Assembly: GCF_900499075.1 (NCBI RefSeq)
Contig: NZ_UIHC01000030.1
Coordinates: forward strand, 1-40,397
Source: Roseinatronobacter ekhonensis
GTDB lineage: Bacteria; Pseudomonadota; Alphaproteobacteria; Rhodobacterales; Rhodobacteraceae
Direction of reading: 5' to 3'
Length of the DNA: 40,397 nucleotides
The translations under genes and the position numbers were made by a program. The stretch's first letter is position 1. Each line of letters starts with the position of its first letter. Of this stretch, positions 1 through 40,397 are shown piece after piece. Below the pieces are notes generated by a model. The model was not told the origin of the DNA. It did not search any database and worked only from the letters and a program-made list of their open reading frames with translations.

Positions 1-201
1 CTCAATCCAATTGAACGTCTTTGGGCGGTCTTGCACCATTATGTCACCCACAATCGCTACTACCGAAGTCAGAAGCAATTCGCCGACGCCATCCTTGCAT
101 TCATGCGTGAGACCATCCCGCAGGAATGGAAGAAATTCCGCGACAAGGTGTCAGATAACTTCCGCGTCATAACACACGAGAACTTTCGGGTTTTGGAGTA
201 G
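1..201 (+). mobile_element. IS630-family transposase, 3' fragment (window edge)
   Basis: The frame is open from the first base to a TAG at 199-201 and gives 66 residues beginning LNPIERLW. That is the motif around the last catalytic acid of IS630/Tc1-type DDE transposases (usual form SPDLNPIE..W), followed by the usual basic C-terminal tail. The 5' part of the gene lies left of the window. The element end must fall just after the stop codon, because a TetR-type coding sequence on the minus strand resumes at about 209-212. The TA dinucleotides at 208-209 and 210-211 fit the TA target specificity of this family. Whether the element is intact cannot be seen. The family call is fairly sure. Confidence 0.85.
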
Positions 202-691
202 AAGAAGTATACATCGTGCGGGCGCGGGCATGCGCTTCGGAGGTATCCAGCCCGTGGCGCGCGAACATCGACAGTAGCGCCTCTATCCGCGCGGCATCTG
301 CCGTCATCACCTGCGCCTTGAGCGCGGGCGCGGATTGCGCCCAGTTGCGGATGGCGAAATCAAGCGACGCATCGAACAGCTCGTGCGACATCCAGCAATC
401 GCAGACATTGAGGACCGCCTCGCCAATCGTCTCTGCGTAAAGCTCGGACTGTCGGACAAGGTTGCCGGTGTTCTTGTCCTGCCATTGCGCCACAAGCGCA
501 TCGAGAAGTGCTGCGCGATCCGTGAAATGCCAGTAAAAACTGGTTCGGGCCAGTCCAAGCTCGGCTGCCAAGGTGCTGATCTTGATATGTGCCACGCCGC
601 GCCTGACAAGAATATCATAGGCCGCGGCAAGCCAGACCTCTGATGAGCCGCGCCAGCCCGTGGCCTTGGTGTCTTGGTCGGCCCTGTTCAT
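167..691 (-). pseudogene. TetR/AcrR-family regulator, C-terminus lost to IS630 insertion
   Basis: The start is taken as ATG 691 (MNRADQDTKATG), which has GGAGAG about 7 nt upstream. The in-frame ATGs at 703 and 727 lack this. Residues about 25-70 form a TetR DNA-binding domain, with the helix-turn-helix ISTLAAELGLARTSFYWHF. About 160 residues are native, ending ...HARARTMY. The frame then runs into the neighbouring IS630 element and picks up a foreign tail (TSSTPKPESSRVL) before a stop at 167. Many TetR proteins continue this position as Y-x-T-Q-x-G-Y, so part of the ligand/dimer domain is missing. It lies divergent to the amine-demethylation operon and was probably its local regulator. The DNA-binding domain is intact, but dimerisation is doubtful. 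Confidence 0.8.
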
Positions 692-730
692 GCTGCTCTC
701 CATACACTTTCCGCACCTGTGTCGCAAAAT

Positions 731-744
731 GACAAACCGTTGTC
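731..744. promoter_or_regulatory. Candidate TetR operator between the divergent genes
   Basis: A perfect 5-bp inverted repeat with a 4-bp spacer (GACAA-ACCG-TTGTC) lies in the 133-bp gap between the TetR gene (start 691) and the demethylase operon (start 825). A second, imperfect dyad (GACGATATTGTC) lies at about 778-789. The position suits an autoregulatory operator. The dyads are short, so this is only suggestive. Confidence 0.3.
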
Positions 745-824
745 GTCTGGAAACACGACGCCCCTGTCGATTTTCACGACGATATTGTCACACGCGCCCC
801 CAACACTCGCAGGAGAGCCGCACC

Positions 825-2861
825 ATGTCGACCGATCCGCTGTTGCAGCCCTACAGGTTAAAACACCTGACGTTGAAAAACCGGATCATGACGACCAGCC
901 ATGAACCCGCCTATCCAGAGGACGGGATGCCAAAGGACCGCTATCGCGCCTATCATGTAGAGCGTGCGAAGGCGGGTGTAGCGCTGACAATGACCGCAGG
1001 CTCTGCCGCGGTGTCGCGGGATTCGCCACCGGTGTTCAATAATGTGCTGGCCTATAAGGACGAGGTCGTCCCGTGGATGCGCAAGCTGGCTGACGACTGT
1101 CACGAGCACGGTTGTGCGGTCATGATCCAGCTGACCCATCTTGGTCGCCGGACGCATTGGAACAAGGGCGACTGGCTGCCCGCGGTCTCTGCCGGGCATG
1201 AACGCGAACGGGCGCATCGTGCCTTTCCCAAAAAGCTGGAAGACTGGGATATCGCACGGATCATCACCGATTACGCCGATGCGGCAGAGCGGATGCAGGC
1301 CGCCGGTCTGGACGGGATTGAATTGCAGGCTTACGGCCACCTTATGGACCAGTTCTGGTCGCCCCGGACAAATACGCTGGACGGGCCTTATGGCGGCAGC
1401 CTCGACAACCGGTTGCGCTTTACCTTCGATGTCCTGCAGGCGATCCGAAAACGGGTTGGCGACGCGTTCATCGTCGGCATCCGCTATACCGCGGACGAGG
1501 TCGCGCCCGGCGGCATTTCCGTGTCCGAGGGGCTGGAGATATCGCGCAGGCTGGCAGCTTGCGGGCAAGTCGATTTCCTGAACGTGATCCGCGGCCACAT
1601 AGACACCGATCCCGGCCTGACCGATGTGATCCCAGTGCAGGGCATGAAAAACGCGCCGCATCTGGACTTTGCGGGCACCATCCGGCGCGACACCGGACTG
1701 CCCACATTCCATGCCGCCAAGATACCCGATGTGGCGACGGCGCGCCACGCGGTCGCCAGCGGCCTGCTGGATATGGTGGGCATGACACGGGCGCATATGG
1801 CTGACCCGCATATCGTGCAAAAGATTGTCGAAAACCGCGAGGACGACATCCGCCCCTGCGTCGGCGCGACCTACTGCCTTGACCGGATCTATCAGGCCGG
1901 CGATGCGCTGTGCATTCACAATGCCGCCACCGGGCGTGAGCTGTCGATGCCGCATGTCATCAGCCCCGCCACAGCGCGCCGCAAGGTTGTCGTTGTGGGC
2001 GCGGGACCCGGCGGGCTGGAGGCAGCGCGGGTCGCCGCAGAGCGTGGCCATGACGTGACCGTTCTGGAAGCCGCAAACGAACCCGGCGGCCAGATCCGCC
2101 TGACCGCGCAATCGCCGCGCCGCCGCGAGATGATGTCGATCATCGACTGGCGCATGTCGCAATGCGCTGCGCGCGATGTCGAATTCCACTTTAACACACT
2201 GGCCGAAGCATCTGATATACAAAGATTGTCGCCCGATGTGGTCATCGTCGCCACCGGCGGTCTGCCCGACACGGATGTGCTGCGCGACGGGAACGACCTA
2301 GTTGTATCATCTTGGGACATCATCTCTGGCGATGTGAAACCGGGGCGTCATGTTCTGGTCTATGACGATGCGGGCGATCATGTGGGCCTTCAGGCGGCAG
2401 AGATCATCGCCAAATCCGGTGCGCATGTCGAGATCATGACGCCCGACCGGTCCTTTGCACCCGACGTGATGGCGATGAACCTTGTGCCCTATATGCGCAC
2501 GCTTCAGGCGCTGGATACACGGTTTACCGTAACCTATACGCTGTCATCGGTGCGCCCGTCGGGCAACCGTCTGCTGGCGGTCATCGACAGCGACTATGCA
2601 GCCCTTGGCCAAGAGCGTGATTTCGACCAGATCGTCGTGAACCACGGCACTGTGCCGCTGGATGAGCTGTATCACGAATTGCGCGCAGGGTCGGCCAACC
2701 TTGGCGCGGTGGATCACGACGCCCTTATCGCGGGCCGCCCGCAGACGATCCAGACCAACCCCGCAGGCAGCTACCAGCTTTTCCGGATCGGCGATGCCGT
2801 GTCCGCCCGCAACACCCATGCCGCGATCTACGATGCGCTGCGGCTGGTAAAAGATTTGTAA
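825..2861 (+). CDS. TMADH-like FMN/Fe-S/FAD amine demethylase (DgcA/StcD type)
   Basis: A 678-residue protein. ATG 825 is chosen because AGGAG lies at 811-815; the upstream extension has no ribosome site. Residues about 1-370 form an old-yellow-enzyme-type FMN barrel (LKNRIMTTSHEPAYPEDG, QLTHLGRRTHW, the GIELQAYGHLMDQFWSPRTN active-site strand, PYGGSLDNRLRF). Then comes a cysteine cluster (C345, C351, C363), then an FAD/NAD dinucleotide fold with VVVVGAGPGGLEAARVA. This is the layout of trimethylamine dehydrogenase and of dimethylglycine/N-methylproline demethylases. The position equivalent to the second cluster cysteine of trimethylamine dehydrogenase is alanine (A348). Inferred role: removing a methyl group from the tertiary amine left by the Rieske oxygenase encoded 21 nt downstream. 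Dimethylglycine or N-methylproline are equally possible substrates. Confidence 0.85.
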   Translation: MSTDPLLQPYRLKHLTLKNRIMTTSHEPAYPEDGMPKDRYRAYHVERAKAGVALTMTAGSAAVSRDSPPVFNNVLAYKDEVVPWMRKLADDCHEHGCAVMIQLTHLGRRTHWNKGDWLPAVSAGHERERAHRAFPKKLEDWDIARIITDYADAAERMQAAGLDGIELQAYGHLMDQFWSPRTNTLDGPYGGSLDNRLRFTFDVLQAIRKRVGDAFIVGIRYTADEVAPGGISVSEGLEISRRLAACGQVDFLNVIRGHIDTDPGLTDVIPVQGMKNAPHLDFAGTIRRDTGLPTFHAAKIPDVATARHAVASGLLDMVGMTRAHMADPHIVQKIVENREDDIRPCVGATYCLDRIYQAGDALCIHNAATGRELSMPHVISPATARRKVVVVGAGPGGLEAARVAAERGHDVTVLEAANEPGGQIRLTAQSPRRREMMSIIDWRMSQCAARDVEFHFNTLAEASDIQRLSPDVVIVATGGLPDTDVLRDGNDLVVSSWDIISGDVKPGRHVLVYDDAGDHVGLQAAEIIAKSGAHVEIMTPDRSFAPDVMAMNLVPYMRTLQALDTRFTVTYTLSSVRPSGNRLLAVIDSDYAALGQERDFDQIVVNHGTVPLDELYHELRAGSANLGAVDHDALIAGRPQTIQTNPAGSYQLFRIGDAVSARNTHAAIYDALRLVKDL

Positions 2862-2882
2862 CCCGTCCGATGGAGAGCTTGA

Positions 2883-4118
2883 ATGCCGCGTGACTCCGAT
2901 ATGCTGGCCCAGTTGATGCGTCGCAAGCCCGCGCATTCCCTGCCCCGCGCGCTGTATACCGACCCGGATATGTATGAGGTCGATCTGGACAGGCTGTGGT
3001 ATACCGAATGGCTATTCGCCATTCCCGGCTGCGAAATTCCCAAGACCGGCAACCATATCACGGTGCAGGTCGGCGCCTATTCCGTCATCATTGTGCGCGG
3101 CACGGATGGCGTGATCCGCGCCTTCCACAATTCCTGTCGCCACAGGGGATCGCGCATTTGCAAAGCGGCAAAAGGGTCCGCCCCGAAACTCGTCTGCCCC
3201 TATCACCAATGGACCTACGAACTGGATGGGCGCCTGCTTTGGGCGCGCGACATGGGGCCGGAATTCGACCCCGCGCAACACGGGCTGAAACCTGTGCACT
3301 GCCGCGACGCTGCTGGCATGGTGTTCATCTGTCTGGCAGAGGTCGCACCCCCGTTCGACGCATTGGCAGAGGCCGCGACCCGCTATTACGGCCCCCACAA
3401 GTTGGACGCGTGCAAGGTCGCCTATGAAAGCACGATCACCGAAGCGGCCAACTGGAAGCTGGTGATGGAAAACAACCGGGAATGCTATCATTGTTCGGGC
3501 AGCCACCCTGCGCTGTGTGTCAGCTTTGACGACAATCCCAACATCGCAGGCAATGGCGACGGTCGAAACGACCCCGCAATCGAAGCGCATCTGGCCAAAT
3601 GCGAGGCGGCGGGCCTGCCCTCGCGGTTCTACATAGACGATGACAGCCAGTGGCGGTTCGTGCGGGTGCCGCTTTTGGGCAAGTCGGTCAGCTACACGAT
3701 GAACGGCAAACAGGCCGTGAACCGGATGGTTGGCGATATCACGCTGCGCGATGCCGGAACGCTGTTGTTTTTCCACTACCCCAACACCTGGAACCATTTT
3801 CTTGCGGACACGGTGCTGCTGTTTCGCATGCTGCCCCTTGGGCCGAAAGAGACACAGGTCACAACCAAGTGGCTTGTGCACAAGGATGCGGTCGAAGGCG
3901 TCGACTACGACCTACCGCGCCTGACAGAGGTCTGGACCCTGACCAATGACGAGGACCGTGCGATTGTCGAACAGAACCAGCTTGGCATTGATAGCCCCGC
4001 CTATGTGCCGGGTCCATATTCGCAGATACAGGAAAGCGGCGTGATCCAGTTTGTCGACTGGTATGCGAACCGGATGGCGGAACGGCTGACAGGCCGCCGC
4101 CTGCACGCGGCGGAATAA
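2883..4118 (+). CDS. Rieske oxygenase alpha subunit, betaine demethylase (GbcA/Stc2 type)
   Basis: A 411-residue protein starting at ATG 2883 after GGAGAG. The Rieske 2Fe-2S centre is C85-R-H87 ... C105-P-Y-H108. The mononuclear iron site is in NNRECYHCSGSHP, which carries the bridging acid and two histidines. From memory of the family, it resembles the glycine-betaine monooxygenase GbcA and the stachydrine demethylase Stc2: CRHRGSRIC, HQWTYELDGRLL, NNRECYHC, TTKWLVHKDAVEGVDYD and the C-terminal VDWYANRM are all typical. Expected reaction: O2- and NAD(P)H-dependent removal of one N-methyl group as formaldehyde from a quaternary ammonium compound. Electrons would come from the reductase encoded 5 nt downstream. 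Glycine betaine and proline betaine cannot be told apart by eye. Confidence 0.87.
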   Translation: MPRDSDMLAQLMRRKPAHSLPRALYTDPDMYEVDLDRLWYTEWLFAIPGCEIPKTGNHITVQVGAYSVIIVRGTDGVIRAFHNSCRHRGSRICKAAKGSAPKLVCPYHQWTYELDGRLLWARDMGPEFDPAQHGLKPVHCRDAAGMVFICLAEVAPPFDALAEAATRYYGPHKLDACKVAYESTITEAANWKLVMENNRECYHCSGSHPALCVSFDDNPNIAGNGDGRNDPAIEAHLAKCEAAGLPSRFYIDDDSQWRFVRVPLLGKSVSYTMNGKQAVNRMVGDITLRDAGTLLFFHYPNTWNHFLADTVLLFRMLPLGPKETQVTTKWLVHKDAVEGVDYDLPRLTEVWTLTNDEDRAIVEQNQLGIDSPAYVPGPYSQIQESGVIQFVDWYANRMAERLTGRRLHAAE

Positions 4119-4123
4119 CCGAT

Positions 4124-5194
4124 ATGACCGGTGCTCTCCCGCCCAAAGCCGCGTGGCATGACAGCGAGCTGCTTGAATGCACCATGGTGATCCCCGAAGC
4201 GCCGGACGTGGCCACATTCGTGTTTCGCGCGCCGTCGGGGGCGTGGTTCGATTACCGCGCGGGGCAGTTCGTGACATTGGAATTGCCGGTGCCCGGTGGC
4301 CCGGTTGAGCGGACATATACGATCTCGACCAGCCCCTCGCGCCCGCTGAACATTGCAGTGACTGTCAAGGCACAAGCGGGCAGCACAGGGTCGCGCTGGA
4401 TGCTGGACAACCTGCGCAAAGGCATGCGGCTGAAAGCCTACGGGCCTGCGGGAATATTCACCCTGCCCGACCAACCCGACGGCAGATACCTGCTGATCGG
4501 GGCCGGGTCGGGCATCACTCCGATGATGTCGATGGCGACCTATCTGTATGACTACAGCAAGAACACCGATGCCCGGCTGATCGCCTGCGCGCGCCGCCCG
4601 TCAGAGCTGATTTTCCGCGACAGGCTGATCCAGATGTCGCGGCGCGTGCCCGGTCTGCGCCTGTCCTTTGCCGTCACCGAAGAGGAACCCTACGATGTCT
4701 GGACCGGCTATCTGGGACGGTTCAACCAACTCATGCTGTCGCTCATGGCGCCTGACTACCTTGACCGCGACATCTATTGCTGCGGGCCGGAACCCTTCAT
4801 GCAAATGGTGCGCGACAGTCTGAACGCGCTTGGCTACGACATGGATCGCTACAATCAGGAATCCTTCGGGGCGCCCGTTGCATGCGCAGCCGAGGAGGTC
4901 GTGCCAGACGACGTGGTGCCCGACGAAGCGGCGACCGCCGAAGTGACCTTCGCCCGCTCGGGCGTGGTGGTACCCTGTTTCGAGACCGATACGATCCTGG
5001 CAATGGCCCGCGCAGAGGGCGTGCGCATCCCTTCAGGCTGCACCTTTGGCGTCTGCGGAACCTGCAAGGTCAAAAAGCGCGCGGGCGAGGTGCATATGGT
5101 CCATAACGGCGGGATAGCCCAAGAGGATATCGACGCGGGGTATATCCTCGCATGCTGTTCCAACCCTATCGGACACGTCGAAATCGAAGCCTGA
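4124..5194 (+). CDS. FAD/2Fe-2S ferredoxin reductase of the Rieske system (GbcB type)
   Basis: A 356-residue hybrid reductase. The N-terminal FAD-binding barrel carries ERTYTIS (about residue 64). The NAD(P) domain carries LIGAGSGITPMMSM (about 124-137) and the YCCGPEPFM turn. A C-terminal plant-type ferredoxin domain has the CTFGVCGTC cluster and a late cysteine in ILACCSNP. It is the usual partner of GbcA/Stc2-type oxygenases, passing NAD(P)H electrons via FAD and 2Fe-2S to the Rieske centre. It starts 5 nt after the oxygenase stop and closes the three-gene operon. No electron-transfer subunit (DgcB type), transporter or serine hydroxymethyltransferase gene is adjacent. Confidence 0.88.
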   Translation: MTGALPPKAAWHDSELLECTMVIPEAPDVATFVFRAPSGAWFDYRAGQFVTLELPVPGGPVERTYTISTSPSRPLNIAVTVKAQAGSTGSRWMLDNLRKGMRLKAYGPAGIFTLPDQPDGRYLLIGAGSGITPMMSMATYLYDYSKNTDARLIACARRPSELIFRDRLIQMSRRVPGLRLSFAVTEEEPYDVWTGYLGRFNQLMLSLMAPDYLDRDIYCCGPEPFMQMVRDSLNALGYDMDRYNQESFGAPVACAAEEVVPDDVVPDEAATAEVTFARSGVVVPCFETDTILAMARAEGVRIPSGCTFGVCGTCKVKKRAGEVHMVHNGGIAQEDIDAGYILACCSNPIGHVEIEA

Positions 5195-5402
5195 GCCCCG
5201 CAACCGACACTGCAGTCCACATGCCCGGCCGAGTACCGCTTCGGCGCAGTACGGTTAAGAGGCTCGTTGCCTCGAGCAGCCTACCGGAACTGGATTGCCA
5301 GCTTGCGCAGTCCCGACCTGTAAGAAACCGTTTGTAGCTGCAAAATAACGCCAGAAACACGCGCCACCGAAACTGAGCGGAAACAGGAATTTTAAGTAAA
5401 AT

Positions 5403-5418
5403 TGGTGCCCGGGGGCGG
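5403..5418. repeat. attL: 16-bp copy of the tRNA-Phe 3' end
   Basis: Identical to 12509-12524, reading TGG (complement of CCA) then the acceptor and T-stem strand. The match stops on both sides (T versus A before it, C versus A after it). No tRNA body follows, so this is the displaced recombination copy and not a gene. Confidence 0.88.
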
Positions 5419-5521
5419 CACCAACACCCTGTTTTTACTTGTTTTTATCCGTCCATCCTTGCGTGTATCCCCCTAAAAATATGGGCCTAACTGCCCCGAA
5501 CTGTCTTGCCCTGTCCATCCC

Positions 5522-5544
5522 TATCCACTAGCTTAAGGTGGATA
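5522..5544. promoter_or_regulatory. Inverted repeat upstream of the integrase
   Basis: TATCCAC (5522-5528) and GTGGATA (5538-5544) form a 7-bp dyad with a 9-nt spacer. It ends 17 nt before the integrase ATG and close to the ribosome site (GGGGA near 5550). It could be an operator for the integrase gene or part of the excision complex. No experiment supports either. Confidence 0.35.
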
Positions 5545-5561
5545 TTTAAGGGGATAAAAAA

Positions 5562-6755
5562 ATGCGGGCAACGAACAGGCTTTCGTCTCAATTTGTGAAA
5601 ACCGCCCCCGTGGGCAAACATTGCGACGGGGCCGGGCTTTGGCTGGTGCGGCGCGATGATGGTGGCGCGCAATGGGTGCTGCGCGTCACGGTGCACGGAC
5701 GGCGGCGGGAAATGGGCTTGGGCGGATTTCCGGCGCTCGGGCTGGCCGACGCCCGCAAGGCGGCCGAACGCTGGCGCAATCTGGCATCGGCTGGGCGTGA
5801 CCCGGTGAAGGAACGTGAAGCCGAAGAACGGGCCGCGCGGCGCGAAGATATATCGCTGGCCATTTTGACCGCTGACGCCTTTGAAGCGCGCAAGGCCGAA
5901 CTGAAAGGGGATGGCACGGCGGGCCGCTGGCTTTCCCCCCTGACCCTTCACGTCTTGCCCAAGCTTGGCCGGGTGCCGGTGACTGACCTCGATCAACGCG
6001 ACATTCGGGATACGCTTGCCCCTATCTGGCACACAAAGGCCGACACGGCACGCAAGGCGTTGAACCGGCTTTCAATCGTGCTGCGCCATGCGGCGGCGCT
6101 GGGCTTGGACGTGGACTTGCAAGCGACCGAAAAGGCAAAGGCGCTTCTGGGGAAGTCGCGGCATGTGCCCCAAAATATTCCAGCGATGACTTGGGCTGAT
6201 GTGCCGGGCTTCTATGCAAGCCTTGAAACACCGACCCTGACCCATCTGGCTTTGCGGCTTCTGATTCTGACCGGCCTGCGCTCTGCGCCGCTGCGCAATA
6301 TCCGGCTGGACCAGATAGAAGGCGACCTGTGGACTGTGCCCGCCGAAGCCATGAAGGGCCGCAAAGGCGCAACCGAAGCTTTCCGGGTGCCCCTATCACT
6401 GGAAGCCCAGCGCATCATCGACCTTGCACGCCCCCACGCCCGCAACGGCTTTCTTTTCCCATCGGTGCGTAAGGGTGTAATATCCGACGCCACAATGTCA
6501 CGGATGATGGAGCGGCGCGGGCTGGAAGCGCGCCCGCATGGCTTTCGCACCAGTCTGCGCACATGGCTGGCCGAAACAACCGACGCCCCCCATGAAGTAG
6601 CAGAGGCGATGCTGGCACATGTGGTTGATGGTGGTGTCGTGCGCGCTTATCGCCGGACGGATTATCTGGAACAGCGCGCCAAGCTGATGGATCGCTGGGC
6701 CGACCATGTGACCGGCGGCGCTGGGCAGGTGGTGAAGCTGGCGGGGGCGCGCTGA
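5562..6755 (+). CDS. P4-type tyrosine-recombinase integrase
   Basis: A 397-residue protein starting at ATG 5562. The N-terminal DUF4102-like arm-binding domain (about 1-85) has the GLWLVRRDDGGAQWVLRVTVHGRRREMGLGG pattern. The core-binding domain is about 95-190. The catalytic domain follows, with the first arginine in LTGLRSAP, the H-x-x-R box HGFR, a later histidine in EAMLAH, and the tyrosine in RAYRRTDYLEQRAKLMDRW. This family integrates islands and satellites at tRNA 3' ends, which fits the flanking tRNA-Phe repeat. The stop overlaps the next gene by one base (TGATG). Confidence 0.92.
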   Translation: MRATNRLSSQFVKTAPVGKHCDGAGLWLVRRDDGGAQWVLRVTVHGRRREMGLGGFPALGLADARKAAERWRNLASAGRDPVKEREAEERAARREDISLAILTADAFEARKAELKGDGTAGRWLSPLTLHVLPKLGRVPVTDLDQRDIRDTLAPIWHTKADTARKALNRLSIVLRHAAALGLDVDLQATEKAKALLGKSRHVPQNIPAMTWADVPGFYASLETPTLTHLALRLLILTGLRSAPLRNIRLDQIEGDLWTVPAEAMKGRKGATEAFRVPLSLEAQRIIDLARPHARNGFLFPSVRKGVISDATMSRMMERRGLEARPHGFRTSLRTWLAETTDAPHEVAEAMLAHVVDGGVVRAYRRTDYLEQRAKLMDRWADHVTGGAGQVVKLAGAR

Positions 6756-7438
6756 TGGCTCGGGACAAAACCGACAAAACTGACTTAACCCCTGCGACAC
6801 CGACAGCGGAAGCCCTTAGCCGGGCAGAAATCGAAGCGGGCCTTGATAGGAAGGTGGCGGGCATACTTACTCATAGCGCGGGGAAGGAGACTGTGCCGGG
6901 CCCGCATATCCTTTGGCCGCTTGGGCCGCACATTGTGAGCATAGGGCAGGCCGAAATCCTCACGCTGACCGAAGAAAAGGCGGCGGCGCTGGTTAATCTG
7001 GCCGAAACTAATCCCCACGCATTTGACGCGGCATCGTATTTGGCCGGAATGCTATTTGCCATAGGCCACATTCCTGGCGCCCCAGACTGCCCCATATCTT
7101 TGCGCAGTTTCGGCGCGCAAGCGCTGACTGGTGAAATCCAACGCCCACCCCAACCGGGCAGACCGCGTGCTGGCGATACCGCTTTACGACTTTGGAAATA
7201 TTCGCTCTGTCGGTTTATGGCAGAATGCACGCCCTTGCCCTTGGGCCGAAATCGCGAAGAAAAACACGACACTACGCTTGGATTCTCTGCTTGCGACGCC
7301 GTAGCAGAATCTTTCACGCGATGCGGACATCACGAAACTTATGGGCAGTTGGTTTCGCTTTGTTATGACGTGGGCCACGCCGACCTTAGAGCATTGGCCG
7401 AAGCGATTGGAATGCTGGACTTTAACGAAGAAGATTGA
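6755..7438 (+). CDS. Hypothetical island protein, 227 aa
   Basis: Not recognised. Its ATG shares a base with the integrase stop, so it is translationally coupled. The product is soluble with no signal or membrane segment. It has a threonine-rich N-terminus, a central helical part (EEKAAALVNLAETNPHAFDAASYLAGMLFAIG) and a cysteine/histidine-rich C-terminal third (SLCRFMAEC, FSACDAV, RCGHHETYG, LCYDVGH) that could bind a metal. Codon use is less GC-biased after about 7180. Coupling to the integrase suggests a role in recombination, control or immunity, but nothing proves one. Confidence 0.65.
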   Translation: MARDKTDKTDLTPATPTAEALSRAEIEAGLDRKVAGILTHSAGKETVPGPHILWPLGPHIVSIGQAEILTLTEEKAAALVNLAETNPHAFDAASYLAGMLFAIGHIPGAPDCPISLRSFGAQALTGEIQRPPQPGRPRAGDTALRLWKYSLCRFMAECTPLPLGRNREEKHDTTLGFSACDAVAESFTRCGHHETYGQLVSLCYDVGHADLRALAEAIGMLDFNEED

Positions 7439-7469
7439 CAGCCGCGCTCCATAAAGAAAAACCCCCACC

Positions 7470-7499
7470 ATTTGTTCTGTATGACTGGGCTAAACAAAT
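7470..7499. promoter_or_regulatory. Dyad in front of the island replication operon
   Basis: ATTTGTT (7470-7476) and AACAAAT (7493-7499) form a 7-bp inverted repeat with a 16-nt spacer. The imperfect extension is CCA on the left and TTGG on the right. It lies in the 109-bp gap before the AlpA-like gene, the only real gap ahead of the long overlapping operon. A repressor operator there, or a weak terminator for the upstream gene, are the likely readings. Confidence 0.35.
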
Positions 7500-7547
7500 T
7501 GGGGCACCACTGCACTTATCGAACTCTAAAAGGACGAGGTGCAAGAC

Positions 7548-7730
7548 ATGCAAACCTATCTGACCCTGAACGAACTACGCGCCAAGCTTGGCAATCGCTC
7601 ACGCTCGGCAATCTATTTGGATTTAGAGGCGGGCCGACTGCCCAAGCCAGTGAAACTTGGCGGAAAACTGTATTGGCCGCAAGACGATGTTGACGCCCAT
7701 TTGCGCAATCTTCGCGAAGAGGCCGCTTAG
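7548..7730 (+). CDS. AlpA-like helix-turn-helix regulator/excisionase
   Basis: A 60-residue protein. ATG 7548 (MQTYLTLNELRAKLG) is preferred over the GTG at 7539 because GAGG ends 8 nt before it. The fold is a MerR/AlpA-type winged HTH: YLTLNELRAKLGNRSRSAIYLDLEAGRLPKPVKLGGKLYWPQDDVDAHLRNL, with the usual P-x-P-V-K-L-G...W turn. AlpA-type proteins in P4-like islands activate the integrase or act as excisionases. It is the first gene of a run that overlaps or abuts through 11540. Confidence 0.85.
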   Translation: MQTYLTLNELRAKLGNRSRSAIYLDLEAGRLPKPVKLGGKLYWPQDDVDAHLRNLREEAA

Positions 7731-7731
7731 G

Positions 7732-7929
7732 ATGGGCGGCGGAAAAGAAGAAGCCCGGAACCTGCGCGAACAGGACCCGGGCCGGAATAAGCGCCATGCG
7801 ATAGCGGCTCACATTCTTGCTATATCAGAAAACCACAACCTGCGCCAAGCCTCACGCCTTCGCTTGGCCTACGGTTTGACCGAAGCGCACGCCTTAGCTT
7901 TGGCATCTTTGATTTGGGGGGCAGCATGA
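7732..7929 (+). CDS. Small hypothetical island protein, 65 aa
   Basis: ATG 7732 follows the AlpA-like stop by one base, and the stop overlaps the next gene's ATG (ATGA at 7926). The N-terminus is charged (GGGKEEARNLREQDPGRNKRH), followed by a helical part (AIAAHILAISENHNLRQASRLRLAYGLTEAHALALASLIWG). It is not recognised. The coupling in both directions is the main evidence that it is translated. Confidence 0.6.
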   Translation: MGGGKEEARNLREQDPGRNKRHAIAAHILAISENHNLRQASRLRLAYGLTEAHALALASLIWGAA

Positions 7930-8156
7930 AACCCACCGAAGGCCACGCCAAGCGTGCCGATCTGCCCCAGATGCACCATGCAGCCGAGATGGTCGTGGCG
8001 TGGGATGTTGCGGACGGGGTTGATTTGGGTGAAGCGCTCAAAGCCCTGCAATTAACCGCTGCGCTCAAGATGGCCAGTCATTGCGGCACCGCTCAGACGG
8101 CGGACGCGTTGCGCGAGCTGGCCCATCTCCTCGAACTTCACGGGGGTGCCGTATGA
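7926..8156 (+). CDS. Small hypothetical island protein, 76 aa
   Basis: It overlaps its neighbours by ATGA on both sides. It is an all-helical, soluble product (MKPTEGHAKRADLPQM... ALKALQLTAALKMASHCGTAQTADALRELAHLLELHGG). No family is recognised. Its place directly before the primase suggests a replication-module accessory protein. Confidence 0.6.
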   Translation: MKPTEGHAKRADLPQMHHAAEMVVAWDVADGVDLGEALKALQLTAALKMASHCGTAQTADALRELAHLLELHGGAV

Positions 8157-9037
8157 CCGACGCACGCACAATGACCGAATCGCTGGGCGGCGACTGGTTT
8201 CGAAGCTACGGAACCGCCCCGTGCCCTGTATGCCAACAGGCAGGCCGCAAAGAGCAAAACGCCCTAACTTTGGCAGATGGCGACAACGGTCGGTTGATGG
8301 CAAATTGCAAGAAATCCGACTGCGCCTTCCGGGATATAATGGTGATGGCGGGCTTGCGCGGCATTGCCTATCGCGCCCCGGACCCGGCGAAGATTGCCCA
8401 GCGCGAAGCCGAACGGCGGGCCGACGCCCAGCGCCGGGCGGGGCAGGCCGAACGCATCTGGCGGGAAGCCCAGCCCATCGCGGGCACGGCGGCGGCGGCC
8501 TATTTGAGGGCACGGGGCATCAACTGCGCCTTGCCCCATGTGCTGCGCTTTCACGGCGCTTGCTTTCACGGGCCGACCGCCCAGCGCTTTCCGGCGATGG
8601 TGGCGGCGGTGGAGGGCGGCAGCTTTGCGGTGCATCGCACCTATCTGCGCCCTGATGGTTCGGGCAAGGCCGGGCTGGAAGGCGGCGACAAGCTGATGCT
8701 CGGGGCAACCGCTGGCGGCGCTGTGCGGCTCACTGACGGGCCGGGGCGGCTGGTGGTGGCGGAAGGTATTGAAAGCGGCTTGTCGCTTGCCTGTGGCCTG
8801 CTGGATGGCCCCGCAACGCTTTGGGCCGGTCTTTCGACTTCTGGCATTCGTGGGCTGCACCTTCCGGCGCGACCGGGGCGGCTGACAATCGCTTGCGACG
8901 GCGACACGCCGGGCCGCGACGCTGCGCACGCATTGGCCGAACGGGCGCACGGCTTGGGCTGGCAAGTGGGCATCTGCGACCCCGGCGATGGGGCCGACTG
9001 GAACGATATTTTGACAGGAAAGGCGGTGGCGGCATGA
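8153..9037 (+). CDS. Zinc-ribbon/TOPRIM primase-like protein
   Basis: A 294-residue protein starting at ATG 8153. An N-terminal zinc-binding segment has CPVC (about residues 24-27) and CKKSDC (about 52-57), as in P4-alpha/T7-type primases. A basic linker follows. A TOPRIM domain occupies about 190-290, with the acidic motif VVAEGIESGLSLA, the WAGLSTSGI strand and the D-x-D motif TIACDGDTPGRDAA. It matches satellite and phage primases of the Toprim_3 type. The partner helicase is the next gene, overlapping by ATGA. Unlike P4 alpha, the primase and helicase are separate polypeptides here. Confidence 0.85.
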   Translation: MTDARTMTESLGGDWFRSYGTAPCPVCQQAGRKEQNALTLADGDNGRLMANCKKSDCAFRDIMVMAGLRGIAYRAPDPAKIAQREAERRADAQRRAGQAERIWREAQPIAGTAAAAYLRARGINCALPHVLRFHGACFHGPTAQRFPAMVAAVEGGSFAVHRTYLRPDGSGKAGLEGGDKLMLGATAGGAVRLTDGPGRLVVAEGIESGLSLACGLLDGPATLWAGLSTSGIRGLHLPARPGRLTIACDGDTPGRDAAHALAERAHGLGWQVGICDPGDGADWNDILTGKAVAA

Positions 9038-10587
9038 ACGCGCAACCCGGAATGCCCGGCCTCACCCCGAAGATGGCCATCCACGAAATGCCCGGCCTCA
9101 CCCCAAAAATGCCCGCGCCTGTTTCTTTCACCCCTGAGGGGCCGCAACCGCTAGTGCGCGAAATCGCACCCGGTGCAGCCTATCCGGTGGCATCGCTCGG
9201 GCCGCTGCGTGCCGCTGTGGAAGCGGTGCAGGGCGCGACCCAAGCCCCGGTGGCAATTCCGGCGCAATCGGCTTTGGCCGTGGCATCGCTGGCGGTGCAG
9301 GGCTTTGCCAATGTCGAAACCTTGGGCGGCACGCGCCCGCTGTCGCTTTACGCCCTGACAATTGCACGCTCGGGCGAACGGAAATCGGCCTGCGACGCGC
9401 CCTTGATGGCCGGTCTGCGTGCGCATGAAATCGAAGCGGGCCAAGGCCAGCGTGACGCGCTTGGAAGTTGGGAGAATACGCACGCTCTCTGGAAAAAGGA
9501 CCGCGACCGAATCGTGACCGGCAAGGGCGAAAAGCGCGCGACGGCGGCGGCGGACCTTGAAGCGCTTGGACCGGAACCGGCTGCGCCCCCATCCGCTGAC
9601 CGAACCGTAACGGAACCAACCTTTGAAGGGATGACCAAACTTTTCGCCACTGGCAATCCCAGCCTCGGGCTTTTCAGCGATGAAGGCGGGCAATTCCTGG
9701 GCGGGCACGCCATGAACTCGGAGAACCGGCAAAAGACGCTGGCGGCGTTCAATGACCTTTGGCAAGGCAACCCTATACGGCGGACGCGGGCAGGCGACGG
9801 GCACGCGACGCTCTACGGGCGGCGGCTGGCCGTTCACCTGATGGTGCAACCGACCGTGGCGCGCGGCTTCATGGCCGACCCCTTGGCGGCGGACACGGGC
9901 TTTCTGCCCCGTTTCCTGATGTGCGAACCGCCCAGCACCATCGGAACCCGGATGCAGGCGAACACCCGGCCTGATGGTGCGGCGCTGGCAGCCTTTGGCG
10001 GGCGGCTGCGCGCCATACTCGACGCGGCCATGCCAATGGACCCTGACACCCGCGAACTGCGCCCACGAACGCTGCAACTGGCACCTGACGCCCGCGCGCT
10101 GCTGGTGGCCTTTTCGGATGCTATCGAAGCGGCACAGGCCCCCGGTGGGGATCTGGCCCATATCACGGGCACGGCATCCAAGGCGGCGGAACAGGCGGCG
10201 CGCATCGCGGGCGTGCTGACCCTCTGGCGCGATCTAGCCGCCCCCGAGGTGCAGCCGGGCGATATGGTCGACGCAATCAACCTGGCGCAATTCTACCTGT
10301 CCGAAGCTTCACGGCTGGCAAGCGCTGCGCTTGTCTCTGCTGAAATCGACCAGGCCGAAGCGTTGCGGCGCTGGCTGCTACAAGGCTGGCAGGAATCGGA
10401 CGTGCTGGTGCGCGATGTGGTGCGGCTCGGGCCGAACGCGCTGCGCGAAAGCCCCAAGGCGCGGGCGGCGCTGGGCATCCTCGAAAAACACGGCTGGATT
10501 GTGCCGCTCGACCCCGGAACCGTGGTGCGCGGGGCTGCACGCAAGGAAGCGTGGCGCATCGTGAAAGGGGCGGGCGATGTGGTTTGA
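9034..10587 (+). CDS. DUF3987 helicase/primase-like replication protein
   Basis: A 517-residue protein. Residues about 1-35 contain a short tandem repeat (MPGLTPKM twice, 12 residues apart). The DUF3987 domain follows, with a Walker-A-like loop ARSGERKSACD (about 113-123), a Walker-B-like GLFSDEGG (about 212-219), and the conserved QKTLAAFNDLWQGNPIRRTR and GFLPRFLMCEPPS segments. The C-terminal 100 residues look like a winged-helix region. DUF3987 proteins accompany TOPRIM primases in satellites and plasmids and are thought to be replicative ATPases. It overlaps the next gene by 11 nt. Confidence 0.85.
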   Translation: MNAQPGMPGLTPKMAIHEMPGLTPKMPAPVSFTPEGPQPLVREIAPGAAYPVASLGPLRAAVEAVQGATQAPVAIPAQSALAVASLAVQGFANVETLGGTRPLSLYALTIARSGERKSACDAPLMAGLRAHEIEAGQGQRDALGSWENTHALWKKDRDRIVTGKGEKRATAAADLEALGPEPAAPPSADRTVTEPTFEGMTKLFATGNPSLGLFSDEGGQFLGGHAMNSENRQKTLAAFNDLWQGNPIRRTRAGDGHATLYGRRLAVHLMVQPTVARGFMADPLAADTGFLPRFLMCEPPSTIGTRMQANTRPDGAALAAFGGRLRAILDAAMPMDPDTRELRPRTLQLAPDARALLVAFSDAIEAAQAPGGDLAHITGTASKAAEQAARIAGVLTLWRDLAAPEVQPGDMVDAINLAQFYLSEASRLASAALVSAEIDQAEALRRWLLQGWQESDVLVRDVVRLGPNALRESPKARAALGILEKHGWIVPLDPGTVVRGAARKEAWRIVKGAGDVV

Positions 10588-10921
10588 CGCCTTCGCCAAG
10601 CTGGTGGAAATCGTGGCACCCCCTTGCGACATCCGCGACAACTGCGACACGGGGCGGCAATTCAGTAATTGCTGTGACGTGTCAGTAATTACTGTGTCGC
10701 GGATGTCGCAAGTGTCGCAACGCCCCCCCGCGCGAAAGTCAGAACCCAAGCCCAGCGCCAAAGCCTTCCGGCATGGCGTATCTTTCGCGGGGAAGCCGCT
10801 CACATGGACGGGCCACATTGTTTCGCTGGATGATTGGCGGCGACTGACCGAATGGGAACAGCACGGGCCAAACGGACGGCACTGGAACAGTATAACGCAA
10901 ACATGGGAAGAACCCGAATGA
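10577..10921 (+). CDS. Hypothetical island protein, up to 114 aa
   Basis: The earliest start is ATG 10577 inside the previous gene. A later ATG at 10703 would give a protein starting MSQVSQRPPARKS, but has no ribosome site. The C-terminal half (AFRHGVSFAGKPLTWTGHIVSLDDWRRLTEWEQHGPNGRHWN) looks like a genuine conserved small domain. The N-terminal half (CDIRDNCDT ... SRMSQVSQ) is encoded by the symmetric repeat array and may owe its sequence to DNA function. The stop overlaps the next start (ATGA). Function unknown. Confidence 0.6.
   Translation: MWFDAFAKLVEIVAPPCDIRDNCDTGRQFSNCCDVSVITVSRMSQVSQRPPARKSEPKPSAKAFRHGVSFAGKPLTWTGHIVSLDDWRRLTEWEQHGPNGRHWNSITQTWEEPE
10623..10721. other. Candidate replication origin: symmetric iteron array
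   Basis: Three direct repeats (T/C)GCGACA start at 10625, 10634 and 10643, exactly 9 bp apart. Three inverted copies TGTCGC(A/G) start at 10695, 10704 and 10713, again exactly 9 bp apart. The outer arms 10623-10640 and 10695-10712 are perfect 18-bp inverted repeats. Between them lie CAGTAATTGCTG (10663-10674) and the perfect palindrome CAGTAATTACTG (10683-10694), 20 bp apart and AT-richer than their surroundings. Placement right behind the primase and DUF3987 genes is typical of initiator-bound origins. Operator function is the main alternative. Confidence 0.6.
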
Positions 10922-11124
10922 CTATTTTACGCAAGCGAATTGACCGGCTCGAACGCAACCGCCCGGCGCTTGACGCTGATGTGCCGTTCGAGCTGATAGG
11001 GCTTGCCCCTGATGTGGCCGCGCGCTTCATGGCGGCAAAGGCACAAGGCACCTTTCCGCGCTCACTGTGCGATGCTGATCTGCACGCGCTGGTGGCTTTG
11101 GGTGATGAACTGGGGGTGATATGA
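10918..11124 (+). CDS. Small hypothetical island protein, 68 aa
   Basis: Start ATG 10918 overlaps the upstream stop, and the end overlaps the next ATG at 11121. The N-terminus MTILRKRIDRLERN resembles that of the 74-residue protein at 12183 (MNPLQKRLDRLEAH). Both may be related coiled-coil-starting phage-type proteins. The remainder (ELIGLAPDVAARFMAAKAQGTFPRSLCDADLHALVALGDELGV) is helical. Not recognised. Confidence 0.6.
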   Translation: MTILRKRIDRLERNRPALDADVPFELIGLAPDVAARFMAAKAQGTFPRSLCDADLHALVALGDELGVI

Positions 11125-11540
11125 CCCGTAAAAGCGGACGCAATACGGATGGCACCTTTGGCCCCGGCAATTCCGGCAAGCCCAAGGGCACGCGCCACAA
11201 GGCGACACAGGCGGCGCTGGCCCTGCTGGACGGCGAAGCCGAGGCGCTGACCCGGCAAGCCGTGACAATGGCGCTGGGCGGCGATGCAACGGCGCTGCGC
11301 TTGTGCCTTGAACGCATCGCCCCGCCCAGAAAGGATGTGGCCGTGACCTTCGACCTGCCCCCGATGGAAACCGCCCGCGACGCTGCAAAGGCCGCTGGTG
11401 CGGTGCTGGGCGCAGTGGCCGATGGCGACCTGACACCAACCGAAGGCGCGCATATCATGGCGCTGGTGGAAACCTACCGGCGGACGCTGGAAACATCGGA
11501 CTTGGAAGCCCGGTTGCGGTACATGGAGGAGACGTTATAG
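11121..11540 (+). CDS. DUF5681-domain protein
   Basis: A 139-residue protein. The N-terminus has the DUF5681 signature: a basic, glycine-rich start (RKSGRNTDGTFGPGNSGKPKGTRHKAT) followed by helices (ALALLDGEAEALTRQAVTMALGGDATALRLCLERIAPPRKD). These proteins are often encoded next to phage terminases and may bind DNA. No large terminase follows here. It ends the overlapping island operon; an AT-richer stretch begins just after it. Confidence 0.75.
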   Translation: MTRKSGRNTDGTFGPGNSGKPKGTRHKATQAALALLDGEAEALTRQAVTMALGGDATALRLCLERIAPPRKDVAVTFDLPPMETARDAAKAAGAVLGAVADGDLTPTEGAHIMALVETYRRTLETSDLEARLRYMEETL

Positions 11541-11628
11541 TTTACGGACATAAGGAATCGATGACGGTTGAACTGCGAAGCTTTCATTTCCGTTGTCAAG
11601 TTTGCGTCAGGTATAAAGGGTATCAACA

Positions 11629-12153
11629 ATGAAAACTCGAATAGGAATATTGATTGGTTTGGCTCTTTTTTTGACTGCGTGCGTTGAGACCGCACCAACC
11701 TCGATCAATTCTGCTGCTGAGGATATCTCTATTGAAACAGACAGATTTAGTGGTGAGACTACAATTAGGAGCCCTCTGTATCTAAGCCGACAAGGTTTCA
11801 CAGATACTTTTCCCGTAAAACTTGCTTACGAAGCATCCTTGGATGACGATGGCGAATTGCGGTTCGTCCGTCTCTATGTCGTCGCAACACGCACTGAGTG
11901 GGGTTTTTATAGTTCAGCTATTGGAGAAGATAACTATGAATTTGCCTTTTCAGAGGTAGACCGACAAGTGGATTCAATAGGAGCGATTGTGACCGTAGAG
12001 GAACACTTTTTACTTACGGTTCCGCTGGCTCAACTGGCGTCAATGTCATCAACTGATTATGAAATTAGAGTTTATGGCCGACGTGACAGCGGTGTCTTTG
12101 TAGTGCCGTCGGCTGTTACAAATGCATTCCTGCAAAGGCTGAATAGTTTATAA
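11629..12153 (+). CDS. Lipoprotein of unknown function (island cargo)
   Basis: A 174-residue protein with a lipoprotein signal peptide: MKTR, the hydrophobic core IGILIGLALFL, and the lipobox LTAC with the lipidated cysteine at residue 18. The mature part is acidic and strand-rich (RSPLYLSRQGFTDTFPVKLAYEA, RLYVVATRTEWGFYSSAIGEDNYEFAFSEVD), ending in a helix. The gene is markedly more AT-rich than the rest of the island and has its own 88-bp upstream gap. It is probably an independently acquired cargo gene expressed from the integrated state. A surface role such as phage exclusion is possible, but nothing shows it. Confidence 0.75.
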   Translation: MKTRIGILIGLALFLTACVETAPTSINSAAEDISIETDRFSGETTIRSPLYLSRQGFTDTFPVKLAYEASLDDDGELRFVRLYVVATRTEWGFYSSAIGEDNYEFAFSEVDRQVDSIGAIVTVEEHFLLTVPLAQLASMSSTDYEIRVYGRRDSGVFVVPSAVTNAFLQRLNSL

Positions 12154-12182
12154 TTTATGCAAGCCGAAGTGCGACTGAAAGG

Positions 12183-12407
12183 ATGAACCCCCTTCAAAAA
12201 CGCCTAGACCGCCTCGAAGCCCATCATCAAAAAACGAGCGCTGGCCCTACCGTGATTTATATTTGCGACGCCACAACGGGCGAACCGGGCGCGGCGCTGC
12301 TGATTGGTGGCGGCGGGCTTGCACGCGAGCCGGGCGAAACTGCGGACGCCTTCACGGCTCGGGCATCCGCTGGCCCATCTGGTGCGGTTTATTTTTACCG
12401 ACTATAA
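12183..12407 (+). CDS. Small hypothetical island protein, 74 aa
   Basis: ATG 12183 is preceded closely by AAAGG. The N-terminal MNPLQKRLDRLEAHH resembles the 68-residue protein encoded at 10918. The remainder has a strand (TVIYICDATTG) and a glycine-rich loop (ALLIGGGG). High GC returns in this gene, so the AT-rich lipoprotein gene sits between two phage-type small genes. It is the last gene before attR. Confidence 0.55.
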   Translation: MNPLQKRLDRLEAHHQKTSAGPTVIYICDATTGEPGAALLIGGGGLAREPGETADAFTARASAGPSGAVYFYRL

Positions 12408-12508
12408 AAGGGGCCGTGAGCGCGAGGCAAAGGGTGTATAATTAGGGGGATGCAACGAAGCCTAATGCCGTCTTTATCTAAATAATTCAATAACTTAAAA
12501 GAATTATA

Positions 12509-12524
12509 TGGTGCCCGGGGGCGG
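12509..12524. repeat. attR: 16-bp repeat inside the tRNA-Phe 3' end
   Basis: TGGTGCCCGGGGGCGG, the complement of CCA, discriminator, acceptor strand and most of the 3' T-stem. It is identical to 5403-5418. About 60 bp of AT-rich sequence (12441-12508) precedes it inside the island and could hold integrase arm sites. Confidence 0.88.
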
Positions 12525-12583
12525 AATCGAACCACCGACACGAGGATTTTCAATCCACTGCTCTACCCCTGAGCTACCCGGGC
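12509..12583 (-). tRNA. tRNA-Phe (GAA), intact, island attachment site
   Basis: 75 nt on the minus strand. The 5' acceptor strand GCCCGGG pairs with CCCGGGC, followed by discriminator A and an encoded CCA. The D-arm stem is GCTC/GAGC. The anticodon stem GTGGA/TCCTC contains one G-T wobble and carries loop TTGAAAA, so the anticodon is GAA. The T-arm is GGTGG-TTCGATT-CCGCC. The last 16 nt are duplicated at 5403-5418, so the island has rebuilt the tRNA 3' end exactly. It lies just downstream of yacG. Confidence 0.96.
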
Positions 12584-12679
12584 ACGGGTCTTGTTTGAGG
12601 GGCGGTTTTGAACCTGCCTCACGGGGTAGCGGCTTATTAAGTCAGGCGGGTTTCACTGTCCAGAGGCAATTCGCAAAAA

Positions 12680-12862
12680 CTACCGCGTTTCAGGGGGGTG
12701 GTTGTCATCGGCGTCGGACGGGTCGTCCTCGGCATCTGTCAATGGCACGGGGATGGCATAATCCGCGCGCAGCCAGCGGGCAAGATCGACATCGGCGCAA
12801 CGGCGCGAGCAAAACGGGCGGTAGTCCGCAACCGTTGCTTTGCGGCAGATCGGGCAGCTCAT
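12680..12862 (-). CDS. yacG: DNA gyrase inhibitor YacG
   Basis: 60 residues with the treble-clef zinc finger MSCPICRK...FCSRRCADVDLARWL, which is diagnostic of YacG. YacG binds GyrB and inhibits gyrase. The acidic tail (DAEDDPSDADDN) is usual. The start overlaps the RNase E/G stop (ATGA). gyrB itself is 5 kb upstream on the same strand. Confidence 0.93.
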   Translation of the reverse strand: MSCPICRKATVADYRPFCSRRCADVDLARWLRADYAIPVPLTDAEDDPSDADDNHPPETR

Positions 12863-13896
12863 GGCAGCAGCACAGACAGCGCCACGCGGTCACGTTTGCG
12901 CGTCAGCTCGAAATTGCCCAAGGGGGTAAACCCTGCCAGAACCGTGTCGCGCCCGTCGCGCTTGAACGCCGCGCCCAGCACTTGTTCCAAGACCTGTTTC
13001 TCGCGTTTCGGATAGGGCGCAAGGTCGATCACCACCTGCCCGCCAAGCCCGCGCAGACGCAGTTCGCGCGGCAGTGCCCGGATGGCCGCAATATTGGCTT
13101 TCAGACCGGCGGCGGGGCTGGTGTCGGGACCGGTATTAACGTCCACAGCAACCAGCGCGCGGGTGGGTTCGACCACCATGAACGCCCCGTGCGGCAGCGC
13201 CACTTCGGTGCGGATCAGCTTGTCGAGCGCGTCATCTACCCCGTGGCGCGCGAAGCTGCCTGTCTGGTCGTCGAGCGTGTCGGCATCGACCCAGTCGCGC
13301 CAGGCCAGTTCATGCGCGCCGGGTGCTGCCACCAGCAATTCGGGCGCGCCGGACATATCGGCCAAAACCTGTTCAGCAAGGCTGCGCATCTGGAGGATGT
13401 CATCGGCTACAGTCGCCTCATCCGCGTCCAGACAGGCCGAGCGCAGGATCAGGCCCAGGCTGTCGCCTGCCCCGTCCATGGCATCGCGGGCCAGCGCATC
13501 CAGATCCGCGCGGAGCGCAGCGTCATCTATCTGGCGCGAGATATTCAGCCCCGGCGCATCTGGCGTAACAATAGCGTAGCGGCTTTTGAACAGCAGGCGG
13601 GTGGTGACAGGCACAGCCTTGCCCTGCTCTGCCAGCCCCGTGACCTGCACAAGCACAGGATCGCCCGGTCGCAGGCCTTTGGTCTGGCGCAAAAAGCCAC
13701 TCTGCCCGCCGGGCAGGTCCACGAACACGCCGCCCATGCCCTTCATGGGCCGGCCCAGCTTGCCGCGAAACAGCGTTTCCGGCGGGATAACCCACTCGGG
13801 CGGGTCTATCAGGAAATCGTCCAGAAGCCCGTCAACCATAAGGGCGGCAGCTTGCCGCTCCCCGATCTGGTCCAGCGCGATCACACTGCCCTTCAT
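12859..13896 (-). CDS. Ribonuclease E/G family protein
   Basis: 345 residues from ATG 13896, which overlaps the maf stop by ATGA. The N-terminal part holds an S1-like stretch ([36 protein letters not shown]). The catalytic domain shows the metal-binding VAVDVNTG and the later VVIDLAP, with [20 protein letters not shown] and [10 protein letters not shown] near the end. It is far shorter than RNase E and lacks the long C-terminal scaffold and the CPxCxG zinc link. It therefore resembles the short alphaproteobacterial RNase G-like proteins found before yacG. Role: RNA processing. Confidence 0.85.
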
Positions 13897-14462
13897 ACGC
13901 TCCACCTGTAGCCTGCCGCGCGCAACAGCGCCGCCGTTTCCATCGCGGGCAGGCCCATCATGCCGGTATACGACCCTTGCATCCACGGGATGAAGGCCGC
14001 GCCGAGCCCTTGGATGGCGTAGCCGCCCGCCTTGCCCTGCCATTCGCCAGAGGCGAGATACAGGTTCACCTCGTCATCTGACAGGCGTTTCATCTTGACG
14101 GCGCTGACCTGCGTGCGGGTCCACACCTGCCCGCCGCGCCGCAGAGCGACCGATGTGATGACATCGTGCCGCCGTCCCGACAGCTTGTGCAAGAACGCCG
14201 CCGCCTCGCCTGCGTCGGCGGGTTTGCCCAAGATACGCCGCCCCAGCGCGACGGTGGTGTCGGCGCAGAGCAGCAGATCATCCGGGTCGGTGGAAATCGC
14301 ATCCAGCTTGGCGCGGGTCACGCGCTCACAATAAGGGCGGGGCTGTTCACCCGTCAGCGGGGTTTCGTCTATATCCGCCGCAACCACCCCGTCTGGGGTG
14401 ATGCCAAGTTGTGCCAGAACCTCTTGCCGTCTTGGGCTGCCAGAGCCGAGAATCAGGCGCAT
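13893..14462 (-). CDS. maf: Maf nucleoside-triphosphate pyrophosphatase
   Basis: 189 residues starting [20 protein letters not shown], the Maf substrate loop, with the catalytic ADTTV region and the [13 protein letters not shown] box. Members hydrolyse non-canonical or methylated NTPs, or dTTP/UTP, to monophosphates. The exact subfamily specificity is not resolved here. It begins 4 nt after infA and overlaps the RNase E/G gene. Confidence 0.93.
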
Positions 14463-14466
14463 GGCG

Positions 14467-14685
14467 CTACTTGAAGCGGTAATTGATCCGCCCCTTGGTC
14501 AGGTCATAGGGGGTCATTTCCACCTGAACCTTGTCGCCAACCAGAACACGGATGCGGTTCTTCCGCATCTTGCCTGCCATATGCGCATTGATCTCATGGC
14601 CGTTTTCCAGCTCGACCCGAAATGTCGCATTAGGCAGGAGTTCTCTGACGACACCGGGAAATTCGAGCAGTTCTTCCTTGGCCAT
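14467..14685 (-). CDS. infA: Translation initiation factor IF-1
   Basis: 72 residues, the standard length, starting [16 protein letters not shown] 14685 is chosen over the in-frame GTG at 14691 because GGAG lies 6 nt upstream. It is an S1-like OB fold with the signature [45 protein letters not shown]. It binds the 30S A site. A separate promoter lies in the 100-bp gap upstream. Confidence 0.98.
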
Positions 14686-14731
14686 GGTCACTCCGTCCGT
14701 TATGGGCGCGCATTTGCCGCGCGTGCGGTGC

Positions 14732-14760
14732 TAGATGCGCGCATTGATGCGTTTTTTCAA
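14732..14760 (-). promoter_or_regulatory. Candidate sigma-70 promoter of infA-maf-rng-yacG
   Basis: On the minus strand, TTGAAA (14755-14760) and CATCTA (14732-14737) are separated by 17 nt, about 46 nt before the infA start. The -35 is good and the -10 is moderate. It lies in the only sizeable gap in this gene run. Confidence 0.4.
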
Positions 14761-14785
14761 GCCCAATATGCATGGGCAGGCTTTG

Positions 14786-15652
14786 CTATGGGCGCGCGAG
14801 GCGGATTTTCTGCTCATCCCAATCGGCGTGGTTCAGGACAGCGCCGTTGCGGCGCACCATGTCAATAGCGCTCGGATCAATCGTGGCCACGGCCCAACCC
14901 GGCTGGTTGAGGTCGGTTTGCGCCAGAATACCCGTTTCGGGAAAGCCCAGATCGGGCGGGCCGTAAATGGCGGCGGCACCGGTGTTCAGGTCAACTGCGG
15001 GGCACCACTCTGCCGCGCCCACGGTTGTGGACTGCACCACGATGCACTGGTTTTCCAGCGCCCGCGCCATCGCGCCAACCTTCACGCGGGTGTAGCCCGC
15101 CACACCTTCGGTGCAGGAGGGTACGAGGATAATTTCCGCCCCCGCTTCGGCCAGCGCGCGGCCCAGAAGCGGGAATTCGGCATCATAGCAGATCAGGACA
15201 CCGATCCGGCCCAAAGGCGTGTCGAACACTGTCAGACCGTGCGCCGGCGCGATATCCCACTCTTCACGCTCGAACCGGGTCATGATCTGTTTATCCTGAT
15301 GACCGATGACGCCATCCGGCCCGTAAACCGTAGCGCGGTTCACCGGCCGTGAGGCCCCGGCTTGCGCCGGGGCGCTGGCACCAAGGATATGGACGCCATG
15401 CTGCGCGGCAAGGGCGCAATGCAACTCGGCCACACGCGGCCCGTGGCGGATGACCTCTTGCAACGCTGCTTCCAGATCGGCGGCGACAGTTGCGCCGCCA
15501 AGGCTCGCAAGCTCCATCGCGCCGTATTCGGGAAAGACCAGCAAATCCGCCCCGGTGGCCGCACCGGTCGCAACCCAATCCGACAGTTTGGCGGCATAAG
15601 CGTCCCAATCTGACAGGAAATCGAGCGGATAAGCAGCGGCGGCAAGTATCAT
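14786..15652 (-). CDS. Carbon-nitrogen hydrolase (nitrilase superfamily)
   Basis: 288 residues with the complete catalytic set: E42 (VFPEYG), K121 (GHQDKQIMTRFE) and C155 (LICYDAEFP). This defines amidase/nitrilase-superfamily enzymes, which hydrolyse amide or nitrile C-N bonds through a cysteine thioester. The substrate cannot be read from sequence; an omega-amidase or N-carbamoyl-type role are options. The start overlaps the acetyltransferase stop by ATGA, and the two often pair as one operon. Confidence 0.9.
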   Translation of the reverse strand: MILAAAAYPLDFLSDWDAYAAKLSDWVATGAATGADLLVFPEYGAMELASLGGATVAADLEAALQEVIRHGPRVAELHCALAAQHGVHILGASAPAQAGASRPVNRATVYGPDGVIGHQDKQIMTRFEREEWDIAPAHGLTVFDTPLGRIGVLICYDAEFPLLGRALAEAGAEIILVPSCTEGVAGYTRVKVGAMARALENQCIVVQSTTVGAAEWCPAVDLNTGAAAIYGPPDLGFPETGILAQTDLNQPGWAVATIDPSAIDMVRRNGAVLNHADWDEQKIRLARP

Positions 15653-16236
15653 AATGCGCGCATCCAGACTTGCAGGGGTTTTTCGCTCTCAGCGTCCTCA
15701 CCAATATCGCGCCACGAAAACCGCGCGACAACACCGGGCAACGGGGCATAACCGCGCTTGCGCCAAAACCCGTCCAGCGGGCGATAATCGGCGGGCCGCG
15801 CGGGATGGTCGTCCGGGCGTTTTACGCTGCAAAAGGCGGCATGGCGCAGGCCAAGGGCGCGCGCCTGCGCCTCTCGCAGATCAAAGAAGCGGTGCCCCGC
15901 CCCCTGCCCCCGATATTCTGGCAAAAGCACCGACTCGGCGCAGTAAAACACGGCTTCGGGGTCATGGTCTGTGCCGTCAAACGCCGCGCGAAATTCCGCG
16001 TCAGCATCGACCATGGGCAGGCCGGTCGCCGCCCCCACCAGATTGTCGCCGTCATACGCCGCCGCGACAATGGCACGCGGGTTATCGCGATAAACCGCAA
16101 GATACCCGCGCTCATAGCCCAGATCGCCGTCATAAAGATACGGCCAATCATGGAAGACCCGGATGCGCAGATCCGCCAGCCCGTCAATGACCCGTCCAAT
16201 CGCGGCGCCCGTCAAAGCCTCATACCGCAAGCTCAT
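15649..16236 (-). CDS. GNAT-family N-acetyltransferase
   Basis: 195 residues from ATG 16236, which overlaps the upstream stop by ATGA. The acetyl-CoA loop is ESVLLPEYRGQGAGHRFFDLRE (RGQGAG at about 120), followed by ALGLRHAAFCSVKRPDDHP. A late DGFWRKRGYAPL segment is typical of the family's final strand-helix. It is linked to the carbon-nitrogen hydrolase downstream, as in many alphaproteobacteria where the two domains act together or are fused. The acceptor substrate is unknown. Confidence 0.85.
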   Translation of the reverse strand: MSLRYEALTGAAIGRVIDGLADLRIRVFHDWPYLYDGDLGYERGYLAVYRDNPRAIVAAAYDGDNLVGAATGLPMVDADAEFRAAFDGTDHDPEAVFYCAESVLLPEYRGQGAGHRFFDLREAQARALGLRHAAFCSVKRPDDHPARPADYRPLDGFWRKRGYAPLPGVVARFSWRDIGEDAESEKPLQVWMRAL

Positions 16237-16631
16237 ACCGAAACCTGTGCAATCCAATCTTGCAGGTTGTAATAGGTCGTCACGCGGGTGATCTTGCCAC
16301 CCGACAACGTGAAAAACGATCCGGCGGGCAGGACATACTGTTGCCCACATGCTTCGGGCAATCCCGGATCGGTTTGCAGATATTCGCCATGCACGGTAAA
16401 TTCTGCCGCAGCACGGGTGCCGTCATCGCTGACGAAAATCACCATGTCGCGCAATTCTTCGCGGTAGCTGACGCCCATATGGCTGCAAAACTCGGCAAAG
16501 GCCGCGCGCCCATGGCGCACCTCACCCTGGTTAACGTGGTGGGCCACATCGTCCGACACAAGCGCCAGCATGCCTGCCGCATCACCCGCGTTGAAGGCGG
16601 CAAAATAACGCTCGATACTCTCGCGGCTCAT
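16233..16631 (-). CDS. NTF2-like (SnoaL/ketosteroid-isomerase-related) protein
   Basis: 132 residues from ATG 16631. The cone-shaped NTF2 fold is evident from SIERYFAAFNAGDAAGMLALVSDDVAHHVNQGEVRHGRAAFAEF, then a strand series (AAAEFTVHGEYL, FFTLSGGKITRVTTYYNLQDW). The last motif is close to isomerase-related proteins encoded beside GNAT/nitrilase pairs. A catalytic role is not shown. It sits 4 nt after the phosphatase gene and overlaps the acetyltransferase gene. Confidence 0.8.
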   Translation of the reverse strand: MSRESIERYFAAFNAGDAAGMLALVSDDVAHHVNQGEVRHGRAAFAEFCSHMGVSYREELRDMVIFVSDDGTRAAAEFTVHGEYLQTDPGLPEACGQQYVLPAGSFFTLSGGKITRVTTYYNLQDWIAQVSV

Positions 16632-16635
16632 GAAC

Positions 16636-17094
16636 TTACCTTTCGGTCGGTGGCCCGAACCGGGCCAACAGGCGTTGCTTGATCTGGTCGCGGGCCTGCC
16701 GGTAGGCGACAAGCTTGGCGTCGCGCGACTCTCCCAGCCCCGATGGGTCCATGATCGGCCAGTATTCGACGTCGATATGCGCATAGCGGGTAAGTTCCAG
16801 CGCCTGCCTTTGGCTTGCAGGTGACAGCGCGACAATCAGGTCGAACCCGCCCAGATCATCGCCCCAATCCATCATTTCCTCGAAGGACCGCGACCGGTGG
16901 CGCGCCAGTTCCACCCCGTCCTCGGCACTGACAGAAATGGAAAACCCGTCAATCTCTCTGTCCGAACGCACTCCTGCCGATTGCACATAGGCCCGCTGGC
17001 CATAGAGCTTCTTCATGAACCCTTCGGCCATGGGCGAGCGCACGGAATTATGGTCGCAGCAAAACAGCACGGAAGATGGGAAATCCGTGCCCAT
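16636..17094 (-). CDS. Low-molecular-weight protein tyrosine phosphatase-like
   Basis: 152 residues. The phosphate loop is C13-DHNSV-R19-SP (C-x5-R), followed by MAEG. The late DPSGLGES carries the candidate general acid. The loop differs from the common CxGNxCRSP form, so activity could be toward phosphotyrosine, phosphoarginine or arsenate; the fold assignment is firm. It starts one base after the UPF0262 stop. Confidence 0.85.
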   Translation of the reverse strand: MGTDFPSSVLFCCDHNSVRSPMAEGFMKKLYGQRAYVQSAGVRSDREIDGFSISVSAEDGVELARHRSRSFEEMMDWGDDLGGFDLIVALSPASQRQALELTRYAHIDVEYWPIMDPSGLGESRDAKLVAYRQARDQIKQRLLARFGPPTER

Positions 17095-17574
17095 TCAGCC
17101 CCCGAAATGCAACACGCAGACGAGGGTGAACAGGCGGCGGGCGGTGTCTTTGTCCAGTTCGGCCTTACCCTCCAGCCGCTCTTGCAAGATGCGCGCGCCC
17201 TCGTTGTGAATGCCGCGCCGCGCCATGTCGATCGCTTCTATCTGGCTGGGCGGCATGGTTCTGACCGCTTCGAAATAGCTGCCGCAAATCTGGTAGTAAT
17301 CCTTGACCACCTGACGGAACGGCCCAAGCGACAGGTGCATCTCGCTGACCAGATCGCCCGCATCGTCGCGCAGGTCGATCACCAAGCGCCGCTCGCGAAT
17401 GGCCAGTGTCATCTGGAAGGGCCCCGGCGGCGCGTCCTGCCCGTCGCGGGGGAGCAGCGCAAAGCTGTTATCTTCCAACAGGTCGAACACGGCGACCTTG
17501 CGTTCCTGCTCGACATCCGGCGTGGGCGTGGGCAGCCCCGTGTCGTCAATCTCTATTTTACTAATGCGGCTCAT
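17095..17574 (-). CDS. UPF0262 family protein
   Basis: 159 residues from ATG 17574 (MSRISKIEIDD); a GTG 6 nt upstream is a weaker option. It matches the uncharacterised UPF0262 family by length and by segments such as VFDLLEDNSF, GPFQMTLAIRERRLVIDLRD, SLGPFRQVVKDYYQICGSYFEAVR and DMARRGIHNEGARILQERL. The gene usually precedes the phosphatase and infA in alphaproteobacteria, as here. Function unknown. Confidence 0.9.
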   Translation of the reverse strand: MSRISKIEIDDTGLPTPTPDVEQERKVAVFDLLEDNSFALLPRDGQDAPPGPFQMTLAIRERRLVIDLRDDAGDLVSEMHLSLGPFRQVVKDYYQICGSYFEAVRTMPPSQIEAIDMARRGIHNEGARILQERLEGKAELDKDTARRLFTLVCVLHFGG

Positions 17575-17767
17575 GGTCACTCTGGCAAATCATCCTTGGC
17601 CGCGAGTGTTGCCCCACGCGCCCGCGCGGCGCAAGAGGCATTGCACCGCGTCAGACATGACCACCACACCGCAGTATGGTTCGATGCGGCAACGCAGTGT
17701 TACGGTCCGCTCGAGCGCACCAGTGCGCCCAGGCCCAGCCTTGTGGCGTCGACAGCAAGAGGGGTGC

Positions 17768-17781
17768 GGCCGAAACCGGCC
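17768..17781 (-). terminator. Possible hairpin downstream of gyrB
   Basis: GGCCG-AAAC-CGGCC forms a 5-bp GC stem in the 261-bp gap between gyrB (ends 17836) and the UPF0262 start (17574). It has no T-tract. The rest of this gap shows no gene, only two GAAACCGG copies near 17772 and 17792. Confidence 0.25.
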
Positions 17782-17835
17782 CTGCCACGGGGTCGAAACC
17801 GGTCTTTCCATAGGATACCGGATCGCCACAGCCGG

Positions 17836-20334
<2,499 letters not shown>

Positions 20335-20388
20335 TTATCCCCCGCTTTTGCCCATTCATCCTTGCCGAAATATCCTCAGGGGGTGAAT

Positions 20389-20426
20389 GAGGGCGAAAGC
20401 CCTCAGAGGGGGCGCGAGCGCCCCCT
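20389..20426 (-). terminator. Double hairpin ending the polyamine operon
   Basis: Two stems lie back to back. GAGGGC-GAAA-GCCCTC (20389-20404) has a tetraloop. GGGGGCGC with GCGCCCCC (20408-20425) overlaps the agmatinase stop. They stand between the speA-speB operon and gyrB and probably insulate the two. There is no long T-tract. Next to it is a CCTTGCCGAAATATCC stretch, a phrase that recurs between Rhodobacteraceae genes as far as I recall. Confidence 0.5.
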
Positions 20427-21279
20427 ACCCGCCTTGGGCAATACCGATCAGCGCATAGGTCAGTTGCGCGGCGGTGAAATCCCAGACATCGGCGCCCGCG
20501 ATCGGGGCGAGTTCCACCACATCGATGCCCACGCAGCGCCGCCCGCGCAGCGCCGAACGCACCAAGGCCAGCGACTGGTAATAGCCCAAGCCCCCGGGCA
20601 CCGGCGTTCCGGTTGCGGGCATCAGGGGCGCGTCCAGCCCATCCACGTCAAAGGTTATGTAAATGTCCTCGGGGAAGTCGTCGGGCAGCGTGACCTCCAT
20701 GGACCCGCCGGTCACAAGATCCTCGGCGTCGGTGAAGGTCACACCCAATCTGTCGCGCAACTCCGCTTCTTGGGTACACAGCGCGCGCACGCCGTATTGC
20801 GCCAGCGCCATGCCTTCTTCTTCGACCAAAAGCTGCATGACAGACGCATGGCTGTGTCGAAACCCTTGATAGGCGCGGCGCAGGTCGGCATGGGCGTCAA
20901 TCTGGACAATCCCGATGCGGCGGCCCAAGGCCCGCGAAACACCCATCGCCGCGCCCCATGTCAGGCTATGCTCGCCGCCCAAGCTGACAGGGATCTGCCC
21001 GGCGCGGGCAATCCCTTCGGTGCGCGCGGCCAAGGCGTCCAGCGCCGCTTCCAGCGGTTGCTCGCAATCAATCGGGGGGGTGGTGTAGATGCCCGCAGCA
21101 CAGGGTTCCATTCCGCGCCACAGGCGTTCAAGTTGGTCAGAGGCCTCGATCAGCGCCGCCGGACCATCTGCCGTGCCAGACCCGTAAGACACCGTCTTTT
21201 CCAACGGCATGGGAACGATCTGAAAACGCGCCTCGGGGCTGCGCTCGGCATTTGTCAGTTCAGAATTCAGGAAGATCAT
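20425..21279 (-). CDS. speB: Agmatinase (ureohydrolase family)
   Basis: 284 residues. The manganese ligands are seen in LGGEHS (about 100), DAHADLR (about 127-133) and DVDGLDAPLMPATGTPVPGG (about 215-234). It is a ureohydrolase; agmatine to putrescine plus urea is inferred from its place as last gene after arginine decarboxylase. Arginase or guanidinobutyrase are less likely given the context. The start overlaps the upstream stop by ATGA. Confidence 0.88.
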   Translation of the reverse strand: MIFLNSELTNAERSPEARFQIVPMPLEKTVSYGSGTADGPAALIEASDQLERLWRGMEPCAAGIYTTPPIDCEQPLEAALDALAARTEGIARAGQIPVSLGGEHSLTWGAAMGVSRALGRRIGIVQIDAHADLRRAYQGFRHSHASVMQLLVEEEGMALAQYGVRALCTQEAELRDRLGVTFTDAEDLVTGGSMEVTLPDDFPEDIYITFDVDGLDAPLMPATGTPVPGGLGYYQSLALVRSALRGRRCVGIDVVELAPIAGADVWDFTAAQLTYALIGIAQGG

Positions 21280-22442
21280 GACAGGCGGCCTTTGAAGTCA
21301 TTGTAGTCGAATTTACGGATCACGCGCAACGCGTCTGTGTCGCTGTTCCACACCGCCAGCGCGGGCAGGCGCACACCGTTGAAGGTGGTGGTTTTCACCA
21401 TCGAATAATGCGCTTGGTCCAGAAACGCGACGCGCGTGCCGATTGCGGGCACGGCGCCAAAGTCATACCGCCCGATCACATCGCCTGCCAGGCAGCTTGG
21501 CCCGCCAAGCCGCACGGGGGTATCGCCCCCCTCGCCCAAAAGCGCGGGGCGGTAGGGTGCTTCGATCACATCAGGCATGTGGCAGGTGGCGGAAATATCA
21601 AGGATCGCGTTCGCGCCGTCATTTTCGACGACATCTAGCACCGCTCCCACCAAGATGCCGCAATCCAGTGCCACGGCCTCGCCCGGTTCCAGATAGCAAT
21701 GTAGCCCGGTTTCCTCGGTCACGCGGCGCAGAAAGGCAATCAGCCCTTCGCGGTCGTAATCGGCGCGGGTAATATGATGGCCGCCGCCGAAATTGATCCA
21801 TTTCAGATGCGGAGCAAGCGTGCGGATACGCGGCGCGATATGCTCCCAGATGGCCAGAAGCGGCGACAGGTCTTGTTCGCACAGCGTGTGCATATGCAGC
21901 CCATCGACGCCTGCAAGCGCGGCCGCGTCGATCTTTTCTAGCGGCGTGCCAAGGCGTGACCCGGGTGCTGCGGGGTCGTATTTCGCGTCATCGCCCAAAG
22001 GCAGGCCGGGGTTGAAGCGCAGGCCGACATGGATGTCGCGCCCCGACGCTTGCAGCACGGGCAAGAAGCGGTCCTTGGCGGCTTGGGTGTTAAAGATGAT
22101 ATGGTCCGACAGCCCCGCGATCTCAGTCATCTCGTCAGGCTTGTAGCCCGCCGAATAGGTCTCGACGATGCCGCCATATTCCTCGCGCCCCAGTCGCGCT
22201 TCCCACAGGCCAGACGCGCAAACGCCCGACAGGTAGCGGCTGACCAAGGGGGCCAGTTCCCACATGGAAAAGGCTTTCAGTGCGCACAGCACCGTCGCGC
22301 CGGACCGTGCCTGAATATCGGCCAGCACGCGCAAATTCTGCTCCAGCCGCGCCTCATCGACCACGAAACACGGGGACGGCACGCGTGCCAGATCAAACCG
22401 GGCAAATGCGCCCGGATCGCCCGCGAAGGTCTGCATCGCCAT
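21276..22442 (-). CDS. nspC: Carboxynorspermidine/carboxyspermidine decarboxylase
   Basis: 388 residues. It is a PLP alanine-racemase-fold decarboxylase with the Schiff-base lysine in LCALKAFSMWE (about residue 56), GLHMHTLCEQD, the glycine loop NFGGGHHITR and EPGEAVALDCG. These are NspC hallmarks. It decarboxylates carboxyspermidine (or carboxynorspermidine) to the triamine. ATG 22442 overlaps the dehydrogenase stop by one base; an alternative ATG is at 22436. Confidence 0.92.
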   Translation of the reverse strand: MAMQTFAGDPGAFARFDLARVPSPCFVVDEARLEQNLRVLADIQARSGATVLCALKAFSMWELAPLVSRYLSGVCASGLWEARLGREEYGGIVETYSAGYKPDEMTEIAGLSDHIIFNTQAAKDRFLPVLQASGRDIHVGLRFNPGLPLGDDAKYDPAAPGSRLGTPLEKIDAAALAGVDGLHMHTLCEQDLSPLLAIWEHIAPRIRTLAPHLKWINFGGGHHITRADYDREGLIAFLRRVTEETGLHCYLEPGEAVALDCGILVGAVLDVVENDGANAILDISATCHMPDVIEAPYRPALLGEGGDTPVRLGGPSCLAGDVIGRYDFGAVPAIGTRVAFLDQAHYSMVKTTTFNGVRLPALAVWNSDTDALRVIRKFDYNDFKGRLS

Positions 22443-23668
22443 CAGAAATCAGCCGGGGCCGAAAGCTCGGTGACGGTCCACGGAAGCCCGTGTTGGTTCA
22501 GCAGCTCCATGAACGGGTCCGGGTCCAACTGCTCGGTGTTGAACACGCCCGCGCCGGACCATGTGCCGTTCAGCATCAGCGCAGCCCCGATGAACGCAGG
22601 CACGCCGGTCGTGTAGCTGACGGCCTGAGACCCCACCTCGCGGTAGCAGTCTTCATGGTCACAGATGTTCTTGATGTAGAACGTCTTTTCGCCAGAGCCG
22701 TCCTTCGCCGGGCCGGTGATGATGTCACCGATATTGGTCTTGCCCTTGGTGCGCTCGCCCAGATCGCCGGGGTTGGGCAGCACCGCTTTCAGGAATTGCA
22801 GCGGCACGATCTTATGTCCCTGATACTCGACCGGCTCGATCCCCGTCATGCCCACATTCTGCAATACGGTCACATGGTTGATATAGGCGTCGCCAAAGGT
22901 CATCCAGAAGCGCGCGCGTTCGATTTCGGGGAAGTGAGTGACAAGCGACTCCAGTTCCTCGTGATACATCAGGTACATGTTCTTGGGACCGACTGCCTCG
23001 AAATCGAACGAAACAGAGGTGGACATGGCAGGGCTCGTGACCCAGCCGCCGTTTTCCCAGTGGCGCACATCGGCGGTCACTTCGCGGATGTTAATTTCCG
23101 GGTTGAAATTCGTCGCGAAGGCGTGACCGTGATCGCCGCCATTGCAATCGAGGATATCAATCAGGCGAATACCCGACAGGTGATGCTTGCGCACATAAGC
23201 CGCAAAAATCGAGGTCACGCCGGGGTCGAACCCGACGCCCAGCGTGGCCATCAGGCCCGCTTGCACAAACTGGTCATGCAGCTTCCACTGGTGGGAATAT
23301 TCGAACTTGGCCTCGTTCGGCGGCTCATAATTGGCGGTATCCAGATAATGCACGCCAGTGCGCAGGCAGGCCGCCATCAGGTCCAGATCCTGATAGGGCA
23401 GCGCCAGGTTGACCAGAAGCGCGGGTTGCACCGTTTCGATCAGCGCAACCGTCGCGTCCACGTCGTTGGCATCGACCTCGTAGGTTTCAATCTCGACGCC
23501 CGTGCGCGACTTCACCTCACGCGCAATCGCTTCGCATTTCGCAAGCGTGCGGCTGGCCACGCAGATGCGGCCTGTAAACATGTCGGGGTTCATCGCCATC
23601 TTGTGCAGCGTGACAGAGGCCACGCCGCCCGCGCCAATAACCAGAACGTCCTTGTTGGTGTCAGCCAT
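22442..23668 (-). CDS. Carboxynorspermidine/carboxyspermidine dehydrogenase
   Basis: 408 residues from ATG 23668 (MADTNKDVLVIGAGGVASV), with GAGGAA about 7 nt upstream. It has a Rossmann N-terminus and a saccharopine-dehydrogenase-like body (LPYQDLDLMAACLRTGVHYLDTANYEPPNEA, GVGFDPGVTSIFAAYV, DCNGGDHGHAFATNFNPEINIREVT). This family condenses putrescine or diaminopropane with aspartate semialdehyde, using NADPH. It overlaps the arginine decarboxylase end by 8 nt. Saccharopine metabolism is unlikely given the neighbours. Confidence 0.9.
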   Translation of the reverse strand: MADTNKDVLVIGAGGVASVTLHKMAMNPDMFTGRICVASRTLAKCEAIAREVKSRTGVEIETYEVDANDVDATVALIETVQPALLVNLALPYQDLDLMAACLRTGVHYLDTANYEPPNEAKFEYSHQWKLHDQFVQAGLMATLGVGFDPGVTSIFAAYVRKHHLSGIRLIDILDCNGGDHGHAFATNFNPEINIREVTADVRHWENGGWVTSPAMSTSVSFDFEAVGPKNMYLMYHEELESLVTHFPEIERARFWMTFGDAYINHVTVLQNVGMTGIEPVEYQGHKIVPLQFLKAVLPNPGDLGERTKGKTNIGDIITGPAKDGSGEKTFYIKNICDHEDCYREVGSQAVSYTTGVPAFIGAALMLNGTWSGAGVFNTEQLDPDPFMELLNQHGLPWTVTELSAPADF

Positions 23669-25568
23669 GGGTGTGTTCCTCAAGCTCGTAATAGGTGTAG
23701 CCATTCATCGCATGGCGGTAGGTTTCCATCAGCATCCGGCGCTGCGACGGGTTCAACGTGCCATCACGCACGCCGCGTTCCACGATCCGCTTGAACGCGT
23801 CCAGACATTGACGGGGTTCATATTCGACATAGGCCATCACTTCGGACACGGTATCGCCTTCGACCTCGTGCTGCAATTCCAGCACGCCATCCTCGTTGAA
23901 ATCCACCGTCACGATATTGGTATCGCCAAACAGGTTGTGAAGGTCGCCCAAGGTTTCCTGATAGGCCCCCACAAGGAAAATGCCGATGAAATACCGCTCA
24001 TCCGGGCTCAACTCGTGGATGGGCAGCGCGTTGCCAATGCCGTCGCCCAGAACGAACTGGTCGATCTTGCCGTCACTGTCGCAGGTGATGTCGGACAGAA
24101 CCGCGCGCCGCCCCGGCTGCTCATTGAGCCGTTGCAAGGGCGCGATGGGCACCAACTGGTCTATCGCCCAGACATCGGGCAACGACTGGAACAGGCTGAA
24201 ATTAGCGCGGTAAATGTCGCGATGGGCTGACAGCGCCTCGACCACCTCTTGCGGGACATCTGCAGGGTGCTGTGCAACAAGATCCTTGATGCGGCCGACA
24301 ATATACAGGAAAATCTGCTCGGCCCGCGCCACTTCTTCTATGCCGATGACGCCACGGCGGAACATGGCGCGCAATTCCTCGCGGTAGTAATCGGCATCGT
24401 TCAGGCATTCCTGCACCCGGCGCGGCGTCAGGTAGCCCGAAATCGCCGCCATGTCCGACAGCATGTGATGGTCATCATCTTCGGGGGTCAGCGGGGCCGC
24501 GCGGTCGAAATAGCTGGCTTCCAGAATGTCCGACAGCAGCATCGAGGAATAGGCCACAATGGCCCGGCCCGATTCCGTGACCAGCGTGGGGTGCGGCACC
24601 TCTGCCTCTTCCATCTGGTATTTCACGGTTTCGACCACGTTGGTGCAATACTCTTCCAACGTGTAGTTGACCGAATTGTCGGACGCCCGCGCCTCGCCGG
24701 TATAGTCAATGCCAAGACCGCCGCCCAAGTCCAGATATTCCAGCGGCACGCCAAGGCGGCGCAATTCGGTGTAGAAGCGGCAGGCTTCGTCCACGGCCTG
24801 GCGGATATCCATGATCTGCGGCACCTGGCTGCCCAGATGCGCGTGTTGCAACACAAGGCAATCGAGCATGTCGGCATCGCGCAGCTTGTCGATCAGGTCC
24901 ACCACTTCCTTGGTGGTCAACCCGAAGGTCGAGCGGTCGCCCGAACTGTCTGCCCAATTGCCCGTCACCCGCCGTGTCAGCTTGATCCGCACGCCCAGCG
25001 CGGGCTTTTCGCCCAAACGCTTTGCCTCGGCGATCACGGTGTCAGCCTCTGCGGGGGATTCGATGACCAGAACGCAGTTTATGCCCGCCTTGCGCGCCAG
25101 AATGCCAAGGCGAATGAACTCGGCATCCTTGATCCCGTTGCAGATCAGCAGCGCACCTTTGGGCAGATCACGCGACAGCGCCAGAATCAACTCCGGCTTG
25201 GACCCCGCTTCCAGCCCGAACTGAAACGGGCGGCCATACTCCACGATCCGGTCAATCACCTCGGCCTGTTGGTTCACCTTGATCGGGAACACCCCGCGAT
25301 AGGTGCCCTGATACCCGCTGCTGACAATGGCCGCCGCAAAAGCGTGGTTCAGAGATTCCAACTGGCGGCGCAGGAACGCGCCCACGCGCACCAGAACCGG
25401 CGTATGCACCCCGCGCGCATGCAGGTTGTGCAGCAGTTCGGGCAGGCTGGCGGGCGTGTCATCGGGTCGCGCGGGGTTCACCAACCCCAGATCACCATTC
25501 TCCATGCGGGCAAACATGCCCGCTCCCCAGCGATGAATGCCGTATTGTTGAAAGATGCGATCTGGCAT
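23661..25568 (-). CDS. speA: Biosynthetic arginine decarboxylase
   Basis: 635 residues from ATG 25568 (MPDRIFQQYGIHRWGAGMF), with GGGAGGG upstream; longer in-frame starts lack a ribosome site. It is a PLP fold-III enzyme with the lysine in GVFPIKVNQQAEVI (about 92-105), the GLEAGSKPEL and DLGGGLGIDY motifs, and a C-terminal NYEL-like region. It makes agmatine from arginine and is the first gene of the polyamine operon, divergent from the gene at 25682. Confidence 0.96.
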   Translation of the reverse strand: MPDRIFQQYGIHRWGAGMFARMENGDLGLVNPARPDDTPASLPELLHNLHARGVHTPVLVRVGAFLRRQLESLNHAFAAAIVSSGYQGTYRGVFPIKVNQQAEVIDRIVEYGRPFQFGLEAGSKPELILALSRDLPKGALLICNGIKDAEFIRLGILARKAGINCVLVIESPAEADTVIAEAKRLGEKPALGVRIKLTRRVTGNWADSSGDRSTFGLTTKEVVDLIDKLRDADMLDCLVLQHAHLGSQVPQIMDIRQAVDEACRFYTELRRLGVPLEYLDLGGGLGIDYTGEARASDNSVNYTLEEYCTNVVETVKYQMEEAEVPHPTLVTESGRAIVAYSSMLLSDILEASYFDRAAPLTPEDDDHHMLSDMAAISGYLTPRRVQECLNDADYYREELRAMFRRGVIGIEEVARAEQIFLYIVGRIKDLVAQHPADVPQEVVEALSAHRDIYRANFSLFQSLPDVWAIDQLVPIAPLQRLNEQPGRRAVLSDITCDSDGKIDQFVLGDGIGNALPIHELSPDERYFIGIFLVGAYQETLGDLHNLFGDTNIVTVDFNEDGVLELQHEVEGDTVSEVMAYVEYEPRQCLDAFKRIVERGVRDGTLNPSQRRMLMETYRHAMNGYTYYELEEHTHG

Positions 25569-25681
25569 GAACCCTCCCCTTATGGCGTGGTGGGATAACG
25601 TGAAGCGCCCGCATAAGAAATCCATGTGACAAACGCAAGAAATTAAGCGAGTTTCGCGACATTCGGGCAAAAGAGGGCACG

Positions 25682-26407
25682 ATGCTGATTTCGGCCAATC
25701 TGGGGTTTTTGTTCACCGAACTGGCGTTGGTGGACCGTGTGCGCGCGGCAAAGGACGCAGGCTTTGACGCGGTCGAATTTCACGACCTGCCAGACGGCAC
25801 CGATCTTACGGCGCTGCGCGCGGCGTTGGGGGAAATGCCGGTCATGGGGCTGAACACCTATATGGGGCCAAGCATGGGGCGTGCGGCGCTGTCGCGCGAC
25901 GAATTCGCGGGCGATTTCGCGACCGCCGCACGGTCTGCCGAGGCACTGGGCGCACGCGCAATCCATATTGTGGCTGGCATGGACGGCGACAATACGACCT
26001 ATCTGCACAATCTGGGCCATGCGCTGGCCTACACCCCCTGCCCCATCGTGATAGAGCCGATCTCCACGCCCGGCTATTTCCTGTCGGGCTTTGCGCAGGC
26101 CGAAGCGGTGCTCGACCAGATCAACGACCCGAGTTTGCGGATCATGGCCGATTGGTTCCACCTGCGCGCGGGGCACGCCGAGGGCGATGCGCGCGATCTG
26201 CTGACCCGCCTTTGGCCACGCATCGGCCATATCCAGCTTGCCCGCGCGGGCGACCGCGGTGCGCCCTGCCCTGTGATCGACGCTGAAATCGCGCGCCTGC
26301 TGCCGCATCTGCGCATGCTGGGATGCGCAGCACTCGGGCTGGAATACCGCCCCGACATTGCCCCGACACGCGCCATTGCCGACACAGTTGCGGCCCTTCG
26401 CGCCTGA
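25682..26407 (+). CDS. Hydroxypyruvate isomerase-like TIM-barrel protein
   Basis: 241 residues from ATG 25682. It starts MLISANLGFLFTELALVDRVRAAKDAGFDAVEFHDLP, the usual opening of the Hyi/xylose-isomerase-like barrel. VIEPIS (about 119), IMADWFHLR (about 157) and LEYRPD (about 220) carry the metal-site acids and histidine. It could isomerise hydroxypyruvate and tartronate semialdehyde or a related keto sugar acid. No glyoxylate-pathway genes flank it, so the substrate is open. Confidence 0.8.
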   Translation: MLISANLGFLFTELALVDRVRAAKDAGFDAVEFHDLPDGTDLTALRAALGEMPVMGLNTYMGPSMGRAALSRDEFAGDFATAARSAEALGARAIHIVAGMDGDNTTYLHNLGHALAYTPCPIVIEPISTPGYFLSGFAQAEAVLDQINDPSLRIMADWFHLRAGHAEGDARDLLTRLWPRIGHIQLARAGDRGAPCPVIDAEIARLLPHLRMLGCAALGLEYRPDIAPTRAIADTVAALRA

Positions 26408-26475
26408 CCACGTTGCAAGCCTTGCTCCAAGCCGCTAACAGGCGCGCAAACACCTTTCTGAACGGAGCGCCCGAC

Positions 26476-27762
26476 ATGACCCATCCCTTGCGCCTTGGAA
26501 TAGCCGGGCTTGGCACGGTCGGCACGGGGCTTGTGAAGCTGGTGCAAACCAACGCCGACCTGATCGCGGCGCGCGCCGGGCGCCCGGTGGAGATCGTCGC
26601 GGTCTGCGCGCGGTCGCGCACCCGCAACCGTGGCGTCGATATTTCGGCCTATGCATGGGAAGATGACCCCGTTGCATTGGCGCGGCGCGACGATGTGGAT
26701 GTTGTGGTCGAACTGATGGGCGGCGAGAACGGGCCCGCCAAGGCCCTGACCGAAGCGGCCATTGACGCGGGCAAGGATGTCGTCAGCGCGAACAAGGCGC
26801 TTCTGGCGCTGTACGGACAGGCCCTGGCCGAAGCGGCGGAGGCCAAGGGCGTGGCCCTGCGTTTCGAGGCGGCGGTCGCGGGCGGCATTCCCGTCATCAA
26901 ATCGTTGATGGAAGGGCTGGCTGGCAACAGGATCACCCGCATCAAGGGCGTGATGAACGGCACCTGCAACTACATCCTGACCCGGATGGAAGATGCGGGC
27001 CTGCCCTATGACACCGTATTCGAGGAAGCCAACCAGCTTGGATTTCTGGAAGCGGACCCGACGCTGGATGTGGGCGGCATCGACGCCGCGCATAAGCTGG
27101 CCCTGCTGGCCGCAATCGGCTTTGGTGTGCAGCCCAATTTCGACGCGATTGAATTGGGCGGGATCGAGAAAATCTCTATCGAGGATATCCGCGCCGCCGC
27201 CGATCTGGGCCTGCGCATAAAACTGCTGGGTGTGGCGCAGATGACAGGGCGCGGGCTGGAGCAGTCGATGACCCCCTGCCTTGTGCCATCTGATAGCCCG
27301 TTGGGGCAATTGAAGGGCGGCACCAACATGGTGGTGATCGAAGGCGATGCGGTCGAACAGATCGTGCTGCGCGGCCCCGGCGCGGGCGAAGGCCCGACCG
27401 CAAGCGCGGTAATGGGCGATGTGATCGACATTGCACGCGGCCTGCGCCTGCCGGTCTTTGGCCAGCCTGCAAACAGCCTTGCACAGGCAGTGGCCGCGCG
27501 CGCCACCGCTTCAAAGCCGTTCTACTTGCGCATGGGGCTGATCGACAAACCCGGCGCGCTGGCCAAGGTGGCCGAAGCCCTCGGGCTTGCAGGCGTGTCG
27601 ATCAACCGGATGCGCCAGTATGGCCATGCCGATACCCGCGCGCCGGTGCTTGTCATCACCCATAAAACCACCCGCGACGCGATAGAGCATGCGGTCGCCC
27701 TGTCGTTGAAAACCGGCGTCGTGGTGGGAGAGCCTGTCGCGCTTGCGATTGAAGAGGACTGA
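26476..27762 (+). CDS. hom: Homoserine dehydrogenase with ACT domain
   Basis: 428 residues from ATG 26476, with CGGAG upstream. The NAD(P) loop is GIAGLGTVGTGLV; VSANKALLALYG and EAAVAGGIPVIKSL hold the catalytic region, and GVMNGTCNYILTRME is the family signature. A C-terminal ACT domain (about 350-428, MGLIDKPGALAKVAEALGLAGVSINRMRQYG) implies threonine feedback. It reduces aspartate semialdehyde, the same intermediate that the polyamine dehydrogenase encoded nearby consumes. Confidence 0.97.
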   Translation: MTHPLRLGIAGLGTVGTGLVKLVQTNADLIAARAGRPVEIVAVCARSRTRNRGVDISAYAWEDDPVALARRDDVDVVVELMGGENGPAKALTEAAIDAGKDVVSANKALLALYGQALAEAAEAKGVALRFEAAVAGGIPVIKSLMEGLAGNRITRIKGVMNGTCNYILTRMEDAGLPYDTVFEEANQLGFLEADPTLDVGGIDAAHKLALLAAIGFGVQPNFDAIELGGIEKISIEDIRAAADLGLRIKLLGVAQMTGRGLEQSMTPCLVPSDSPLGQLKGGTNMVVIEGDAVEQIVLRGPGAGEGPTASAVMGDVIDIARGLRLPVFGQPANSLAQAVAARATASKPFYLRMGLIDKPGALAKVAEALGLAGVSINRMRQYGHADTRAPVLVITHKTTRDAIEHAVALSLKTGVVVGEPVALAIEED

Positions 27763-27878
27763 GTCCCATATGTCGCAGGCACATGCCTGTTAGCGCCCCC
27801 ATTGACACCAGCCCTTGTGGATTGGGGGCCACTGCCGCTAGAGCTTTGGCAACCATATCTTGTCAAGGACCGAACCTC

Positions 27879-28841
27879 ATGACGACGCCATCCGAATTTC
27901 ACGACCGCATGCTTTCTCTGGGTCTGGCCCGCGTGTCGGAAGCCGCTGCCCTTGCCTCTGCCAAACTGGTCGGGCGCGGTGACGAAAAAGCCGCCGACCA
28001 AGCGGCTGTCGACGCAATGCGCACGCAGCTAAACATGCTGGATATTCAGGGCCGCGTCGTCATCGGCGAGGGCGAGCGCGACGAAGCGCCGATGCTGTAT
28101 ATCGGCGAAGAGGTCGGCAATGGCACCGGCCCCGAGGTGGATATCGCGCTCGACCCGCTGGAAGGCACCACGCTGACCGCCAAGGATTTCCCCAACGCGC
28201 TGACCGTGATCGCCATGGCGCCGCGCGGTTCGATGCTGCACGCACCCGATGTCTATATGGACAAGCTGGCCATTGGCCCCGGCTTTGCGCCCGACACGGT
28301 GACGATGGACATGTCGCCCTCGGACCGTGTCCGCGCGTTGGCCAAGGCCAAAGGCTGCGCCCCGTCCGACATAACGGTCTGCGTGCTGGAGCGCCCGCGC
28401 CACGAGGATATGATCGCCGATATCCGCTCCACCGGGGCGGCGATCCGGCTGATCATGGATGGCGATGTGGCCGGTGTGATCCATTGCGCCGAAGCCGCAA
28501 TGACCGGCATCGACATGTATATGGGCTCTGGCGGCGCGCCCGAAGGCGTGCTGGCGGCCTCTGCACTGAAATGCATGGGCGGTCAAATCTATGGCAAGCT
28601 GTTGTTTCGCAACGATGACGAGATCGCACGCGCCCGCCGCGCCGGGATCGAGGATCTTGACAAGGTCTACACCCGCGACGAAATGGTCACGGGCGATGTG
28701 ATCTTTGCTGCGACCGGCGTGACCGACGGGTCCATCGTGCAAGGCATCCGCACCGAGCCCGGCTGGGTGACGACCGAAACGCTGCTGATGCGGTCCAAGA
28801 CCGGATCGCTGCGGCGGATGACCTACCGCTCGCCGCTGTGA
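27879..28841 (+). CDS. glpX: Class II fructose-1,6-bisphosphatase
   Basis: 320 residues from ATG 27879, with AAGGA upstream. The GlpX motifs are GRVVIGEGERDEAPMLYIGEEVG and DIALDPLEGTTLTAKD (metal-binding acids), and DMYMGSGGAPEGVLAASALKCMGG. It dephosphorylates fructose-1,6-bisphosphate in gluconeogenesis or the Calvin cycle; sedoheptulose bisphosphatase activity is possible. It follows hom by 116 bp, where no clear promoter is seen. Confidence 0.96.
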   Translation: MTTPSEFHDRMLSLGLARVSEAAALASAKLVGRGDEKAADQAAVDAMRTQLNMLDIQGRVVIGEGERDEAPMLYIGEEVGNGTGPEVDIALDPLEGTTLTAKDFPNALTVIAMAPRGSMLHAPDVYMDKLAIGPGFAPDTVTMDMSPSDRVRALAKAKGCAPSDITVCVLERPRHEDMIADIRSTGAAIRLIMDGDVAGVIHCAEAAMTGIDMYMGSGGAPEGVLAASALKCMGGQIYGKLLFRNDDEIARARRAGIEDLDKVYTRDEMVTGDVIFAATGVTDGSIVQGIRTEPGWVTTETLLMRSKTGSLRRMTYRSPL

Positions 28842-28850
28842 TCGGTGGTT

Positions 28851-28886
28851 CGGGGGCGCTGCCCCCGCCTGGCCCTGACGGGCCAG
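28851..28886 (+). terminator. Double GC hairpin after glpX
   Basis: CGGGGGC-GCT-GCCCCCG (28851-28867) is followed at once by CTGGCCC-TGAC-GGGCCAG (28869-28886), both with perfect 7-bp stems. They fill the gap to the isochorismatase gene. There is no T-tract, so termination may be partial. The tandem-hairpin style matches that at 20389-20426. Confidence 0.5.
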
Positions 28887-28908
28887 CCCCCGGAGAATTT
28901 GAGGCAAG

Positions 28909-29469
28909 ATGAAGATGCATGGCGCGCTGTTGCTGATCGACTTTCAAACGGGGTTTGCAGACCCTGTCTGGGGCGCGCGCAACAATCCGGGTGCCGAAGC
29001 AAACGCAGCGATCCTGCTGGCGGGCTGGCGCGCAAAGGGTGCGCCGGTTGTGCATGTGCGCCACCTGAGCACCACCGCCGGTAGCCCCTTGCGCGGAGCG
29101 GGCGCGGACTGGATGCCGGACCTGTCACCATCAGACGATGAGGCGCGGTTCGACAAATCGGTGAATTCGGCCTTTATCGGCACAGAACTGAACGCATGGC
29201 TGCGCGCGCGGAGCGTTTCGCATATGGTGATAGCTGGGCTGACCACGCCGCATTGCGTGTCCACCACCTGCCGGATGGCGGCGAATATGGGTTATGAGGT
29301 TACGCTTGCGCATGACGCCTGCGCGGCCTTTGCCGCCAATGCCGACAACAGCTGGCAGGACGCGCGCGCCGAGAATTTGACAGCAGATGCAAGCCACCAC
29401 GCCGCGATCAGCCATCTCCATGGCGAGTTCGTGACAGCGCGGTCGGTTGCGGATATTTTGTCCGCATGA
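28909..29469 (+). CDS. Isochorismatase-family cysteine hydrolase
   Basis: 186 residues from ATG 28909 (GAGGCAAG upstream). The catalytic triad is D11 (LLIDFQTGF), K83 ([10 protein letters not shown]) and C116 ([13 protein letters not shown]). It resembles nicotinamidase-like and N-carbamoyl amide hydrolases; the substrate is unknown. The stop overlaps the recJ start (ATGA), though the functional link is unclear. Confidence 0.9.
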
Positions 29470-31229
29470 CCGAGGATCGCGCGTTTCTGGGGGTCGAGCA
29501 TTCGGCATTGAGACAGATCTGGATTGGCCCGGACGCCGCGCGCGACCGTCGGGCCGAGGCCATCGCGCAGGCAAGCGCCCTGCCCCCGGCCATCTGCGCG
29601 GTGCTGGCGCGCGCAGAGGTCGCGCCGGACGCGGCGCAAGACTATCTTGCACCATCCTTGCGCGCGCTTTTGCCCGACCCGCGTGGCTTGAAAGACATGG
29701 ACCGCGCGGCAGAACGGGTTTTGCGGGCGGCGCACGCGCGCGAACGAATTGCCATCTTTGCCGATTACGATGTGGACGGCGCGGCCTCTGCGGCGCTGCT
29801 TCTGGACTGGCTGGGCGCGATGGGACATGCGGCCACGCTTTATGTGCCCGACCGTATTGCCGAAGGGTATGGCCCCAACGCGCCCGCGATGGCGAAGCTC
29901 GCCGCCGCGCATGACCTGATCATCTGTGTTGATTGCGGGACGATGGCACATGACGCGCTGTCCGCTGCCAATGGCACGGATGTGGTGGTTCTGGACCATC
30001 ATCTTGGCGCCGAAACGCTGCCGCCCGCGCTGGCCGTGGTCAACCCAAACCGGCAGGACGAGGACGGTGCGCTGGGGCATTTATGCGCCGCGGGCGTGGT
30101 GTTCCTGATGCTGGTCGAAGCCAACCGGCAGGGCCGTGCGCAAGGGCATGCAGGCCCCGACCTGATGGCGCTGCTGGACCTTGTGGCACTGGCTACGGTG
30201 GCCGATGTCGCACCGCTTGTGGGGGTCAACCGCGCCTTTGTCCGGCAGGGCCTGCGCGTGATGGCGGGCCGCGCGCGCCCCGGATTGCGCGCGCTGTCTG
30301 ACATTGCCCGGCTGGACACGGCCCCACGCGCCTACCATCTGGGCTATGTGATCGGTCCGCGCATTAACGCGGGCGGGCGGATCGGAGCCGCCGATATGGG
30401 TGCGCGCCTGCTGGCCACACGCGATGACGCAGAGGCAGAGGCCCTTGCAACCCGTCTGGACCTGCTGAACACCGAACGCCGCGAGATCGAGGCCGCCGTG
30501 CGCGCCAGTGCGCTGGCGCAGGCCGAAGCGCGCGGCGGCGACGCGCCGTTGGCATGGGCTGCGGGCGACGGCTGGCACCCCGGCGTGATCGGAATCGCCG
30601 CCGCCCGCCTGAAGGAAGCCACCAACCGCCCCGCCATCGTTATCGCGCTGGACGGAGAGACGGGCAAGGGCTCTGGCCGCTCGGTCCCCGGCGTGGACCT
30701 TGGCGCGGCCATTCACCGGCTGGTGCGCGAGGGGCTGCTGATTGGTGGCGGCGGCCACAAGATGGCAGCGGGCCTGACCGTGGCGCGCGCTGGCGTGGAC
30801 GCCGCGATGGAACGGCTGGGCGCATTACTGGCACAACAGGGTGCGGGCGCACCCGGTGCCCGTCGTTTGCGGCTGGACGGGGTTTTGATGCCAAGCGCCG
30901 TCACGCCAGAGCTGATTTCCGGACTGGAAGCTGCCGGTCCATTCGGCGCAAGCGCCCCCGCCCCGCGCTTCGCATTTGCCGATATGCGGATAGAAGGTGT
31001 CAAACGGATCGGCGAAACTCATATGCGGTTTCGCTGCGTCGGCGGCTGCGGCACCAGCCTGAACGCAATCGCTTTCGGCGCCTTCGAGTCGGATCTGGGC
31101 CCGCTGATCGCCGCGCATCAGGGCCGCAGGCTACACCTTGCCGGTCAGATCGAGATCAATTTCTGGGGCGGACGGCAAACCCCCCAACTGCGTTTGGATG
31201 ACGCGGCGTCGCCCGTATCCGATCGCTGA
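29466..31229 (+). CDS. recJ: Single-stranded-DNA exonuclease RecJ
   Basis: 587 residues. The DHH phosphoesterase motifs run in order: [16 protein letters not shown] (about 98-113), [20 protein letters not shown] (about 175) and [19 protein letters not shown]. The DHHA1 domain has [14 protein letters not shown] and [13 protein letters not shown], and an OB fold ends the protein. It is a 5'-3' exonuclease in recombination and mismatch repair. It is followed by tRNA-Glu. Confidence 0.95.
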
Positions 31230-31317
31230 AAAAATCCCTCCAAAATCTCGGTTTTTTCGCGCGAAACCCTCTTGCGCAGCAGAGACGCTTTGCATAAACA
31301 GCGCCTCACCACCCAGT

Positions 31318-31392
31318 GGCCCGTTCGTCTATCGGTTAGGACGCCAGGTTTTCAACCTGGAAAGAGGGGTTCGATTCCCCTACGGGCTGCCA
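31318..31392 (+). tRNA. tRNA-Glu (UUC)
   Basis: 75 nt with encoded CCA. The acceptor GGCCCGT pairs with ACGGGCT (one G-T), and the discriminator is G. The anticodon stem CCAGG/CCTGG holds loop TTTTCAA, so the anticodon is TTC. The T-arm is AGGGG-TTCGATT-CCCCT. It stands alone between recJ and the kinase gene, and no element has inserted here. Confidence 0.96.
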
Positions 31393-31523
31393 TGTTTCCC
31401 GAATTTTGATGTATCTCGCGATGATACAGAGGCGCGTCTGCTTCAAACGAAGCTATAACCTTGGCCGCTTTGTACGCAGGTGACGCACGTCGCTGGAACC
31501 CGCTTGAGTTTGGGGCGGGGATC

Positions 31524-32186
31524 TTATTGGCTATCTATGTCAGTGGTCCCTTGTGTCAGAGTCAGGGTGGCTTGGCTGCTCTCTTGCAGCACGCGCCGTG
31601 CATTGGGGAGGTCGTTCTGCCCTGCCTTTTGCTCGGCAATCTCGGGCGACAAGCCATAAGACAGCCACCGCGCGACAAGGCGCTCTTGCAGCACCGCGAG
31701 GGACGGCGTCAGCGCCACGCTTGCATCCAGCATCCTGCCGACATCGTCCCAAGGGGCCTGCTCAAGCAGCAGGTAATTCCCTTCGACCACAAGCGTGTCC
31801 ACCTCTGGCGTGACCTGCTGCGCGTCGGGCACCGTACAGTCGCGCGTACGGTCGAACACCGGGAACGTGCCGGTCGCGCCTTCGGGCCGCAGCGCGCGCA
31901 ATGTGGCGACAAAAGCTGCAACTTCGAAGGTTTCTGGCGCGCCTTTCACTGCGCGCAGTCCCGCGCGGTCCAGACTGTCATTGTCCATATGAAACCCATC
32001 CATCGGGACAAGCATGGCGCTTGCGTGGCCGGTGCGGTTCAACCGGTCCACGAAGGCCGCGGCGAGTGTGGATTTGCCCGATCCGGGCGGCCCGACGATC
32101 CCGATTACCTTGCGGCAGCCGGGCTGGGGCTGAGTGCGGGCGATCAGGTTCAATACGGTGGTTATATCCTGTTCCATCCCCAGCAT
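31524..32186 (-). CDS. P-loop sugar/nucleoside kinase-like protein
   Basis: 220 residues. The Walker A motif is GIVGPPGSGKSTLAAAF (about 29-45). VPMDGFHMDNDSLDRAG and VVEGNYLLLEQAPWDDV are characteristic of the uridine-kinase/pantothenate-kinase-related family, which includes the FrcK-like fructose kinases. The substrate is not fixed by sequence. The start may be ATG 32186 or ATG 32177; neither has a strong ribosome site. The flanking gaps (31393-31523 and 32187-32354) hold nothing recognisable. Confidence 0.8.
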   Translation of the reverse strand: MLGMEQDITTVLNLIARTQPQPGCRKVIGIVGPPGSGKSTLAAAFVDRLNRTGHASAMLVPMDGFHMDNDSLDRAGLRAVKGAPETFEVAAFVATLRALRPEGATGTFPVFDRTRDCTVPDAQQVTPEVDTLVVEGNYLLLEQAPWDDVGRMLDASVALTPSLAVLQERLVARWLSYGLSPEIAEQKAGQNDLPNARRVLQESSQATLTLTQGTTDIDSQ

Positions 32187-32354
32187 GGATCACACCGCCC
32201 AATCAGGTGTTTCGGGCAAGACACCCCTTGTTATCATGACCATGGCTTGGCGCATCCTGCAGTCCCTTCGGCTTTGCCGCAGCACGGTCTTAGAACGGCC
32301 GCGAGAATCCTGTCAATTGTTACTTGCCAATGACCTATGAGCCCGCCGAGGGCG

Positions 32355-33104
32355 TCACCCTTCTCCCGCCAGTGCGCGCCCGTCCGATCCGGGCCATCTT
32401 GCGGGCGGCGTCACGCCCGTCAGCGCTGCCATATACCAGGACAGACATTGATTGGAACTAAGCACCGGCAGTCCCAACTGCACTGCAAGCGTGTCAAGAA
32501 TATCGAATGTGCGCAGATTGGTGCAGGACAGGAATATTCCGTCAATCTCTTGGTCGCGGGCCAGCGCCTGCGCGGCGGCGACAATGGATGCCGGCGCAAT
32601 ACGGGCGACGCGCGACTCGACCTCCTCGCCAAAGGACAAGGTTGCCGGCACGGTTATCCCGGCAGCCTCGAATGCGGCGCGGATCGGCGCTGCAACGGGG
32701 GCGATATAAGGTGAAACAATCCCGATACGCCGCAGCCCAAGCGCCTGACACTGGGCCAATGCAGCGGTCATCGGATCGGTGACGGCGCGCGCGCCTGTTG
32801 CGCCCATAACCAGCTCTTGCACCCGTTGTGGTCCGATCAGTGTCGCCCCCGACGTGCACGCATAGCCGACAACATCAAGCGGCGCTGGCAGCAACCCCGC
32901 AGCAGTCGGCAGCGCATCCTCCATGGACGCGATGCTACCTGGCGTCAATTCCAGCCCCGACGGAATACGGCTGACATACAACTGCGCCATTTCCGGGGTG
33001 AAGAGCTTGCGAAAATCCTGCTCGATCGTCTCATCAACCTGAAGCACGATAAGGCCAAGGCGTGGCAGGCTATCGTCTTGCAGGTCATAGGGAAATGCGG
33101 TCAT
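32355..33104 (-). CDS. EutA/maleate-isomerase-like Asp/Glu racemase-superfamily protein
   Basis: 249 residues. The two catalytic cysteines of the superfamily are present: C83 in VVGYACTSGATLIG and C194 in IFLSCTNLRTFD. SSNQCLSWYM near the end is also typical. It is closest, from memory, to EutA of ectoine-utilisation clusters and to maleate isomerase and arylmalonate decarboxylase. The reaction here is unknown. The start overlaps the M24 gene stop (ATGA); it is the last gene of a three-gene operon. Confidence 0.85.
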   Translation of the reverse strand: MTAFPYDLQDDSLPRLGLIVLQVDETIEQDFRKLFTPEMAQLYVSRIPSGLELTPGSIASMEDALPTAAGLLPAPLDVVGYACTSGATLIGPQRVQELVMGATGARAVTDPMTAALAQCQALGLRRIGIVSPYIAPVAAPIRAAFEAAGITVPATLSFGEEVESRVARIAPASIVAAAQALARDQEIDGIFLSCTNLRTFDILDTLAVQLGLPVLSSNQCLSWYMAALTGVTPPARWPGSDGRALAGEG

Positions 33105-34267
33105 GTCACGATCTCGGGCAGGTCGCTGGGCGCGCGCGGCGATAACAGCTCTGCCCCATGCTCGCGCAGAACTATGTTTTCTTCATGCACCATGATGCGA
33201 TCCGCACCGGTTATGCAACCCGGCTCCAGCGTCAGCACCATGCCCGCGCGCAGCCGCGTTTCATCCAATGGTGTAAAAGAGGGCCATTCCGTCAGCGTCA
33301 GGCCCAGCCCGTGGCCAAGCCGCCCGCCTGCCGGTGCAACGCCTTGCTTATGAAGCGCGTCGGAAAGCATGCGATGCGCATCGCAGGCCCGCATTCCAGG
33401 GCGAAGTGCGCAGAGCGTGTCCTCCGTGGCCTGCCACAGCGCGGCATGGGCATAGCGGGCGGTATCCGTCGCTTTGCCGATGGCGAAATTGCGGTCAAAG
33501 TCGCAAAAATAGCCGCCCTTGACCGCGCCTGTGTCCAGCATCAGTACATCACCGCGCTGCACGGGCGTCGCCCCGGCGGGAGAGATCACGTCGCCGTAGC
33601 CATACGCCCCCGCGCCACCGGCGACATAGCTGACCCAATCCGCGCCCTCTGCCAGAAGCGTGATCTGGAAGTCGCGAAAGATGGCGTCCAAGGGTGTCCC
33701 GGCAGACACGAATTCCGGCACGCGGGCGAATGCCCGACCGGCAATGCTGCAACTGTCACGGATCTTCGCGATTTCCGCGTCCGATTTCACCTCGCGCACA
33801 CGCTGGACACATTCGGTCGCATCGACAATCTGGCGCGGCGCAAGCTTGGCGCGCAATGTCTCGTAATCCTCAAGCGGCATGCGCAGATGCGTCTCCAGCC
33901 GCATGGGCAAGCCGATCCGTCCTTGCGCACTCACACACTCGCAAAGCGCATCAAACAGCAGGCTGATCCCATCGTCGCGCGGGTCGGGCGCGTCCCAGGT
34001 GCGAATGTCGTCCAGCCATGTGCGGCCCATAAGAGCTGCCCCAATGGACGGAATGACCGCCAAGGGCGCGCCGGTTTGCGGCACCACCAAAAACCACGGA
34101 CGCGCGGGGCTTGCCCAGAACCGTGTCAGAAAGCCCGTGGTGTAGAAAACATCGGCAGGCGTCGTCAGCAAAAGCGCCTCTAACCCATGCGCGGCCATGG
34201 CGGTTTGAAGCCGCGCAATCCGGTCGCGGTATTCTTGCGCCGGAAAGACAAGCGACCGGTCAGCCAT
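33101..34267 (-). CDS. M24-family metallopeptidase-like protein (Xaa-Pro/ectoine-hydrolase type)
   Basis: 388 residues from ATG 34267, overlapping the upstream gene by 8 nt. It has a creatinase-like N-terminal domain (AMAAHGLEALLLTTPADVFYTTGFL) and a pita-bread domain with all five metal ligands: LDTGAV, CDFDRNF, RLGHGLGLTL, TLEPGC and VHEENIVL. DoeA/EutD, the ectoine hydrolase, belongs here. The YYLTGY(D)GWSFY stretch I associate with it is replaced by FYTTGFLTRFW, so the substrate may differ: another cyclic amidine, an N-acyl amino acid or a dipeptide. Confidence 0.85.
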   Translation of the reverse strand: MADRSLVFPAQEYRDRIARLQTAMAAHGLEALLLTTPADVFYTTGFLTRFWASPARPWFLVVPQTGAPLAVIPSIGAALMGRTWLDDIRTWDAPDPRDDGISLLFDALCECVSAQGRIGLPMRLETHLRMPLEDYETLRAKLAPRQIVDATECVQRVREVKSDAEIAKIRDSCSIAGRAFARVPEFVSAGTPLDAIFRDFQITLLAEGADWVSYVAGGAGAYGYGDVISPAGATPVQRGDVLMLDTGAVKGGYFCDFDRNFAIGKATDTARYAHAALWQATEDTLCALRPGMRACDAHRMLSDALHKQGVAPAGGRLGHGLGLTLTEWPSFTPLDETRLRAGMVLTLEPGCITGADRIMVHEENIVLREHGAELLSPRAPSDLPEIVT

Positions 34268-35303
34268 CTTCCGGCCCTTCGCTGAGGATGGCCATAACCC
34301 GCGCATCGGCGGGCAAAGCAAGCCCGTCCAGCACAGCAGAGACACCCGCCGCGCCAGATGCAGTGGTGGGCAACCCATTTTCGGCCAGAAGCGCGGCCCC
34401 GCGCTGCGCCGCCTGTTCGGAAATCGTCATGAACAGGTCTGCATCACGAGCCAGCCCGTTCAGCGCGATCCAAGAGGCGGTCTTGCAATCGAGCCGTCCC
34501 ATGCACGACTCGGGGCCGGAACTGTCCACCACCCTACCGGCGCGGATGCTGTCGATCAGGGCGGGCGCAGCCTCTGGCTCTACCACCACGATCTGCGGCC
34601 CCGCACCCCAGACATGCCGCGCATGTGCCGCAACAGCTGCTGCCAGTCCCCCGACACCGGCTTGCAACAGGATATGGGTGGGCGCGCGGTCAATCTGCGC
34701 CACCGCTTCGGCCGCCAGTTGCAGATAGCCTTCCATGACGCGCAGGGGCAATTCGGTATAGCCGGGCCACGAACTGTCGGACAGCAGGGTCCAGCCATTT
34801 CGCTCTGCGGCTTCGGCGGCAGCCAGCATACTGGCCTCGTAATCCGCGCCCGCGCGCACCACCTGCGCGCCTTTTGCCTGCAAACGGGCACCAAAGGCAT
34901 CGGGCACGGTTTCGGACAGATAAATCACGGCGCGCGCCCCAAACAGCCGCGCGCCCGCAGCAACAGACAGCCCGTGATTGCCGGCGCTTGCCGTAACATA
35001 GGTCTTATCGCGCAGCGCTTCTTGCAGGTCGTCCGCGTGCGTCGCCGCGGCTGCCCGCGCAATGGCATGGGCTGCGCCCAGCGCCTTGAAGCTGCCCAGC
35101 CCCATACGCGCGCGTTCGTCTTTCAACCACAGCCTTGCGATGCCGAATTTCTCAGCCAGGGCAGGCATGTCTTGCAAGGGCGTGGGCGCGTGGGCAGGAC
35201 ATCGCTGCAACAGGCGCGCGACATCGTGCGCATCCGCCAGCGGCATAAGCCCCGCATCATCCAGCCCGACACCGCGCCACGGGTTTTGCAATTGGTCGCC
35301 CAT
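34260..35303 (-). CDS. PLP-dependent diaminopropionate ammonia-lyase-like enzyme
   Basis: 347 residues from ATG 35303 (AGGGGA upstream). A fold-II PLP enzyme with the Schiff-base lysine K73 in GLGSFKALGAAHAIA, the substrate/phosphate loop SAGNHGLSVAAGARLFGARAVIY, and the SSWPGYTELPLRVMEGY and LLQAGVGGLAAAVAAHAR segments typical of 2,3-diaminopropionate ammonia-lyase (YgeX/DpaL). EutB of ectoine clusters is annotated as threonine-dehydratase-like and could be a relative. The likely chemistry is alpha,beta-elimination of ammonia from an amino acid. It is first gene of the operon and divergent from the Lrp gene. Confidence 0.82.
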   Translation of the reverse strand: MGDQLQNPWRGVGLDDAGLMPLADAHDVARLLQRCPAHAPTPLQDMPALAEKFGIARLWLKDERARMGLGSFKALGAAHAIARAAAATHADDLQEALRDKTYVTASAGNHGLSVAAGARLFGARAVIYLSETVPDAFGARLQAKGAQVVRAGADYEASMLAAAEAAERNGWTLLSDSSWPGYTELPLRVMEGYLQLAAEAVAQIDRAPTHILLQAGVGGLAAAVAAHARHVWGAGPQIVVVEPEAAPALIDSIRAGRVVDSSGPESCMGRLDCKTASWIALNGLARDADLFMTISEQAAQRGAALLAENGLPTTASGAAGVSAVLDGLALPADARVMAILSEGPEDG

Positions 35304-35477
35304 TTCGTCCCCTTGTCCAGATCGGGCATAGCGTAACGCAGGTCGCGTCGCCGCGAACGGAAATCTGAGGCCCAATCGCAGTCGTTTTCGGACGATCCGG
35401 CAGAAAATGAGCCGAATATCGGCGCAAACTGCAAAAATGGGTTCGCCTTGGGCCGGTTTTGGGCAATCCCTACCCGT

Positions 35478-35939
35478 ATGGACAATTTCGACGCCCGAAT
35501 CCTGAATGCCCTGCAAAGCAACGCCCGCGTCACCGCAGAGGCGCTGTCGGAACAGGTCGGCCTGTCGCCCGATGCCTGTCGCAAACGGTTGGCGCGGCTG
35601 CGGGCCTCTGACTACATCGAAGCCGAGATCGCGATCTTGAATCCGGCGCGCGCCGGGCGCGGCCTTATTCTCATTGTCGAAGTCACACTACAGAATGAGC
35701 GCAAGGCCCACCTTGATCGTTTCAAAGCCGCGATGCAGGCCGCCCCAGAGGTGATGCAATGCTATTATGTTACCGGCAACGCCGATTTCATCCTGATCCT
35801 GTCAGCCAAGGATATGAGCGATTTCGAAAGCTTCACGCGCCGGTATTTCTTTGCCGAGGATAATGTTCTTCGGTTTCGCACCAGCGCCGTCATGGACCGC
35901 GTGAAGACCGGCTTCGCGATTCCGGTCGCGCCAGAGTGA
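35478..35939 (+). CDS. Lrp/AsnC-family transcriptional regulator
   Basis: 153 residues from ATG 35478 (MDNFDARILNALQSNARVTAEALSEQVGLSPDACRKRLARLRASDYI, winged HTH). A RAM ligand-binding domain follows (APEVMQCYYVTGNADFILILSAKDMSDFESFTRRYF, about 92-127). It is divergent from the PLP/M24/EutA-like operon across 174 bp, so it probably senses that operon's substrate or product. AsnC-type regulators (DoeX) also accompany ectoine clusters. Confidence 0.92.
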   Translation: MDNFDARILNALQSNARVTAEALSEQVGLSPDACRKRLARLRASDYIEAEIAILNPARAGRGLILIVEVTLQNERKAHLDRFKAAMQAAPEVMQCYYVTGNADFILILSAKDMSDFESFTRRYFFAEDNVLRFRTSAVMDRVKTGFAIPVAPE

Positions 35940-36086
35940 CATGCAGCGGCGGGTGCCAGACCGGCACATCGTGTCGCATCAAGGGTAATGGCAGGACCAG
36001 CGTCGCCGCCCGGCCGGGCATTGCCGGTTTACATGCACGGTAGGTATCAGCTACGCTCTGACCATGCGATCATAAAATATCCTCGT

Positions 36087-36116
36087 TTGAGTGCGACCCC
36101 TAACGGGCGCACTCAA
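36087..36116. promoter_or_regulatory. Strong inverted repeat upstream of the PAS kinase
   Basis: TTGAGTGCG (36087-36095) and CGCACTCAA (36108-36116) are perfect 9-bp arms, with an inner CCC/GGG pair possible. The dyad lies 57 nt before the kinase start, in a 234-bp gap that has no other feature. No T-tract follows, so it may be an operator or leader hairpin; a terminator for the Lrp gene is also possible. Confidence 0.4.
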
Positions 36117-36173
36117 GAGAGAACGACCTTTTCCGATTGAACAATGTCGTGAAAACGTCAGTCACACTAACGC

Positions 36174-39100
36174 ATGAGCCAGAAACTCATGACGACATTT
36201 CCGGACCTGCCCATCACGGCACTTGAGGCCTATGACCACCTGTCGCTGCCCGTCTGGGTGTTTTCAAGCGGCAGCCTTCGCATACTTGCCTGCAACCATG
36301 CCGCGCGCGACTGGATCGGATATGATGCGCAGGCGTTGAAGACCATGACCATCGCCGATCTGCGCCCCGAAGCTGACCGCGCGCGCATTGTCGAGCAGGT
36401 CCGCCAGTTCGATGGCACGAAGGCCGATGCCGGAACATGGACGATCGTCTCGAAATCCGGCACCCTGCACACTGCCGCGTTTACCTGGAGCAAGGTCATA
36501 TTCCAAGGCGAAGAGGCTGTCGTGGCCAGCATTCGCGACGTGACGCAATTTGTTCATGCCGAAGCCCTCGCCGACACCCTGAGCCGCGAAAATGAGACGC
36601 TGCGCCATCAGGTCGGCTTGTCGGCGGCGCATCTGTCCAACCTGTTCGACGGCCTTCCGGGGAAAATGCTTGTGCTGACGCCGGGCGACTACCGGATCGT
36701 TGCCGTCACCGACGAGTATGCACAATCTGTCATGATGGATCGCGAGGCATTGTTGGGTGCGCATCTGTTCACGCTGTTCCCCGACAATCCGGCAGAAGGA
36801 CAGGACGACAGCGCTGGCCAGCTTCGCGCATCGCTACAGCGCTCAGAATCGTTGCGCGTGACGGATGTGATGAACCTACAGCGCTATCCCGTGCGACAGC
36901 CCGATGGCACGTGGCAGGACCGTTTTTGGCTGCCAAGAAACAAGCCTGTGCTGGATGCCGACGATCATGTCATTTACATCATCCACGGCGTAGAGGACGT
37001 GACAGAGGTTTTGGCAGAGACTTTGCCAGAGACGGCGGACCCTGTTGCGGGAACATCATTCGATCAGCGGCAATTGGCTGAAGCGCGCACAGCGCTCTTT
37101 GCTCTGCGCGACCGCGAGGCGCGTCTGAAAACTGCAGAGACGCTTTTGAACCTCGGAGCTTGGGAATGCGACTTTGAACGCGGCCTGCTGACATGGTCGG
37201 ACCGGGTGTTCGAGATTTACGGCGTCCCAAAAGACCAGAGCGTGCCGGATTTCGAGGGCTACGTCGCCCTTGTCCACCCGGATGACCGCGATCAGACGGT
37301 GGCCAACTATTCGGATTTCTTCGACTCCGGCGCACCAGAGATCGAGTTTCAGCACCGGATCATCCGGGCCGATGGAACCGTTTCGCATGTCCGCGGTGTC
37401 GGCGCGCGCCACCGGGTGGACGGGCGCGAGATCGGCATCGGCTTTGTGCAGGACATATCCGATCTCAAGGTCACGCAAGAAGAGCTGATGCGCCAGGAAC
37501 GCCAACGCAATCTTGCTGGTCGTTTGGCCCGTTTGGGAAGCTGGCGGGTCGACCTGAAAAACCCACATGTCACTTGGTGTGGCGAAACCGCTGCTATTCA
37601 CGGCGAACCTGCCGGTTTCTCACCCACGCTGGAAATGGGAATCGAGTACTACATTCCAGAGCATCGCGACCGCATTCGCGCGCAGTTCGCAGCCTGTAGC
37701 ACCGAAGGACGAACCTTCGATGATACGCTTATGATCGAAACCGCCCAAGGGCGGCATGCGTGGGTACGTGCATTGGGAGAGCCGGTCCGCGATGCGCACG
37801 GTGAAATCGTGGCTGTTGAGGGCGCGTTTCAGGACATCACCGACCTTGTCGCGACAAAAGACGAGGCGTCGCTGCTATCCGCCCGCCTGCGCAACACGCT
37901 TGAAGGCATGAGCGACGCCTTTTTCCTGTTGGACGACGACTGGCGGTTTGCATTCGTGAACTCCAAGGCCGAAACACTGATGCAGCGCACCAGGGATGAC
38001 CTGCTGGGCGAACCCATATGGCAAGAGTTTCCAGAGGCCGTGGGCAGCGCGTTCGAGGAGAATTACACGCGCGCCGTGGACCAAGGCTGCGTGATCCGTT
38101 TTCAGGAATATTTTGCACCTCTGGACACATGGTTCGAAGTGTGCGCCGACCCCACCACTGCGGGGCTGGCTGTATATTTCCGAGATATTACCCAAGAGCG
38201 CGCGCGCGATACCCAGTTGCTTTTTCTGGAAAAGGCCATTTCGCGTTTGAACGACATTCTGCTGATTACCACGGCAGAACCGATCGATAGCCCCGAAGGC
38301 CCGGCGATCGTTTATGTCAACGACGCGTTCGAGCGAAGCACCGGGTATTCCCGCGACGAGGTTATCGGCCAGACGCCGCGCCTGTTGCAAGGCCCGAAAA
38401 CCGACCCCGCCGAACTGGCGCGCATTCGGCAGGCTTTGGAAAACTGGCAGCCGGTTCGGTCCGAACTTGTCAACTATACCAAGTCCGGCGAAGAGTTCTG
38501 GCTTGAACTGGACATCATGCCATTGGCCGATAAATCGGGCTGGTTTACCCACTGGATTGCTGTCCAGCGCGACATCACAGAGCGCAAGCGGTCCGATCTG
38601 CTGCTGAAGGCCAGCGAAGAGCGGTTTCGCGTTGTCGCAAAAGCCACGGGCAGTGTTATCGGTGATTGGGATTTGACCACCGACACCCAATGGTGGAGCG
38701 ATGGGCTGGCCGAGATACTTGGCTTTGAGCCCGACGAGTCCGGTTCGATCCACGCATTCTGGCGCGAACACGTGCATCGTGACGACCTTGAACACTACGA
38801 TACCGCTTGGCGCCGTCTTCTGTCGGGAGAGATTTCGGAATTGCGCGAAAGATACCGCGTCCAGAAGCCCTGCGGCACATGGGTGCTTGTCGAGGACCGT
38901 GCCTTTGCCACTCAGGACGAACGCGGCAAAGCCACCCGTGTTCTGGGATCTGTCACCGATGTAAGCGAGCGCGCGAAACTTGAAGACAGGCTGCGTCAGG
39001 CTGAGAAAATGCAATCGGTTGGCCAGCTTGCCGGCGGTGTCGCGCATGATTTCAACAATTTGCTGACCATCATTCTGGGCAATGCTGAAATTCTGGAGGA

Positions 39101-40142
39101 AGAACTGAACGCGCATCCGCAGTTGCAACGCTTGGCGACCCTGTCACTGAACGCCGCGGAACGTGGGGCCGAACTGACCAATCGTTTGCTGGCCTTTTCC
39201 CGCAAGCAACCGCTGGAGCCAAAGGTTCTGGATATTGCACAGCTTGTGCAGGGTATGGACGGGCTGCTACGCCGGACCTTGCCGGAGACTATCGACATCG
39301 AAATCGCCCACGCCGACGGATTGTGGGAAATCGAGGCGGATGCGGGACAACTCGAATCAGCAATTCTCAACCTTGCTGTGAATGCCCGCGACGCAATGCC
39401 GGACGGGGGCTATCTGACCATTGAAATCGAGAACGCCACGCTTGACGACGACTATGTAAGCGCCGAACCGGGGGTCAGTGCGGGACAGTATGTCGTGATC
39501 ATTGTCACCGACACGGGACATGGCATCCCGAAAGAATATCTTGACCGGGTGTTCGAGCCATTTTTCACGACCAAGCAGGTTGGCAAGGGCACAGGGCTTG
39601 GGTTGAGCATGGTGTTCGGTTTTGTAAAACAATCTGGCGGGCATCTGCGCATCTATTCAGAGCCGGGTGAAGGAAGCTCTATCAAGATGTATTTCCCCCG
39701 CACGCGAGGCGAACGGGAAAATGTCGTAGACGACGCCCCGGCCACTCTGATACAGCGCGGCCAAGAGACCATTCTGGTGGTTGAGGACGATGCGTCGCTG
39801 CGCAAGAACGTGGTTGGCCAGCTTCGTTTCTTGGGATACGAGGTCATCGCGGCCTCTGACGGCGACGAAGCCTTGAATATACTCAACCGCTCACCCGACA
39901 TCGACCTGCTGTTCACAGATGTTGTCATGCCGGGGAAAATGGGCGGGCGGCAAATCGCAGACGCCGCGCAAAAGCTTTTACCGAGTATCAAGGTTCTGTT
40001 TACGTCTGGGTATACCGAGAATTCCATCGTTCACGACGGGCGGCTGGAAACAGGGGTAAAGCTCTTGAGCAAGCCCTACCGGCGCGAGCGTTTGGCGGCA
40101 AAAATCCGCGAGGTTCTTGATATGCCGGACACGAAGGGCTGA
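36174..40142 (+). CDS. Soluble multi-PAS hybrid histidine kinase
   Basis: 1322 residues with no signal peptide or membrane segment. About seven PAS-type domains lie at roughly 18-130, 150-280, 315-430, 440-560, 570-680, 690-810 and 825-935. Next are a HisKA domain with phosphorylatable H958 (GGVAHDFNNLLTII) and an ATPase with NLAVNARDAM, DTGHGIP and GTGLGLSM. The receiver domain (about 1190-1315) has acidic VVEDD and phospho-acceptor D1249 (FTDVVMPG). PAS6 has a LOV-like loop GQTPRLLQGPKTD, with proline (P735) where a photoactive LOV has cysteine. ATG 36189 is an alternative start. No output regulator is adjacent. Confidence 0.93.
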   Translation: MSQKLMTTFPDLPITALEAYDHLSLPVWVFSSGSLRILACNHAARDWIGYDAQALKTMTIADLRPEADRARIVEQVRQFDGTKADAGTWTIVSKSGTLHTAAFTWSKVIFQGEEAVVASIRDVTQFVHAEALADTLSRENETLRHQVGLSAAHLSNLFDGLPGKMLVLTPGDYRIVAVTDEYAQSVMMDREALLGAHLFTLFPDNPAEGQDDSAGQLRASLQRSESLRVTDVMNLQRYPVRQPDGTWQDRFWLPRNKPVLDADDHVIYIIHGVEDVTEVLAETLPETADPVAGTSFDQRQLAEARTALFALRDREARLKTAETLLNLGAWECDFERGLLTWSDRVFEIYGVPKDQSVPDFEGYVALVHPDDRDQTVANYSDFFDSGAPEIEFQHRIIRADGTVSHVRGVGARHRVDGREIGIGFVQDISDLKVTQEELMRQERQRNLAGRLARLGSWRVDLKNPHVTWCGETAAIHGEPAGFSPTLEMGIEYYIPEHRDRIRAQFAACSTEGRTFDDTLMIETAQGRHAWVRALGEPVRDAHGEIVAVEGAFQDITDLVATKDEASLLSARLRNTLEGMSDAFFLLDDDWRFAFVNSKAETLMQRTRDDLLGEPIWQEFPEAVGSAFEENYTRAVDQGCVIRFQEYFAPLDTWFEVCADPTTAGLAVYFRDITQERARDTQLLFLEKAISRLNDILLITTAEPIDSPEGPAIVYVNDAFERSTGYSRDEVIGQTPRLLQGPKTDPAELARIRQALENWQPVRSELVNYTKSGEEFWLELDIMPLADKSGWFTHWIAVQRDITERKRSDLLLKASEERFRVVAKATGSVIGDWDLTTDTQWWSDGLAEILGFEPDESGSIHAFWREHVHRDDLEHYDTAWRRLLSGEISELRERYRVQKPCGTWVLVEDRAFATQDERGKATRVLGSVTDVSERAKLEDRLRQAEKMQSVGQLAGGVAHDFNNLLTIILGNAEILEEELNAHPQLQRLATLSLNAAERGAELTNRLLAFSRKQPLEPKVLDIAQLVQGMDGLLRRTLPETIDIEIAHADGLWEIEADAGQLESAILNLAVNARDAMPDGGYLTIEIENATLDDDYVSAEPGVSAGQYVVIIVTDTGHGIPKEYLDRVFEPFFTTKQVGKGTGLGLSMVFGFVKQSGGHLRIYSEPGEGSSIKMYFPRTRGERENVVDDAPATLIQRGQETILVVEDDASLRKNVVGQLRFLGYEVIAASDGDEALNILNRSPDIDLLFTDVVMPGKMGGRQIADAAQKLLPSIKVLFTSGYTENSIVHDGRLETGVKLLSKPYRRERLAAKIREVLDMPDTKG

Positions 40143-40300
40143 GCGATTATTGATGATCGAGGCATGGGCGCGATGTTGCGTTGATGCGGCCCGACATTAC
40201 CAGTTGAGCACGGCGCATCAGACCGCGTCAAAACCTGTGTGGATCACTCTGCCGGTTTCAATAGCATGCTGAGATATGCGCAGAAGTTGGTGACGCCTGA

Positions 40301-40397
40301 TCAGGCGGCGGCTTGAACGTGGCGGAGGCCGTCGCGGAACTCAACCCCTTGGATGATCTCGGGCAGGCGGTTCCGGCCATCGAGTTTGCGCCATTTC
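40301..40397 (-). mobile_element. IS256-family transposase, 3' fragment (window edge)
   Basis: The minus-strand frame enters from the right edge and reads KWRKLDGRNRLPEIIQGV...FRDGLRHVQAAA, then TGA at 40301-40303. This is the C-terminal end typical of IS256-family (mutator-type) transposases. The remaining 158 bp back to the kinase stop (40143-40300) hold no gene. The terminal inverted repeat of the element should lie there, perhaps around 40217-40250 near GATCCACACAGGTTTTGACG on the complementary strand; the exact end is not determined. Confidence 0.8.

What the first reader, a model, noticed from the sequence alone, without database searches (positions are those of the whole stretch)
10623..10721. 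Symmetric 9-bp-phased iteron array: candidate satellite replication origin
Three TGCGACA-type repeats in exact 9-bp register, a centre with CAGTAATTGCTG and the perfect palindrome CAGTAATTACTG 20 bp apart, then three inverted copies again in exact 9-bp register. The outer arms form a perfect 18-bp inverted repeat. The array follows the primase and DUF3987 genes directly. Initiator proteins bind phased iterons in plasmids and satellites; a mirror-image layout around an AT-richer centre suggests bidirectional or paired initiator loading. I do not know a described origin with this layout.
Basis: partly seen in the sequence, partly recalled or inferred. Interest (0 to 1): 0.8.

Follow-up and report, generated by a model that had tools for sequence, protein, structure and literature searches.

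The report
Origin iterons read by DUF3987 helicase
A short array of repeated DNA words beside a helicase gene in a small bacterial mobile element is very probably the place where that helicase binds to start copying the element, and two amino acids of the helicase appear to set which DNA word it reads, so the idea can be tested directly.

Summary
The array is real: six 7-bp sites (three TGCGACA-type, three inverted) in exact 9-bp phase at 10625-10719, inside a 7.1-kb tRNA-Phe island with integrase, AlpA-like, Toprim primase and DUF3987 genes. It is not unique. About two thirds of closely related DUF3987 genes carry such an array within 600 bp behind the stop codon: 70 of 107 protein-first loci, against 3 of 97 upstream, 1 of 105 inside the gene and 0.3% in shuffles. 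The word changes between lineages (TGCGACA, TGCTACA, TGCTATT, TGCTAAA) and tracks two residues of the helicase's own C-terminal winged helix: Gln464 goes with T4 (34 of 34), Arg464 with G4 (43 of 46), Arg460 with C6 (60 of 62). On a tree this recurs in independent pairs, and it held where it could be applied on loci fetched later. So DUF3987, remotely MCM-like by predicted fold, most likely reads these iterons as initiator helicase at its own origin, as SaPI Rep does. Binding and origin activity are inferred, not shown. The AT-rich centre and central palindromes of this window are not general. New variant of a known kind; my literature searches showed no DUF3987 iterons or such a code.

The parts
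5403..5418 (.). att repeat, integrase-proximal end of the island (TGGTGCCCGGGGGCGG)
   Evidence: exact 16-bp match to the tRNA-Phe 3' end at 12509-12524; only these 2 matches in the window
12509..12524 (.). att repeat in the 3' end of tRNA-Phe
   Evidence: tRNA-Phe 12509-12583 minus; repeat
5562..6755 (+). tyrosine integrase
   Evidence: Pfam Arm-DNA-bind_3, Phage_int_M, Phage_integrase
7539..7730 (+). AlpA/HTH_17-like regulator or excisionase
   Evidence: Pfam HTH_17 E 6.6e-5, AlpA E 7.8e-4, both under the curated cut-off; PHROG 66 excisionase and transcriptional regulator
8153..9037 (+). DUF7146-Toprim_3 primase
   Evidence: PHROG 510 DNA primase
9034..10587 (+). DUF3987 (YfjI-type) helicase, proposed initiator
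   Evidence: Pfam DUF3987 E 3.5e-90; PHROG 2373 DNA helicase; AF2 model pLDDT 92.9, MCM helicases lead the PDB fold matches
10327..10584 (+). coding region of the C-terminal winged-helix domain (residues 432-517)
   Evidence: AF2 helices 436-450, 459-465, 473-485 and strands 489-509; domain model matches winged-helix proteins weakly, best E 0.027
10411..10413 (+). codon of Arg460, covaries with iteron base 6
10423..10425 (+). codon of Arg464, covaries with iteron base 4
10625..10649 (+). iteron block A: TGCGACA, CGCGACA, TGCGACA in 9-bp phase
10650..10694 (.). 45-bp spacer with CAGTAATTGCTG and CAGTAATTACTG; longer than the commoner 22-23 or 11-12 bp
10695..10719 (-). iteron block B (inverted): TGCGACA, TGCGACA, CGCGACA on the minus strand, 9-bp phase
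10577..10921 (+). 114-aa open frame that runs through the array; no family hit above cut-off
11121..11540 (+). DUF5681 protein, role unknown

Best explanation
The array is the origin (or the origin's recognition part) of a small integrative element. The DUF3987 protein is its initiator and replicative helicase: an MCM-like AAA+ ATPase whose C-terminal winged helix binds each 9-bp-phased TGCNANN word, residue 464 (Arg or Gln) reading base 4 and Arg460 reading base 6. Three sites in one direction and three in the other, set some helical turns apart, would place two helicase assemblies head to head on the DNA right behind the helicase gene; the Toprim primase encoded upstream would then prime. 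Shown here by sequence: the array, its preferred place, its block size and phase, and the residue-base covariation. Inferred: direct binding, helicase activity, loading geometry, and that replication starts here.
For: Place: 70 of 107 protein-first, non-redundant DUF3987 loci (profile E<1e-60) have a chain of three or more phased NGCNANN sites within 600 bp downstream, against 3 of 97 upstream, 1 of 105 in the gene, 0.3% in shuffles. Motif-first: of 107 ORFs pointing at a TGCGACA triplet, 32 match DUF3987, the next families 3 (a few of the 107 are near copies); in viral contigs 10 of 64 TGCGACA-triplet stretches have DUF3987 within 1 kb, all 10 with the array on its 3' side, and 0 of 24 for a scrambled word. 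The converging pattern occurs in 4 of 296 family genomes, and all 4 loci lie behind a DUF3987 match. Code: of 432 alignment columns in 81 proteins, base 4 singles out residue 464 (z 21.2, next 6.2) and base 6 residue 460 (z 19.0, next 5.7). In 96 loci with one array type Gln464 goes with T4 34 of 34, Arg464 with G4 43 of 46, Arg460 with C6 60 of 62; Arg460+Arg464 gives G4/C6 40 of 40 and Arg460+Gln464 T4/C6 15 of 15. Independent pairs on a tree of the helicase core: 13.1 same way, 0 opposite of 15 (base 4 with 464, median p 2.4e-4); 10.0 and 0.2 of 13 (base 6 with 460, median p 0.002); the crossed pairings have median p 0.22 and 0.73. Later-fetched loci: 7 of 7 and 8 of 8 where array and rule both applied. 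Fold: MCM helicases head the PDB matches. A 19-kb circular P. putida plasmid record has DUF3987 as the only replication-initiator-type gene I found (15 annotated, 10 scanned) and a GGCGACA triplet behind it, with R460 and R464 as the code expects.
Against: No binding or replication data. 37 of 107 close loci show no chain by my rule, and only 9 of 55 distant ones do. Three Arg464 proteins have T4 (L195, L202, L205); two Arg460 loci lack C6 (L313, L534; L534 looks misregistered); six loci without Arg460 have C6; residues other than Arg or Gln at 464 follow no clear rule (Asn: G 5, T 2, A 1). Of 20 later loci 11 could not be labelled by the strict rule; by eye some fit, two hold arrays of two kinds, one shows none. 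The covarying residues sit on the second helix of the winged helix, not on the third, which usually reads DNA (recalled). The fold match to MCM is remote (TM-score about 0.3). Only 46 of 85 labelled loci have the converging layout; phage-type loci often have blocks in one direction, 130-500 bp off. Psychrobacter plasmids with DUF3987 also carry RepM.
Confidence: 0.82

Rival explanations
1. The array is an operator: DUF3987 (or another element protein) binds it to control expression of the operon or of the following gene, with no part in replication.
For: Winged helices of this type are found in many regulators; an open frame runs through the array.
Against: It lies behind the gene, rarely in front of it; in the loci compared by eye the DNA behind the array differs; a helicase-type protein with a DNA-reading domain and an array at the place known for SaPI origins points to replication (PMC7581432, passages).
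Confidence: 0.1
2. The repeats are codon repeats of a short protein (A-T-x or V-A-x), kept for the peptide.
For: 64 of 88 first arrays lie in one frame relative to the earliest covering start; TGCTACA triplets in viral contigs lie inside ORFs of at least 400 aa in 65 of 118.
Against: 24 of 88 lie in other frames, the window among them while its own-genome paralogue lies in the common frame; 28 of 296 neighbouring-site distances are 10 bp, which breaks the frame; the word follows residues of another protein.
Confidence: 0.03
3. The array is read by another protein, such as AlpA or the primase, and the DUF3987 covariation is indirect.
For: AlpA-like and primase genes are found near a number of the loci.
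Against: Covariation picks two single residues, four apart on one helix, out of 432 columns. At several loci with arrays only DUF3987 was matched by tblastn with the window's proteins, but flanks were short and the queries may miss divergent relatives.
Confidence: 0.03

Closest known systems
SaPI rep-ori and SCCmec Cch2 putative origin (PMC7581432, passages read)
   Same: Initiator helicase, origin directly behind its gene, short iterons read by the C-terminal domain, two hexamers proposed.
   Different: Helicases are of other families (DUF927 for Cch, Primase_Cterm/D5_N for Cch2); the Cch2 iteron is AAGTG; no residue-base code in the passages read.
Gram-negative PICI pri-rep-ori, EcCICFT073 (PMC6092414, passages and the replication section read)
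   Same: int, alpA, replication gene, two sets of iterons beside it; the cloned rep-ori segment replicates.
   Different: Pri-Rep is another protein; the sets flank an AT-rich region, which is not general here; DUF3987 does not occur in the main text.
PICMI satellites (PMC10803314, passages read)
   Same: Small island with int, AlpA and a primase gene that the authors' model finds by DUF3987 and DUF5906; deleting prim lowers the copy number.
   Different: Integrates downstream of fis; the word iteron does not occur in the main text.
PrimPol-fused DUF3987 helicases (PMC5862659, passages read)
   Same: DUF3987 predicted as a helicase of mobile elements; C-terminal winged helix suggested to recognise origins.
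   Different: Prediction at family level; the word iteron does not occur in the main text.
Archaeal plasmid pRN1 (PMC4234260, abstract and outline read)
   Same: Origin lies behind the replication-protein gene.
   Different: The needed element is a 100-nt stem-loop, not phased iterons.

Membership tests
SaPI/PICI-type rep-ori replicon | Iterons directly behind the initiator helicase gene | tested here: met
   window array 37 bp behind the stop; median 55 bp in 88 loci; 70 of 107 loci
SaPI/PICI-type rep-ori replicon | Iterons bound by the helicase C-terminal domain | tested here: inconclusive
   covariation with residues 460 and 464 of that domain; no binding assay
SaPI/PICI-type rep-ori replicon | AT-rich melting region between the iteron sets | tested here: inconclusive
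   met in the window (0.51 against 0.34), not met as a rule in relatives (spacer higher in 16 of 49)
SaPI/PICI-type rep-ori replicon | rep-ori sustains plasmid replication | not testable with these tools
   needs experiment
PICMI satellite | Integrase, AlpA, DUF3987 protein | tested here: met
   (AlpA match below the curated cut-off)
PICMI satellite | Integration at fis | tested here: not met
   att repeat in tRNA-Phe
MCM helicase | Sequence or close fold relation to MCM | tested here: inconclusive
   no solved relative by sequence; MCM chains lead the fold matches at TM about 0.3
Classical iteron plasmid (Rep initiator, iterons of about 20 bp; recalled) | Plasmid Rep initiator family | tested here: not met
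   no plasmid Rep family among the island proteins scanned; iteron spacing is 9 bp

The most novel reading that the evidence does not exclude
DUF3987 proteins are bacterial MCM-like, self-loading initiator helicases with a two-residue code (460 and 464) that sets which 9-bp-phased word they read. Convergent triplets, spaced in helical-turn steps, seat two rings head to head as in MCM double hexamers, and changes of the two residues together with the array create new origin-specificity groups; elements with stacked arrays of different words can be copied by a neighbour's helicase.
Probability: 0.35. Interest if true: 0.88.

Novelty: new variant of a known kind. Interest (0 to 1): 0.78.

Why it matters
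DUF3987/YfjI proteins are widespread (67 of 296 genomes of the family have a match; 60 of 397 of the phylum sample) and carry a name that says function unknown. If right, this gives many of them a function, a mark by which their origins can be found, and a rule that predicts which origin a given protein reads, hence which elements might cross-replicate or exclude each other.

Tried and rejected
AT-rich centre and central palindromes as functional core: present in the window, not shared by relatives in general. Codon-repeat peptide: frames differ and some steps are 10 bp. The same holds in part for TGCGACA: most motif-first stretches have no DUF3987 match. Phage records: one remote relative. 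Sequence search of solved structures: nothing above noise. Psychrobacter plasmids as DUF3987-only replicons: they also carry RepM. Helical-step test of the spacer: resultant 0.90 at 11 bp, but two clusters dominate, so it is suggestive only. Covariation z-scores come from 60 permutations that ignore kinship and from arrays found by a TGCNANN pattern, so bases 1, 2, 3 and 5 were fixed by the search; the tree test (quick tree, simple model) is the answer to kinship.

Rows set aside: and one of each group of near copies (more than 80% shared 5-mers) was kept. In one search, 81 of the 85 labelled loci (profile E<1e-60). In one search, 19 of 115 loci whose chains gave more than one base-4/base-6 type; many are readings of the same array on the other strand, at least four (L123, L154, L518, L523) hold arrays of different words. 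In one search, 34 loci gave 21 complete DUF3987, 1 dropped as redundant, 20 new, 9 labelled; of the 11 unlabelled I looked at 10 by eye: L531, L516 and L532 carry NGCTACA or TCCTACA arrays as the rule expects, L528 fits, L525 fits at base 4 and in part at base 6, L533 is degenerate, L523 holds a TGCGATT set and a TGCGACA set, L518 a TGCTATT set and a TGCGATT set, L534 has TGCGGCA, L530 shows none; L526 was not looked at.

Full report
What is there. The window holds an integrated element between two copies of TGGTGCCCGGGGGCGG, at 5403-5418 and in the 3' end of tRNA-Phe at 12509-12524 (no other match in the window). In its 7.1 kb lie an integrase, an AlpA-like protein, a DUF7146-Toprim primase, a DUF3987 protein and a DUF5681 protein, besides small open frames without family. 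The array of the finding starts 37 bp behind the DUF3987 stop codon: three TGCGACA-type sites, a 45-bp spacer, three inverted sites, all in 9-bp phase.

Not chance, not alone. In 40 shuffles of the 600 bp behind the gene the best phase count was 2; the window has 5. The same genome has a second DUF3987 gene (80% identical) with its own array, three direct, three inverted and a second inverted triplet; of the 345 bp of the window's array frame only two stretches find a DNA match there. The overlapping open frame reads the two arrays in different frames, A-T-x in the paralogue and C-D-x in the window, so what is kept is DNA, not peptide. In 3.9 Mb the triplet pattern with one mismatch gives 5 places, 4 of them at these two loci.

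From the word to the gene. Of 107 ORFs of at least 200 aa that point at such a triplet from within 800 bp (one per locus, 180 loci), 32 match DUF3987 at E<1e-5 and the next families 3; five pairs among the 107 are near copies, four of them DUF3987 ORFs. Among the viral stretches 10 of 64 have DUF3987 within 1 kb, all 10 with the array behind the gene; a scrambled word gives 0 of 24. Most of the other stretches show no DUF3987 match by tblastn; a look at ten ORFs beside them found ordinary genes in some and weak DUF3987 matches in three.

From the gene to the word. Going the other way, from DUF3987 found by profile, 70 of 107 non-redundant close relatives have a chain of three or more phased NGCNANN sites within 600 bp downstream; 3 of 97 have one upstream, 1 of 105 in the gene, and shuffled downstream DNA 0.3%. 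Among more distant members it is 9 of 55, so either their words are of another form (one search shows phased repeats such as GACAAAA and CTGACAG at some) or they work otherwise. A converging pattern of the TGCGACA type occurs in 4 of 296 genomes of the family; all four loci lie within about 340 bp behind a DUF3987 match. The window itself falls just outside that pattern because of its long spacer.

Geometry. Of 207 runs of sites, 100 are of size three, 57 of two, 46 single, 3 of four and 1 of five; of 296 neighbouring-site distances 242 are 9 bp, 28 are 10 bp and 24 are 18 bp. In 46 of 85 labelled loci a forward block is followed by an inverted one; the step from last forward to first inverted site is 29-30 bp in 24 of the 46, 18-19 in 7, 37-39 in 5, 50-52 in 2 (the window is 52), and 9, 14, 27, 28, 31 or 35 in the other 8. 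In 49 loci found by the chain rule the spacer lengths are 22-23 (25), 11-12 (15), 31-33 (4), and single cases of 21, 24, 45 (the window), 56 and 68, with the strongest periodicity near 11 bp. This fits a demand on helical phase, but two clusters carry the statistic. Phage-type loci often have blocks in one direction only, or hundreds of bp away.

The code. The word differs between lineages: of 85 labelled loci 46 have TGCGACA, 9 TGCTACA, 5 each TGCTATT and TGCTAAA, the rest rarer forms. I asked which of 432 variable columns in 81 DUF3987 proteins goes with each base. Base 4 picks residue 464 (z 21.2, next 6.2), base 6 residue 460 (z 19.0, next 5.7), base 7 again 460 (z 9.0, next 5.9). With a looser chain rule and 158 proteins, 115 have arrays, 96 of one type: Gln464 with T4 34 of 34; Arg464 with G4 43 of 46; Arg460 with C6 60 of 62; Ser, Gly, Ala and Pro at 460 with A or T in 22 of 23. 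Arg460 with Arg464 gives G4 and C6 in 40 of 40, Arg460 with Gln464 T4 and C6 in 15 of 15. Arg-G and Gln-A are the classical contacts (recalled). On a tree built from the helicase core only, base 4 changes at least 24 times; in 15 independent supported pairs residue 464 goes the same way in 13.1 and the opposite way in none (median p 2.4e-4); for base 6 and residue 460 it is 10.0 and 0.2 of 13 (median p 0.002); the crossed pairings have median p 0.22 and 0.73. The rule was formed and then tried on loci fetched: 9 of 20 new loci could be labelled, and 7 of 7 and 8 of 8 applicable cases agree. By the looser rule the same later loci give Gln464-T4 6 of 6, Arg464-G4 2 of 2 and Arg460-C6 6 of 7, the seventh (L534) seemingly read in the wrong register. 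Exceptions: L195, L202 and L205 have Arg464 with TGCTATT, L313 Arg460 with A6; L123 (Arg464) has arrays of several words.

The protein. The AlphaFold2 model of the window's DUF3987 is confident (mean pLDDT 92.9, pTM 0.88); the C-terminus is three helices and a wing, with residues 460 and 464 one turn apart on helix 459-465. The best PDB fold matches are MCM helicases (first at E 1.9e-4, probability 1.0, TM about 0.3); the C-terminal domain alone matches winged-helix proteins weakly (best E 0.027). No solved relative by sequence. That the covarying residues lie on the second rather than the third helix is unusual (recalled) and would be a point to check in a structure.

Mechanism. The simplest account is that the helicase, through its winged helix, gathers on the iterons behind its own gene, opens the DNA and starts replication of the excised element, the primase making primers. 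SaPI Rep is reported to work in this way, and SCCmec Cch2 to bind and unwind such repeats in vitro (PMC7581432, passages read); Gram-negative PICIs have two iteron sets beside rep (PMC6092414, passages and one section read); DUF3987 was predicted to be a helicase and winged helices of such proteins to find origins (PMC5862659, passages read); deletion of prim, which the authors' model finds by DUF3987 and DUF5906, lowers PICMI copy number (PMC10803314, passages read). A circular 19-kb P. putida record with DUF3987 as the only replication-initiator-type gene among 15 annotated (10 scanned; a DEAD/DEAH helicase beside restriction-type genes is also annotated) and a GGCGACA triplet behind it, and a 6.5-kb contig with 127-bp identical ends carrying DUF3987, what looks by eye like a primase, and a TGCGACA triplet inside the extended DUF3987 frame, are consistent with self-sufficient replicons, not proof.

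In print. Searches for TGCGACA with iteron, DUF3987 with origin of replication, YfjI with satellite and replication origin, DUF3987 alone (10 papers, listing seen), DUF3987 with MCM, YfjI with iteron, and TGCGACA with origin or satellite showed no description of DUF3987 iterons or of their recognition code. The library holds open papers only and I read passages of a few, so this is limited.

Verdict. Binding and replication remain to be shown.

Noticed in passing
L518, L523, L123 (Chromatium okenii), L154, behind the DUF3987 gene: Two or more arrays of different words are stacked behind one helicase gene (for example a TGCTATT set then a TGCGATT set), as if origins of other specificity had been collected.
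   Followed up: partly
L157, 135-330: A viral-collection contig has a DUF3987 C-terminal piece 98% identical to the window's and nearly the same array, but with both central words CAGTAATTACTG and different DNA right behind the array.
   Followed up: partly
L121, whole contig: 6.5-kb contig with 127-bp identical ends (probably circular) carrying DUF3987 and, by eye, a primase and an AlpA-like gene; no integrase recognised by eye among the ORFs listed.
   Followed up: partly
L373-L490: Phased TGCTACA triplets are common in viral contigs away from DUF3987; 65 of 118 lie in ORFs of at least 400 aa, the others are unexplained.
   Followed up: partly
window 9048-9114: A 31-nt direct repeat in the N-terminal codons of the DUF3987 gene (MPGLTPKM twice).
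   Followed up: no
L016, L030: Archaeal (Nitrososphaeraceae, Nitrososphaerales) contigs carry the same phased word in both orientations without a DUF3987 match by tblastn.
   Followed up: no
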